Part shown: piece after piece, positions 1 through 64,000 of the stretch | Position numbering within the stretch: position 1 is the stretch's first letter | How the letters are laid out: every line of letters begins with the position of its first letter | From: Saccharomycopsis phalli | Taxonomy: Eukaryota > Ascomycota > Saccharomycetes > Ascoideales > Saccharomycopsidaceae | NCBI GenBank assembly: GCA_020342235.1 | Contig: CP073218.1 | Location: 1-64,000 of the forward strand | Direction: 5' to 3' | DNA length: 64,000 bases | Translations under genes and position numbers: made by a program | Notes under the pieces: model-generated | What the model was told of the DNA's origin: nothing | Databases searched by the model: none | What the model saw: the letters and a program-made list of their open reading frames with translations, nothing else

Positions 1-1481
1 ACATCTCATGGCTTAAGGAGATCGTCAGAGATCTTGTACATAAGCGAGATCATCGCCACAGACATTCGAATAAGCATAACTGAATGCATCTCAGATAAGA
101 ATATAAATAGGGGATAAAATATATGGAATAGTAACGAGAAGACGAATCATCTATAACAGTAGACATGGAAGTCATTGAGAGAAATACCAGATTACGGCAT
201 GGCCCAAGAAGGACATCAAACCCTAAAAATTACTCACTGAGCAACTCAGATATTGAATTGAGGATTGCCTTGGATGTTTCATGCTCCTATAATAAAAAGA
301 GTTTGGCTTTGCCTCTACCCACTAGAACAACCAGTCCTTCAATTATCGTTCTCTTCCATATCGTCTTTGAAGATGGTCATTCTAAGACATAAAGGCCCCC
401 TGTCACTCTTTAAGTATCTGCTTTGTGCTCATTTCCTTCAGAACCTAAATTATGAAGTGCTGTAGCGTCTGTGTTGGAAGATGACCCTCTGCCACGCTTT
501 TGCTCCAGTACATAACCCGCTCACTTCTCAAGTATTTTTGTAATGGCGTCAAAGATTCTAATGTCCAGAACCTGTCGTGCCGTCACCCTTTGCGTATCCT
601 GGATGATGGTACGTTGTGGAATGATTTCTGTTGATGTTCTGTCGATCCATACCACTTGCAATACACCAATATGGGCCGGGTTCTAGTTGGATGCGCTCAT
701 AAATTATCAAAATGTCTTGGCTATTGTTAGTAATTTGACTAGAATTTGAGGTTGCGGCTTGCCACACTCGATGCAGACGATTGGGGTAGAGGTTGTCATA
801 AGTATGTCTAATGTCACTTGCAAGATTGAGTTGAAGATGACGCTCACTAGATTCCATAGAGTATTTGTGACGTTATTAAAGTACCAGGATGTCCTAATAC
901 CCAAAGCCAAGTCTCAATATCATCCTTAAATTTTGCTCTGAAGTCATGTTTAACACTATCTGCACTCGGATCTTGTAGAGTCTCGTTCCTGATTCCTTGG
1001 TAGTATACTCAATAACTTGATGTCCATCAAATAAGATTATAGTTCCATTATCAGCTGCTTGTGACACTGACGCAAGATTAACCTCACCATTGGAGTCAAA
1101 AGGCAGTAATCAACTACACACTATTTCCTCCAATAAAGCCTTTGCAGACTGGTCCCTTTGCATCGATCTCTAAGTATCTGCCGACACCTCTCATCAGTAC
1201 ATTAAAACCTCAGCTTGCTCGACTAGCTCTTTATCTGCCACAAATAGTCAAAGCCACCACTGTCAAGATATGTAGGATTGCGTTATCTAACACCATGGTA
1301 TGCAAATCATGATGGTTTGTTCTTAAACAGTGTGTGCTTCCCATCATCTTCTTTATCTGCCTTTTTGCAGTTATTTATAATATGTATCCTCTCTCCTCAT
1401 TTATAACAGGTCACTTGCTTTCAAGTTTTCCGTTGTCCAACGAAAGTATAAGAGTTGTTACCCGTCCAAATGCCTCATCGA
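1..1481. other. degraded AT-rich sequence, no firm gene
   Basis: Only short unsupported open frames are seen on either strand. A TATA-like TATAAATAG lies near 112 and could be the remnant of an LTR promoter, but no ends or target duplications are visible. Minus-strand frames at about 560-860 may be more of the fossil that is better seen at 1,482-2,064. Confidence 0.4.
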
Positions 1482-2064
1482 CTAACACAAAGAAACTGAA
1501 TAAAATTGGCATTCTCCACATACGATGACTGGGCTATCATACTGATTAATTATTGCTTGAATAGGAGGATCAACGACTCCCTCTTGATGTAGGGAAACCA
1601 CCTCAATAACACAACGGGGCATATCACAATTAAGATTTGACCAATAGTCCTGATATCGACTTAGAGCATAGTCCACCGACGACACCATACGAGAGGATAC
1701 TGTTGAAACAATAGAACCACTAATTGCCTGATTGAAGAACATAGCTCCATACTCGGCTTTAAGGGTATGAAATATTTTCTCACTCAGTTTAACATGTGAC
1801 ACTTTCAAGTACGTCACAACTACCCTCGTGATCGCCTTTTCGCAATAAAAGTCGAATCATAGAATCCAATGCATTAGTTGCTTCACTCAAAGCGTCACTG
1901 TGAGAACTCTCTGGTAGACCAACATCTTCATGGATAAGATATTCAAAAATACCGAGGCCATAATGGACAAGCTTCTGAACGAACAATTCTGCCCATCTAG
2001 CACAATTAGTAGCTCCTTGCAAATTCTCTGTCAGTTGAAATACAGCAATACATCCAGGGTTCAT
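1482..2064 (-). mobile_element. gag-like fossil of an LTR retrotransposon
   Basis: Two overlapping minus-strand frames give an acidic, helix-rich protein-like stretch with no recognised enzyme motif. It begins about 45 bp downstream (on the minus strand) of an LTR-2 fragment at 2,110-2,211, whose own TATAAAAG-type promoter reads the same way. That position, LTR then first frame, is where a gag gene would sit. It is broken. The family is unproven; LTR retrotransposon is inferred from the neighbouring LTR. Confidence 0.4.
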
Positions 2065-2109
2065 TATAACTAGTCATAATTAAGCATTTCTTTCTATGCT
2101 CTCCATAAC

Positions 2110-2211
2110 TTATTAGTGAGCTCAATAAGATACCTGGTAGTAGTGGTAGTGTCAGACCATCTTACCGACGTAAACTAGATATATTTTAAACTAAAGATCT
2201 TCAGGTGCCAA
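2110..2211 (-). mobile_element. LTR-2 fragment
   Basis: Matches the left third of the complete LTR-2 at 5,735-6,066 (shared landmarks GTGAGCTCA, AAGATAC and CTAAAGATCTTCAGGT). It stops where the LTR-3 copy at 2,212 begins, so it was cut by that insertion or by recombination. Confidence 0.65.
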
Positions 2212-2531
2212 TGTCAATTTCATCGTCTAGAGAGTGTGACATCGTTACAAACTTATGCTCAGATATTTAATTAGTTATAGATGAGTTTTGTTCCTTTGTA
2301 ATTGAATAATCGGAACGGTAGTGATGATTGAATTGATATTCTTCCTTCCTCTCTACTACGGAAATATTTCTCCTTTTATAATAGAAGTATCCTCTCATAA
2401 GCCTACTCAGCCATGATCTTCACATTCCTTTACAACTGCATTAACTGCATGTTGTGCGGTGTTGTGAGTTCATTCTAACGGAGACCAGATCTCCGTTATC
2501 GGTGACTTACTCGTAGTGTTCAACCTCAACA
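2212..2531 (+). mobile_element. LTR-3 copy (solo LTR, about 320 bp)
   Basis: Related along its whole length to 10,002-10,328 and 18,599-18,926. It starts TGTC, contains GTGTGACATCGTTAC, and ends CAACCTCAACA. No matching 5-bp duplication is visible at the ends, so it is rearranged, or one end belongs to another element. Strand is by sequence match only; the direction of transcription is not established. Confidence 0.7.
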
Positions 2532-3149
2532 TACCTCCTTCTCTCTTAAAAAATTCTCTTGGCCTAAAGACTCTTTTAATTCGAAGTTTATCCAATGACG
2601 CAAATTATTCCATGGGGAGGAACTCTCCAAGGAGACTTTCCATAGCAATTGTGTCGTCCAATAAACTATGGTTCGAGTGGGACTCGTGATTGTTTCCATC
2701 AAAAGATAGTTTATCATAACCCACTAAATGACCCGTGTTGTGCTCACCGAGTCTAAGCGTTCTTGTCTAGATCAAGACCCTTTCTTATCGTTTCAGTGGC
2801 TTGGATGATCATCAAGTACCAGTTCCCAAATTAGTTTCATCCTTATGAGTATACGTAGTTTCATCCTTATGAGTATACGTAGTTTGATTCCACTCTAAAC
2901 CGCACAAACTTGGTACTTGTAAAGAGGTACAGAACGTCATGGTGTGGGTAGATAGCAAATTGAACACCTACTGTCATTAATCCCTCCTATGGTCAGATCA
3001 CTAGTCCACTAGCTATCACATACAAGACATGACTACTCAGTTTCAATGATCAGAATCAGTATCTCATTTCAGTGTCAAGTCGTCACTTGATCTAGTAGCT
3101 CTATGCCCACCTCTAACCAGTTTATAGTGTTGTTTCACTTTCAATTTTG
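2532..3149. other. degraded element sequence between LTR-3 and the copia fossil
   Basis: No gene is supported. A perfect 24-bp unit is duplicated in tandem at 2,833-2,880. The stretch lies downstream of the RNase H end of the minus-strand copia fossil, where its 3' LTR would be expected, but no TG...CA ends could be assigned. Confidence 0.4.
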
Positions 3150-5605
3150 TTAGATCGTCTTTATACTCAAACCCTCAAGATCGTCTAGCCAAGTTTTACC
3201 TTTTCTGGTACACGCCAATGGCTTGGTAAAAATATCTGCTTTTTGTTCAGTTGTAGGGATGTATTTTAATTCCAACTGTCCGAGTTTAGCCAGATAGTCG
3301 ATCTTTTGTCAGTAAGCGATGTATCTCAACAGCCGCTTCCGTTCCAGATCGGTTTTCCGATAGCTGGCTTCTTGTCCACGTACGCAATCATTTTCTCTCA
3401 TGCACTAGTATCATTGTCAACTTCATCTGGTTCTCTCTTGACCATGATGATAGTTAACTTATAACGAATTTTAGATCAGGTCTACACGTCCCTTGAACAT
3501 AGTTTAATATACCAGTAAACTTGTTAAAGTTATCGTGTGCCCTAGAGAGCTTAGGATATTTTCCTAGATTATTGTACTGCTTTATAGGAATCATTTTGGA
3601 CCTTTTCAGTGCTATCGGACGTATTTCTGGAGTTCTACTTACGCCTTCTTTATCTCTGAATAGCATAATACCATTCTTGGACAAGAGCATTGTTTCAGAA
3701 TCTTCAGTAGGATCAATTTTGCCAATTCTCAAACCCAAGAGCATCTGTGGAAACTCTAGAATCTTCAATTCAACCTGCTTCCCTACCTCTTCCAAAAATG
3801 ACGTCGCATCCGACTTATTTTTTGAAAAGACCACTATATCATCGACATATACCATGATAATCATTTTCTTATGTTCATTGTAATATATCGATTTCTCTAT
3901 TGACGGTAATTCCTTTATTCCCATCTCGGAGAAAATGGATTAGAAGAGTTTGCGCCACGCTTTTGGACTTTCCTTTAGACCATAAATGGTTCTAAGAATG
4001 TTCCAGGCTATCTTTTTATTTTTTTTTCTGTCTTCATTGACGTAGGTATATCTTTCGGAGGCTTAGCATGAATGATTTTTCCTTCCGAAAGTTTCGCATT
4101 TAAAAATGCTGTTTTGACATCAGCTTAAACAATATGCCAGCCGAGTCGCACAGTTAAGATCAAAAGTATTCTTTGGAGAACTAATCGCACAGTAGGTGAG
4201 TATGATTCTTCATCAATATTATCAAGATACCGATTTAATTAATCACCTCTAAGTACTAGTCTGCTCTTATAAACCTCGTCACTTTTCTTGGTATCAACCC
4301 AACGCATAGACATGAGTTTTTCATCCTTGTCTACAAGAATTTCCTTATACGTGTTGTAACTCGTATAGGACTGGAGCTCTGTATTCCTAGCAGCTCTGCG
4401 TTTTTCCAGGCTTTCATAATCCCAAGCTTCAACATGATTTATTTTGTTAAGATCCATTCTTAATTGATTCCGCACGCCTAGTTTCGTGTGTTCAATTAGT
4501 GCATCATGTTCTTGAATCTCTTGAAGTACTGCTATTGGTTCTGAAAGTCGTTGAAGTTTCGCGTTTTCCAGACCATGACCTCACCTCTAGGGGTAATGTC
4601 ATTTGACGTTTCTTCCATGTTTAACTCAGGGTTGCTTGCAGTTCGCGATCGTTTCTGAGTTTGTTTCATTGAAGTTTATCCTCCTCCTGAATACCGTAGC
4701 GCGGGAATGATTCTGTGACATGATTGAATCGGTTCTCCAAATTTGAAATTTTCTCAAGTGGTAAGTACCTTTTCTGCGTCACCACATCCTCTACTACGTA
4801 ACCAAGATGGTTACGCTTGCATCCTATAAACCTACCCAATAAGCTAGGTTCTAGAACGTCGCGTTTTGCCTCGTTTCCAATATCAAAATGTACTCTAGCT
4901 CCGAACCGGTGAAGAATGTCTTTATCAATAGTTTTGATCAGATCTGAATCCTCATGAAGTAGTATGGGAATTTTTCCTGAGGACGGTCTTGGTGTTCTAT
5001 TGTACTGAAATATGTTATGGTTTAAGATATCTTGAAGATCATACCTCTTCAAGTCGAAGTTCAGGTTCAAGCTTTTCTTGAGCCATGTTCTTTGTCGGGA
5101 GAGACTGAGCACACATCACTTCGCTATTACTCATCTACCGAAACCAACACCGTGACTCCTTCTATCACTGTTAAAACAGAATCTAGAATATATCACGGCG
5201 TCTCCGCTTTATAATAAAACGTCGATTTTTGATTGTTATGTTTAACATTGGCTTCAAGACATTCAGGGCATTGGACTACGTCCTTGTTCAAACTCCGAAT
5301 GGCTTCCTTACTTAGTTTGTATATGTCCTTATACCTAAGTAGGTTTTTAACTTTAGCGTGTCCAAACCTCTTATGTAATTGTAGGGCTATACACTCCAGT
5401 GCTTGTGAATTCTCCACCGTAAAGATAGAGACTCGTTGTTTAGAGGTAAGTAATGTAAACCTGTACTGCTCCTGACTAAAAGAGTTTTATCCCCTTCATA
5501 CTCAAGATTCGACCCTTCTTTGCCAGCAATTACCCATACCAGTTGAGTTGTTCTTGCTGCTCTTTGTGAAATGTTCAAGATCAGACACTGTTTTATCTTC
5601 GTCAA
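3150..5605 (-). mobile_element. Ty1/copia retrotransposon fossil (pol region)
   Basis: Minus-strand remains occur in copia order: a GAG-pre-integrase zinc-binding piece near 5,417-5,193 (CPEC and an upstream LHKRFGH), integrase tail near 5,112-4,666, reverse transcriptase entry near 4,475-4,239 (MRWVDTKK, SRLVLRGD), the RT core near 3,924-3,454 with the YVDDIVVF box, and an RNase H end near 3,200 with the family-typical ADIFTKPL. The integrase-before-RT order identifies Ty1/copia. It is broken in many places, and gag is not seen next to it. Probably old. Confidence 0.85.
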
Positions 5606-5734
5606 CCGGGTTACCTTCCTTCAATCGTTGGTGTAATCCAACAATCTTTCCATTCAAGGTATTTTCAAGTCTAAACTACTATCTTTTATATCTGTACCTG
5701 CCACATATAAGCGTTCACTCGGTGGGGGCGGAGT

Positions 5735-6066
5735 TGACGTACTTAGTGTTGTCTCTTCTCTGATGGGGACCTTGCACTAGTAGTAATAAATAAATAATAA
5801 GTAATAGTAGTAGTGAGCTCAGTAAGATACGAGGTATTATTGATAGTGCCGGGCTATCTTACAAACGTATACTATATTTATTTTGATCTAAAGATCTTCA
5901 GGTCTAAACTACTATCTTTTATACCTGCATCTCTCACATATACGTGTCCCCTGTGTTGTGGCGGAGTCATACTGCACATCACCATAGATCGACGTCCATG
6001 CTTCCCATGCTGCTCATTCCACTTATCACGTGACAATATTCTTGTATCATACTTCGTATGACGTCA
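5735..6066 (-). mobile_element. LTR-2 solo LTR, complete, with 5-bp target duplication
   Basis: A 332-bp unit starts TGACGTAC and ends ATGACGTCA, flanked by the direct repeat GGAGT at 5,730-5,734 and 6,067-6,071. Minus orientation is inferred from a GTATAAAAG promoter-like box on that strand. It sits inside an older, diverged LTR-2 (about 5,650-5,734 and 6,067-6,160): GGCGGAGT on the left and GGAGTCATG on the right are contiguous in other copies. This is a self-family nested insertion. Confidence 0.9.
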
Positions 6067-6160
6067 GGAGTCATGCTATGTGTAGGCATGGATCGGCCTC
6101 CATGCTTCCCATGTTGCCTAGTCCGCTTAAAACGTAACCAACTTTTTATATCATAGCGCG

Positions 6161-6310
6161 TGTAATGAAGAAGAAAGGGTTACTCTAAAAATCTATTTAC
6201 CCTCTGTTTGGCTCTCAGGAAATGGTCCAGCCAAGTCCATTCCCTTGGAGCAAAGAATGTGTGTTACCTTCTCCAGATATACGTTAGAGACACATTGACC
6301 TATGATATAC
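6161..6310 (+). mobile_element. LTR-6 fragment
   Basis: Starts TGTAATGAAG and matches the first part of LTR-6 at 25,567-25,940 (minus), including CAGGAAATGGTC, CCAAGTCCATTCCCTT and ACCTTCTCCAGATATA. It has an internal shortening and lacks the 3' half. It lies just beyond the 3' end of tRNA-Ile. Confidence 0.7.
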
Positions 6311-6357
6311 CCAACAAGATTAGAATAACACCAAAAAGATTCAAGTTATCCAAAAAA

Positions 6358-6451
6358 TGGTCCCTACCAGGATCGAACTGGTGATCTTGGCGTAACTCGA
6401 TCATACAATCTCTTATTAGCACCACGCCTTAACCAACTGGGCCAAGGGACC
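6358..6451 (-). tRNA. tRNA-Ile (anticodon AAT) with 20-nt intron
   Basis: The minus strand folds as a complete cloverleaf. The acceptor stem GGTCCCT pairs with AGGGACC, the discriminator is A, the D-arm is GGCCCAGTTGGTTAAGGC, and the T-arm is ACCAG-TTCGATC-CTGGT. The anticodon loop reads CTAATAA with anticodon AAT, interrupted after position 37 by a 20-nt intron, the canonical site for nuclear tRNA introns. Mature length is 74 nt without CCA. The internal promoter boxes look intact. It reads wobble-family isoleucine codons. Confidence 0.95.
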
Positions 6452-6659
6452 GAATTTTGATAAATTTTCGTTATTGGGGTTCATCATAGCGTAAGCGCTT
6501 ACTAATACTGGAAGTCGATGTTGCACGTGAATATCTACAACCGATATTGCCAAATGCTGAACTAGTCGTGAGTAACAACAGAAGTTTTCTAAGTAATGAG
6601 ATATTCAAGCGCTAATCATGTTCCATATTATGATTAATGGACCGGAACACTAATACTAA

Positions 6660-8280
6660 TCAGTCGATATTTATATTAAGTTATCTTACCTTTTGGAAAT
6701 GGAAGAATGGAAAAACATCCTCCAAGTATCGCAGATTTGCAACGCAACGCTTCTAAGGGGACTCAGAGTCCCCGGTCCGTCAGACGTCAGTGGATTTTAC
6801 TTGAGATTCTTCTGAATAGATTGATATTAATCTCGACTCATCCCCGAAGTCGTCAGCGGAACCACACCCAGATGTTGTCACACCATTACTCCCTTCCAAA
6901 CACGTCCAAGATAGAGTTTCCGATAATCATCAAAGAGGCCGCATCTATCATTTATTTGACAGAAACCTTTCGAAAATCGGTAACGACTCCCAAGCACACC
7001 AACCGTTGGAAAAGGCCTTTAAACCCGTCTTACCTACTCCTACCGACTACAAGTGAAAATGAGTTTCGAACCTGGGCTCGCAACATCTACGAAGCACATA
7101 CCACTGCTACCCAAATGCTTAATTACTTCACCAGGGCAAAATAATAATCCTAAGCACCCCCAGAAATACTGGAACCCCTCACCCGTACCCAACTGGAGGA
7201 AATCAAAAGGAGCGCCAACGAATTCCTCAAAGAATTCCCCAATGTCGAAACTTACACCCGCACCCGAAGAAACCAGATCTACATCCACTTCAAAGAAAAA
7301 GCCAATGAGAAATCCATCCAAGCTGTTCTCAAAGCTTTCAGGTCTCTGGGACTCTTTGACACAACCATTTGGGTGATATGAGTACTCACTAACAACCCAA
7401 TGTGGGTATCATCACTGCAAAATGCCGCCGAGCTTCAATTCCTGGAAAAGGAGCGTGACTGTGAGGGAAACCTCCTCGCCACTACCCCAGTTGCGCTAAT
7501 CACTGATTCTAAAGACTTCCAATGAGACCAAGTTGATCCTGAAACCCTAAGCACCTACTGCGCACGGATCTCTTTTGTTTCCGAGAAAACCCCGGAGCTC
7601 ATGTCAAAAATAATGATTCACCTTGATGGAATCTCTTTCTGTTCACTTCAAAAACCACGGAAGAATCACCATCCGCGGAAAAGTATGAGATCAGAAGATA
7701 CAGGCCCACTAAACCCTGAACACAGAACCCATAGCCGATGACTCCATGAAAATGGTCAAATTCCTGGGCCAAAGCCGCCAGGGCAAACCCCAATAACCAC
7801 CGCCCCACCACCAAATCACTACAAGAACTCATCACCAATCATTATGGTACAAGAAGAGCCCCCTTACCATTTAGGGGAATCGGGCCAGATAAATCTACGA
7901 GAAGTATATACCATATTTGTCCAAATAAACACACCTACCACTTCCCACTCACCCAGGGACAACCACGACGGAAACGATATGTAACCGGCATCCACTCGAT
8001 CAAGAGCCGTTACCTATGTGAGTAACCACATAATTTAATCCACCTCACCAAAGTTACACATTCGCCGAATTCTTTTGCTATTCAATAGGGACATTTTGGG
8101 CCTCAGAATATCCTCACGAAAACTCGCCTATGATCTTGTCAGCATATACAAAGCACCTGTGGGCTCAGCACCCCGACATAAAATCAACGTCCCCCGAGAA
8201 ACTTCAGTCCTATAGTATATCTCTTGAAGGCCGGTTCAAGGGCATCATCATCATGCGAGTTCTTAACCCGTGCCACTCCT
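6660..8280 (+). mobile_element. LINE copy, 5' part (ORF1 and start of endonuclease), degraded
   Basis: The first frame begins at 6,707. A Pro/Ser/Thr/Lys-rich ORF1-like stretch runs to about 7,500 in shifting frames. Further on, near 8,000, the peptide RAVTYVSNHII matches the endonuclease peptide RVVTYVSHHII of the LINE at 9,925-14,410, and near 8,130 there is IYKAP, like IYNAP in that copy. So this is the 5' end of the same LINE family on the plus strand: ORF1 followed by the AP-endonuclease start of ORF2. Several frameshifts and stops (for example after 7,376) make it inactive. No reverse transcriptase follows, so it is 3'-truncated. Confidence 0.65.
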
Positions 8281-8661
8281 CTTTCACCGCGTAGCGCAAG
8301 CACACGAGATTAAAAAGCACGCTCAGTAATAATAGAAGGTATCATCATAGCAGCGGGGTTTCGTATCTAAATGAATTCAAGAAGCCAAAACACCAAGGAT
8401 GCAACACTCATGTCATGGCTTTTGCCAGCGACGCTCTTGCCAGGCATGTTTCGCCGCTCAAGAAGCTTCGCAGGTTCGGCTCGGATCTCAACTGCTGTTG
8501 CTTTAGGTGCCTGATTAAAACTCCACAAAGACTCAATAAGGTTACGGATAGCTTCACCTGAAGAATATTTTCTCTTCTTCTTAAGCATTACTTGGAGAAA
8601 TAAGTATGTTACCGGTCCAAGATATAGGTCACCCCAGAGGCCCGGGCCTCATTTGACAGGG
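8281..8661. other. unassigned sequence between LINE piece and LTR-5
   Basis: No convincing gene. An open minus-strand frame at 8,367-8,588 begins MLKKKRKYSSGE but has no recognisable domain and no conserved context. It may be more of the degraded LINE. Confidence 0.35.
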
Positions 8662-9076
8662 TGACGTAATCTAGCAGATCCTTATGGCATCCATATCTTC
8701 TATTATAGATAATTCATCTTCTTGTTACTATACTAGCTATTTCCTGTCCTATTTATATTCTTTCTGAGATGCCTTCAGTTATCTTTATCTCATGACATCA
8801 TTATTAGTATGACCTCATATTATTATCAGTTCACTATTAGTATGACCTGATAACTTTATTAGATTGCTAATACTATGACCTCATACTCTTAATATACCAT
8901 AAACAGTATGATATCATGGTACTGAAGGATTGCTATTTCTCAATACCAGCTTATTTATCATGCATGATGTATATCACCATGCATTAACTCCTTCAACACT
9001 TTCAGCACTTTCAGCAATCTCTAGGATTTTCGACATCTTCAACATTTAATCTCTCAGATCTTCGACATCTTCAACA
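8662..9076 (+). mobile_element. LTR-5 solo LTR with 5-bp target duplication
   Basis: A 415-bp unit TGACGTAATC ... TCTTCAACA is flanked by CAGGG at 8,657-8,661 and 9,077-9,081. It shares its ends and the stretch TTGTTACTATACTAGCTA through TTCTGAGATGCCTTCAGTTA with the shorter copy at 11,514-11,731. The extra length comes from imperfect internal repeats of an ATTAGTATGACCTCAT-like unit. Strand follows the shared sequence only. Confidence 0.88.
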
Positions 9077-9135
9077 CAGGGTGCGTCATATGCATGTGGA
9101 GGTCCCATTAAGATATAAAGCACAACAGACATTTA

Positions 9136-9199
9136 TTAGTGTCGATGTCGAATTCCTCTTCTTATGAGTGTGACATCGTTACAAACTTATGCTCAGATA
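9136..9199 (+). mobile_element. LTR-3 5' fragment
   Basis: Matches the first 60 bp of LTR-3 (TGTCGATGTC, GAGTGTGACATCGTTAC, TTATGCTCAGATA) and is cut off by the LTR-1 copy that begins at 9,200. Confidence 0.65.
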
Positions 9200-9547
9200 T
9201 GACGTACATTGGTGAAATGTACTTATCCTATCAGAGTTCTTGGTCTCGTAACCATGATTGATGATGTGGTTGCAACCAGATGGAGCAGTATTACCCTACC
9301 TATAATGCCTTATAAGAGGGATTTACTGCCTCCAAAATATTTAGTTCAGAATTTTATATACACAATGTATATTACGGTATCGATTGGAACAATGTATAAT
9401 TGAAACAATGTATAATTGTTATAGTAGCTACTGATAGTTCTGTGCTCCAAACCTACAATATAATTTATTTAATATTGTGGGCCGTATTTACGTATTAAGT
9501 TTTTCCTTATGATTGATTACAGTCTAAGGTTTTTTGTTAATACATCA
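9200..9547 (+). mobile_element. LTR-1 solo LTR (copy A)
   Basis: A 348-bp unit TGACGTACATTGG ... TTTTTTGTTAATACATCA, nearly identical to copies at 20,863-21,196, 21,557-21,870 and (minus) 20,080-20,394. No clean 5-bp duplication is visible: the left flank is LTR-3 sequence and the right flank is an LTR-2 end fragment (about 9,558-9,595), which suggests recombination after insertion. Confidence 0.8.
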
Positions 9548-9557
9548 ATTATTACTA

Positions 9558-9670
9558 GTGTGAAGTCCCCATCAGAGAAGAGACTACACTAAGTACGTCA
9601 GACTACGGAATAAATTACAACAAAAACTTCGACCATCACCTTAAAGTGGCCCCATACATTCGAGGTCCCC
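9558..9670. mobile_element. LTR-2 and LTR-4 end fragments
   Basis: Positions 9,558-9,595 match the terminus of LTR-2 in reverse (GTCCCCATCAGAGAAGAG, ending CTAAGTACGTCA). About 9,640-9,670 matches the end of LTR-4 (TAAAGTGGCCCC, ATTCGAGGTC). Both are short relics just beyond the 3' end of tRNA-Phe. Confidence 0.55.
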
Positions 9671-9691
9671 CAGACGGCAATGTCCAAAAAA

Positions 9692-9715
9692 TGCGAGCTC
9701 TGTGTATCGATCACA

Positions 9716-9748
<33 letters not shown>

Positions 9749-9764
9749 TCTGAGCTAAGCCCGC
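9692..9764 (-). tRNA. tRNA-Phe (anticodon GAA), intronless, altered T-loop
   Basis: On the minus strand GCGGGCT pairs with AGCTCGC (one G-U), discriminator A. The D-arm is GCTCAGATGGGAGAGC, the anticodon arm is TCAGA-CTGAAGA-TCTGA with anticodon GAA, and the T-stem is CTGTG/CACAG. Pair 27-43 is T-A where yeast tRNA-Phe commonly has C-G, a compensated change that argues for selection. The T-loop reads ATCGATA rather than TTCGATA, so position 54 is A, which is unusual in elongator tRNAs and also alters the B-box promoter. No intron is present. It is either a functional variant or an early pseudogene. Confidence 0.85.
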
Positions 9765-10001
9765 TACTTAGACTCAAAAGAAATATATTAGAGTATAATA
9801 ATAATTATATTTATTTAAGTGTAATAAAGTCCGTACCTACCTTAATTCTTTCTGATACAAGACTTAAACTCCCACGATTAGTATTAGATAATTACCCTAA
9901 ACACATTCCTTTGACCAGTTGACGCAACACTAAGGCAGCAGTGCCGTCTACGACTAAGGACGGTGCTGCTATGTAGTCGTCAAAAGAAAACTCTGCAATA
10001 G

Positions 10002-10328
10002 TGTTGAGGTTGAGAACCACAAGTAAGACACCTATAACGGAGAAGCAATTCTACGTTGTAATGTACTCACTGAGTAAGACAACTAAGCGGTTATGCTGTT
10101 GTAATAACCAGTGAAACTCATAACAATAGGATCTTATAAGGGAATATTATCTCCTACAAAGAGAGGATATTTCCGTAGTTCAAAAAAACAACTAAATCAA
10201 TCCAATCATCACTACCGTTCCGATTATTCACTTATAAAGGAACAAAAACTCATCTATAATTAACTAAATATCTGAGTATAAGTTTGTAACGATGTCACAC
10301 TCATTGGACGAGGATATAGACATCGACA
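10002..10328 (-). mobile_element. LTR-3 solo LTR with 5-bp target duplication
   Basis: 327 bp, TGTTGAGG ... CATCGACA on the plus strand, flanked by AATAG at 9,997-10,001 and 10,329-10,333. It lies in the 3' UTR of the minus-strand LINE. LINE sequence resumes on both sides: GACTAAGGACGGTGCTGC on the left, GATAAAAAGCTTTCGACT on the right. Confidence 0.92.
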
Positions 10329-10462
10329 AATAGAGATAAAAAGCTTTCGACTAGAGCTTGTAAATGTGTAAGGTAATGTGCATTGGAGTGGCAATGAGTT
10401 TTTCGCCTAGATCTTTAGAGGTGACTTTAGCCACCCCCTTCTCAAGGTACTAACTCGATAGC

Positions 10463-10758
10463 TGACGTACATACTACGTATGTGACGAATAATCAAGGTT
10501 GTGATCAGAGAGTACTCATAACACACAGCTGCAACGCAGGATTAAAGGAAGAAAGAGAAGCAATCAACAATTAGTATTTAAAGGACAAGAGGTCCATTAA
10601 ATCAGGGAGCAAATTTTTATATATTATTATACATATATTACGGCTGTAATTCGTGCATTGTGACCGACACAACACTGTTACCCACTGATACTTTTGCCAA
10701 CAAACCACCAACAACCCACCAACAACCTAAAGTGGCCCCGTAAATTCGAGGTCCGTCA
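10463..10758 (+). mobile_element. LTR-4 solo LTR with 5-bp target duplication
   Basis: 296 bp, TGACGTACATACTACG ... GAGGTCCGTCA, flanked by ATAGC at 10,458-10,462 and 10,759-10,763. It matches 22,214-22,398 (truncated) and 19,689-19,969 (minus). It begins with a near-palindrome (GTACATAC-TA-CGTATGTG). Inserted in the LINE 3' UTR. Confidence 0.92.
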
Positions 10759-11513
10759 ATAGCCATCCTAACGTGCTGTAACAAAAGGGAGAACTACCGG
10801 TCCAGCACTGATGAGTAGAATCCTATAAAATTTTTAAGCTTCGCCTTATCTGAGAAAAAGACACGAGCTTGAGTAGCATTCGTAATTCCTTCAGGTATCT
10901 GTGCCTGCGCTCGAAAGCCTAATAGTGCTGGGCAGGTAAAGTCTTGGAAAACAGATGGTTCCGCATCCTCACATCTGCCGCATGATGGGCTCGCTTCGGC
11001 ATTGAATAAAGTCTTAGTTTTATGTGAAACTAGGCTTTGGCCGCTGAGGAGTTGGCTGATTTTGCTTAGTGCTCGTTTGGTCCCAGCTAGGACTTCTGAA
11101 AGTAGTAGTTTTGACTTATCAGTTGTTACTTGAATTGCGCCTCAGCGTATCTTCGTGTAATGAGTCGGTATTCGGATCTCATTGGAGTCAATGAGTTCTT
11201 GTCATTCCTTGGTTGCCTTTTTCCTTGTAGCTTCTTTCAAAACAGAAATTTTTCTTTGTTTCAGCGGGGCCGTTTGTAGTGTGGCAGTTTCCAGTTCAGT
11301 CTGATCTTAAATTAGCTGTTCCGCCCTCTGATTGATTCTTGAGGAGACGTCTTCAAATGATCGTTGGTAGGGGATGCTGAAGTTGAGGGCCGCAAGGGTC
11401 TCTCTGATAAGGGGGTACGCGTGGAGTTCATTGTCTGAGACGCCTGATTTAATCTGTGTGTCTATGCTCTTTTGTATGGGGTTGCTGGGATCGGTATTAG
11501 TGAACCATCTGGT

Positions 11514-11731
11514 TGTCGTAATCTGGCGTTTCTCTCAATGGCTTCCATATCTTACTGTTGTAGATATTCTAATTCTTGTTACTATACTAGCTACTTCTTA
11601 TCCTATTTATATTCTTTCTGAGATGCCTTCAGTTACCTTTGTCCGTACGGCCTCATACTAATGTCCGTACGTTCTCATACTGGTATCCGTACGGCCTCGT
11701 AGCATTATTAACTCAATTAACTTCTTCAACA
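11514..11731 (+). mobile_element. LTR-5 solo LTR (short form) with 5-bp target duplication
   Basis: 218 bp, TGTCGTAATCTGG ... TTCTTCAACA, flanked by CTGGT at 11,509-11,513 and 11,732-11,736, inserted into the RT C-terminal region of the LINE. It contains three imperfect copies of a GTCCGTACGGCCTCATACT-like unit where the longer copy at 8,662-9,076 carries ATTAGTATGACCTCAT-like repeats. Confidence 0.92.
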
Positions 11732-14410
11732 CTGGTGCACTTGTCAATAGCAATCCGTTTGAGTAGAAGTGATAGCGGGAGAGAGCCTGACTCAATGTTG
11801 AGGATGCCAATCCCAGTTGGTCTTAGCATGCCCAAGGCCAGTCGTAGAGCGGTGTTGTGGCATACCTGTATCTTGTTCCTTTGACTCTTGTTGAGCTTGA
11901 AGTAGAAGATCTCTAGTTCGTAGGATATTATCGGGAGCGTGCATGTTTTGAACAAGGTGAGCGTAGTAGTTCCTCTTGTGCCATGTGTAATGAGACTGAG
12001 TGTTCTAATACGCTCTGTCACTTTTTTGGCGCGGGCAATCGTAGACCTGATGTGTTCTGTGAATCGTAGTCGTTTGTCTAGAGTTATTCCCAATAGTTTG
12101 ACTGCCTCCGATTCGTCTTTCGTCTGTCCATTTGGAAGGCGGAGGACCGATCCGGTGGAGTTTGGGTGGAAGCGAATGTATTGTAGCTTTTTGCCATAGT
12201 CGAAACTGGTGTGGTTTTCCTGTGCCCATTGGTGGCAGATCTGTAGGCTCTCCGGGAGGGCCTTCTGGATCGTCTTCCGCTTGCCGTGCTTGAATGCTTG
12301 AAGATAGTAATGTCACCAATGAATCCTATTACTTGTACACCATTGTCTGTGAGTCACTGGTAGAGGTCGTGAGTGTAGATCATGAAAACGATGGGCGAGA
12401 TGGGCGAGCCTTGCGGCACTCCAAACGTTACTGGAATCCACTATTCCGAAAGTTCATTATTGATTCGGAGTTTTGTCTTCCGATTAGTTAGGAAGCTGCT
12501 GGTCCAATTGATTATTTTAGGAGGAGCTCCTACCTGTTTCTTTTTTGGCTAGGAGTATCGGGTGATTCATGTTGTTTAAGGCACCTTCAATGTCCACCAA
12601 TACTGCCCCAGAGTGGCGATGTTTGAATGGTAAGGTGCGCATTCCTTTTGTGACCACACATTGTTCTCAGGCTTTTTAAACTTTTCTGTACCGTGACACT
12701 TCGTTGACTAATGATATGACAGCATCTGTAGCACAGCACCCTTCTCTGCCCCCAAATTGTTCATTTGGTAGCTTGGTTGTTGCTGCGAGGCGCTGAGTCA
12801 TGATTGATTCGTAAATTTTTCCCATAATGTTCAAGAGACTGATTGGCCTGTACGCCTTTGCTACGTTATAGTCTGGTTTTCCCGGCTTGGGGATTACCAC
12901 TGTGATGCTTTCCTTCCACTGGTCTGGGCAGATGTCTAGCATTAGGCACGCGTTGAAAAAAGCTTCCATTTGGTTCGGAAATGTGTTTCCTTTCCATAGT
13001 TCCCGAATCTGTCCCACTGATATTTGGTCGGGCCCGGGGGCTTTTATTTAGCTTTAGGTAAAGAAGTTATATATCTCCTCTTTTGTAGTCAGGTTGATAG
13101 TGTCAGAGGGGACTTCATGTAGTGCGAATTTGTCTCGTGAGAGCGCCTCCCCTAGTGAGATCTGCGGGTAGAAGGTTTCACTAAAGAGCTGAGTTTGTTC
13201 GTTATGCAGCTTGGGCATCTTGTGATTGATTTGGGGTGTGGAGTATTTGAACGCTGTCCAAATGGTAGAGGAGTCTAAGGATTCAAGAAACAAGTTCCAG
13301 CAATCCACCTTTGCTCTTGCAAGAATCTTGGTGAATTCCTCTAAGGCGTTCCCCGTCTCTGTGGATCACTCATTGTCATTTTCCTCATTCTGTCAAATGC
13401 AGCTTTCACCTCTGGGGTGAACCATCTTTTTGACAGATAACTAACTTTTTTCCTTGGCGTGTGGTCAGCTATAAGCTTCTGGATTCGTTTTGTGAACGAG
13501 TTGGTGACCTTGTTGAGAGCCTGGGGTGACCGGAGTTGAAGCTTCTGCCCTTTGCGATCTAGCTCTTCGAGTACTTTCAGTCAGTCAGTTTTGGAGTAAT
13601 CAGGGAGCAGTCGGAAGGCCCCTAGGCCCCTAGTGCCCTAGTGCCCGAAGTCCTTATATTGACCCTAAGGCCATAATGATCAGATCCAAACTGCATGAGT
13701 TTCATCAGGGAACTTACCTTCCGAGAGACGGAGGGACTTGTAAATATGACATCTAACGCGTTGCCTCTTTGATGTGTAGATTTATCATACTCGTTGAGAC
13801 AGGAGAGGTCTCCGAGCTCAATGATGACATCAATAGCAGCAATGTTAGATGTAGCACGTTGGCCCGGCATGATCTAGGGGTAAAAAATGGGTGTGAAGCA
13901 TTCAAACCGTCCATGATTACCCCCCTTTAAAGCGGCCGCCAGGGATATGGAGTAATTCTGGTGAGTCTTAAGGAACTTGAAGGTGAGGTATGCCGCAGAT
14001 GTTGCCGGGGCATTGTAGATATTGATGTGATCAATGGAGAGTCATCTGGATGTGATCTTGGTTCCTATTATATCTCCTTCACGTAGTGTATCAATTTGGT
14101 CGATCCAGAACTTTAGTGATGTTGATTTTATGATGTGGTGGCTGACATAGGTTACAACTCTGGGGCGCGCAGGGGGTGCTCCTGTTGGAGCCGACTCTGT
14201 TAGTGCCTCATTTGTTGTAGATGATGGTTGGGATTCGTGGACGTCGGTCATGGTGAAGGCTTGTCCGAGATTGGTGAGACCCCATACACCGTGACAGTAT
14301 GAAGGTTCTTGAACAAAGATTATGGCTTTTGTGTTTTTGTGCTGATTAAGTGTCGCTTCGAGGATTGCCAGTTTCTTTTGTATGTTAATGGAGATAACTA
14401 ATATCTTCAT

Positions 14411-15010
14411 TATATCTGGCAGTGACCAGGCGTTGCATTTCCACTTATATTGATAGTGGTGTTACACCAATGTATTCCATACTTCATGAAAGGGGTTCCT
14501 CTGCTCTTTTTTTTTTCAAGAAATAAAGATTACTGGAGAACCTTGACGAAACCAAGACTTACTCAATAATCCTTCGGCAATAAGAAAATTACTGCTAAAA
14601 AGCTGTTCAGAAAACTTCTTGCTCAATTCATTCATGTCAAGTTTCCGTTGCAGCCAAATCAGAGCACATATCAAACAAAGTCAATTGTCATAAATACTCA
14701 TCAATTTAATCGTATAAGTTATATGCATCGAAAATACGTCCAGATAGGGAAAACAACCGACGTCAAGCGGTTGGCAAACGGTTGAATACGCTAACAATTG
14801 GGCTTTGCACTTTATGGTTATGTGCACTGTTTGAGAAGTGTTATTGTTTAAGCAAAACACGATCCATTACTTCCATACCTGGCTATGTGTATCAATTCCT
14901 TATTTAATCGAAATGGAAATGAAACAATCACTTAGATAGACGGCAGGTAATTATATCCAATATTTCAGTTTTGGAACGATCAATTCACGGCGTATTTTGA
15001 TAGCATGACA
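14411..15010. other. intergenic, between LINE 5' end and SINE-like element
   Basis: No gene, RNA or repeat end was recognised. The ORF1 expected upstream of this LINE's endonuclease is absent, so the LINE copy is 5'-truncated near 14,410-14,470. Confidence 0.4.
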
Positions 15011-15020
15011 GCCAATTATA

Positions 15021-15340
15021 TTATTATTGTCTACTTGTGGTCTATAGCTGTACTAGGCTCCTAAGTGATTGATATTTCACTGCTGAAACTATTAACAGCG
15101 CCGCTATGTTGAGTGTTGAAAGAAAGCTCTTCTTATGGGCAGGAAAACTTCCAACTTGGCCTTGAGAGTGGCTATTGATGATTTGGCTCGGGACGCCTGT
15201 GGGGTCTCCCTCCATTACAGAAGTACCTGCCTCGCCGGCCGACCATGAGGTGGGCAGCTGATGGGTTTGAAGCTCGGGCATTCTCTGCTCCCACTGTGGC
15301 CGAACGCACTCCAATTTGGCCATGCCCCTGCCCCCCGACG
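15021..15340 (-). mobile_element. SINE-like retroelement with LINE-type 3' end and 10-bp target duplication
   Basis: A 320-bp insertion bounded by perfect direct repeats GCCAATTATA (15,011-15,020 and 15,341-15,350). Read on the minus strand, its last about 200 bp match the LINE 3' UTR (shared TAGCGGCGC, GTGAAATATCAATC, GGAGCCTAGTA, AGCTATAGA) and it ends in an ATAATAA tail. The first about 110 bp are GC-rich, do not match the LINE, and contain TGGCCAAATTGG (11 of 12 to the tRNA A-box consensus) and, 37 bp on, GCTTCAAACCC (B-box-like). This fits a tRNA-type SINE mobilised by the LINE. The alternative is a truncated LINE of a divergent subfamily. Confidence 0.6.
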
Positions 15341-15350
15341 GCCAATTATA

Positions 15351-17211
15351 CCATTCCAATTATTTTGTCGTCAAACAAATATCAAAATTCATAGCATAGC
15401 TATACACTGCATAGACGTAAGTGAACCACCAAAATCTGTCTTTCGAATGCATGCTAAGGGAACTACTGAATCAATAACGTGAAACTCTGCTAGATACAGA
15501 CGAGTTTTAAGTGAATTTTCCTACTACATTTGTATGGCTGGAGATTCTATCTAGTAATTTGGTGGGCGTAGATTATAATATGACATGAAATATCTATGAA
15601 CAAGACCAATTTTTTTTTCTCAGTTGATAATGTTTAAACCAGAATTTTATAGCAGACTAGCATTCTTGGATTACTAAAGCGATAGGAAATAGTCTGATCA
15701 TCAAGACACGTATTGGAACTAACTGTCATAATTTGTAGATCATCTCAATTACAACCTCCATTTCCCATCCATGTAGGTAATTCAACTCTGATTATTCATC
15801 CAACTATTTTCTATCCTGTGTATAGTTGGTGCAGATTTTCCTGTATCGTTAATTCAGCTATATTTTATTTATTGGAGTAGCTTCTTGATAGCTTGTTATG
15901 CTTGGAGTTCTTACTAATTATAATACTTTAATGATTTATATTCCCGTTTGAAGACAAAAGCATAAAGAACAATCGTTAAACTAGTACAAAACGATTGTAT
16001 TTTCTGCAATAGTCAAAGCACGCATACTTCCCCACATCACATGTGTTTCATCATCGGTATCAACGTATCCGAAATCATTCCACGTTGTGAATACTAAACT
16101 TGAAATCGGATAAAATAATCCGTCTGGTCCGATTAATCATCTTTGATGTCCTTCTGATGCATTTTGGCAAGGCGCGATTCATGCTAGTGAATGTACCTTC
16201 TATATTGGGCTAACCCAAGAATTATTGATTAAAAATTAGATAATTCGCCATTATATTTATTAGCTCTAAATACTTAAAGCAAATTATTATATTCACCAAT
16301 ATACTGATACTATTAGTAAATGATATACGTATTGACCAACGTAGATATTTCAGGAGGATGCAAACGTATTCGTCTGCGTGCTCAGATCTTGCATGTATAG
16401 ACGATTTGTCATTCTTCACACCACCTAAACCTGTATAGGCTTTATTTTATATTATTTTAATTTTTATTACCAAAAACGCCAATGCTCTCCTTTGATGAAT
16501 CATTGACATTGTATTGTCGAAACATGTTTTACTAATTGCAAGTTGCTAACTCATGTCATTATTCTACTTCATACTTGCGCATTGCTTCATATAATTTATG
16601 ATTATATAGCTTGTAATTAAACTTCTGATTATAGTTACATGTGGCATAAAGGAACATTCAAGGAGTTGCGTTCATGTAGAAGATCTTTCTGTCTACATTG
16701 GGAAATTTCCAGCCGTTGAGGATAGCGCAAAGAAAATTTCTGGTAGCACAAAAAAAAGAAGAAAAAAAATTTCAAGCCATTGAGTTTAATAAATAGTGAA
16801 GAAAAAATACATTTGTTAGAGATAATAAACTGCGAAGTGAAAAACAGTAATTCACTTGTTGAGAATCGTAACTAAACGGCGATCTTGATCCATGACCTGA
16901 CTGGATAAACAGGCCATTGCAAGGTCAGAATCTGCACGTTTTTTACCTCACTCATTCTACAAAGCCAAGAAATACGCCAACGGCCAAGCCAATAATTAAG
17001 CCAATAACAAGGACAATGACTAAGTCAATTATCAGATAAATAGAATCGGTTTCATGGCAATGATAATGCAAAATAACGACATGCATTAAATAATAGTATG
17101 GCCCTGAAAATAAATTTAGAGCCAGTTCCGGCGTAACGAGACTATGTCAATAATTAGGCATACTAGAGCGTCAATACGCATTTGCTAGACCAATACATAT
17201 CTGTCAGATGG
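15351..17211. other. long intergenic region upstream of the DUF1996 gene
   Basis: AT-rich, no supported gene or repeat end. A short minus frame at 16,222-16,419 has no domain. The part from about 16,600 probably includes the promoter of the downstream gene. Confidence 0.5.
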
Positions 17212-17219
17212 TATAAATA
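17212..17219 (+). promoter_or_regulatory. TATA box of the DUF1996 gene
   Basis: TATAAATA 35 bp before the ATG, in an otherwise plain AT-rich leader. The short spacing implies a very short 5' UTR. Confidence 0.6.
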
Positions 17220-17253
17220 GGAGCCCTAGAATTATTTTATTTCCATTATCACA

Positions 17254-18393
17254 ATGAAAACCAGCTCAGCTTTATGTTTTGCAATCCTTACTTCCCTTGG
17301 ATCGGCCTTCTGGAGAATGCCTGTCCAAGCACCAATCGTTTACGGTCGACTTGACTCAATTGTTAACCCTGGTGGAATTGGGGGTCATAACCATATGATT
17401 GTGGGTGGTACCGGATTTAACGCTGGTGAGACATATGAGGACACTCAAGACGCTAATGAAACCACTGCTGTTGTCACTGTTGATAAATCAAACTATTGGG
17501 TCCCATCTTTGCACTTTTGGGACTCTTCGAAAGAGGAGGACCAATTCACTTCGGTTGAGCCAGTTGGTGGCGCTTTGGTGTACTATTTACAGCGTTACAA
17601 CTCTCAAACTGATACTAAATTGACTGCATTTCCAAAAGGATTTAGAATGCTCGCTGGTAATCCATTCCGAAGAAGCTTTGATGCATCCTCGCTTGAAGAC
17701 AGAGCCATTAATTATGTATGCTTGGGTCCAAACTATGAGTACAATGTTGCCAACTACTCTTTCCCTGGCTTGACTTGTGATAACGGATTCCGTCAACAAA
17801 TAGTTTTTCCATCTTGCTGGGACGGTAAGAACCTCTACATCCCAGGTAACGGCCATATGGCTTATCCAGACGGTGTTGATAACGGTGTCTGTCCATCGAC
17901 TCACCCTGTTAGAACGATTACTTTGTTTTACGAAATCACCTGGAACATTGCCGCCTTTAAGGACCAATGGGAAAGCGCTAGTGCCGCTAACGCCAAGTAT
18001 GCTGCTGAGCATGGTGTCTCTTATCCAAACGATATTGCACACCCTCTTGTCTGGTCCACCGGTGACCCTACTGGTTACGCCTCTCACGGTGACTTTTTCA
18101 ATGGATGGGATATTGACATTCTCCAAGAAGCTATCGACACGTGTACCAATCAATCTGGTCAGATTGAGGATTGTCCTGTATTTGCCAACCACATGCAAGG
18201 ATATGATGTAGCTGGTACTTTCAGAATTCCACAACCACTTGACGAAAAGAGTTTTGGTACTTTCTCTGTCTTACCAGGAAACAATCCAATTCAATTTGGT
18301 CCAGCATCTGCCACTATGGGTCCTATTCCAACTGCTAGCTGGATTATTCCTCCAAAGGCTGCTCCAACTGGTACTATTCCTTATGTTCCGTGA
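17254..18393 (+). CDS. secreted DUF1996 domain protein
   Basis: 379 aa from the first ATG. Residues 1-18 (MKTSSALCFAILTSLGSA) are a clear signal peptide, so it is probably secreted or wall-bound. The mature part starts with the DUF1996 signature: FWRMPVQAPIVYGRLDSIVNPG, then GGHNHMIVGGTGF with paired histidines, then FPSCWDG and a CPSTHP segment further on. Cysteines (about six in the mature chain) suggest disulphides. DUF1996 proteins are common in filamentous fungi and their biochemical role is not settled. The frame is intact with its own TATA box although it is the only non-transposon protein gene in the first 30 kb. No intron. Being alone in a transposon island suggests a subtelomeric accessory gene; horizontal origin is possible but untested. 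Confidence 0.85.
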   Translation: MKTSSALCFAILTSLGSAFWRMPVQAPIVYGRLDSIVNPGGIGGHNHMIVGGTGFNAGETYEDTQDANETTAVVTVDKSNYWVPSLHFWDSSKEEDQFTSVEPVGGALVYYLQRYNSQTDTKLTAFPKGFRMLAGNPFRRSFDASSLEDRAINYVCLGPNYEYNVANYSFPGLTCDNGFRQQIVFPSCWDGKNLYIPGNGHMAYPDGVDNGVCPSTHPVRTITLFYEITWNIAAFKDQWESASAANAKYAAEHGVSYPNDIAHPLVWSTGDPTGYASHGDFFNGWDIDILQEAIDTCTNQSGQIEDCPVFANHMQGYDVAGTFRIPQPLDEKSFGTFSVLPGNNPIQFGPASATMGPIPTASWIIPPKAAPTGTIPYVP

Positions 18394-18598
18394 ATTGTTT
18401 CCAGTGACTTGTGCAGCAGATAAATGAGCCTTGGGTTTTAAAATTAGTATATCTTATGTATTTTAATCTCGAGTAAGATATTATTTAGCTTTAAAAGTTG
18501 TACTGTGCTATTGTCGTAATAGCTTCACTTCCATGCACTGTTCATGCAGAATAAGTTAAAGGTCCGCAAATTGTAATATCAAGAGCTGCTACCATGTA

Positions 18599-18926
18599 TG
18601 TCGATGCTGATTTCATTGTCTAGAGAGTGTGATATTGTTACAAACTTATGCTCAGATATTTAGTTAATTATAGATGTGTTTTGTTGCTTTGTAATTGAAT
18701 AATCGGAACAGTAGTGATGATTAAATTGAAAATTTACTTGTTCTACTGAACTATGGAAGTATCTCCCCTTTACAGGATACGTACTCCCTTATAAGAGCCT
18801 GTTGTTATAAGTTGCACATTACGTTACAACTGTACATTGTGCCTGTTATGCCGTTCCATGAGCACATTTCAACGTAGAATTGCTTCTCCGTCATAGGTGT
18901 CTTACTGGTGGTTTTCAACCTCAATA
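18599..18926 (+). mobile_element. LTR-3 solo LTR
   Basis: About 328 bp, TGTCGATGCTGATTTC through CAACCTCAATA, homologous to 2,212-2,531 and 10,002-10,328 over the full length. The last bases read TA rather than CA and no 5-bp duplication is visible, so it is an older copy. Confidence 0.75.
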
Positions 18927-19657
18927 GTATAGATTTTTCATAAATGACAATTATCAGAGCCACAAGGATATTTAATCAAATTCTTTGCAAATTAATACAA
19001 CTTTATGGTGCTGACAATTCATACTAGTCAAATAAATTTACTGTTATCCGAATAAATAGCTGTAGCATTTTAACATAGTCTAACATTAAAAATTTGATTC
19101 GTTAGAGCACTCCTAGTATGTGTTGGTTTGTAGGGGGAGTTCAGAGCTTCCGTACGTTTGATACACTATTTTCGAATAAATAACTAGAAAAATCTCCTGG
19201 GTCCATATTCCAGAGCCCTAAAACCATTCATAACTAATTTAAGTACTTAATATAATGACGTATGGGCAATTTACTTTAGTCAGTAACGCGTTGATCATAA
19301 GGGTGCTGTCATAACACGTATTTTGTGATCAGATGATTCAATGTGTAGGAGACGTATTGCATATCCAATCCATTGATGTATTATAATAACGCAAAAGAAA
19401 TAATTAAAACTAACATTTTTAACTTGCCAATTGGAGTTTCCATGTACTAAATTTGGCACAATGCTGTTCCCATGATACATGCAGATATGCATTCTGACAC
19501 ATGGATGTGTTAGCGATACACGTAGATCCTTAACATTATATGTGTATGTATAAGGATACAGTTATACGTGCAACAGATCTGGTAGATCTCTAATCTTTGC
19601 AACGTTCTCGTTATCCGATCTTGTGGGAGGCCCTTTTTGTCTTACGCCGTCTCTAGT
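18927..19657. other. AT-rich intergenic sequence
   Basis: No gene supported. The only frame of note (19,295-19,492, minus) has no domain. No repeat family seen elsewhere in the window was recognised here. Confidence 0.4.
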
Positions 19658-19688
19658 ACGACGTACTAACAAAAAACCTTAGACTGTG

Positions 19689-19969
19689 TGACGGACCTCA
19701 TGTGTACGGGGTCACTTTATGGCAGTGATAGGTGTGGCAAAACTATCAGCGTGTAAAAGCATTGTATTTAATATAGTTCACTAATTACAGCCGTAATAAA
19801 TGTAAAGTAATACATGAAAATTTGCTCTCCGATTTAATGGACCTCTTGTCCCTTAAATACTAACAGGATATCTTATACATGTGACGTCATTTCGTCTCAA
19901 GTCTTGAGGTATTGGTTGTTGCTCTCTGCTCAACCCATATTGTTCAATACATACGTAATATGTACGTCA
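19689..19969 (-). mobile_element. LTR-4 solo LTR inside old LTR-1
   Basis: 281 bp, TGACGGACC ... ATATGTACGTCA, reverse of 10,463-10,758. Flanks are CTGTG and TTGTG, a 5-bp duplication with one change. Interrupts the LTR-1 at 19,658-20,592. Confidence 0.82.
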
Positions 19970-20079
19970 TTGTGGTCAATCGCAAGGAAAGACTTATACT
20001 TACACATGGCTTACAATGTTGAATAATATTATAAGCTCAGAGTCGAGAAGTCTCGGTGAGTAGCAGAGTTATAATACAG

Positions 20080-20394
20080 TGATGTACTAACAAAAAAACC
20101 TTAGACTGTGATCAGTCATAAGGAAAAACTTAATACGTAAATACGGCTCACAATATTAAATAAATTATATTGTAGGTTCGGAGCACAGAACTATCAGTAG
20201 CTACTATAACAATTATACATTGTTCCAATAGATATAAAATTCTGAACTAAATAACTTGGAGGCAGTAAATCCCTTTTATAAGGTATTATAGGTAGGGTAA
20301 TACTGCTCCATCCGGTTGTAACCACACCATCAATAATCGTGGTTACGAGACCAATAACTCTGATAGGATAAGTACATTTCACTAATGTACGTCA
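20080..20394 (-). mobile_element. LTR-1 solo LTR (copy B) inside old LTR-1
   Basis: 315 bp, TGATGTACTAAC ... AATGTACGTCA, with flanks TACAG and TACAA (one mismatch). It is a close relative of copies A, C and D and lies in an older member of its own family. Confidence 0.85.
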
Positions 20395-20642
20395 TACAAT
20401 GTCCTAGTTACAACCGTAATATACATTTTGCAGATAAAAATCCAAACTAATTATTTGGGGGGCTGTAAATCTCTCTGATATATCACTCTAGGCAGGGTAA
20501 CGACTGCTCCTTCCTAGTGTAACCACACCAAACAATTATGATTACGATACCAAGAACTCTCATGGAATAAGTACATACCACCATTGTATGTCAATTCGTA
20601 GCTATTTCTATTCCAATTCTGCTAATCTTCAAGAAGAAAAAA

Positions 20643-20716
20643 CGACCTCGGAGAGGATCGAACTCTCGATCTTGCGATTAACAGTCGCACGCCTTAACCA
20701 GCTTGGCCACGAAGTC
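20643..20716 (-). tRNA. tRNA-Asn (anticodon GTT)
   Basis: Minus strand, 74 nt: acceptor GACTTCG pairs with CGAGGTC (one G-U), discriminator G. The D-arm is GGCCAAGCTGGTTAAGGC, the anticodon arm TGCGA-CTGTTAA-TCGCA with anticodon GTT, and the T-arm GAGAG-TTCGATC-CTCTC. No intron and intact A and B boxes. LTR-2 and LTR-1 insertions begin 131 bp upstream of its 5' end, as seen for pol III-targeting LTR elements. Confidence 0.95.
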
Positions 20717-20846
20717 CTCTACGATCAAAAAAAATTTGTTAGTATTATGTTTAATCATGTCAAATTTTAAAAATTATAACAGAATTTATTCAAGGCTTCT
20801 GCTATAACACTTATATCGAGTTAATCAATAAGATAATAAGAGAAAC

Positions 20847-21551
20847 TGACGTACTTAGTGTTTGACGTACATTAGTGAAATGTACTTATCCTATCAGAGT
20901 TCTTGGTCTCGTAACCACGATTATTGATGATGTGGTTGCAACCGGATGAAGCAGTATTACCCTACCTATAATGCCTTATAAGAGGGATTTACTGCGCCAA
21001 AATATTTAGTTCAGGATTTTATATACAGAATGTATATTACGGTATCGATTGGAACAATGTATAATTGTTGTAGTAGCTACTGATAGTTCTGTGCTCCGAA
21101 CCTACAATATTATTTATTTAATATTGTGGGCCGTATTTACGTATTAAGTTTTTCCTTATGATTGATTACAGTCTAAGGTTTTTTGTTAGTACATCAGTGT
21201 TGTCTCTTCTCTGATGGGGACCTGATGTACCTAGTGTAGTCTCTTCTCTGATGGGGACTCTGCACGGGTAGTAATAAATAAATAATAATCAATAGTAGTG
21301 AGCTCAGTAAGATACGAGGTATTATTGATAGTGCCGAGCTATCTTACAAACGTATTTTGTATTTATATTGAACTAAAGATCTTCAGGTCTAAACTAATAT
21401 CTTTTATACCTGCATCTCTCACATATACGTGTTCCCTGTGAGGTGGCGGAGTCATATTGCGTATCATCATAGATCGGCGCCTATGCTTCCCATGTTGCTT
21501 ATTCCGCTTATCACGTGACCATCTTCTTGTATCATACTTCGTATGACGTCA
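20847..21551 (-). mobile_element. LTR-2 with partial duplication, split by an LTR-1
   Basis: The left terminus TGACGTACTTAGTGTT lies at 20,847-20,862. LTR-1 copy C follows. Then GTGTTGTCTCTTCTCTGAT resumes at 21,197, and from 21,223 a second, full LTR-2 body runs to ATGACGTCA at 21,551. The outer flanks GAAAC and GTAAC are a 4 of 5 match, so the whole may be one integrated unit. It carries about 37 bp of its terminus twice. Confidence 0.7.
20863..21196 (+). mobile_element. LTR-1 solo LTR (copy C) with 5-bp target duplication
   Basis: 334 bp, TGACGTACATTAG ... GTTAGTACATCA, flanked by GTGTT at 20,858-20,862 and 21,197-21,201. The host is the LTR-2 at 20,847-21,551, whose sequence is continuous across the insertion. 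Confidence 0.93.
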
Positions 21552-21556
21552 GTAAC

Positions 21557-21870
21557 TGACGTACATTGGTGAAATGTACTTATCCTATCAGAGTTCTTGG
21601 TCTCGTAACCACGATTATTGATGGTGTGGTTACAACCGGATGGAGCAGTATTACCCTACCTATAATACCTTATAAAAGGGATTTACTGCCTCCAAGTTAT
21701 TTAGTTCAGAATTTTATATCTATTGGAACAATGTATAATTGTTGTAGTAGCTACTGATAGTTCTGTGCTCCGAACCTACAATATTATTTATTTAATTTTG
21801 TGGGCCGTATTTACGTATTAAGTTTTTCCTTATGATTGATTACAGTCTAAGGTTTTTTGTTAGTACATCA
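21557..21870 (+). mobile_element. LTR-1 solo LTR (copy D)
   Basis: 314 bp, near-identical to copy B in reverse, including the same 20-odd-bp internal deletion relative to copies A and C. It starts five bases after the LTR-2 end. Flanks GTAAC and CAAAC do not form a clear duplication. Confidence 0.82.
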
Positions 21871-22180
21871 CAAACTCCTTGAGTTCTACCAGAACGTGTT
21901 GGAATATGATTCCTCCAACACATGATGAGATTCAGTGGTCACATTCGACAACAAGAGTGACCAGGCTTCTTACACAGTTCATACAAGCACCAAGCACCAA
22001 CAACATAACTGCCTCCATTGAAGTTTTTAATCCCAGGCAACCGTATGAGGGTTGACTAAGGGTTTTCTTCAACAGCAATGCTGCCTCAGGATGTTCCTGA
22101 GTGAAAATATATCTGTCGAATAACCGTATTGCCGGAGACAATATATAGCTAAATACAAAAATAAATATTATTATTATTAT
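21871..22180 (+). repeat. short dispersed repeat with ATT tail (second copy near 44.4 kb)
   Basis: The last part (CCTGAGTGAAAATATATCTG through CCGGAGACAATATATAGC and AAATAAATATT followed by ATT repeats) matches 44,390-44,600, which has CCTGAAAGTATACTT, CCGGAGGTAATATATTG and AAGTAAATATAAATT. The upstream part (CCAACACATGATGAGATTCAG) also lines up weakly. The AT-rich 3' tail suggests a LINE- or SINE-type retroelement; which one, and its 5' end, are unclear. Confidence 0.5.
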
Positions 22181-22213
22181 GGATTTGTACTTGTGTAACA
22201 TGTGGGACACTCC

Positions 22214-22398
22214 TGACGTACATACTACGTATGTGCCGAATAATCCTGATTGCTCAGAGAGCAACCATAACAAATAGCTAGGATACAAGATGAGGGGAAG
22301 AACAATAGGAACAATAAGCAATCAACAATTAGTATTTAAGGGACAGGAGGTCCACTAAATCAGGGAGCAAATTTTTATATATTATTATACATATATTA
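22214..22398 (+). mobile_element. LTR-4, outer layer of a four-level nest
   Basis: Matches the first about 185 bp of LTR-4 at 10,463 (TGACGTACATACTACG, CAATCAACAATTAGTATTTA, AGGTCCACTAAATCAGGGAG). It stops where LTR-1 copy E begins. Weakly matching sequence at 25,149-25,180 may be its continuation. Confidence 0.75.
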
Positions 22399-22604
22399 TG
22401 ATGTACTAACAAAAAACCTCAGACTGTGATCAATCATAAGGAAAAACTTAATACGTAAATACGGCCCACAATATTAAATAAATTATATTGTAGGTTTGGA
22501 GCACAGAACTATCAGTAGCTACTATAACAATTATACATTGTTCCAATCGATACCGTAATATACATTGTGTATATAAAATTCTGAACTAAATATTTTGGAG
22601 GCAG

Positions 22605-25010
22605 GCCCCAGGGCCGGACAGAGTAACGGTGGGGCAGATCAGAGTGATGTACTAACAAAAAACCTTAGACTGTAATCAATCATAAGGAAAAACTTAATAC
22701 GTAAATACGGCCCACAATATTAAATAAATAATATTGTAGGTTCGGAGCAACACTAAGTACGTCACAGAGAACTATGGAAAGGATCCAATTTCCTGGACCA
22801 ACTTGAAGCCATCTACAATGCATGCCTCTCCTTAGGCACATGCCCGAACCAGTGGAAGGAAAGTATCACAGTAGTGATCCCCAAACCGGGTAAACCTGAT
22901 TACAACAAAGCCAAGGCTTATCGACCGATAAGTCTCTTGAATATCATGGGGAAAATCTTTGAATCAATCATGACGCAGCGTTTGGCAGCTACGATTAGAC
23001 TACCGAATCAACAGTACGGAGGCCGGGCAGGATACTGTGCGACTGATGCTGTTATGAAACTCATCAACGATGCTGATATGCACAGAAATAGGCAAAAGAA
23101 GCGTGAACTACGACAGTACCAGAAGGGCGTCAGCACCCCTCCATCACAGCACAAGCACATGGGTGCAGTGCTAGTCGATATCAAAGGAGCTTTCAACAAC
23201 ATGAACCACCCCATCCTCTTATCGAAGATGAAAGAAGTTGGGGCCCCGGGCGAGATAATCAATTGGACCAGCAGCTTCCTAACCAATAGGAAAACAAAAC
23301 TCCGGATCAACAACAAGCTCTCAGAGAAGTGGATACCAGTGACCTTTGGAGTGCCTCAGGGCTCGCCGATCTCTCCTATCCTTTTCATGATCTATACCCA
23401 CGACCTCTATAAGCGACTACGAGACCATAGGGTCAAAGTAATTGGCTTTATCGATGACATAACCATATACAAGACAAGCGGACAGCGGAAAATCCAGAGG
23501 GCGCTCTCACAGAGTCTCAGCATATGCCACCAGTGGGCCCAAGAAAACTACACAGGCTTTGACTACGGGGAAAAACTACAATACATCAGATTCTTTGCAA
23601 AATCACGCGGCTCAATTCTCCACCTTCCAGACGGAACAATAAAGGAAGAGTCCACAGAGGTGAAGCTACTAGGGATATCCTTAGACTCAAAACTTAGTTT
23701 CAGACAACACATTGGGACCATGACACTTCGTTTGAAGAGAACCACTGGACGGATACAGGCCATTAGTCGCATCACCAATGGAACCCGAGGGAAGACCACG
23801 CTAATCTTGTTTAAGACATGCGCGCTACCCCTCATCACATATGGACTAGAGATTTTCTACCATAAGCTAACCAAGACCCAGATCGAAGCCATCAGATTAT
23901 GTTACAACATTTCATTGCGTAATGCACTTGGCATGTTGAAACCGACCCTGACCGGAATCCTCAATATCGAAGCAGGGATGCTTCCGATCCAACTTCTTTT
24001 AAAACGAGCCGCGATAGAAAAGTGTGTGAGATGGTTCACTAACACTAACATAAAAAACCCTCTACAAGATAGCATCAATAAGCAAATAGTACTCGGGGTC
24101 ACAAACCGGGACGCCTACTCATACCCTCTCATACGAGAATCCTTTGAAAGTCTTGGCATAAGTGCGCCCTACCAAAGATCATTTAAAGAAGCTGCATCAA
24201 ATATAGACCATCATGCAGAAGTGTTAGTCCAAACCCATTCGGAACTGTCAGATAGTCAGAGTTCAGCCCTGCAGGGACGAAAGAAATGGGCCCTTAAAGA
24301 CCAAATAAACACAAAGATGACCAAGGAATGGCAAAAACTAGTGGACACTGGCGAGATTACTCTCCCAGCCCACTATAGAACTCTACGCGGAACGGATTCA
24401 CCAGTGGTTACCACCGCTAAAGATAAACGCCTACTAGCCGAGGCCTTAGCCGGCCCAAAGAATATTTTGAGCCTGATAAGACAACTCCTAAGTGGAAAAA
24501 GCTTGGTATCATGTAACATCAAGAAACAATTCAATCCTGAGTGTGATCCGAAGTGCCCTAGGTGCGACAATCCCTCCCCAACAATATTCCATGACCTATC
24601 ATGCCCATGTTTAGAGGTATTCAGAACTCAGGAAACAATCGGCGAAGGCCTCACAACCAGAGCGCAGATTCGCCGCCTCTTTACAGACGCAAAATCAGTT
24701 CATTCTCTTATAGGTTTCTACACGTTAGTGCTGGACGGGTAGATTCCTTTTCTTTTTGCAGTACACAAGAAGGGCGGCCGGGCAGGTAGTCCCTCCGGGG
24801 GGCGAGACTCCATAGCCCTTTCTGAGTCATTTCTCTTAAACAGTTTCTTAAAGATCAAGTCGAAAGTTTTTATCCCCATTCGAAGGGTTTTCTCTCGACT
24901 CCAACATTAGCGGCGCCGTCCTTAGTTTTTTAGACGGTGAAATATCAATCTCACCCTTCTGGGGAGCCTAGTATAGCTATAGAAGTAAATAAACATTATT
25001 ATTATTATTA
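22605..25010 (+). mobile_element. LINE, 5'-truncated, with long open RT frame and ATT tail
   Basis: Begins inside the RT-coding region (APGPDRVTVGQIR) and is interrupted at once by a 120-bp LTR-like insert. It then stays open from 22,770 to the TAG ending at 24,742, more than 650 codons. RT motifs in order: PKPGKPDYNKAKAYRPISLL, GGRAGYCATDAV, VLVDIKGAFNNM, VPQGSPISPILF and the catalytic GFIDDITI. The C-terminus carries CDPKCPRC and HDLSCPC, a CCHC-type finger typical of LINE ORF2 ends. A 3' UTR of about 250 bp ends in repeated ATT. No RNase H domain is seen. The 12-bp duplication (22,593-22,604 and 25,011-25,022) and clean frame mark a recent insertion. Tad1/I/jockey-like by RT wording. Confidence 0.93.
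22645..22764 (-). mobile_element. 120-bp chimeric mini-LTR with 5-bp target duplication
   Basis: TGATGTACTAAC ... CTAAGTACGTCA flanked by CAGAG at 22,640-22,644 and 22,765-22,769. The first about 105 bp equal the end of LTR-1 (through GGTTCGGAGC); the last 16 bp equal the terminus of LTR-2 (reverse of TGACGTACTTAGTGTT). The middle of both families is missing. It lies within the LINE reading frame, which continues on both sides. Confidence 0.88.
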
Positions 25011-25180
25011 TTTTGGAGGCAGTAAATCCCTCTTATAAGGCATTATAGGTAGGGTAATACTGCTCCATCTGGTTGCAACCACATCATCAATCATGGTTAC
25101 GAGACCAAGAACTCTGATAGGATAAGTACATTTCACCAATGTACGTCATATAAGTTGTAAGTTAATCTCCAAAACCTTGG

Positions 25181-25392
25181 TGACGTCATACAAAGTATGA
25201 TACAAGAATATTGTCACGTGATAAGCGGAATAAGCAACATGGGAAGCATAGACGCCGATCTATGATGATGAGCAATATGACTCCGCCACCACACAGTGGA
25301 CACGTATATGTGAGAGATGCAGGTATGAAAGATAGTAGTTTAGACTTGAGGATCTTTAGTTCAAAATATATTAAGGATCGCTCCTCAATGTA
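25181..25392 (+). mobile_element. LTR-2, truncated
   Basis: TGACGTCATACAAAGTATGATAC through GAGAGATGCAGGTATGAAAG and GATCTTTAGTTCAAAATATA, the reverse of 5,735-6,066. It is cut after about 210 bp, so its second terminus is missing. Confidence 0.8.
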
Positions 25393-25566
25393 GATGACAA
25401 TCATCCCATTAAACACTGTAAACCATCCCCTGTTTGGATGTATTTCTTAGATGATATGCTGAGTAGCACTGAGTTTCATGGAGTTACAGTTCTTTAGATA
25501 ACTACTATTCAATCATAGTAACCCTGATATGGTCGCCTGAATACTGAAAACCTCTTGATGGCCATG

Positions 25567-25940
25567 TGTAATATAATAACTAGGATACGAGTTTGGTAAA
25601 ATAGCTAAAATATATTCGCTTGACTATTCAGAGAATGGTCTGGATATTTATATCTGGAGAAGGTAAGACACATTCTTTGGTCGAAGGGAATGGACTTGGC
25701 TAGACCATTGCCTTTGATTAGGAGACTGGGTCAAAAAGCAAGCATAAAAGAAAAAGAGAGGAAAAAAACAAAGAAAATGACGTTTCAAGGAGAGCAATGA
25801 AGACCTTGACAATGATTAGAGGTCATGAGAAAGGCGTAGTGTTATTGTGTAGAGGAAATGGATCTGCTTAGACCATTTCCTGAAAACCGAACAGACGGTA
25901 AATAAATTTTCAGGGTAACACTTTCATCTTCTTCATTACA
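25567..25940 (-). mobile_element. LTR-6, probable 3' LTR of a degraded element
   Basis: 374 bp with inverted ends TGTAAT/ATTACA. On the minus strand it has a TATAAATA box followed by TATTTTAGCTATTTTACC as in 44,804-45,153. No 5-bp duplication flanks it. Its right side adjoins the degraded minus-strand coding region 25,990-28,650, which would place it as that element's 3' LTR. Confidence 0.7.
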
Positions 25941-25989
25941 TTGTAATTCGTTGTGACATTCGTAGCATGTTCGTGATTTTTCCGCTTTT

Positions 25990-28650
25990 GTCTGGAAATA
26001 TTGCCTCTAATTCCTTTATAATTTCCCCGTTATCCTTTAATTTCTGACTATTTTGTCAGATCAATTCTTCAATGGCAATTATAGCTCCTATCGCTTTTCA
26101 AGATATTTGAAAGGTTCATGTTTTCAAGTGATCTGCCAGATTGGTTGAGCCTATTATCTGGAAAATCTGGATATTCCACTGGTGTGTAAGCTCTTTAAAA
26201 TACTGTAGCATATGGTGAGTGGGTTGGTTTTGTAATATTTACCTCTCTTATTTATCAACTGATATTCTTTCCTTATATCGCTAAGCTCTTCCCGCAATGT
26301 ATTTGAGTTTTTCTTATCCCACTGTTTTCTATGTTCATTTTAATACATGCCAATTATACTGTAGGATGGGTGCCCCTTAATATTTGGTGTAATTATTTCT
26401 TTTCTGTGTCTTGTGATTACTTGGAAACAATTTCCTGCAACATCCATGCCAATAGTGAACCCTGTGGTGTTGTTTGGAAGCATTACTGATTGTTCCCAAC
26501 CAACTAAATCACGCTGCTGGAAACTGTTAATATAACTATGACGTCGACACCAAATGGTAGTAGGTTGTGAATAATGTCATAACGATACAACATTAATACC
26601 AATTAGTCACACTTATTATGTCTGGTGGGAGTTTGACTGATGATATCGATTGTATATTGGATGATTTGTCTGATAAATATTGAAGATTTCTCTGGGTTGA
26701 AGTTTGATATGATTTTGTAAGCTTGCTTGTGCTTTTTTTTGTTATAATTTTCGGCAAGTTCATTCTTGTATGGGAGATATAGTCTGGAGTAGCGTATTTG
26801 GTTATTTCAATTTGTCATTGTTTCTGGGTTGAGAATTCCGAGGCATATTCACATCACAAACTTCTTATGGCTGTTTCTAAATTGCTCGCACACTCTCGTG
26901 ATCGATTCCACAGACAAGTCTGTTAAATATTTATCAAGTGAGATTGTTGGTCAGCGATATCCCATGTATTCGTCGACAGGTATTTTTTAAGTATAACTTG
27001 TTCTCATGGTTACGAAAAGGTCCAAGTCGGTCTCTGTGAAACCTGTAATGTGGTAATAATTCTGGAATGCGTATATCTCTTGTCTTATGCCTCGGTTGCT
27101 GTGTACATCGCTCAAATTTGACATTATTGAACTTCTTTTATCCACATCGTCATGTTTTAGCGTGATATTCAATTTGTATCAATCAACTGATGAGGCCATC
27201 ATAGCTCACGTGGCTCAAAAATTAAGTGATGGTCAAAAAGGGTTTGACCAACAAGATATGGGTCTGTTTTGTTGTTCTTAAGTAGTGTAAACAGATTAAT
27301 TTTGGTAGTTCTTTCATATGAGGTTTTTGGAGTTTTGTTAATGTATTACCATCACGAATTAGATCACTTTGTGCTAGCAAGTTGTAATTAAGTTTTGCTG
27401 AAAACTGGTGTCATTACAGGAATAAGATACGTTGAATTTGGAAATAGTTTGGTTACTCAGTCAACTGCTTTTTGTCGCATTTTTGTTTGGCAAAAAGATC
27501 GGTTAATGACAACTATTGCATCTGGACCAATACTGTAATTCGCTCGTATATTTGTAATATTCTTATCTATCAGAGTACCGTTTATACTGGCATTAATATT
27601 GATTTCTTTGGGGGTATTTGTCCCAAGGTTTAGCGTTGTAATGGTGTTACAATCGGCTTAGATCTCTTGATATTTACTTTTGAGTTCCATCCTAGACTTT
27701 TTGGTCATGTAGGGGTCTACCATATTGATCCCTGGTCTGAGCTGTGCTTAACCAATGATTTGTCTTATGTCCAATTTTTCTCCCCGAACAATAGTTTCCA
27801 GTATGATTGATCCGTATAATTTGCAGTTTGTGTTGTCATGCGCCACTTTGAAAATGATCATCATAAAATCGAGTGGCTTTAACGGTTTTATTGCTTGACT
27901 GATATATGGACACTCTGTCTTGAAAGTTGAGTTGATCAATTCCTCAGTGCAATCATCTCCCTTTGTTGATAAATCCCTAGTCATGTTATAATATATCTCG
28001 GCGAATCTGCAGAACTCCATAGTCAAGTCATGCACCCTAAATGATTCTACTTCTGAGTATACGTCCGTAAGTGTTCTGTCCCATTCAGCGTTCACTGCGT
28101 TGCATTCCGTGACTTCTTCATTAATGGTTCCCTATCAAGCGTCGCGTGCCTCGCCTTAATATCTATCTTTTCCAACAGTTTCTGGGATTCGACCTTCCAA
28201 GTAGCTTTGAATTTCCTCGCCTATTGGTCTATATTTCATGAGTGTCTCGAGTGCTCTTCTCCATTTATTTCTGTTTTGAAAAGTTTATAATCTTGGTAGG
28301 TCTTTCCACTTTTCCTGCAATCTCGAGCAATGACACGTGCTTTGGTGATGGCTGCATAGGTTTTCTCTCGTTGGTTTACTTCTTCAGATAGCAAAGGTGT
28401 GGTAACTTGTGCGTATTGAAGGCCTAATAACTTTTCAATCAATATGTTTTGGCGCTCATTCGCGTTCCTCACAAGACCCTCAATAATTTCGTTGGTCTCT
28501 TGTTTCATTTACCTCATCTCGTTTTTGAATAGTTCTTGTCTGTCGCTCATCTCGACTTTTAGTTTACTAGATTGTTTAATCAAATTATCGATATTTTGGT
28601 TTTCGGCTTCTGTGTGGTTCTCTGGGTTCATTTTTTGTTCTCTTCAATAA
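25990..28650 (-). mobile_element. degraded coding region, probable internal part of an LTR-6 element (fossil)
   Basis: Minus-strand open stretches follow one another with breaks: a coiled-coil-like Lys/Glu-rich stretch (28,508-28,236), an acidic helical stretch (28,095-27,748) and later pieces down to about 26,250. No RT, integrase or transposase motif could be recognised with confidence. Its position beside LTR-6 in matching orientation suggests the internal region of an LTR element, gag-like end first. It is broken in many places and looks old. Confidence 0.4.
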
Positions 28651-29030
28651 ATAGCCTGACTTGTATAAACTGAGCTACGTCGAATTTACGAGTGACTTAA
28701 TTGGCATGTGTGTGTTGCAGCAAAAAATCTTAATCGACAAATCAGTCGTTGCATGATAGTCTAGTCAAAACCGCAATATAGATAAAAAATATTGCTGGAC
28801 AGTTTAATGGCCAAATCTGCCCTTTGAATACTTAGACTCTAAACTGCTTTGAATAGGTATATGTCTCAGATACTACATCACAATGCGTCACAGCTCCACA
28901 TAAATCCAGTCATACAGAGAACCATGCTAATTTAGAACATCCACAATACGTTGGTCAGTCATTTACCAGATTGTGACGAACAACATTTCAAAAGCATAAC
29001 GTGCTTTTACAATCATGGCTACAAGACTTT
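28651..29030. other. AT-rich intergenic, nothing recognised
   Basis: No frame, RNA or repeat end was seen. A 5' LTR for the fossil at 25,990-28,650 would be expected here but no LTR-6 match was found. Confidence 0.4.
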
Positions 29031-29240
29031 GATGTACATACTAAGTATGTACATCACTATGGGCAGTTTTGATCACTTGAGATCTATCAGAAATATGGTT
29101 GCCACTCTAATATCGGAGGTGTACTTATCCAACCAGATTTCTAAGTAACCATGTCGACCGTCATGGTTGTTCGTGGATGAGGGAGGATTACCCTGGTCAT
29201 GATATTCTCAATGGATTTTGTTGTACCAGGTAAGAGGTGA
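29031..29240 (+). mobile_element. diverged LTR (LTR-1/LTR-4 related) with terminal palindrome
   Basis: Starts with the inverted repeat GATGTACATAC-TAA-GTATGTACATC (29,031-29,055), resembling the LTR-4 start. Then it follows LTR-1 landmarks (GTGTACTTATCC, TAACCATG, GGATTACCCTGG). It is cut by the LINE tail at about 29,245. Confidence 0.5.
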
Positions 29241-29244
29241 TACT

Positions 29245-29940
29245 TCCTTACGGTCTATAGCTATACTAGGTTCAATGGAGGAGATTGATACTTCACCGTC
29301 TAAAAAAAAACTGAGGGCTGTGCCGCTAAATGTGAGTTGAATGAAACCCTTTGAGTGGAGACAAGTAAATTTTGACTGGATATTAAGAAAGGTTTAAAAG
29401 AGCCACTGGGTCTCACTACTAGGGGTTTCAGTGATTGGTAATAGAAAATTGTCGGGGTTTCGCGTAATGGGGTCACTGGGGTCGCACGTTGGATTAAATT
29501 GCGTCTTGAGGATACTTGATAGTAAGATTTTTCTGTTCAGAAGTTGACTAGTCATACTTGTGGCTTTTCTTGGACTACTAGAACTTTGGAGGAGTAGAAG
29601 TTTCTCTTTGTCAGTGCTAGCCTTGAGTGAATCAGTTTGACATAAGATTTTGTAGTGGGCCGTGAGAGAAATCTCTTTGGTGTCCACTAGCATTTGCCAT
29701 TCCTCGTTTAGTTTCCTGTGTATTTGGTCTTCCAGGACCTATGTTTTGCGTTGGAGCAGGGGGATGGCTAGCAGTCGGTCACCCCTATCCGCTGACTGGG
29801 CATGTATCATCATTTCCGCATGTTTAATTAGCTTTGAAGCAACTTCATTGAATGGTCATTGATACGTAACGCCAATTTCAACAGTTCTAAAGGTCTCTCA
29901 GATGAAGAGGGTGCTTTCGTACCAAAAAAAAAAAAGTGCT
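29245..29940 (-). mobile_element. LINE 3' fragment, degraded
   Basis: On the minus strand the peptide MLVDTKEISLTAHYKILC with a downstream LKTQFNPTCDP matches LVDTGEITLPAHYRTL and IKKQFNPECDP of the LINE at 22,605-25,010. A 3' UTR follows with TAGACGGTGAAGTATCAATC and CCTAGTATAGCTATAG. The upstream RT is missing, and the CCHC finger is damaged (only CDP remains clear). The ATT tail is not seen. Confidence 0.8.
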
Positions 29941-30544
29941 GGTTTTTATGTACAAAATGTATATTGCAATGACATCGTGGCCCAGAATACATCACGGCCA
30001 AGAATACATCATAGCTATCCAACTAAACATTTGTTCTTTGAGCCAATGACAATTAACTGATAGTACTTGCCGTGTAGATGGGTCTGTGTTCCATGTTATC
30101 GAAGTATATTAATTTAACTTTTTTTTCTCAACACTTCAGCAACTGCAATCTCTACCATTTGATCTCACAAGAGCAATAAAGTACGTACATCCTTATTAAT
30201 CCTATTTTATAATTCAATCAAGTCTGTACCCATCTTCCTTCAAATCTTAATGCAGTCAACTGCGTTAATTTAGGATGATATGCTACGTAAATTTTCAGAA
30301 TTTTCGCTTTAACACCTACAATGTCAGGATAGTGCTATTGCTGCGCCACACACAATGCTAAGTTGGCCAATTCCTCTAGATACTCATTTTTGTCGTTATG
30401 TCTTTTGGGGATAGTTTTCGTTTGTCATCTGTCATAATGCGAGCATACAAGAGATATGCACCGAACTGTATCACAGCCCTGCAAGAAAAAAAAAAAAAGA
30501 ACTATATATACACTAGTTATTCTCTTCTTTTTTTTGTTCAAGAC
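29941..30544. other. intergenic boundary between transposon island and gene arm
   Basis: No repeats are recognised after about 30,010. A TATATATA run near 30,503 lies about 40 bp before the next ATG and is the likely TATA element of the YIM1-like gene. An upstream in-frame ATG at 30,398 is ignored because it precedes the TATA box. Confidence 0.5.
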
Positions 30545-31597
30545 ATGTCATACAAAGCAGTGCAATTTATTCGAGGCTCTTCGCCTTTTACTGTTGCATC
30601 TTTGCCGGTTCCTGTTTTAAATGATAATGAAGTACTTGTCAAGGTTGCCTACTCGACAATTAATCCGGTTGATTTAATACTCAAGCACAGCGTGAAGTTA
30701 AACTTGTTTGGCCATCGCTATGGTTTTGGAAGAGAATATTCTGGTACAGTTGAGAAAGTTGGAAAGAATATTACAAAATTTTCCATTGGTGACAAGGTCG
30801 TTGGTCATATCCAAATTGCATATCCAGACCATGGTGCTGTAGGGCAATACTATAAATTTGACCCTCTGTCTGCTGGACAAAGTGTGGTAAAGTTACCGGA
30901 CACTGTGAGCTTTCAAGATGCGGCGGCCAGCCCATTGTGTTTATTGACGGCTTATCAGCAACTACATGACTATTTCAAGGTGACCGAGACTACAAAGGTA
31001 TTGGTTCTTGGAGGCGGTACAATGGTTGGGTTATTTATCTTACAACTATTAAAGAACGACAGCAAGGTTAAAGACGTGGTTTCCGTCAACTCATCAAAGA
31101 CAAATGAAGTATTAAAAGGTCTTGGGTTAACGGGAATAACTACTGTCAACTACGATAAGGGTGACTCAAAGAAACAGGTCCTTGATGTTATTATTCAGAA
31201 GTTCAATGGCGAGAAATTCGATTTGGTCTTGGATACTATTGGAGGAACTGATTTTATTGACTCCACCTATATTAAACCGAATAATGTATCTCAATACGTT
31301 ACCATTGTTGGGGACAAGATTAGTGCGTACGGTAGCAGCAGCGGATTTTTCCAGTTCTTGAAGCTCAGCATGATACTCAGAATCATCGGATTAACCTCTC
31401 CAAAAGGATTTGGATATCACTTTCATCCTCTTAAAGTAGACAATGAGAAACTCCAGACAGCTGTTGAGTTGCTTGAAAGTGGTAAAGTTAAGCCATTGAT
31501 TGACTCCAGTTTTCCTATAGACAATTTTGACGAGGCTGTTGCAAAGTTGGCTACGCATCATGCCAAAGGCAAAGTCATGCTAGACCTTAGCTTATAG
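30545..31597 (+). CDS. YIM1-like medium-chain oxidoreductase (quinone reductase family)
   Basis: 350 aa from the ATG at 30,545 (MSYKAVQF). Zinc-independent medium-chain dehydrogenase/reductase: N-terminal GroES-like fold (STINPVDLILKH; FGREYSGTVEKVGKNITKFSIGDKV, residues about 40-95), then a Rossmann fold with VLVLGGGTMVGLFILQLLK (about 155-175) for NADPH and FDLVLDTIGGTDF further on. The closing HHAKGKVMLDLSL is typical of the family end. The zinc-binding cysteines of alcohol dehydrogenases are absent, as in quinone oxidoreductases. By sequence style it is closest to yeast YIM1 and its paralogues; substrate unknown. Convergent with RHO1, 96 bp between stops. Confidence 0.85.
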   Translation: MSYKAVQFIRGSSPFTVASLPVPVLNDNEVLVKVAYSTINPVDLILKHSVKLNLFGHRYGFGREYSGTVEKVGKNITKFSIGDKVVGHIQIAYPDHGAVGQYYKFDPLSAGQSVVKLPDTVSFQDAAASPLCLLTAYQQLHDYFKVTETTKVLVLGGGTMVGLFILQLLKNDSKVKDVVSVNSSKTNEVLKGLGLTGITTVNYDKGDSKKQVLDVIIQKFNGEKFDLVLDTIGGTDFIDSTYIKPNNVSQYVTIVGDKISAYGSSSGFFQFLKLSMILRIIGLTSPKGFGYHFHPLKVDNEKLQTAVELLESGKVKPLIDSSFPIDNFDEAVAKLATHHAKGKVMLDLSL

Positions 31598-31693
31598 ATT
31601 ACATTGCTTTTGTTTTATATTATTATATAAATTTATAGCAGAAACCAATCGTATCCTAACAAGTATGTAGTATTAAGTTCGAGAGGCTCTTGT

Positions 31694-32302
31694 TCACAAG
31701 ATAGTACAGCAGCCAGAGCCTCCGCCCAGAGACGCGCCTGACCCCTTGGTATTCAATGAGGCTCTTGTAGCGGTCTCAAACACTTCTCTGACACCCTGAC
31801 CGGTCTTGGCAGAACACTCCAAGTACTTTTGAGCACCAATTTTGTCGGCCACAGACTGGCCTTCAGCCGCAGAGACTGGTTGTTGAGAGGCCTGTCTCAA
31901 GTTTTGGATGGTGTTTGGATCGTTTCTCAAGTCACACTTGCATCCAACCAAGATTATTGGAACACCCTGGCAGAAATGTAGCACTTCAGAGACCCATTTT
32001 TCATGGACATTGTCCAAGGAATCAGGCAAGTCTACTGCGAAACATATGAGGACAACGTTGGAATCTGGGTAAGATAATGGTCTTAACCGATCATAATCCT
32101 CCTGACCAGCAGTATCCCAAAGAGCCAACTCGACTCTTTTTCCATCAACTTCCACATCAGCAACATAGTTTTCAAACACAGTTGGCACGTACGCCTCTGG
32201 AAAAGTGCCTTTGGAGAAAACAATCAATAAACACGTTTTCCCACAGGCACCATCACCGACGATAACCAACTTTCTTCTTATTTCTGATAATCCTCCCGCC
32301 AT
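31694..32302 (-). CDS. RHO1: Rho1-type small GTPase
   Basis: 202 aa. P-loop GDGACGKT (16-23), effector [10 protein letters not shown], switch [22 protein letters not shown], the guanine-specificity box CKCDL and [10 protein letters not shown] are all intact. The wording ([27 protein letters not shown]) is that of Rho1, the GTPase that activates glucan synthase, Pkc1 and formins at growth sites. The C-terminus is a CTIL CaaX box ending in Leu, predicting geranylgeranylation. The polybasic run often found just before it in Rho1 is missing; there is a Gly/Ser stretch and a second Cys instead, which could be palmitoylated (inference). Single exon. Confidence 0.95.
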
Positions 32303-33740
32303 GGCTGTAATGTTATTCGTTGTACAAAACGGTATACTTTTTACCCGATCAGTAACAGCGACACGACTTACGTAATTCTACCAAGTAATGTTGCAGGAAT
32401 ATGCAGGGGGATCCAGAATTCTGGATTTCGAATGTCGACTAATTATTATATCCTGTTACAAGTCAGACCATCCACGCTTTGAGTCGGTTATTTACTACGA
32501 GCTCATGCGTTAGCGCACTGTGGATAAGTACGAGCATTTGTTTTAGGAATGCCAAATATAAAGGGAAGATCATTCCAGAGATTTGCGCTAGACTAGTGAC
32601 TGGTAATGGTAATTATTTTTCCTATCATGGTATGTTCTATTCAAATCCGTGCAATTTAGCCATCGATGTGCCTGGATTTCCTAACATGGATTCTTCTTTC
32701 ATATGCTGTCATTTTTCCTTCTGCCTTATCTTGGTCGCTCAAGAAGATCAATTCAAAGCCGACATTCACAAGATCCCCAAAACGGACTGTCTTGTGCAGC
32801 GGAATTCCAAAAGAATATGTACTTGACCCGTACATTCATTGTTGACAGAGCTACTTTTTACGTTACCGCGGTTCAAAGTCTGAACTAAGATGTCTAAGGA
32901 CTCCCTGGAATTACAAAGTTTGGACATGGTTACCATTCTCCTCTGGTGTTGTTATCCAGATATCAGATGTCTCAATGAGTGTGATTTACTCAACTGATTG
33001 CCTAACTCCCCGACAGTCATTACGTAGTACTCAGAGACCGCTTTCTCATACACTCGTGGAGTATTGGACATAATCTGATTATAATCTCTGCGAGACTGTC
33101 ACTCTGAGTCTGGTAACTTGATAGTGGGTATCCAGCAAAGTTTGAACTTTAAAATACGTACATGCAACATATATTCAAAGCCGCCAACGCCTATTTTATA
33201 CCAGGATTCCTGGTCTTCTTTGATTATGAAATTCCTGGTCTCTTATCTCTTCCAACTGAAGTCTGGCTGACTCCCTGAAATAAGTCTAAACAATATTTGT
33301 CCGTGACTTCAAAGTGCTGCCATACAATATTGAAACAATAAAATAGCCAGCTATTGCGCAGTCATTTCTTGTCAACCTTGGGGAGTTCTAGATATATATG
33401 TCTTTTCCTTGTGGTGTTCTTTGATTTTTTTGACTTTACCTAACGGTGCTGGGATGGATTGTAGATAATCACAAAGTCGAAATTTCACCTCATGCGTCTT
33501 TTGTTGCATCCACAAATTAATTTGTCATAATCTTATAGGGATAGTACAGCTACATTTAGTCTAAATGAGGCAATATTGTGCTACCGTTGCCTCATTATGA
33601 GGAGCGTGTATTGCCCCATAACCTCTGCTGTAACAGCATGTTACTAAAATGGCTTCAGTCTAGGAATCAGCGGAGCCATATCAATGTATATTACTCACTA
33701 CAGAGTAAGTCTAAGTATAATGTTTATTTTTAGGAAGCAT
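32303..33740. other. intergenic, RHO1 promoter side
   Basis: 1.4 kb with no credible gene. The frame at 32,479-32,826 has no ATG start. The first part, right of RHO1, is its promoter region; no clear TATA was picked. The right part is downstream of the Zn2Cys6 gene. Confidence 0.5.
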
Positions 33741-35429
33741 TCATAAACAAGAATTGCCCGCAGTTGGGACCATATGCGGGTGAAATGGAGAAATGAAGTT
33801 ATACAGAGTATCCAAATCAGGTCCTAATCTTGAAGCGTCAGTCAGTGAGCCCGGGTTTAGTAAACCATCATTATTTCCAAACGCAGTCGTTCCAATTACA
33901 AGAGGATGAGATTGGAAGTTTCTAAAGTCTGCATCTGTCCCTTTCCTAGTATTCTCTGATTGTTGGCTAAAATAACCTTCAATGAAAGTGGCATCCTCAG
34001 CAAATAAGTCGTCAAACTTTTGTGAAAAGTCATTGATAGATATTATATTACTGCTGAACTTTCCAATAAGCATAATAAACACCGTGATTAAATTATAGTA
34101 CTTTACTCTTTTTAGCGGCTCGATCAACTTGAGTGAGCGAGTTAGAGCATTGGAAATCTCTAACAACTTACAATAAACCCCTGGGCCGTTTGACTCAAAG
34201 GATTTAATATCAAACTTCTCCGTGAGCTGGAAGAATTCCTCGACAATATGAGTAGGGAACAAGTATCCTAATGCAGATCCTGGGGGACTTTGGGGCTCGA
34301 GAAGATCATTCTCATAGCATACCCTCCAAGTCAAGGACTTCATCCAGTATTTGTTCAAGAGCACATCAAGCTTTCTGGTCTCTGGAGTAAGTTGTAATGC
34401 TGAAATGTTTGACAAGCTACTCTGTATCTCCAATATTTCAGCCCTTGAAGGACAGATGATGTTTCTATATCCGTGACTGTTGGACCCATAAAATCTTTGT
34501 TGAATCAATAGGTTAAAAAATCCCCTTTTTGGTCCAGAAAATATCTTGACAATCTCAATAAAGTGGTCAATCTTCTCTGGAAATGGCTCCAATCCCATAT
34601 GGGGTAAGGGGAAACCGAACTCCAAGAGAACTGGAACACCACTCTCAATACACATGTATCTTTCATTAACCAAAAGCACGTAGTAGATTTTGGATATTTT
34701 ATGTTTTTCCTTGTCACTTACGAAGGTATTCAATCCAGTATCAAGGAGAAGGATTTGAATCATAGTTATGGCTTCTCTGAGGTATACTATGGCGGTGTTG
34801 TTCTTCTTGATATTAACATTATATGCATACAAGAAGAAGTTGGTCAAAACCTTATCATAACTAGGTTCCTCGTGGAAATTGTAGTTACTCCTGATGGTGA
34901 TTGCAATATTGGCAAGACTCTCGGCAGTGAACTCATTCAACTCCCCAAATGTTCTTGGGATGCTGGAAATGAATGAAAGTCTACTGCTGGTGGCAGCACA
35001 TAGTGCGAACATCAACACACAACTGGCATAATTCTCCTTGGAGATCCTAATAGTCCCAATACCAGATTGGTCTGCCTTAATCTTAAGTACTAACTCACGG
35101 ACCAAAATGACCGGCCATAAGCTATAAAAGAAGTTTTCGTAAATTGCCAATAGTGGCCCGAGCTTTCCGATGTCAATGCCTTCTTTTGTGGATGTTAGAA
35201 GATCCCCGGCCTTGAGATTTTTAATACAATTCAAAGTTTTTGGGTGCAACTTTTTAGGTCCCGGGGTTCTTCTAATCCGAAAATTCGTACACTTCACCTT
35301 GTGCTGAGTGCATCTTCCACAAGGTGATTTAAGATCACACTTGACCTTTCTCAAGGCACAAGTATCACACGGTCTTGGACGCTTGTTCTTTGTCAATTGG
35401 TATGTTTTCTGAGAATTCCGACAAGACAT
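33741..35429 (-). CDS. Zn2Cys6 transcription factor
   Basis: 562 aa. The binuclear zinc cluster is at residues 21-47 with the standard spacing C-x2-C-x6-C-x5-C-x2-C-x6-C (CDTCALRKVKC, then CGRCTQHKVKC), followed by a basic linker RRTPGPKKLHPKT similar to maltose-activator-type regulators. The middle (about 90-480) is a helical fungal regulatory region with no sharper motif. The C-terminus is Asn/Ser/Gly-rich and could be the activation region. It acts in the nucleus; the target pathway cannot be inferred since neighbours are housekeeping genes. Divergent from TRM734, 682 bp between starts. A single open frame with no intron. Confidence 0.9.
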   Translation of the reverse strand: MSCRNSQKTYQLTKNKRPRPCDTCALRKVKCDLKSPCGRCTQHKVKCTNFRIRRTPGPKKLHPKTLNCIKNLKAGDLLTSTKEGIDIGKLGPLLAIYENFFYSLWPVILVRELVLKIKADQSGIGTIRISKENYASCVLMFALCAATSSRLSFISSIPRTFGELNEFTAESLANIAITIRSNYNFHEEPSYDKVLTNFFLYAYNVNIKKNNTAIVYLREAITMIQILLLDTGLNTFVSDKEKHKISKIYYVLLVNERYMCIESGVPVLLEFGFPLPHMGLEPFPEKIDHFIEIVKIFSGPKRGFFNLLIQQRFYGSNSHGYRNIICPSRAEILEIQSSLSNISALQLTPETRKLDVLLNKYWMKSLTWRVCYENDLLEPQSPPGSALGYLFPTHIVEEFFQLTEKFDIKSFESNGPGVYCKLLEISNALTRSLKLIEPLKRVKYYNLITVFIMLIGKFSSNIISINDFSQKFDDLFAEDATFIEGYFSQQSENTRKGTDADFRNFQSHPLVIGTTAFGNNDGLLNPGSLTDASRLGPDLDTLYNFISPFHPHMVPTAGNSCL

Positions 35430-36111
35430 GGTATCATAACTAAGCAGGATTGAAATAAATTATATCGTGGTCGTTATTGATTCATGTGCTATAGAGTTTT
35501 GCCTGTTTATGCAGCCGACTGGGTGCCTCAAAACAGGAGTCTAGAAGGAACCGTCGTGGAAATCTTTCTCCGCTAGGTAAAGCGTAAAAGAAGGTATACT
35601 AAGACAGGTATTCCCACTTATTGCAGAAGAAATTTGCTAGACAAGGGCATAATTATTGTCATTTCTATAGTTTACTAGAAACACCACATGGTGCTCATAA
35701 GGGGATCACTGTTAATTTAGACGCAGTAATATACGCTAGAAAAAGCAAGTTTTTAAGTTGGGATGCACTCGTAATGAGATTTTTTGGGGAGAGTTTCACG
35801 GTGCTTTCATGGCCTGATAACCAAGATAAACTACCTCAAAACACCACTCCCTAAATAGCATCAGTCATACATTCGGTTCATCGAATGATAAAACGCCCTT
35901 CTTTGCATATGCCTAGAAAAATATCACGTCATACCTTACCCATTTGAAGTTTCTGGAACGACACAAGGTATTATATTGCCACTTTTGTCGTTCACTCATC
36001 CATATGCTCTATAGTGGTTATGTAGTTGGCCCAAGATTACTCTCTTGCTCCATGCTTGATTTGGCAGGCCATCGGGAAAAGTGAAAAATTTTTGGTGCAC
36101 GGTTACAGACA
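35430..36111. promoter_or_regulatory. divergent promoter region, Zn2Cys6 gene / TRM734
   Basis: 682 bp between two ATGs facing apart. A frame at 35,621-35,854 lacks an ATG start and any domain and is ignored. No specific operator recognised. Confidence 0.45.
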
Positions 36112-39100
36112 ATGAAGTACCTAGAACTAGCCGAGAGAATTGGCACCCCAATAAGTCACCATGGACCTGTCACCACATTGTGTTTTGTTCAAGACACAAA
36201 TTATTTGATTTCAGCGAACGGGCCCAATGCCAAGGTGTTTGACTTTGTCCTCGGCACAACCGTAACTACAGTACCTGTATTTGCCTCGAACAAAATACAC
36301 GGTATCCACACAAAGGCTACCGCATCAGGTGTTCAGATATTGTTCTACGGCGGACGTTCCGTGTCTGTCACTAGCTTGAGCGAATTACTCTCCAGTACCA
36401 ATATTTTGGCCCGTGAAGTGGCTCTCAACGACTGGATTGTGGCCGGTGCCCTTGGTGATGGCTTGATATACTTGCTTACGGCCCACAATATAGTGTATGC
36501 GGTTGATCTGGCTGATATGGTGATCAAGTTTTCCAAGCACTGTGAGGAAAAGAGTATTTTGTATTGTGGCCATGTCGAAGTGTTTGGTTCCGAGATCATG
36601 GTCTATGCCGGTACAGTGATGAATGGTATACATATATGGCAGGTGTCAACAGGCGAAATTGTTCATCGCTTTGTAGGCCATGAGGGGTCTATTTTTGCAG
36701 TGAAGCCCAGTGCCGATGGTCGAAAAGTTGCTTCCTGCTCCGACGACAGATCGATCAAGATCTGGGATTTGGAATCCAACAGCAATATCTTGACGGGCTG
36801 GGGCCATGGCGCACGAATTTGGGACTTGCAATTTTTCAACAATGACTCGCAGCTAGTAAGTTGTTCCGAAGACTTGACTGTTCGAGTGTGGAGTATCACA
36901 GAAGATAAGCTCGTCTGCACCAAGGTATTTGATGCCCATTCAGGTAAGAATATTTGGGTATGTGCCATAAACCAGGAGAAATCAATTGCTGCGTCTGGTG
37001 GAAACGACGGAAGGGTTCGGCTATTTGATTTAAGGGAAAATACATCGGATTATATTTCTGCCGAAAATATATCTGTTGAACTCTTGAAAAGTCACTGCAC
37101 TCATCCATTTCACAAGAATGAGGTGATCAAACACGCTGTTACAGGTAAGACCAGTACAATTATCATCACTTCATACGGTAAAATCTTTAGCGTGTCTGGG
37201 ACAGTCACCTTGTTGTATGAAGATACAGAGGACATATTTACAAATAATTTCTTTAGCGTCAATGTGTTTCATGCTGGGACGCTTTTGCTTTTCACCAGCA
37301 ACTCGGGCACTCAGAGAGTGTTTAAACTCAATGACTCGATGACACAGGTTCTTCTTACTGAAAGCTATGATTTGTGTGGTTTCGGTATCACTTTCCAAGG
37401 CAGAATCACAAACGTTCATTCAAAAGTTATCAATGATAACAAAGCCGTGCTTATCTTTGAGTCTCCTAATCCTAAGGATGATTATGTGTTTTGCGACTAT
37501 GACTTGTCCTTCAATTCATATGGTAATATCACAACACTTAAGAAGCCGGAGACGCAGCTAGTTGTTACTGCTTTTGATTATGACCCCGAGTTGCAGTGGC
37601 TCATTCTTGGTTCTAGGTTTGCCACTGTCGTGATTTACGATTTAACAACTCCTTCTTCTGAACCAAGTCAAACTTGGAAAAAGGTGTTGCCTGGTGACAC
37701 CATTTCTCAGCTAAAGATTGTAACTAGACGCAAGGATCACTTAATTCTTTCTATGACTCTTCGAGACGGAATATACCTATACTTAAAGCTTTCCAGGCAC
37801 CAACCAGTCCACCATAACAGCATAATCCAAGGCTTTGAAGCATTGAATATTACTAACAAGACAGCAGTGTTCCAGGTTGAGATTCTCCACCTGAATAGAG
37901 TCTCCAAAGGAGGGTTCTTGGAAGGAATTGCCCAGGTTCCAACTTCATTCCGAGTCTCTGAGAACCATAAAGTTGACAGTAATGATATAATTGTCTATGG
38001 ATTCCGCTCAGACTCGTTCTATGTATATAATGAAACTCAAGGTTACGAACTATGGACAGAGCTCTGTGGTGGGTCACACAGAATGTGGAAGTTTTTGCCA
38101 GAGCTACAAAACAACTTCTTTGAGTTTTTGTATGTTAGGGCATCTAACTTGTGCATCAGAGCAATAGACTGGAATCTTAACAAAAACTTCAAAAGCTCAA
38201 ATCTAGAGCTAGGCACACACGGAAGAGAGATAAGAGCCATTACAGTATCTCCTAATGAATATTCGGAAGGAGATGTTTCTTATAGAGTGTTGGTGACAGG
38301 CTCAGAAGATACTACCTTGAAGTTTTATAAATTGTACAGCAATGGTAAATTGCAGAATGTTTGCACACAGCGGTTGCATGTTTCGGGAATGCAGTCGCTC
38401 AAGTTCTTGTCTAACGAGTATTTGGTTTCTACTGCTGCAAGGGAAGAGTTTATACTTTGGAAAGTCAGCATGGTCGATTCAATGCTATACGTTCACAATT
38501 ATGCGTTCTTGCCAATGGGAGACCAGAAGCATGCCAATCCTGACTTACGAATTATGGACTTTGACTTTATTCCTGTTCATGACCTGGACGGTAATATCAT
38601 CGGCTTTCTTATTGCTGCGGTGTATTCCAACTCCTTGATCAAAGTTTTTGTCTACAATGTGGTTGACAAAACTTGCCATATCCTAATCAACGAAACTTAT
38701 AGCACAATTTGTGTTTTGAATGTCGAGTTAATATTGGCAAAGGATAAATTGTTGATGGCTATTTCTGCTACCAACGGCTTTCTCACGGCCTACACACTAA
38801 AATTTGACTTTACCGTGAATAATGGGTCGCTATCTTTCAGGAGCCTTGAATCACATCATCTTTCTGAAGCTGTTATAAATAAGCAAATTCATCAAAACGG
38901 CATAAAGGACATGTTTTGTTGTAATGACGACGGACATATTACGGTAGTTACTGGCGGAGACGATAATGGGTTAGGTGTGTACCGCTTTAGTGTGTCTGGC
39001 TCAGGAGAAATCACTAATGAGACCCAATGCTGGTTTGAGAAAAGCGCAGCTTCTTCTACGATAACTGGCTTGGCAAGACTAAAGTCAGAAGGAATAAAAT

Positions 39101-39288
39101 TCCTAGTAACCAGTGTTGACCAGATTGTCAGAATATGGGAGTGGAAGTCGGATAAACTTGAGTTGCTCAACGCCTCGTATACAACTATTGCAGACACAGG
39201 TGCATGTACCATGGGTACGTTTGGAAACAAGCAAATTGCCATTGTTGGAGGGGTGGGATTATCTTTGTGGGACTTGAATGATTCATAA
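36112..39288 (+). CDS. TRM734: WDR6-family WD-repeat protein, Trm7 partner
   Basis: 1,058 aa, all-beta with many WD repeats, for example GHEGSIFAVKPSADGRKVASCSDDRSIKIWDLES (about 190-225), HGARIWDLQFFNNDSQLVSCSEDLTVRVWSI, SGGNDGRVRLFDL, then a second set near 695-740 (VLVTGSEDTTLKFYKL) and a final VTSVDQIVRIWEWKSDKLEL. Length and layout (two or more propellers, N-terminal SHHGPVTTLCFVQD) match yeast Trm734/Rtt10 and animal WDR6. The yeast protein directs the Trm7 2'-O-methyltransferase to tRNA position 34 and has a reported role in endosomal recycling. Cytoplasmic. Its stop lies only 19 bp from the stop of the convergent kinase gene, so their 3' ends must overlap or be very short. Confidence 0.88.
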   Translation: MKYLELAERIGTPISHHGPVTTLCFVQDTNYLISANGPNAKVFDFVLGTTVTTVPVFASNKIHGIHTKATASGVQILFYGGRSVSVTSLSELLSSTNILAREVALNDWIVAGALGDGLIYLLTAHNIVYAVDLADMVIKFSKHCEEKSILYCGHVEVFGSEIMVYAGTVMNGIHIWQVSTGEIVHRFVGHEGSIFAVKPSADGRKVASCSDDRSIKIWDLESNSNILTGWGHGARIWDLQFFNNDSQLVSCSEDLTVRVWSITEDKLVCTKVFDAHSGKNIWVCAINQEKSIAASGGNDGRVRLFDLRENTSDYISAENISVELLKSHCTHPFHKNEVIKHAVTGKTSTIIITSYGKIFSVSGTVTLLYEDTEDIFTNNFFSVNVFHAGTLLLFTSNSGTQRVFKLNDSMTQVLLTESYDLCGFGITFQGRITNVHSKVINDNKAVLIFESPNPKDDYVFCDYDLSFNSYGNITTLKKPETQLVVTAFDYDPELQWLILGSRFATVVIYDLTTPSSEPSQTWKKVLPGDTISQLKIVTRRKDHLILSMTLRDGIYLYLKLSRHQPVHHNSIIQGFEALNITNKTAVFQVEILHLNRVSKGGFLEGIAQVPTSFRVSENHKVDSNDIIVYGFRSDSFYVYNETQGYELWTELCGGSHRMWKFLPELQNNFFEFLYVRASNLCIRAIDWNLNKNFKSSNLELGTHGREIRAITVSPNEYSEGDVSYRVLVTGSEDTTLKFYKLYSNGKLQNVCTQRLHVSGMQSLKFLSNEYLVSTAAREEFILWKVSMVDSMLYVHNYAFLPMGDQKHANPDLRIMDFDFIPVHDLDGNIIGFLIAAVYSNSLIKVFVYNVVDKTCHILINETYSTICVLNVELILAKDKLLMAISATNGFLTAYTLKFDFTVNNGSLSFRSLESHHLSEAVINKQIHQNGIKDMFCCNDDGHITVVTGGDDNGLGVYRFSVSGSGEITNETQCWFEKSAASSTITGLARLKSEGIKFLVTSVDQIVRIWEWKSDKLELLNASYTTIADTGACTMGTFGNKQIAIVGGVGLSLWDLNDS

Positions 39289-39307
39289 TTAACATGTAAT
39301 AATACAT

Positions 39308-40675
39308 CTATAATATCGTATCACTATTTTTGGACTTCAACTTGAAGTTGGCCATGGACTTGGACAAGTACTGGGTATCTATTTTGAGATCGGTTATTCC
39401 TAAGGTGTCAAAATCTTCGTGCCAGTTCACTGAGTCTCTGTCGCTTTCAATATATTTGGATAGCGTGCTTTTAGAAGATCCGGTGCTAACGTTTCTGTTG
39501 GTAACTCGTTTAGTCATGGCGAGGTCGGGCGGGGAGAAACTCCTCTGGATCTGCTGGTTTAACCAGGGATGTCCTGATAGCTGGGTTGCGGAGCTTCGCA
39601 AGCTGGGGTTTTTCTGGAAGCATTTCTTGAGAAAGTCGATTGCCAAGCTGGAGAAATAATCAGGAAATTTGGGATAGTCTTCGCTGACAATGGCATGTAA
39701 TGCTGCCATGGAGTTTAGATTATGATATGGTGGGTATCCGGTTGATAGTTCTATAATTGTGGCACCCACGGACCAGATATCGGACGCAGTAGAGACACCA
39801 TCAAGGCTGATAACCTCAGGAGCCATCCAATTGGGCGTTCCAACGACGGTGCACTGCTTTAATTTGACTGTAGAAAGATTGATTTTCGTAGAGACCCCGA
39901 AGTCGGCTAGTTTGACTACGCCTTTGGAAGTAAGAAGGATGTTTGCTGCCTTAATGTCACGGTGCACCACGCCTCTCTGATGCAAATATTCGAGACCCAC
40001 AAGCACCTGTTGGATGTAGGGGATTATTTCTCTTTCTGAGATCAATGGCTCGCCCAGGGCAACGGTTTTCTTCCGCTGTTTGTATACGTCTCGAAGCGAG
40101 CCCATGTCACAATACTCAAGAAAGATGTTTATCCCGTCCTTCTTGTGGACAAAGCCATGGTACTTGACGATATTCTTATGTTTGAGGCCCTTGAGCAAGT
40201 TGATTTCGCTCATCAATTCTTTGATGTTGTCCTGGGAGTTTAAGTGTATTTGCTTGATGGCAATGTCATTGTGGGTATTCCGATTAGTAGCACGGAAAAC
40301 TTCGGCAAAAGCCCCTTTCCCGAGCCTCTCTTTGATCTCGTACTTCTGTAGCACCGTGTCTATAAGCTCGGCTGAACTGAGTCGCTTGTGGTTCCGTAGC
40401 TGTGTCCCACTATCGATGCTCGACGCATGCCTCAAACTCTTAGTTCTGGACACAACAGGGGTCTCTTCGCTGTGGATCAGGGACAAGAGGAGCTCATTCA
40501 GAGCATATTTTTTCGGCTTCCAGTCCTTGATTTTCACATCAAAGGCATCTATGCTGCTCACGCTGTCTTGCAAAAACGAAGTCTCAATATCGATATCATC
40601 CTCCTTGTACCTTTCTAGTATTTTCTTCGTCGACGATACCCGTCGTGAAGGTGGCTTTATATCGTTACTACTCAT
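39308..40675 (-). CDS. CDC15/Cdc7/SepH-like STE kinase (mitotic exit/septation type)
   Basis: 455 aa. The kinase domain is at about 112-372: GKGAFAEVF (P-loop), IAIKQI (catalytic Lys), VHRDIKAANIL, DFGVS, GTPNWMAPEVI and SVGATIIELSTGYPPY. HKNIVKYHGFV and NWMAPEVI are the wording of the Cdc15/Cdc7/SepH group of mitotic-exit and septation network kinases. It differs from those by having an N-terminal extension of about 110 residues before the kinase domain and only about 80 residues after it; Cdc15 proteins usually start with the kinase and have a long C-terminal region. So it may be a short paralogue or a germinal-centre-type relative. The start ATG is 127 bp from that of the divergent coiled-coil gene. 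Confidence 0.85.
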   Translation of the reverse strand: MSSNDIKPPSRRVSSTKKILERYKEDDIDIETSFLQDSVSSIDAFDVKIKDWKPKKYALNELLLSLIHSEETPVVSRTKSLRHASSIDSGTQLRNHKRLSSAELIDTVLQKYEIKERLGKGAFAEVFRATNRNTHNDIAIKQIHLNSQDNIKELMSEINLLKGLKHKNIVKYHGFVHKKDGINIFLEYCDMGSLRDVYKQRKKTVALGEPLISEREIIPYIQQVLVGLEYLHQRGVVHRDIKAANILLTSKGVVKLADFGVSTKINLSTVKLKQCTVVGTPNWMAPEVISLDGVSTASDIWSVGATIIELSTGYPPYHNLNSMAALHAIVSEDYPKFPDYFSSLAIDFLKKCFQKNPSLRSSATQLSGHPWLNQQIQRSFSPPDLAMTKRVTNRNVSTGSSKSTLSKYIESDRDSVNWHEDFDTLGITDLKIDTQYLSKSMANFKLKSKNSDTIL

Positions 40676-40802
40676 GACCCTATATCAGCATGATCCTGTG
40701 ATGGGTTGCAATTTGCCTGGTATACCAGTGCGGCGGGGGGAAAACCGGGCAAACGTAGGTACGTAAAAGGTAAACAAAAGTAACACGGAGGAATGACACA
40801 GC

Positions 40803-42680
40803 ATGCGATGGTTTAAGAATGGCCAGCATGGGGATTTTGAAGCTGAGAAACAGGAGCGATACGATGACAGCACACAGGACGGCCTGTACTATAGTATAGG
40901 CAACGAGTCGGACAGCTTAGGCAAGCCAACCAGCGATATGGAGGACAGTTTTAAAGAAAGCTTTTACGAGGAGCAGAGGAGTAGCTTGACAGGGAAAAGC
41001 GACGACGGAGAGTTAGAGAAGGAAATCACCGAGATCTTGGAAAAGTACGAAAATAATCAGTCGGTGACTGTGCATGAGAAGTCGGAGTTCTTGCTGGACT
41101 TGAATGTCGATATACTGCAGCGCGAATATCAGCGATTGCATAATATGGATCTCCAAATCGATGCATTGTTAAAGCAATTGCTTGGAGACGTGTCACCGAG
41201 TGATTTGGGCGAGCCAGTCGTTGTTGAGGAAGACTTGGAAATGCGTGATAAGTATTTCCAGCTTGCCAACGAGCTTGCCTCAGAGATGGACAGTAACGTT
41301 ATGATGTACAAGGCATACTACCGGCTAGCCCTTAGTTACCGCCGAGCGAAGTTGGAGAACCAGCGGCTACGAGCCGTCAACAGCAGTTTGGAAAAGCAGG
41401 ATTTGGAAGCGAAAAACATCAAGTTGGTAGAGGCCCAGAACCGCATGAAAACCAGTTTCAATGAGTTGGAAGCGAAAAAGCAGCAGCTACAGAAGCAGTA
41501 TGAAGATTCCCTAGAGGAAATGCATCAGTTGAAGCTCGAGCACCAGAGAGACGCGGAAGAAAAAGATAATAAGCTTCTGGAAGCGAAAAAGGAAAATACT
41601 GAGCTACAAGAAAAGATTTCGGAGCTAAATAATACTATAGATGCCCTCCAGAAGCAGGTATTAGACCAAAGCGGTATTCAGTCATTGGAAGAGTCTGTAA
41701 GACACTCGGGCGAGGCCATTATAAAACTACGAGGAACTGTGTCGGCCATCTCCGAAGAAAAACAGATAGCCTCGCAAAAGACAGAAGAGCTAGAGTCCAA
41801 ATTCAATGAGCTACAGTTAAAGCTTTCAAAGGAACAGAATGACTTTTCGGCACTTATTCAGAAGTACGCGGACAGGGAAAAGAACCTACTCAGTGAAATC
41901 AGCAGACTTAAGTCTGTCAATAACACCCTTCACCTAAGGGGAACTTCCGACGACTTGTATAGTACAAAGCACAACTACAGATTTGGAATGCCGGTAAATA
42001 ACAACTCGGTCAGCTCCTCCAGCAGGAGTAATTCTGTCGTCTCACAAGACGCTTTTAATCTCCGGAGTCAAGAAGAGCACTATGAACACGAAATATATGA
42101 CGACCCAAGGACAAATGGCATTATTTCCAATTCGGCCTCGATGAAATCTCTCTCACGAAGGCCGCTAACAATGGAAAATATAGAGGAGAAACAGGAAATG
42201 TCTGACATCTCTATTGGATCATCCGAAGCTGACACTGAAGTTGTGATCGATGAACACAATATTGAAGATCAAATTGACTCCCGGCCTTCTTCAAGTAGCA
42301 CGGCGCCTAACTCGCTTAGAATGGTAAATTCGGCACCAATATACTCCTCATCCACATCCAAAGAACCTCCAATCCCAAACAATTTACCATTAAAGTCAAT
42401 CAGCGATTTGACCAACGGCAACGAACAACAACTACACTTTGAAATAAATCCAGATGGAAGTCCACGATGGGTATCAAAGCCTCGCATCGACGTTAAGACG
42501 AACTTCTTTCAGATGCACCGAAGAACCCAGTCACTCTTATCTGTGCCCTCCAAGATACCTAGATCCAATTCTCTACAAACCAAGAATAGCAATGTTTTTT
42601 TGGACAACAATAGTAAGAATACTGGTGGGCTATACCAAAGAAAGTTCAATAGTGTGAATAATTTCAACAAAATACAATAA
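40803..42680 (+). CDS. coiled-coil protein, function unknown
   Basis: 625 aa. An acidic N-terminus (1-80) is followed by a helical segment (LLDLNVDILQREYQRLHNMD, about 97-117) and a long heptad-rich coiled coil at about 190-375 (Gln, Glu, Lys and Leu dominated). The C-terminal half is disordered and Ser/Asn-rich with basic-Ser motifs such as RRTQSL and KIPRSNSL that look like phosphorylation sites. I do not recognise the family; a spindle-pole, cortical or septin-associated scaffold would fit this layout. It shares a 127-bp divergent promoter with the mitotic-exit-like kinase, so co-regulation is possible but not shown. Confidence 0.75.
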   Translation: MRWFKNGQHGDFEAEKQERYDDSTQDGLYYSIGNESDSLGKPTSDMEDSFKESFYEEQRSSLTGKSDDGELEKEITEILEKYENNQSVTVHEKSEFLLDLNVDILQREYQRLHNMDLQIDALLKQLLGDVSPSDLGEPVVVEEDLEMRDKYFQLANELASEMDSNVMMYKAYYRLALSYRRAKLENQRLRAVNSSLEKQDLEAKNIKLVEAQNRMKTSFNELEAKKQQLQKQYEDSLEEMHQLKLEHQRDAEEKDNKLLEAKKENTELQEKISELNNTIDALQKQVLDQSGIQSLEESVRHSGEAIIKLRGTVSAISEEKQIASQKTEELESKFNELQLKLSKEQNDFSALIQKYADREKNLLSEISRLKSVNNTLHLRGTSDDLYSTKHNYRFGMPVNNNSVSSSSRSNSVVSQDAFNLRSQEEHYEHEIYDDPRTNGIISNSASMKSLSRRPLTMENIEEKQEMSDISIGSSEADTEVVIDEHNIEDQIDSRPSSSSTAPNSLRMVNSAPIYSSSTSKEPPIPNNLPLKSISDLTNGNEQQLHFEINPDGSPRWVSKPRIDVKTNFFQMHRRTQSLLSVPSKIPRSNSLQTKNSNVFLDNNSKNTGGLYQRKFNSVNNFNKIQ

Positions 42681-43060
42681 TGAATTCCTGCTTACAGTAC
42701 TTGAAGGACACATCTTTTTGGAAATCTTCCCGACATGTTTCCCCGGCACTTGATACATTTACATGATCAAGATTCGGCTTTTTATGCTTCTGTAATTGAC
42801 GTTAGTTTTCGAATCCGCTTATGTAACTCAGAACAGCCTCTCATGTATACTGCTGTAGTTGATGCTGACTTCCACGTCCGCTTATATAATCTAGAACTCC
42901 TTTTTATGTATGTTACTTTCCGCTTATATAATCGGCAGCTGCTTTTCATAGGTGCCCCTAAACGGACGTTATCCGATTATGTAATTGATATGAAGATTTT
43001 ATATGCGATTACATAATACACATCAATTTTCAGCTCATCGCAAAAGCCTTTCAAGACCCA
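42681..43060. repeat. intergenic with imperfect repeats upstream of YJU2
   Basis: Three imperfect repeats centred on CGCTTATRTAATC-like cores (about 42,818, 42,881 and 42,919), each followed by a TTTTATGTAT-like run. They keep a 93-codon frame open (42,735-43,016), but its peptide only mirrors the repeat and it ends 44 bp before YJU2, so I treat it as promoter or minisatellite DNA. Confidence 0.5.
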
Positions 43061-43810
43061 ATGTCCGAACGAAAGAGCATAAATAAGTATAGAGCACCAG
43101 AGTATTATGCTTTAAACGTTGAAAAGGCAAAGAAAAAACTCAATAAAGGCAAAGGGAGTAATAAAGATGTGCGTTTGATGGCGCCCTTCTCTATGAAGTG
43201 TTTGTCATGTAATGAATATATTGCAAAGAGTAGGAAGTTTAATGCTAGAAAAGAGACGACAAAGGAAAATTATTTGGGTTTGAAAATATTTAGGTTCACA
43301 ATTCGATGCCCTCGGTGCTCCCTGTCAATTAAGTATAGAACAGATCCAAAATCGGCAGATTATATCGTTGAGAGTGGTGCAGTTCGAAATTATATTAGTA
43401 AGGAAGTGGCAGAGCAGCAGAGCGAGACTTTAGAAGAAACTCTTAACAGGTTAGAGAAGGAGGAGAAGGAAGCACGCGAGAAGGAGACCAAGGGAAGTGT
43501 CGATGATGATAGTACTGCCATGGAGAAATTGGAAAAGAGGTACCAGGAAAATTTGAAGGAGAAGCAATTAAACGATCAAGTTGAAAGCCTCATGACCAGA
43601 GAGGTGATAAACGAAGAGAAAATTTCCGAAGTCACAAATGCTGCTAAGATGCAATTAGAAGAAGAGTTGGAGCAGGCAGCAGCTGATGCGTTCAAGACTT
43701 TTGAAAAATCTTCATCAGTTCTGGAACCTATTTCAAAAGTTCAGCTTGTTAAGACTGTTTCTAAAATTACTAAGGTGGTTCCAAAACGGAAGCGAAAAGT
43801 GGTTATATAG
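43061..43810 (+). CDS. YJU2: pre-mRNA splicing factor Yju2/Cwc16
   Basis: 249 aa. The N-terminal 115 residues are strongly typical: MSERKSINKYRAPEYY, then RLMAPFSMKCLSCNEYIAKSRKFNARKET, FRFTIRCPRCSLSIKYRTDPKSADYIVESGAVRNY. The two CxxC pairs (CLSC, CPRC) bind zinc. The C-terminal half is Glu/Lys-rich coiled coil ending in a basic KRKRKVVI tail. Yju2 joins the NTC complex and is needed for the first catalytic step of splicing. Length is close to the budding-yeast protein (278 aa). Nuclear. No intron. Confidence 0.95.
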   Translation: MSERKSINKYRAPEYYALNVEKAKKKLNKGKGSNKDVRLMAPFSMKCLSCNEYIAKSRKFNARKETTKENYLGLKIFRFTIRCPRCSLSIKYRTDPKSADYIVESGAVRNYISKEVAEQQSETLEETLNRLEKEEKEAREKETKGSVDDDSTAMEKLEKRYQENLKEKQLNDQVESLMTREVINEEKISEVTNAAKMQLEEELEQAAADAFKTFEKSSSVLEPISKVQLVKTVSKITKVVPKRKRKVVI

Positions 43811-44389
43811 CGGGCGATATTGTATACACGGCATAGAATTATTAGGTTCAATGCCTCTGAACAAAATAGGTACATTTACAGACATAATAGCAACTGGATA
43901 GCCAGAGGCGATTTGGCTTCAGTTGTGTTATTAGACTACTATTTATTAAAGTCGTTGTTGGAAGTCTAATCATGCTTTGTTAATTCAGGAACGGGGACAT
44001 TGCACTATACCTTTAAACTTAATTGGTTTTTATTTCATACGATGTTGCTATCTCGGCCATATTCTCATTGTATACCAGTTTCTGATTTGCCGCAAAAAAT
44101 TACTAGACTGGGTCTACTACTAAATGAAGAATGGCCAGCAATTTCATTCCATAACCGAGTAAAAGTTACAACAAACTTTCCGCTCAGATGAAATTTGAAA
44201 TAATAAAAGTCGCAAAATTCTCTTATTACTATGTTATTGGCCAATTATGAAGTTATAAATTCACTAGTGATATAGTGGCTCTGGTATTTTACGTAGTAGG
44301 ACCCATGTTTAATTATTTTATATTTTTCTAGCCGTCCTTAAAATGGAAGTCGTCAAAAAAAGCGAATCTAAATTCCGTTTAATACAATT
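43811..44389. other. intergenic, nothing recognised
   Basis: AT-rich 3' flank of YJU2. The frame at 44,000-44,191 has no domain and no homologous context. Confidence 0.45.
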
Positions 44390-44600
44390 TTTTTTTTAAT
44401 AACAAATATACTGGAACCCAGTGGAGCACAGTGCTTCCACCATGAAATCCAGCGGCCGAATTGTTATGGTTGGGCAAGGTTTTCGACAGTATTGCAGTCA
44501 CAAGGTTTCCTGAAAGTATACTTTTCGAACTGCCGTGTTTCCGGAGGTAATATATTGTCCAATACGAAAGTAAATATAAATTAAAAAAAATTATAGAATG
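44390..44600 (+). repeat. short dispersed repeat (pair of 21,871-22,180)
   Basis: Begins after a T-run and ends in an A-rich tail (AAGTAAATATAAATT then A8). It shares the 3' module with 21,871-22,180 (CCTGA...CCGGAG...AATATAT...AAATA). ACCCAGTGGAG and GGTTTTCGACAG resemble pol III A and B boxes, but only loosely. Probably an old SINE or LINE tail. Confidence 0.45.
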
Positions 44601-44803
44601 ATTATGGTATCTGTAAACTAATCAATCTACTTATCCGCATATGTTGTAATATTTCGAGCATTGTCTGACATTTACCCAACATCTCAAGTCTTAGAATCGC
44701 GAATTAGATTATCACCGCTCATATGAACTTACATATAAACCAGATTAATATTGTCTTTGTAGTTAATGAATGATAAAGAAGAATATCTATATATCTTGAT
44801 TGT

Positions 44804-45153
44804 TGTAATAAAAAAGGGTTAGATTTCTTTCTTGAAGCTACATTAATCCGTTAATCTTCACATGCTTCTTGGCCACGCACCATTTCCACTTCCTTATGGC
44901 AATTATGCTAGTCTTTTATCAATTGTTCTTGTCTTTGGCAATTATGCTTCTTCCTTTTATCCGTTGTGCTTTATCTTTTCCCGAAATAACAAATCTACAG
45001 ACGATAACTAATCCCAATAGGCCTTAGTCCTGTTCTGACGAAAGGTTATTTCACTCCCTTTTTCAAGTATAAATAGTTCGACTTTTCTCTGAATTGTCAA
45101 GCAAATATATTTTAGCTATTTTACCAACTTCGTATCCTAGTTACTATATTACA
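44804..45153 (+). mobile_element. LTR-6 solo LTR with 5-bp target duplication
   Basis: 350 bp with inverted ends TGTAAT/ATTACA, flanked by ATTGT at 44,799-44,803 and 45,154-45,158. It has a TATAAATAG box at about 45,068 and TATTTTAGCTATTTTACC downstream, shared with 25,567-25,940 (minus). It is the only clear LTR in the right-hand arm. Confidence 0.9.
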
Positions 45154-45158
45154 ATTGT

Positions 45159-47426
45159 ATTACCTGTAGTAACACTTTTTCTATGCAAGCAGTACAGTTG
45201 TTATAACCTAGTATATTATCACATACTTCAGCATTAATAATACTACAGCCGTACATCGAAACAAATTATTAGTCAATAGATATATACGAAATTTCTACTC
45301 CTTTGATCTGAGAATGGGGTTTATCTACTATTGAGCAGCGTTTACCTCATTGAATATCAAATATACCACCTGTCATTCGTGCATGGTTATTCATTTACAC
45401 AAGGCTTAGACAAATGTCCGAGCTCAACATTAGTTCAAGTCGTGAAAATAGGTTTAGAAACTCTACTACTCGTCGTGTATTAACTTTGTAATTTCTAGCC
45501 GTTTGCCACTTTCGAGGCGAAGCTATACAGAAATGGCTGGTGTATACCTCGTTAAATAGGGTGGTCAACCTTGGGCTAAAAATAAAGACGCCTAGCCAAG
45601 AACATTAGGTTAGAAATAACTCTAATCAGCATTTGTTAACCTACGTCAAAATTGGCATGGTCATCCAATATGGTGCTGCACCCCATGGTAAATGTTGCGT
45701 TTGGTTTAGATAGTCTAATTTTGAAAGCTTCAGCCTTTGCTAATGCTCAACTAATTTACATTGGAACGGCATGAAACAGGCACGGAGACAGAGTCGCATA
45801 TTCCCCTATTATTGTTACTAAATACGTTTAATACACTTGATCGACGATATTTTAATATGTTTGAAGTTTTTTAAGTTCAGGCTTATGGGTGTATAGCCGT
45901 CATACAGATATGCACATTACAATAACCAGGCTCAACTATTGGAGAAGGTTTCGATTCAATGATGTAACAGGTGATTACTAACCATTGTATATTCATAGTT
46001 TGATTGCAGTTAACAACTATTAGATGTTTGCAACTTAATTACGGTCTACACAACTTGGCTTATATAAAGGCTAATATGGCCCTATGTGGGAATCATGAAG
46101 GCCAGAATATTTTGCAGTATTCATCATTAAAAGATGATGTGCTATCCCCAGACCATTTAAGGTTTTGCTACAATATTAGGATGTGAAGTAGCAACGGAGC
46201 GAAATATTAAGTGTACATGCTGAATAATTTTTGTAGCCAGACACCGTAGCCTCAGTGTCAGATCGCCCGGCTTACTAGATCTGGTACATTTCCAGGTCTT
46301 TACCTTTCTACCAAGACAAGACATCCACTGATCATGTGTGCCAAGTAAAACTTTATTTCTCTTTATACAACGAAAACATTTATTTAATATTTGGGAAATA
46401 GTCCTGGGGTTGTAGTGGCTACCCAAAAAAATTCACGCAGTTCACATGCGCCGTTGAATTACAGATTTACAGTTGTAAGGCACGAAGGAGTTTTAGTAGT
46501 TTACCGTGGCAATATGGGGGTTTCTTCGCTAGCTAGAATAGTTGGGAGCACTCGCACAATGTCTAGTGGTGTGGCCTGAGGTATGATCTAATTAATCTGC
46601 GATACTCCGCGAGTGGTCTGTACAAAACATTTTAGAAAATACGACGGACAAACCAAGAAAATTACATGTTAATACCAAAAAAATCTCTATTGTGACTTGT
46701 TACACAGACATTGGAATTTTGGAGATTAAGTAGCCGGTAACTTCTCAGACTTTCAGGTACAGGACCTGAAACCAATGCAGAAGACTGAGTACAGGTCATC
46801 ATTGTGTCTAATTTTCCGTAAATAGTTCGTGAAGTAGGCTCATGGGAGAGTGATGCCTCGCCCAGGGACCTATACGTACCTGTACGGCAGGAATTAGAAT
46901 TGCTAAAATTTATTAGTACATTTGGTAGCAGGATAAAGCCTGAGGGGGTTTAGACTTCCATAGTGCATATCACGTGAACGCATCAGGAGGTAGATTGGAG
47001 CGGATGATCGGATAGCAAGCCGGAACGCTTTTTCGGAATACTTGTGTTTCTAAAGTCTATATTAGGGTTACCAACAATATATTGATAGAAACTGAGACAC
47101 AATTTCTACTATAAGCTGATGCTTTATATACCTGATACAATCTGTTTTATGACCATGCTATTAACTGCAGGTTCCACTATAAATTACTTCAGGCTGTAAA
47201 CTAGTTGTACGTCCAATTTATGTGCTAGGCACGCGCCCGGCAAGACAAACCTAAGCCCGATCAAAATGTGCCAAGTACCATGACACAGACATTTCCAAGA
47301 CATTTTCCAAATACAGTAATTTATTTGCAATATCCGCTGTAACCTGAAACTAAAAATTTGTTGCCAGGGATTTTATATAAAACTTCTTCTCCCCCAACTG
47401 GCTCCCCAGACTATCAATACTCAAAG
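45159..47426. other. long gene desert upstream of the membrane-protein gene
   Basis: 2.3 kb with no credible gene on either strand; the frames at 46,004-46,579 lack domains and proper starts or context. No repeat from elsewhere in the window was recognised. A TTATATAAAA box at about 47,371 lies about 55 bp before the next ATG. Confidence 0.5.
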
Positions 47427-50054
47427 ATGGAGGAAGACCTACACGAGGACTCCACTTCTTACAGGGTTCCTGAGTCAGAAAGTGTTGATAAAAATCAACC
47501 AAAAGAAGTTAAAGCCGAAACTGGCAAAAAAAAAAAAACTAAAAAGAAGAACAATAAAGCCGCAAACAAGCAACCACAAGAACTGGAGAAGGCTGAAAGT
47601 CAACAGATAGAAATTGAGGAGGTTGAGAAAAATGTGAAAAGCGTGGAGAAAAAGGCCAAGAAGGAGAATAGCGATGCCGGTGAATCCGGCCCCAATGCCA
47701 AGGCCGAAAAAGTCGCTGAAATGGCAAATGAGGGGAAAGAACCGATGAAACGTGGGTTGTTTTGCACCGCCAAGAACATTTTCACCTCGGTGTACTTTGG
47801 GTGCTTTATTTGCATTCTCACTAATGTCGTGTTGATAATAATGGGTGCGGTCTTTACTGCTCCGAATGTTAAGATTTTGGCAGTACCATGCGTGAGCATC
47901 ATTCTTGCGCTACATGTTATGTTAATATTCTTGGCCCTGCGAGTCAAGTGCATGAAGAAACTTGTGTCCCGAAATATATTCTTCTATCATATATGGGGCA
48001 TTATTAGATTCTTGGTGGTGGTTGCTACCTTTGGCATTGCGGTTTGTTATGTTGCTAATTTATCCTCTGGTACCATCAACAACCCATTGAACTTGCTGAC
48101 TGAGAGATTAAAGGAATTGAACTTGGGGTTTGCGCCACGTCTCGCGATATTAATTGTCTCTCTCATGGCGTTCTTTTCCAACGTGCTTCTTCTAATCTTC
48201 CTCTGGGAGTTTCCAAAAAGAAGCCGGGCACATATTCTTATGGCAGTGTGCAGTTTCGCAAACTTCATATTGGCCATTGTCATCATCAAAATGTGCTACG
48301 ACAGCACCACGATGCGGCATTTCAAGCAAATCCACAACAAGGCTGCTCCCATCTTTTATCTCTATTCGGCTACGTTCATCATCTGTGGATCGTTGCTGTC
48401 CGTCACACTCTCGTTTGTCATTAAGGAGAATAATAGACTTTCCGATGTCATTGGCCAGATTACTTTGATGCAGGACTGCTTCTATTGTATCGTTGCCTTG
48501 TTCTCCTTTATATGCGCAATCAACTCTTTACTACACGTCATATCTAACGCATACAACTTCCCAATGGCAATTCCTGTGCTCTTCTTCTGTTGCACTGCTC
48601 TTTGCTGTGTCGTCGTTGTGTGCACTCGGTTATCAAGATCGCGCCAGCCTCCAAACTTTGGTGTCGAAGAATTGGACTTGGCAGGATTGACTGACGCACA
48701 GAAATCGGCGTACGCCAAGCTCATCACCTTTAACAAGAAGTCTAACCCAGGAGTGTCTGGTGAGGCTGTCATTCTGTTGATGGAATCTTACTCCCAAACC
48801 ACATTGAACGGAATGAAATGCAAAGTGTTGCGGGTGTTTAGAAAACCACAGGAGAAGGACGACGACGAGAACAAGTATGAAAAATCCGATACCTGGGAGA
48901 ACCTTGATAGAGAAGAGACCGTTTTCGATGAGGAGCAGACATTATTCGACTGTGATGAAATCGAGGCACCTAAACCGCTTACAAAGAACCAGCGGAAAAA
49001 GCTTGCCAAGAAAGCTGCGCAACAGGGAACCAGCTTCCCGTTGGAGTTGACTACGGAACAGGATTTCAAAGAGCGAGTGCAGTTCCATTCGGATTTGATG
49101 GCCACAGAGGCACTTGTGTTGTTCACCTGCATTGAATCATACGACTTGACCGAGACTCTTACCGGGCCAGTTGGAAACAAGATCCAGGCGTGGTTTGGTA
49201 AGAATTCGAAACGAAAATGGCTCTGCATCCGGTTTGGGTTGTTGGCTTTCCATTGGCCGTTTGTCAGATCGACTTTCTACTGCAGCAACTCCAAGAAGCC
49301 AGTGGCACGAAGTGCCGCTGTGATGTACGCCATTAGTCGATGGAACGGTGAGCAGCCATCCAAAGAAAGATGTACTATATTGCTTGACCCTACGTACAAG
49401 AACGCGTCGCCAGAGCAAGCCATTAGATTTGGAGGCTGGTATAAGTTGAGACTTCCAGCATCCCACATTATCAATTTGAAGCCTCACAAGGGCAAGACCA
49501 TTACCCAATACTTTAAAAGTATCAAATACAGAAACCAGGACGCAGACTATCGCCGTGCAGGTGGAGAAACCGTGGAGGTGAAGGACTTTGACGACGAAAG
49601 TTGCGAGACTGTGATGAGACTCTGGCGGAAGATCGCCGATGGACGATCAGAAAAGGGCAACACTTCGACGTTGGCCAAGCCGGATTCGTCTTTTATCAAA
49701 TGCATTGGAAGTGTTTCCAACAAGATGAACAACCGGTCTCTTTTGTTCCTCAAGGTTGATGGAGAAGTGATTGCTTCGTGTGTGTTGTTCCGGATTGGAG
49801 ACACAATCACGTCAGACCTTCAGGGCTTGGACCATGAGAAGGCACGTCCTATGAAGGCGTACTTTGTTATGATGCAAGAGGTGATCGCCATTGCTCTCAA
49901 GGAGGGCAAATCATTTGTGGACTTTGGTCCTACTACCGAAGCACCAAAGGTGAAGGTGGGTTGTAAGTCTGTGCCGTTGACTGGTGCGCTACGAACCACT
50001 TCGCCGATATTATCTGTGATAGTATCATTGGCTGCGAGTAATGTTAACGTTTAA
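47427..50054 (+). CDS. multi-pass membrane protein with GNAT-like (BioF2/FemAB-type) C-terminal domain
   Basis: 875 aa from the ATG at 47,427; the frame is open further upstream but without ATG. Residues 1-106 are charged, Lys/Glu-rich and disordered. About eight hydrophobic segments follow between about 115 and 402, then an acidic linker with a KNQRKKLAKKAAQ run. The C-terminal part (about 600-870) looks like an N-acyltransferase fold: IINLKPHKGKTITQYFKSIK, RSLLFLKVDGEVIASCVLFRIG, and FVDFGPTTEAPKVKVGCKSV near the end, the pattern seen in FemAB/BioF2-like GNATs. I infer a membrane-anchored acyltransferase of unknown substrate. The GNAT assignment rests on motif style only. Confidence 0.7.
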   Translation: MEEDLHEDSTSYRVPESESVDKNQPKEVKAETGKKKKTKKKNNKAANKQPQELEKAESQQIEIEEVEKNVKSVEKKAKKENSDAGESGPNAKAEKVAEMANEGKEPMKRGLFCTAKNIFTSVYFGCFICILTNVVLIIMGAVFTAPNVKILAVPCVSIILALHVMLIFLALRVKCMKKLVSRNIFFYHIWGIIRFLVVVATFGIAVCYVANLSSGTINNPLNLLTERLKELNLGFAPRLAILIVSLMAFFSNVLLLIFLWEFPKRSRAHILMAVCSFANFILAIVIIKMCYDSTTMRHFKQIHNKAAPIFYLYSATFIICGSLLSVTLSFVIKENNRLSDVIGQITLMQDCFYCIVALFSFICAINSLLHVISNAYNFPMAIPVLFFCCTALCCVVVVCTRLSRSRQPPNFGVEELDLAGLTDAQKSAYAKLITFNKKSNPGVSGEAVILLMESYSQTTLNGMKCKVLRVFRKPQEKDDDENKYEKSDTWENLDREETVFDEEQTLFDCDEIEAPKPLTKNQRKKLAKKAAQQGTSFPLELTTEQDFKERVQFHSDLMATEALVLFTCIESYDLTETLTGPVGNKIQAWFGKNSKRKWLCIRFGLLAFHWPFVRSTFYCSNSKKPVARSAAVMYAISRWNGEQPSKERCTILLDPTYKNASPEQAIRFGGWYKLRLPASHIINLKPHKGKTITQYFKSIKYRNQDADYRRAGGETVEVKDFDDESCETVMRLWRKIADGRSEKGNTSTLAKPDSSFIKCIGSVSNKMNNRSLLFLKVDGEVIASCVLFRIGDTITSDLQGLDHEKARPMKAYFVMMQEVIAIALKEGKSFVDFGPTTEAPKVKVGCKSVPLTGALRTTSPILSVIVSLAASNVNV

Positions 50055-50184
50055 TATCAAGAAAGAACCATACTTAATAATACACCATAAAGAGCACTAT
50101 TTTCTGTAGCAGAGGCACATGACTTGGTATCATGCACATGACCTGCAGTCGCTGACAAATGACCAAGCCTCGTAGGCGTTGCGA

Positions 50185-50544
50185 ATGTTTCTTTTCCGAA
50201 GATTTTTTGGTACCGCAATGTCCGCTGCAGAATTAAAGCCATTTATCGAGAAGGCCGAGGGCCTCATTAAAGACCATCCAGTTTTTGTGGCTTCCAAGAG
50301 CTACTGTCCTTACTGTAAGGCTACCAAGGCGAGATTGGCCAAGCTCGGAGTCAATGCTTTTATCGTTGAATTGGACCAGGAGAAGGACGGGAGCGAGCTC
50401 CAAGGCGCATTGAAGGAGATTACTCTGCAAGGCACTGTTCCAAACATCTTTATTGGCGGTAAGCACATTGGAGGGAACTCTGATTTGAATGCCTTGAGCG
50501 ACAAACAGGTGGAGGACTATGTTAAGGAGGCCAGCAAGTTGTAG
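50185..50544 (+). CDS. GRX1: dithiol glutaredoxin, possible dual start
   Basis: 119 aa from the first ATG (50,185) or 108 aa from the second in-frame ATG (50,218, MSAAELKPF). The active site CPYC is at 41-44. TVPNIFIGGKHIGG downstream supplies the cis-Pro and glutathione-binding loop. It reduces disulphides and mixed disulphides using glutathione. The extra N-terminus MFLFRRFFGTA is Arg-rich, lacks acids and could target mitochondria, so leaky scanning could give mitochondrial and cytosolic forms, as known for yeast Grx2. The symbol is by family; GRX1 versus GRX2 cannot be decided. Convergent with HIS4, 421 bp apart. Confidence 0.92.
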   Translation: MFLFRRFFGTAMSAAELKPFIEKAEGLIKDHPVFVASKSYCPYCKATKARLAKLGVNAFIVELDQEKDGSELQGALKEITLQGTVPNIFIGGKHIGGNSDLNALSDKQVEDYVKEASKL

Positions 50545-50965
50545 AGTCGAGCACACAATTGAACGGTGGTGGGTGCAGAAAGTTTGATGCTACTCAATAT
50601 TCCAGCAATATAGTGCGTATATAGGCAATATTAGATTGTGACAATGTCCAGTAGATGGCTAATTTGAAGGTGGGGAGACTCGGGTAGAGTAAATTATATC
50701 TAGTAGGTTACACCAGAGTAGGTTGCTGCACCAGAGTAGGTTGCTGCACCAGAGTAGGTTATAAATAAATGGGCATTGGATATCAATATTGCCCGAAATA
50801 AAAGGATTGAGGGAAATCTCGCTGATAATAGCCTATTGTGAAATTTCTAGGTTGGTGGTAAACTTTACGGCATTGGCAATGCAGCGCACAACTACACAAG
50901 GTTTACACTACAGGCAGCTTTGAATTAAATTATCCCTCGCTACCTACTTCACTATATCCTGCCAT
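50545..50965. other. convergent intergenic with 18-bp tandem repeat
   Basis: 3' regions of GRX and HIS4. Three tandem copies of CACCAGAGTAGGTTGCTG run from 50,711 to about 50,764, the last diverging at its end. No gene or strong hairpin terminator was seen. Confidence 0.6.
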
Positions 50966-53485
50966 CTACTTTGTCAAGCCCAACTTGTCCATGCGGATCT
51001 TCACTGCGTTACAGTGGGCACCCAATCCCTCAACAGTCGCCACTGCCATTACAGCCGGCCCAATACTCTTCAATCCCTGCTCGCTTATCTCCTGCGACGT
51101 GATATACTTCAAAAACGTGCTGGTGTTGACGCCCGAGTACATGCGGGCATACCCATAGGTAGGCAAGGTGTGGTTGGTACCCGACGAGTAATCGCCGCAC
51201 GACTCTGGGGTAAGCGGCCCAACAAAGACGCTGCCGGCATTGTCGACCAATTTGACATAATCTGGCGCGTTTTTGAGGTGCAAGATCAAGTGTTCTGGCG
51301 CATATAAGTTGGAGTACTTAAAGGCCTGTTCCGGGGTGCGCACCCGCAAGATCAAGCTGTGCTCAATACACTTTTCAATAATCGCCTCTCGCTCAAGCTG
51401 CTTGGCCTGGCGATGAACTGCGTCCTGAATAGCCGCGACTTCTGCGTCGGAAAGGTCAATTGCAATGAGAATCACTTGCGAGTCGACGCCGTGTTCCGCC
51501 TGCGAAAGCAAGTCAGCCGCGACAAAGTCAGGGTCCGACAGCTTGTCCGACACCACAAGCACCTCGCTCGGTCCGGCAGGCATGTCGATCGAGCACAAGG
51601 CTGAGGTGTCGTTCTGCACGTACATCTTTGCCGCAGTGACAAACTGATTTCCTGGGCCCAAGATCTTGTCGCACTTTGGCACCGACTCTGTACCGTAGGC
51701 CATGGCAGCAACTGCCTGTGCTCCGCCAGCCAATACAATGGCCAGGGCCCCGACTTTTTGCGCAACGTACACCACCTCTGGCGTGAGTTTCCCGTCCTTG
51801 CCTGGAGGCGACGCAAACACAATCTCCTTGCACCCTGCGACCTTGGCTGGAACTCCCAACATGAGGGCAGTCGAGGGGAGAACAGCAGTGCCGCCAGGGA
51901 TGTACAATCCCACCTTCTCAATTGGTCTTGCGAACCGCGAGCAAAGCACCCCTGGGCTGGTCTCCACCTTGAGGGTCTCTGACAGAAGCTGGGCCTTGTG
52001 GAACTTGTAGACGTTGTCAATGGACAAGTCCAACGCGTCCTTGATCTCCTGCGGAAGCTGGTACAGCTCTGGAGGGAAGGGCGCTTTTAAAATAGGCGAC
52101 TCGAGCTTGACCTTGTCAAACTTTTCAGTCAATTCGATCAACGCCTTGTCTCCTTCAGCAATGACTTTTTCAATGATTGGATTTACCAATTTCATGATAT
52201 TTGCGGTCGATTGCACCGGCCGTTTGAGGAGTTCCTCCACCTGTTTATCAGAATACTCGGACACGTCGGCGACCTTTAAGTGGATCAATCCGTTTTTCTT
52301 TTGCTCAAGCTTTTGCTCAGGCTTTTGCTCAGTCTTTTGCTCAGTCTTTTGCTCAGTCTTTTGCTCAGTCTTTTGCTCAGTTTTGGCCCCCTCTTCAAGA
52401 TACTTCTTCTTGGCGTCGCCCTTTCTTCGAGTAACCTTTCGGTGCTTCAAGTCCAAGTTCTTGTCAATGTCAGAAAGCGAAACCCCCTGGCTAACACACT
52501 TGGCCAACGTAAAGTAAATCAAGTCGGCAGCCTCCCACGCAATCTCGTCCTTGCTCTCCGCCTCAACCACCTCGTCAGCCTCCTCTCTGATCTTGGCATT
52601 CAACAACTTCGAGTCGCTAAAGAGCCTTGCGGTATACGAGCCAGCAGGAGCAGACTCCTTTCTGCTCTTCAACGTCTGCTCCAACTTGCTTATTCCCTTA
52701 AAGTCCCCAAGACAGCTGTCGGTGTTCAAGTGGCAGAAACCCACACCAGTCTGCTCCACGACAAAATTCAAGCAGTCGCCATCACAGTCGGTGTCCAATC
52801 TCAAGAGTCTCTGAGTAGCCCCAGAGGTCGCGCCTTTGTACCACAATCCGCGCTTTCGTGACTGGTACACTCCCGACTGCGTCTTGATCGCCTCGTTGAT
52901 CGACTCTTTTGACGAGTAAACCAACCCAAGCGAATGGTTTTGCGCATCGGTCACCAAGGTAGTATAAAGCCCATCGGATCTGTCGGTGGTAAGTACTGCA
53001 AACAACAACTCAGACACCGGAATCAAGGATTTGTTGGTGTAGTCCAAGGTAACCTGCTGCGCATTGACAATTGGCACAACGTTTGCGACCAGCTTGTCAA
53101 GACTGAATGCACTACTTCTGTAGTCTGCAAAAGCAGCACGGCACTTTGGAACCTCCAGGTTTTCTGGAACTACATATGCCAAGTCAGGATTTGCAGTGCC
53201 TTGTAAAATGGCAATAAGTCTTGCCTCAGGAACACCAGCATCAACCAACTCTTGTGCAAAACCAGCAGTGACAATCAAATGGCTGACTCCCGAATTTAAC
53301 AAATCAATTGCAGTTTGCAATTGCAACTTCTCACGAGATACATCAACATAGATGTCGCTCAGCGACTCATTGACAAGCTTCTTGTAATCGACACTAGAAG
53401 AAAAATTCACCAAAGCTCGGCCAATGACGCTGAACAAATTTATATCCTCGGCATTGTCAAAAAATGGAAGCAAAGGAAAAGTCAT
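50966..53485 (-). CDS. HIS4: trifunctional histidine biosynthesis enzyme His4
   Basis: 839 aa from the ATG at 53,485 (MTFPLLPFFDN, as in yeast MVLPILPLIDD); the frame runs upstream without ATG. Domains: a degenerate N-terminal region (1-180); phosphoribosyl-AMP cyclohydrolase (about 185-275; SGVYQSRKRGLWYKG, TDCDGDC, GVGFCH); phosphoribosyl-ATP pyrophosphatase (about 285-370; KIREEADEVVEAESKDEIAWEAADLIYF); histidinol dehydrogenase (about 400-835; GLYIPGGTAVLPST, LGPGNQFVTAAKMYVQ, QAEHGVDSQVIL, ESCGDYSSGTNHTLP). It catalyses steps 2, 3, 9 and 10 of histidine synthesis. The linker between the second and third domains holds about seven QKTEQ-like pentapeptides, unlike the yeast protein. A Gcn4-type TGACTCA lies 58 bp upstream. 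Confidence 0.97.
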   Translation of the reverse strand: MTFPLLPFFDNAEDINLFSVIGRALVNFSSSVDYKKLVNESLSDIYVDVSREKLQLQTAIDLLNSGVSHLIVTAGFAQELVDAGVPEARLIAILQGTANPDLAYVVPENLEVPKCRAAFADYRSSAFSLDKLVANVVPIVNAQQVTLDYTNKSLIPVSELLFAVLTTDRSDGLYTTLVTDAQNHSLGLVYSSKESINEAIKTQSGVYQSRKRGLWYKGATSGATQRLLRLDTDCDGDCLNFVVEQTGVGFCHLNTDSCLGDFKGISKLEQTLKSRKESAPAGSYTARLFSDSKLLNAKIREEADEVVEAESKDEIAWEAADLIYFTLAKCVSQGVSLSDIDKNLDLKHRKVTRRKGDAKKKYLEEGAKTEQKTEQKTEQKTEQKTEQKPEQKLEQKKNGLIHLKVADVSEYSDKQVEELLKRPVQSTANIMKLVNPIIEKVIAEGDKALIELTEKFDKVKLESPILKAPFPPELYQLPQEIKDALDLSIDNVYKFHKAQLLSETLKVETSPGVLCSRFARPIEKVGLYIPGGTAVLPSTALMLGVPAKVAGCKEIVFASPPGKDGKLTPEVVYVAQKVGALAIVLAGGAQAVAAMAYGTESVPKCDKILGPGNQFVTAAKMYVQNDTSALCSIDMPAGPSEVLVVSDKLSDPDFVAADLLSQAEHGVDSQVILIAIDLSDAEVAAIQDAVHRQAKQLEREAIIEKCIEHSLILRVRTPEQAFKYSNLYAPEHLILHLKNAPDYVKLVDNAGSVFVGPLTPESCGDYSSGTNHTLPTYGYARMYSGVNTSTFLKYITSQEISEQGLKSIGPAVMAVATVEGLGAHCNAVKIRMDKLGLTK
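52297..52387 (-). repeat. 15-bp coding tandem repeat in the HIS4 linker
   Basis: About six to seven near-perfect copies of a CTTTTGCTCAGT-type unit encode QKTEQ/QKPEQ/QKLEQ between the pyrophosphatase and dehydrogenase domains. Units are in frame, so copy-number change would only alter linker length. Confidence 0.9.
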
Positions 53486-53542
53486 TGCGAAACAATTCAC
53501 TCAGTTTGTGCTAGAAGATCGTCTCGAAACCAGAAATTTTCA

Positions 53543-53549
53543 TGACTCA
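53543..53549 (+). promoter_or_regulatory. Gcn4-type site upstream of HIS4
   Basis: Perfect TGACTCA 58 bp from the HIS4 start. Gcn4 activates HIS4 through such sites in budding yeast, so general amino-acid control is expected here. The site overlaps the upstream ATG of the divergent small frame. Confidence 0.7.
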
Positions 53550-53622
53550 CGAGATATCAAATAGAGGGTGCGGCACCCCGTCATACGTTGACACTGGTAA
53601 GAGAGAGCAAAAAAAAAAGGCA

Positions 53623-53895
53623 ATGACATTTAATTTACCAAACTTGCCCAAGATGAAATTGGTTGGCGTCACTTGTGTAGGTTGTCTAAATTATCTCGTG
53701 GATAATTTCAGTGCGATAAGGGCCCATCGTCCTACTTGCATAGAGTGTGACCTAAATAGTAATGGAACAGAGCAATGCAGAAACCCCTCCTTGATCCCGA
53801 TTGCTCTTGACATGATTACCGACTATTATTGTGGCTGGTCTGAGAAGATATTTAAGTCAGAAACCATCCAGATCTGCAATCTGGTGCTCATTTAA
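53623..53895 (+). CDS. small cysteine-rich ORF, hypothetical
   Basis: 90 aa from the ATG at 53,623, right after an A10 run typical of yeast leaders. An in-frame ATG at 53,542 would add 27 codons but overlaps the Gcn4 site only 57 bp from the HIS4 start. Two CxxC pairs (CVGC and CIEC, about 27 residues apart) could bind one zinc ion. IRAHRPTCIECD is the most protein-like segment. No family recognised. Coding status is uncertain. Confidence 0.4.
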   Translation: MTFNLPNLPKMKLVGVTCVGCLNYLVDNFSAIRAHRPTCIECDLNSNGTEQCRNPSLIPIALDMITDYYCGWSEKIFKSETIQICNLVLI

Positions 53896-54670
53896 TGGGA
53901 TAAATGTGTCGCTATTCTGATGGAGTATTGTGGTCTGTTGCTATGACTTCATACCCCCTGACTTACTCAGGTGACACACTCATCCGATAATGATTGTACA
54001 CTTGCCATTTTGATACTATCCAGATTGACATTTTTGGACTAGTACGGCAACGACGGTTCTGCCAGTCCCAATCTGTATACAAATGATTGAATCTTGCTTG
54101 TCAAATTTCAGCTCACCGCGTTGACTCTGAATCAACTGAGACAGACTACGTCACATTGGATGGATTGTGTCTCTGTGGAATAGTCTTTAAGAATATGAAG
54201 CTACACGACGGTTGCGTCGACACGGTCTCCTGGAGAGTGCAAGACAAGTCCTGCTAAAATAAGAGACAATGGCTGGGAAGTACCAGACGAGTCTTTCTAA
54301 AATAAGAGACAATGGCTGGAAAGTACAAGACAAGTCTTGCTAGAATACTAGACAAAGCCTAGAAAATACAAGACAAATCTTCCTAAAATACAAGACAATG
54401 CCTGGAATACAGGAGACTACTTGCAAGGCACTAGTTCGTCTATATACAGTGATGCTGCTGGAGTGAGACTACTGTACATGACTACACACTGTGCCCTAGA
54501 CATTTGCCCTGAGGCCCGCGTCTTACTACAAGTTGCCATCCAGTATTCTGCAATCAATATGTACTACTATTTACTCCATTGTTTGAGCGTACTCATTATA
54601 GATATGAAAGAATGATTAAAAATGTAAATTACCCAACTAGCAAAACAAATAAGGTCATGAATCATGAGGA
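53896..54670. other. intergenic with about 42-bp tandem repeats
   Basis: Convergent gap between the small ORF and the coiled-coil gene. From about 54,239 to 54,420 there are about five degenerate units containing GACAAGTCTTGCTARAATA and ACAATGCCTGGAAAGTAC-like halves. The frame at 54,421-54,615 has no ATG-led, domain-bearing product. Confidence 0.6.
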
Positions 54671-55711
54671 CTAGAAAAATAAAATCGACTTTGGCCGCGG
54701 CGACACCTTTGGTATATGGTCCAGGCAGTACTGCACCAAGGACCGTCTCTTACTCAGACTTGTCTTAGTCTGAATCCCAAACTCTTGTCCCTCGTCTCGA
54801 GGCACATAGTAGAGCGCCTGGCTCACGACACGCTGTTGGCCCTTGTTCAACGAAAGCAAGCTCGAGCTCGAGTTCTGTTGCCGGAGTGTTCCGTGACTGT
54901 ACTGCGCACGACGCTTCAACTCTGTAGGACCCACGAAAACTGGCTCGTCAAAAAACGCTGGCTCTGCCTTGGAAAACTGGGTGTTTGGTGTCGTTGGTGA
55001 GTTGGGCGACTCCAGGAAGCAGTCCAGGGTCTCTGTTGGGAAGTCAAACGTAGGGTCAAAGGATATCTCTGGGCAAAAGTCGTTAATTTCGTCATGGTCG
55101 GACGCCAAGTTTTCACTTGACTTGTACTTTTGGAGGCTCTCGCTTAGCTCGGCAATGGACTTTTCCAAGCACGAGATCCGGTTGGAGAGCTTTGCGTTCT
55201 GCCTCTCCTTGATCTTGAGCCCCTCAAAAAGCGCCTTGTTGGTTTCTTCATATGTGGTCTGAAGCTCGAGCTCTAGACTGCTCCGGGCCTGCGGATTACT
55301 GGCGGAAAACACAGAAGGGCTGGCAGAACTGAGTGTGCTGATGCTGGAAATGTGCCGGCGGTGCGTTTGCACCGGCATGGTGATATCTCCTGCAACCGGC
55401 TTAAAAATTTCCACTGGCTGGTCACCAATGGCACAGCCATTGCACTGCAGCAATCTGGACTCGTACTCCTCAATCAACTTCTCGTTCTTTGCCCGTTCGT
55501 TCCGCAACTCGTATTCGACATAATCCAACTTGGCTCGTAAAGTTGGCACTTGGAGAGCCTCGCCCTGGAGCTTGGACACTTCGTCCGTCAACTGGCGGAT
55601 TTTTGTTCTCACGGTTTTCTTTCTTTGTAGATCGTTGGCATAGTAGCTCTGCTGCAATCGCGAGGCATTGCCCTTGGACAGGTTGAACTTGTTCAACAAC
55701 TTTTCAAGCAT
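54671..55711 (-). CDS. coiled-coil protein, function unknown
   Basis: 346 aa from the ATG at 55,711 (MLEKLLNKFNLSKGNASRL); the frame runs upstream only from non-ATG codons. A first coiled coil is at about 30-95 (RQLTDEVSKLQGEAL, LRAKLDYVEYELRNERAKNEK), followed by a Ser-rich linker and a second coiled coil at about 145-200 (ELELQTTYEETNKALFEGL). Then comes an acidic Pro/Phe-rich stretch, and the tail is basic and Ser-rich (KTSLSKRRSLVQYCLDHIPK). The family is not recognised. A cytoskeletal or polarity adaptor would fit but is a guess. Confidence 0.7.
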   Translation of the reverse strand: MLEKLLNKFNLSKGNASRLQQSYYANDLQRKKTVRTKIRQLTDEVSKLQGEALQVPTLRAKLDYVEYELRNERAKNEKLIEEYESRLLQCNGCAIGDQPVEIFKPVAGDITMPVQTHRRHISSISTLSSASPSVFSASNPQARSSLELELQTTYEETNKALFEGLKIKERQNAKLSNRISCLEKSIAELSESLQKYKSSENLASDHDEINDFCPEISFDPTFDFPTETLDCFLESPNSPTTPNTQFSKAEPAFFDEPVFVGPTELKRRAQYSHGTLRQQNSSSSLLSLNKGQQRVVSQALYYVPRDEGQEFGIQTKTSLSKRRSLVQYCLDHIPKVSPRPKSILFF

Positions 55712-56014
55712 GCTGAGTGTTTTTTGGAAAAGCAGGATTTGCAGATTACAAATACTATGCCCCCTAAGAAATGGCTGTGTTAAAAATATGTACTGTCTAA
55801 AAATAGGATACATGCATGCGTGTGCAGAACAGCGTTGTACATTTGAATATAAAAATGACACAATGGGCCCACAGTACCATGGTCTTTATTAACTATATTG
55901 ATCCGGGTCACTGCAATCAAGCCGGGTCAGTATATTCAAGCATCCATGGATTTACTGCTGGATCATTGCTGGATCATTGCTGGATCCACTGCTAGATTCA
56001 CCATCCCGATCCAT
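55712..56014. other. intergenic with 11-bp repeats
   Basis: Promoter of the coiled-coil gene and 3' flank of LSB5. About 55,955-55,995 has three to four copies of a GCTGGATCATT-like unit. TATAAAAA lies near 55,848 on the minus strand side. Nothing else seen. Confidence 0.5.
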
Positions 56015-57106
56015 CTAGTCGTCCTCCACCTTGTGGTTGTCAGCAAAAGGATTGTTTTCATCCTCCTCTGACGACTCATAATTGTACAGTTCCCCTTCAG
56101 ACAGCCGCGTGACAACAGACCGTCTGTCTTCGTCGGGATCTATAAACCCACTCGTATGCAGAGTGCCGTCGTCTGGCTTCGAGTAGTCAGAGTACTTTTG
56201 CAATGCCTCCACCAACTCGTCGTTTGCGTGAATCAAAAGCCCTAGGTAGTGGCCCTCGTTCACCACCTGTAGATACCGTAACACCTTGCGGCGAATCTGC
56301 CGGCACTTTTCAAAGTTGATGGCACACCGGTCGTTGTCGAGTGCCAATTCCCCACTCGCCCGATTGAGCGACGAAAGCTCGTTCTTCAATATCGTGGCAC
56401 TGGCCCCGGCCTGCGAGATGATCTTCTCAATCTCCGGCCCAGCTTTGCTGGTGTCGATTGCGGGAATTTCATACTGGTTGTCCAAGTCCCGGTTGCTCGT
56501 CCCCCCGGTTGCTGGACGAGGCCGGCTACTGATACTCCCGAGCTCGTTTTCCGAGAACTCGTCGGCCGAGTCGTTCATGAACTGAGGAACCTGGCGCGCG
56601 GCGGCACGTGCCCGGTTTGGCTTGTAGTACTGGCTGGCGTACTTGTTCAACGCGACCAATTTGGCGTATTTTGGGTCCAGGGCAAACTCCAGGTTCCAGC
56701 CAATGACCATGGCAATCAACTTCTTGCGCACCCAAGGAATCACATGGTCGTCTGAGATCATCACGCGCAATCGCTCGTTGAGCTTCGAGTCGCCGTACAA
56801 GGGTGCCAACGGACTGCCGCCATTGGACACAAGCAACTCCAAAAGCACCAACGTTCGGTGCTGCACCGACGGCGAGCCGTACTTGAGCTTCTTTCGGATC
56901 GCCCGTGCCGCTTCCACCGCACTAAGGTTAGTCGTCCCTGGATCCCCCACATATACTTACCCATCCCCCGGCTGGGTCTTGATTGCGTCCAAGAGCCCCA
57001 CCAAATGGACCTCGGGCTCATACTGTAGCACCGACTTGTCGGTCAATAGGTTGTTGATGATAATGGTGATTGTCGTCGTCGGCTTGTCCTCACTAAAGAG
57101 CCCCAT
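56015..57106 (-). CDS. LSB5: Lsb5-like VHS/GAT adaptor, two exons
   Basis: Exons 57,106-56,961 and 56,921-56,015, giving 350 aa. Exon 1 (MGLFSEDKPTTTITIIINNL) and the start of exon 2 (VEAARAIRKKLKYGSPSVQHRTLVLLELLVSNGG) together form the VHS domain (about 10-140). A GAT-like helical region follows (about 185-285, ILKNELSSLNRASGELALDND). The C-terminus is acidic and ends NPFADNHKVEDD, an NPF motif that can bind EH domains. Lsb5 links endocytosis, ubiquitin and actin (Las17/Bee1, Sla1) at the plasma membrane in yeast. Splicing is required: the upstream exon otherwise stops at once, and the joined frame restores the EAARA(I/L)RKK(I/L)KYG family signature. Confidence 0.9.
56922..56960 (-). other. 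39-nt spliceosomal intron of LSB5
   Basis: 5' site GTAAGT, branch motif GACTAAC and 3' site CTTAG, with about six bases between branch A and the AG. It interrupts a codon after its second base, and joining gives a continuous VHS domain. Confidence 0.88.
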
Positions 57107-57183
57107 GTTTGTCGTTTATATCCACAGAAAAGGGGTGCAAGCAAATCGCCCCACCATCCTGGATTACCCGGGTCCATGGCTCC

Positions 57184-57295
57184 AAGACATGCGGCTGGTT
57201 ACACACGGGTTGCTAGCTACACACGGGTTGCTGCTTACTCTATACGGATTGCTGGTCCGTATAGAGATTGCTGGCTACACACGGATTGCTATTGT
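57184..57295 (+). repeat. minisatellite between CHS and LSB5
   Basis: Five to six degenerate units of about 18-20 bp around GCTACACACGGGTTGCT, including variants with CTATACGGATTGCTG. It sits in the LSB5 promoter and just beyond the chitin synthase stop. Confidence 0.65.
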
Positions 57296-57310
57296 ACATT
57301 ATTCGTATAT

Positions 57311-60289
57311 TTACCACTGCTTCATCGCACGGTTAGTCGACCGGAGCCGCAGCTCGCTCGTCCACTTCTCCCACACATGCTGGACCATGTAAATCACACA
57401 CCCCAAGAACCGAAACGCCGCTAGGAACGCAACTATCCACAAGATCACCGTCAAATACACCTCGGACCGCCGCTCGTACGAACTGCGGATATTCGAGCTG
57501 TTGGTGAACCCGTCGTTGCTGAGCACAACCACCACCACTATAATGTTGGTGCTCATCCAAAAAAGCACCACCAAAGACCGCACCAACGCAAAGTAGTCCT
57601 TCTCCTTGAGCTCCCGGCTTCGCATGTCCCGGTTCGCCCGTATTCCCCACCGGATCTCCTTCCGGTCGTCAATCTCTCCCTGCGAAAACGGAATGTTCTT
57701 GAGCTGCCGCTGGTACTGGTCAGACACTTCCTCTGGCGCAATCGGAGCATCGTCCAACAACACATACAAGTAATTCTGCTCGCCAGGAATGTCACCCTCC
57801 AACCGGTACGCCGCTCTTCCCCGCTGCTCCGTACTAATCTCCTGGAGCGTCTTTGGCTTCGTCACCTCCTCCACAGCATCGTCCCGGTTACCCCATGACA
57901 AGTCGTGGAGATTGCAAAACGCATAAATGTTCAACACATTGATGTACGTAGGGCTGATCAACAAGTATTGCAAGAAGGACGTAAACATGTGCCATGGCTC
58001 AAAGTAGAGAAACGACGCCACAAAGTATAGCACATACGTCGACGCCAGCGACACCAAAATGTCTCTGAATCTGCTATTGTGGAACACGAGATCGTGGAAG
58101 TTCTTCGTCTGCTCAAAGCCCTGGACTGCCTTCACTGTCAAGAAAATCGCAGCAAATATCGTGTATATCATGAGCACGGCATAGAAGATGAGCATGGCAA
58201 AATAGAACTTCGCCGTTCCCTCAGGCCGGTTTCCAAACGACAACACAAACGTGATCACCGTGGTGGCAATGTAGAGCCACAAGAAAATGCCGGCAAGCAC
58301 ATTGGCTGCCCCAAAGTACGGCCCAATGGACTTGGTCAAGATCCGAAACACCAAGAAGAACGACGCAATGCTGAACCACGACACAACCAACTGCACAAAC
58401 TGGTAGACAAACTCCAACTGCAAAATCAACTTCCGGCCAAAGTTGTGGCCCGACGTCCACAAGCGACCAAAGTTCGTGATCGAGTAGAACGAGGCAAAGA
58501 ACGACCCATTCAACCATCGTCGTCGCTGCTTTACCAATGACGACATGGAGATCGGCGTATCAGTAGATGCACTCGCCAGCTTCACATACTTTAATATCCA
58601 GTTGTAGTTCTTCTTTGTCACCACCTCAAAGCAGAGAATCCGGTCCTCTGCAAGGTACATGTTCTTTTCAAACACCCCAGCCTCCTGCAAGTCCAACGTC
58701 TCACCCTTGAAATACTTCTCCAAGGGTCCTCTCCCCGTGACTGGGTCGTTCTGCACAGCCTCGAACCGGTAGGCACTAAAAGCACCGGGCAACACCGTAA
58801 TGAACCCCAATACGGACTCCGTCGGCTTATCAAGGATATTCGACATCTTGTACTCAAAGTTCTGTGCAGCCACCAATGGGTTAAGAAGCTCCTTGAACTT
58901 CGGCCCCAATGCTGCCTTGATCTCACCACACGCACCCCCGACTTGTGGGTCCAAATAAAAGGCCTTCCAGAGCTCATATATGGAGTCCTTTTCGGGCTGG
59001 GTCCCTGCATCAAGGAGACACACGACCCGTGGCTGAAGTGCGTTGGCAAACGCCTCGAAGCACCACCGGTGCGAATTGATCTTTTTCTTGTTCCGCTCCT
59101 TCAAGCAAAAGAGAAGCTGGACAGGAGTTGAAATCTTGGCAAATCGAATATCGGTATCCTCAAGCTTCGAGAAACCCACCTGGGTCGTGTGTTCGTAAAT
59201 GTGCGCTTCGACATCCTGGTCACGGATCTTGGTCTTGGCAAAACCAGCTTGGTATCCTCCAATGGCCTCCAAGAATGACAAGGTCTTTGGATTGACCTTA
59301 TTTCGTCCATCGGCAACAAGACACACCACGATCTTGGACCATGCGTCCTGGTCCCACATTTCGTGGTTTTTCAAACGGCACATGTACTCAATGTTGTGGA
59401 ACACCCCTTTCAAGGTCCGCGCAACCAACACTGGCTCTTCATCGTAGAGGGTGATGCAGATCAAGAGCTCGGTGCTTCGACGACCAGCATTGTCGTTCTG
59501 TCGTAACGCAAAGTTCTTGGCAAGAAACTGGTCCGGCTGGCACGTGACGGCAGAGTACCGGATGTACTGGCACTCTCTGTGTGATTTGAGATTGCCATAC
59601 TGTCGAAGTAATTCTTCGGCAACGGGCAAGTCTATGACGATATTTTCGCCCTTTTTGAACACCTTCGACGCTTCTTCCTTTGGTGGGGCAAAGGCCGGGT
59701 GCTGGAATCGTTTCTCTGCCAAATCCTCGCCATAAAACCCGTCCTCAGGGTACACATCAGTGGCAGTTGTCTCAGATTCGTTATCTGCATCCACCACTGC
59801 TGGGTTGCCAAAATCACGACCACGAGCACTGTTGTCCAACTCAGTCGTTTGCTGGTGGAGAATAGGAACCACTTGTGGTGGCAGAGGAGTATGATTGTCT
59901 TGGTCATTTGGGTATTGAAAATTCTGGCTTGGATGCTGGTTTGGATAAACGTTATGCTGTCGATTTTGATCGGGATAAACTTGATTGTGGTGATTCTGAG
60001 GACCCTCGTAACTTTGACCTTGGTCCTGGTGCGGAATCGGCATTGATTGATAGTGTGACGGATGATCTAGGTATTCTGGAAACGGTCGGAAACCCTCTGC
60101 ATCTCTCACTGCAGCATACTCCATCTCTTCGGAGTCAAACGAATTGTTGCTGTGATAGTTTGCCTGTGCACCGGTCTCCCGGTTCTGCGACTCCCCCTGG
60201 TGATGTGATTCGCCTTGGGGATGTGGCTGGAATCGCTGTCGGACCTGGAACCCTTGGACCCGGCCTGCATTATTGGTAGAATTGTACAT
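57311..60289 (-). CDS. chitin synthase (Chs1/Chs2 type)
   Basis: 992 aa. The N-terminal 1-250 is Gln/His/Asn-rich and disordered. The GT2 catalytic part runs from about 270 (ELLICITLYDEEPVLVARTL) through LLDAGTQP, ITVLPGAFSAYR, LAEDRIL (about 546) and QRRRWLNGSF (about 588), holding the conserved acids and the QRRRW product-binding motif. At least six hydrophobic segments follow (about 620-800 and near the C-terminus), as in division 1 chitin synthases that act at the plasma membrane for septum or wall chitin. Class I versus II cannot be decided by eye. Divergent from the MFS gene, 744 bp apart. No intron. Confidence 0.95.
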   Translation of the reverse strand: MYNSTNNAGRVQGFQVRQRFQPHPQGESHHQGESQNRETGAQANYHSNNSFDSEEMEYAAVRDAEGFRPFPEYLDHPSHYQSMPIPHQDQGQSYEGPQNHHNQVYPDQNRQHNVYPNQHPSQNFQYPNDQDNHTPLPPQVVPILHQQTTELDNSARGRDFGNPAVVDADNESETTATDVYPEDGFYGEDLAEKRFQHPAFAPPKEEASKVFKKGENIVIDLPVAEELLRQYGNLKSHRECQYIRYSAVTCQPDQFLAKNFALRQNDNAGRRSTELLICITLYDEEPVLVARTLKGVFHNIEYMCRLKNHEMWDQDAWSKIVVCLVADGRNKVNPKTLSFLEAIGGYQAGFAKTKIRDQDVEAHIYEHTTQVGFSKLEDTDIRFAKISTPVQLLFCLKERNKKKINSHRWCFEAFANALQPRVVCLLDAGTQPEKDSIYELWKAFYLDPQVGGACGEIKAALGPKFKELLNPLVAAQNFEYKMSNILDKPTESVLGFITVLPGAFSAYRFEAVQNDPVTGRGPLEKYFKGETLDLQEAGVFEKNMYLAEDRILCFEVVTKKNYNWILKYVKLASASTDTPISMSSLVKQRRRWLNGSFFASFYSITNFGRLWTSGHNFGRKLILQLEFVYQFVQLVVSWFSIASFFLVFRILTKSIGPYFGAANVLAGIFLWLYIATTVITFVLSFGNRPEGTAKFYFAMLIFYAVLMIYTIFAAIFLTVKAVQGFEQTKNFHDLVFHNSRFRDILVSLASTYVLYFVASFLYFEPWHMFTSFLQYLLISPTYINVLNIYAFCNLHDLSWGNRDDAVEEVTKPKTLQEISTEQRGRAAYRLEGDIPGEQNYLYVLLDDAPIAPEEVSDQYQRQLKNIPFSQGEIDDRKEIRWGIRANRDMRSRELKEKDYFALVRSLVVLFWMSTNIIVVVVVLSNDGFTNSSNIRSSYERRSEVYLTVILWIVAFLAAFRFLGCVIYMVQHVWEKWTSELRLRSTNRAMKQW

Positions 60290-61033
60290 CTTGAGATGTA
60301 TGGAGGTATCTAAACACTAATTGTGAAATTGTAGAGACTGCGACACGGATTTGCAGTCCTTAAAAAGAAATGTCCCATGGTCAACCTTGTTAGACGAGAT
60401 CCGCAGAAATCAAAAGGCGGGCACACACAGATTGACGGTTGTTACCCGGACAATGTGTCTGGCGGCTGTAACAGGACAATGGGAGGCGCGAAATATTACT
60501 ATATAAGCATTGCGGTAATTAGGCCGTCTGGCATTTTTGATATAGGAGTTCGGCACGATGACGTCCTGCGACGCGTTCGTTTCGTGAAAGTACCGAGACG
60601 TGGACACAGGTCTAAGATAGACATGGGTCTATGATAGACACTAGTGCAACAAAGAATGACGATTAATATTACAACACGGTGTAATAGGCTTGGGTCACGA
60701 GTCCAGTGGGAAATGTCTATCATTGAATTGCTCTGCAAATGGGTACGCACAGAATGCAGCAATGGTAGTGGCCTATAATTAGGAGAGACACTGGTAATCG
60801 TCTATGTTAGACTTGTCTTACCAAGGAAGGCCAGGCTAATAAGACGGCAATGTTGTGAGATTGACCATCTCTAGAATGTTCTTGGAATGGAAGGTTCGTG
60901 GAATGGAACGTTCGTAGAATGGTAAGTTCATGAATGCCGGGAAGTTGTATCGGTACTGCGGAACCATATTGAAAAGTTCCGGCATGCATATTTTCCGTGC
61001 CTTGAAAAAAGTCACCAGTGGTTTTTGAAACTT
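60290..61033. promoter_or_regulatory. divergent promoter region, chitin synthase / MFS
   Basis: No gene supported. From 60,873 to 60,936 there are four degenerate copies of a GAATGGAAGGTTCGTG-like unit, about 100 bp before the MFS start. Confidence 0.5.
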
Positions 61034-62548
61034 ATGAGCACCAAGACCTCACCTGCAGACACTACGAAAAAGCATCTGAAAAAGCATTTGGAAACCAGTG
61101 CTGCTGAGCCATCTGCCCCATATTCTGTGTTTTCGTCTTCCGAGAAGTTTGCCCTTGTGTTCTTGTGCAGTGTCACCTCGATCTGGTCCACCATTAGTGC
61201 TCCGATCTTCTTCCCAGCGTTGCCCGAGGTGCAGAAAAAGTTCCGTGTGTCGCAGGAATTGGCAAACATATCGGTCGTTGTGTATTATATCTTCCAAGGC
61301 ATATCGCCCATGTTCATTGGCAGTGCTGCCGATAAGGTGGGCCGCAGACCAGCAATCATATTCTGTTGTATTGTATATATTGTAGCGGATATCTGCTTGG
61401 CCATCTCCGACAAGTACGGCTTGATTCTCTTCTTCCGCTGCCTCCAAGCCGGCGGAATCTCGGCAGTGTTTCCAATAAACTCCGGAGTGGTCTCTGACAC
61501 GGTGCAGCGACACGAGCGTGGGAAATACATTGGCCTCATGTCCGGCTTCCCGCTTATTGGCAACTCGCTAGGTGCGCTTATTGGTGGCTTGCTCGTTCTG
61601 CGTTGGGGATGGCGGAGCGTGTTTTGGTTTTTGGCAATTGGCTGCGGCGTGTGTTTGGTGCTAGTGGCAGTGCTTCTTCCTGAGACGAAGCGGGACTTGG
61701 TGGGCAACTCTTCGGTGCCTGCTACCAGGCTTGTCAACAAATCGCTTCTATGGTGCATTCCGCAGTTTAAGAGAAAGTTGGTGAACGACGTCTCAACAAT
61801 CCAGAAGACGGAGCACGAGGCCATGTGGACTATACTTGGCCAGGCACCTCGGCTTATGATATTGCCGGAGGTGGCTCTGGTTCTCATTTGCACGTCTCTC
61901 TATTTTGCTACGTGGAGCATGATGCTCACCACATTGACAAACACCCTTTCCTCGGTGTACGGGTTCTCAGTCAAGCGAATCGGGCTCAGTTACTTGGCAG
62001 CAGGACTTGCGGGTGTTCTTGGTTCACAATTGTGTGGAAAGGCCATTGATGTCTTTTACAAACGGTACAAGACCCAGCTTGACGCGCAAATTGACGAGTA
62101 CGAACTGTCCTCCAAAGAAGGACCACGGCCCGAATACAATCCGTTCAAGGCCCGCTTGGCGTTTTCTATTCCGCTAGCCGTGATTTCCAGCGTGGGAATC
62201 CTCATTTTTGGGTGGTGCATCGGCAAGAAACAGCCCCTTTCCGCGGTGTTGATCGGGGTGTTTGTCGCCAGCTTATCGATCTCGTCGTTTGTGTCGGTTC
62301 CCGTTGCGCTATTTATCGACTTGTACCCAAAGAAAGTGTCTACTAGCATCGCTTGCATCAACTTGGGCCGATGCCTTTTGGCAGCTGCTGGGGTAGCTGC
62401 CCTTACGAAAATGGAGGCTGTCATGTCGATTGGCGGTTGCTATACTTTTATGACCGGATTGTGTGTCTTGAGCATGATTCCGTTCTTTGTTGTGATCCAC
62501 AAGGGACAAGCCTGGCACCAAAGCCGACTGGTGACAATGACAGCATGA
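61034..62548 (+). CDS. DHA1-family MFS drug:H+ antiporter (Qdr/Aqr1-like)
   Basis: 504 aa from the ATG at 61,034. About 12 hydrophobic segments with a long loop between TM6 and TM7. Motif A is GSAADKVGRRP after TM2, and RCLQAGGISAVFPINSGVVSD in TM4 is motif B-like. SLGALIGGLLVLRWGWRSVFWFLAI in TM5/6 with a following LPET is typical of DHA1 (Qdr1, Aqr1, Dtr1). It exports weak acids, drugs or amino acids in relatives; the substrate here is unknown. Tandem paralogue starts 303 bp downstream. Confidence 0.9.
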   Translation: MSTKTSPADTTKKHLKKHLETSAAEPSAPYSVFSSSEKFALVFLCSVTSIWSTISAPIFFPALPEVQKKFRVSQELANISVVVYYIFQGISPMFIGSAADKVGRRPAIIFCCIVYIVADICLAISDKYGLILFFRCLQAGGISAVFPINSGVVSDTVQRHERGKYIGLMSGFPLIGNSLGALIGGLLVLRWGWRSVFWFLAIGCGVCLVLVAVLLPETKRDLVGNSSVPATRLVNKSLLWCIPQFKRKLVNDVSTIQKTEHEAMWTILGQAPRLMILPEVALVLICTSLYFATWSMMLTTLTNTLSSVYGFSVKRIGLSYLAAGLAGVLGSQLCGKAIDVFYKRYKTQLDAQIDEYELSSKEGPRPEYNPFKARLAFSIPLAVISSVGILIFGWCIGKKQPLSAVLIGVFVASLSISSFVSVPVALFIDLYPKKVSTSIACINLGRCLLAAAGVAALTKMEAVMSIGGCYTFMTGLCVLSMIPFFVVIHKGQAWHQSRLVTMTA

Positions 62549-62851
62549 GTCATGCAGCCATTTTCCGCATCGGTCTTGGCAACAGTTCAGCCTTGGGGCG
62601 AAATAAGGCCGGTTTTCTGGGAATCGTAAGCTTACAATGATTGATACAGCTCTGGACGACAGACTGTTGATTTCTTTTTGCTTATATTTACCTGGTTCCA
62701 CAGTGGTTCGTGATCCATCGGCTGCTGGTCGATATATCCGATCAATGTATAAGGGGCACCGAGATTCTGCAGCTGGTATGCGGGTGCGGAGTATCAGCCC
62801 TTTTTCAAAAATGGATAAAAAGAGCACGACTTTGCTTGCTACTAGGCAATC
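62549..62851. other. intergenic between the two MFS genes
   Basis: 303 bp holding the terminator of the first and the promoter of the second antiporter. No clear motif picked. Overlapping frames here are chance. Confidence 0.5.
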
Positions 62852-64000
62852 ATGTCCGATGAGGAACATGGCAAAAATGATACCAGAGCCCTTGAGAAGA
62901 CGTCGGATGTCGACAAGTACCCATACACTGTGTTCAACACCTGGGAAAAATACATGATAGCTGGGGTGTGCGGCATTCTGGGCTTTTGGTCTGCGGTTTC
63001 TGGAAATATTTATTTCCCCATTATATACACCATGGAGAAACAGTTCCACATCACCGAGGAGATCTCCAACTTGTCGGTCGTGATGTACTTTATATTCCAG
63101 GCCACGGCTCCAATGGTGACTGCGTCGATTGCCGATCAAATGGGTAGAAAGCCCGTGGTGTTGGTGTGCTGTTTTATCTATATTGTCGCGTGTTCGTGTA
63201 TCGCGGTTTCGCGCAAGTACAGCTTGATTTTGTTCCTCCGGTGCGTCCAGGCCGCAGGAATAGCACCAGTGGTGGCAGTAAACAGCGGGGTGTGTGCGGA
63301 TTTAGCCACACGTGCCAACCGGGGCTCGTTGTTGGGGTTCAGCACCAGCATCCAGTTGTTTGCACAGGCCATTGGCTCGTTGGTGGGTGCGTTGTTGACC
63401 AGTGGGTTCCATACATGGAGGGCGGTGTTTTGGTTCTTGGCGATTGGCTGCGGCGTGACTTCGTGTGTGAGTTTTCTACTTCTCCCCGAGACCAACCGGT
63501 CGATAGTCGGCAACGGGTCGATAGTACCCACGAGCTTCGTCAACCGGTCGCCGTTGTGGTTGATCCCCCACTTTCAAAAGAAGCAGACCAACGACATGGC
63601 AACTTTGGCCGAAAAGAGCCACAGCTCGCTAGCTAGAAAGCTCCTTGACGTGCCGATAATCGTCCACCACCGCGAAATATGGCCGGTGCTCCTTACCTCA
63701 GGGCTCCACTTTTGCTGCTGGATCATGATGTGCACCTCGCTCAGCACCACGCTCCAAAGCAAGTACGGCTACCCAGTGCAAAAAGTCGGCATCTGTTTCA
63801 TTGCGCCTGGAGTCGCCAGCAGCGTAGGCTCCACTGTGTGTGGAAGACTCTTGGACTACATTTATAAACGGAAAATCAGACGACACCGCGAGAAAGTGGC
63901 AGCACTCCCCAAGGAACAGCAGCACATGCACCTGGACATGGACATGTTCAAGTGCCGTCTCCCGATCCTCTTCCCCTGCGGCTGGGTGTTCCTGGCAGGC
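62852..64000 (+). CDS. second DHA1-family MFS antiporter, cut by window end
   Basis: ATG at 62,852, open for 383 codons to the window edge without a stop. Same layout as the upstream gene: VFNTWEKYMIAGVCGILGF (TM1), ASIADQMGRKP (motif A), RCVQAAGIAPVVAVNSGVCAD, AIGSLVGALLTSGFHTWRAV, FLAIGCGVTS and LLPETNRSIVGNGS, clearly a tandem paralogue. The 3' quarter lies outside the window, so the C-terminal membrane segments are not visible. Confidence 0.9.
   Translation, partial: MSDEEHGKNDTRALEKTSDVDKYPYTVFNTWEKYMIAGVCGILGFWSAVSGNIYFPIIYTMEKQFHITEEISNLSVVMYFIFQATAPMVTASIADQMGRKPVVLVCCFIYIVACSCIAVSRKYSLILFLRCVQAAGIAPVVAVNSGVCADLATRANRGSLLGFSTSIQLFAQAIGSLVGALLTSGFHTWRAVFWFLAIGCGVTSCVSFLLLPETNRSIVGNGSIVPTSFVNRSPLWLIPHFQKKQTNDMATLAEKSHSSLARKLLDVPIIVHHREIWPVLLTSGLHFCCWIMMCTSLSTTLQSKYGYPVQKVGICFIAPGVASSVGSTVCGRLLDYIYKRKIRRHREKVAALPKEQQHMHLDMDMFKCRLPILFPCGWVFLAG

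Follow-up and report, generated by a model that had tools for sequence, protein, structure and literature searches.

The insertion at positions 15021-15340 of a 64-kb window (the whole stretch of DNA analysed here, from a budding yeast) raises the question whether it is a SINE that shares its 3' end with the LINE that mobilises it, or a LINE-related product of another kind. Pairs of SINEs and LINEs with common 3' ends are listed in animals, fungi and amoebae and are discussed for plants and algae in passages of PMC3747384, which name Mg-SINE/MGL and SINE2-1_BG/Tad1-24_BG among the fungal ones. No budding-yeast SINE was found among the matches listed in our search of the open-access literature. 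No term starting with 'SINE' occurs in the accessible text sections of PMC7175516 and PMC8546629, and the singular whole word 'SINE' does not occur in those of PMC5499181.

Results

Results of our analysis indicate that the element is a minus-strand retro-insertion (15340-15021), with 320 bp between its target site duplications (TSDs), a length which falls in the SINE size range of about 100-700 bp. The TSDs, GCCAATTATA on the plus strand, occupy positions 15341-15350 on the 5' side of the element and 15011-15020 on its 3' side, and the layout read along the minus strand is TATAATTGGC - 320 bp - TATAATTGGC. The two copies are identical at 10 of 10 positions, in agreement with the preliminary description of this locus, and the A/T end of the element, ACAATAATAA, is also as that description gave it. 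In a chance control, a repeat of at least 10 bases was found at 50 of 4000 random window anchors under loose rules (repeat end at most 5 bases from the anchor, partner 100-600 bases further on), so that a TSD like this one, considered in isolation, would be expected by chance in about 1% of cases. It is convincing because it coincides with a jump in GC content at the 5' boundary of the element (0.68 in 15301-15340 vs. 0.30 in 15341-15380), with the A/T-repeat end and with a tail of LINE type.

Three LINE copies serve as references in the window. LINE1 (22605-25008, plus strand) is 5'-truncated at a point within the reverse transcriptase (RT) region, and comprises RT, a C-terminal CCHC-like motif recognised by eye, a 3' UTR (24743-25008) and an ATT tail, the whole being flanked by its own 14-bp TSD (22591-22604/25009-25022). 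A 105-bp segment copied from a repeat end (22645-22749) interrupts it, and LINE1 is itself nested in a copy of this repeat, whose two parts lie at 22399-22604 and 25009-25151. LINE2 (about 14400-9795, minus strand) is what is left of an RT, with its frame broken, and shares 70% identity with LINE1 over 13002-11886. Repeats break up its 3' UTR, and a tRNA-Phe gene (9764-9692) follows in the same orientation about 30 bases downstream of the LINE2 3' end. Certain frames of LINE2 upstream of RT appeared endonuclease-like by eye, an assignment which Pfam did not confirm, its best result for 14407-14048 being an unrelated one with an E-value of 0.19. LINE3 is a fragment. An additional stretch, 21873-22180 (plus strand; the 22-kb fragment), resembles the 3' UTR of a divergent LINE. 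It carries an ATT tail and, close to where the hairpin of LINE1 lies, a perfect hairpin of CTCAGGA and TCCTGAG. In a tiled alignment to the LINE1 UTR it ranked 8th of 850, and we take it to be a divergent LINE 3' end; no pair of A and B boxes with up to 3 mismatches was found in it. Searches of the flanks identified no TSD of at least 9 bases for LINE2 and none of at least 8 bases for LINE3 or the 22-kb fragment.

Two other repeats occur in the same region. One, of about 330 bp, starts with TGACGTAC, ends with GTACATCA or a similar sequence, and is present at 9200-9547, 20072-20396, 20863-21196 and 21557-21870; it looks like a solo LTR, and its copy near 20863 is bordered by GTGTT on both sides. 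The second, of about 320 bp (2211-2531, 10328-10002 on the minus strand, and 18610-18924), is probably another solo LTR, and its copy inside the LINE2 3' UTR has TG...CA ends with CTATT on either side.

The tail of the element, of about 218 bp (15021-15238, minus strand), is of LINE 3' UTR origin. In a blastn search of the window the best non-self matches were those to LINE1 (E 6.9e-14; element 183-300 vs. LINE1 24856-24983, 73.6% over 129 columns including gaps) and LINE3 (E 4.1e-4; element 261-302 vs. LINE3 29296-29252), the rest having E-values of 0.017 or worse. The neighbouring part of the tail (element 103-183) aligns with LINE1 24743-24856 with a score that was equalled or exceeded by 3 of 3000 shuffles. 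Both results bear out the claim, made in the preliminary description, of a match of about 200 bp to the LINE1 3' UTR. When the complete tail is aligned with LINE1 24775-25008, 161 of the 208 columns without gaps are identical (77%), and 137 of 168 columns are identical to LINE3 in an alignment that is gappier than that of LINE1. The homology starts about 32 bases past the LINE1 stop codon and spans almost the entire 3' UTR, and the motif GARCCTAGTAYAGCTATAGA is common to the element, LINE1 and LINE3 in their alignment. The terminal repeat of the element has an AAT unit, as opposed to the ATT unit (ATTATTATT) of LINE1, LINE2 and the 22-kb fragment. This difference, together with the 77% identity, indicates that the LINEs of the window are relatives and not the exact donor of the tail; the 'local LINE' proposed previously as the partner of this element counts as a relative rather than as its demonstrated partner. 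Runs of at least five T, which are present in each of the four LINE-type 3' ends of the window, are absent from the element. Their absence was rejected as a proof of SINE nature, as they are also absent from 1704 of 2000 element shuffles and from 480 of 796 window stretches.

A 7-bp hairpin can be drawn in the tail (15078-15100, minus strand; stems 15100-15094 and 15084-15078), at the position of the LINE1 hairpin (24914-24939), with which it was aligned by MAFFT; with five sequences the case for it is statistically weak. All seven pairs are formed in both the element and LINE1, and, as read off the alignment, two of them are altered on both sides and one is altered to G-U. Among the five 3' ends, 80% of the cells are paired, a share that falls to 20 to 60% with the partner strand shifted. 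Covariation in the hairpin was rejected as a proof, since 56 to 255 of 500 column shuffles reach its five measures, with the poorly aligned row of the 22-kb fragment retained. The numbers of sequence shuffles, per 500, that fold at least as well as the hairpin were 32 for the element, 23 for LINE1, 27 for LINE2, 336 for LINE3 and 13 for the 22-kb fragment. The notion of a hairpin shared between the element and the LINE 3' ends is thus suggestive only. Stem-loops at the 3' ends of LINEs of the stringent type and of SINEs are reported in passages of PMC3747384.

The head, of about 102 bp (15239-15340, minus strand), differs in character from the tail. Its GC content is 64%, and when the first 105 bases of the element were aligned with LINE1, LINE2 and LINE3, scores at least as high were obtained for 258, 129 and 42 of 300 shuffles, respectively, i.e., no clear similarity was detected to any of the three. 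A GC-rich head lacking LINE similarity, as claimed before, is therefore what we observe with respect to these LINEs. The head contains an A-box-like sequence, TGGCCAAATTGG (element 19-30; 15311-15322, minus strand), with no mismatch to TRGYNNARNNGG, and a B-box-like sequence, GCTTCAAACCC (element 68-78; 15263-15273, minus strand), with one mismatch to GGTTCRANYCC, these being the sequences that we took as box consensuses in scoring. The distance between the box starts is 49 bases. In a scan of both strands of the window (2 x 64 kb), with 25-75 bases allowed between the box starts, this pair was the sole one with up to one mismatch. Only the pairs of tRNA-Asn (20709) and of a tRNA-Ile-like gene (6444) were added at two mismatches, and the remaining listed pairs have three. 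The pair of the element is the best on either strand and outranks those of two true tRNA genes, with the tRNA-Phe gene escaping the scan. When dinucleotide-shuffled, the first 110 bases gave an equal pair once in 5000 trials, and the whole element did so in 3 of 1500. The tRNA-Ile-like gene (6358-6451, minus strand) contains an intron; ARAGORN gives no type for it, and Rfam is silent at its gathering score. Judging by resemblance, we presume it to be tRNA-Ile(AAT).

Eighteen bases separate the 5' end of the element from the start of its A box. In promoters of this kind, pol III starts transcription about that far upstream of the A box, and so the insertion starts about where a pol III transcript would. 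By sequence match, the two boxes can be assigned as a candidate internal pol III promoter. Their position bears on two alternatives in which the head is a LINE part. According to the first, the element belongs to a 5'-truncated LINE subfamily with a diverged 3' UTR or ORF end, and its head is a LINE sequence that is unrepresented in the window. The coexistence of several LINE lineages with divergent UTRs speaks for this alternative. However, the head bears no clear resemblance to any of the three LINEs, its three sense frames, inspected by eye, show no ORF2 end even though just 32 bases separate the LINE1 stop codon from the point where the homology begins, and a random truncation 18 bases ahead of an A/B pair would be unexpected. 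We consider this alternative very improbable. According to the second, the element is an internally deleted LINE whose own 5' UTR, the head, became joined to its 3' UTR, and which is carried in trans by full-length LINEs; RIME, derived from ingi, is of this type. No recognisable LINE 5' end is present in the window with which the head could be compared: truncation has removed LINE1 sequence upstream of 22605, LINE2 can be followed upstream no further than about 14.4 kb, and LINE3 is a fragment. This would suit an internal deletion, but one would not expect a LINE 5' UTR to contain A and B boxes with the spacing seen in tRNA genes, and this origin of the head seems to us rather improbable.

The similarity of the head to tRNAs is restricted to the boxes. 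Of 1000 shuffles, 7 scored at least as high in alignment to the tRNA-Phe gene, 18 to the tRNA-Ile-like gene and 147 to the tRNA-Asn gene. When the scores to these three tRNAs of the window were summed, 8 of 2000 shuffles and 1 of 144 GC-rich stretches from the window did as well. With the boxes masked, the summed score was reached by 566 and the best score by 221 of 2000 shuffles, neither of which is significant. A search of Rfam with the element returned nothing at E-values up to 10, and ARAGORN, run on bases 1-130 with its threshold lowered in five settings and without a positive control, detected no tRNA. The folding of the head is not above chance (124 of 200 shuffles fold at least equally well). 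Hence, we assign the head as pol III-type and not as tRNA-derived; of the 'tRNA-type' head proposed in the preliminary description, it is the two boxes that are borne out.

An ATG-initiated ORF of 93 codons (15042-15323, minus strand; element 18 to 299) crosses the junction of head and tail. An ORF as long was found in 11 of 1000 shuffles, in which the first 170 bases and the remainder were shuffled separately, and when the window was sampled in 1592 stretches of 320 bases, 11 of them contained a complete ORF of at least 90 codons. The product has no Pfam match up to an E-value of 1, and the homologous LINE1 UTR contains stops in all three frames. The ORF is probably due to chance. SINEs are expected to be non-coding, and its presence counts against a clean non-coding SINE.

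No second copy was found when the element with its TSDs was compared to the 64-kb window by blastn, and within the head nothing better than an E-value of 9 was obtained in the window. A profile of the element, LINE1 and LINE3, which recovers its three members by construction, additionally detected the LINE2 UTR (9996-9944, E 0.0004). The same profile pointed to five places at chance level (5463, 27041, 22057, 51226 and 5584; E 2.2 to 30), of which 22057 is in the 22-kb stretch that we regard as a LINE 3' end. A pattern built from the LINE1 protein gave 8 matches in prokaryotic genome and 4 in viral contigs, with no confirmed relative among them. Further scans of viral and prokaryotic contigs were empty except for one match of 18 bases in the viral set, which does not extend and is taken as chance, and plasmid sequences gave no match. 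As the scanned collections are viral, prokaryotic and plasmid, these results are uninformative on the copy number of the element.

The long uninterrupted ORFs of the window encode a HIS4-type histidine enzyme of three domains, a chitin synthase, MFS and Zn-cluster proteins, and a Trm734 homologue whose alignment spans residues 14-1054 of 1058, a gene content in keeping with a budding yeast. CTG is rare, with 25 codons in seven ORFs. Alignment of portions of four proteins placed eight CTG codons opposite a residue (three Ser, two Leu, and one each of Thr, Pro and His) and one more opposite a gap. This is a hint, but not a proof, that CUG is read as Ser in the host.

Discussion

The best reading of what the window allows testing is that of a SINE-type composite mobilised by a LINE. 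In more specific terms, we infer that the element is a SINE with a pol III-type head and a LINE 3' UTR tail, a conclusion drawn from sequence features which we favour somewhat over its negation. The composite anatomy, the TSD, the homology of the tail and the boxes all stand from the SINE/LINE pair originally suggested for this locus, but its tRNA origin and the local LINE as the partner are not supported. Against a SINE speak the single copy in the window, the AAT unit of the tail vs. the ATT unit of the LINEs, the lack of a tRNA signal outside the boxes, the chance-level folding of the head, and the 93-codon ORF.

If it is a SINE, the element would be transcribed by pol III, starting at its own 5' terminus. 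A related LINE would then supply, in trans, the reverse transcriptase that recognises the tail with its hairpin, its GAGCCTAGTAYAGCTATAGA stretch and its short A/T trinucleotide repeat. Target-primed reverse transcription of the RNA at a nick in an A/T-rich target would generate the 10-bp duplications.

A composite of similar anatomy may also arise in a single event, when a LINE reverse transcriptase switches from LINE RNA to a cellular RNA (here the head) and the product is inserted once, with no family to follow. The MINE chimeras (WEIRD-MGL) of Magnaporthe are equal to our element in anatomy: as described in passages of PMC2104539, they consist of a non-LINE 5' part, which is a copy of a cellular RNA, and a 5'-truncated LINE, flanked by direct repeats of 10-20 bp. 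They differ in that their 5' part is 1.1 kb in length and in that A and B boxes are not mentioned in those passages. The single copy in the window is consistent with such an event, and the 93-codon ORF, which starts in the head, would suit a head derived from mRNA, although it has no Pfam match. On the other hand, had the head been copied recently from a described pol III RNA, a match in Rfam would be expected, and nothing appeared there at E-values up to 10. About 23% of the aligned bases differ from LINE1, and the parent LINE of a recent jump would thus be absent from the window. The location of the boxes so near the 5' end would be an added coincidence, unless the donor itself was a pol III RNA. 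Taken together, we regard a one-off chimera as unlikely.

The SINE-type composite favoured here has its closest parallels in other fungi. Mg-SINE, whose LINE is MGL of Magnaporthe, is likewise listed as a SINE of tRNA type with a 3' end resembling that of its LINE (PMC3747384 and PMC2104539, in part). Ca. 100 copies are given in a passage of PMC5063351 for a tRNA-derived SINE, probably Mg-SINE, in contrast to the pol III-type head and the one copy in the window of the element studied here; moreover, Magnaporthe belongs to a different group than our host, which is a budding yeast. In the case of AfuSINE2-1a and I-1_AF of Aspergillus fumigatus, positions 210-335 of the SINE resemble the LINE 3' UTR, and its end is also a short trinucleotide repeat, but the heads of AfuSINE2 are assigned to tRNAs (passages of PMC5063351), unlike the head of our element, in which tRNA similarity is confined to the boxes. 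LINEs of budding yeasts have been described as well, namely, Ylli of Yarrowia (PMC5014426) and Ace, Bri and Can of Scheffersomyces stipitis (PMC8546629). In contrast to the element described here, no SINE partner is mentioned for any of them in the accessible sections of these two papers.

Possibly, the element represents the first budding-yeast SINE family, perhaps of a CUG-Ser species, which together with a LINE of stringent 3'-end recognition would form a complete SINE/LINE pair; we hold this for a serious possibility that falls somewhat short of being probable. Were the element to be single-copy, it would be an ordinary retrocopy of little significance. If it is a member of a family, it would offer such a pair in a budding yeast with strong genetics, where the recognition of the tail by the reverse transcriptase would be directly testable. 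The Yarrowia genome paper contains, in a passage of PMC5014426, the speculation that LINEs may spread pol III and tRNA genes in yeasts, and a LINE-tailed pol III element would back such a LINE-driven spread of pol III genes.
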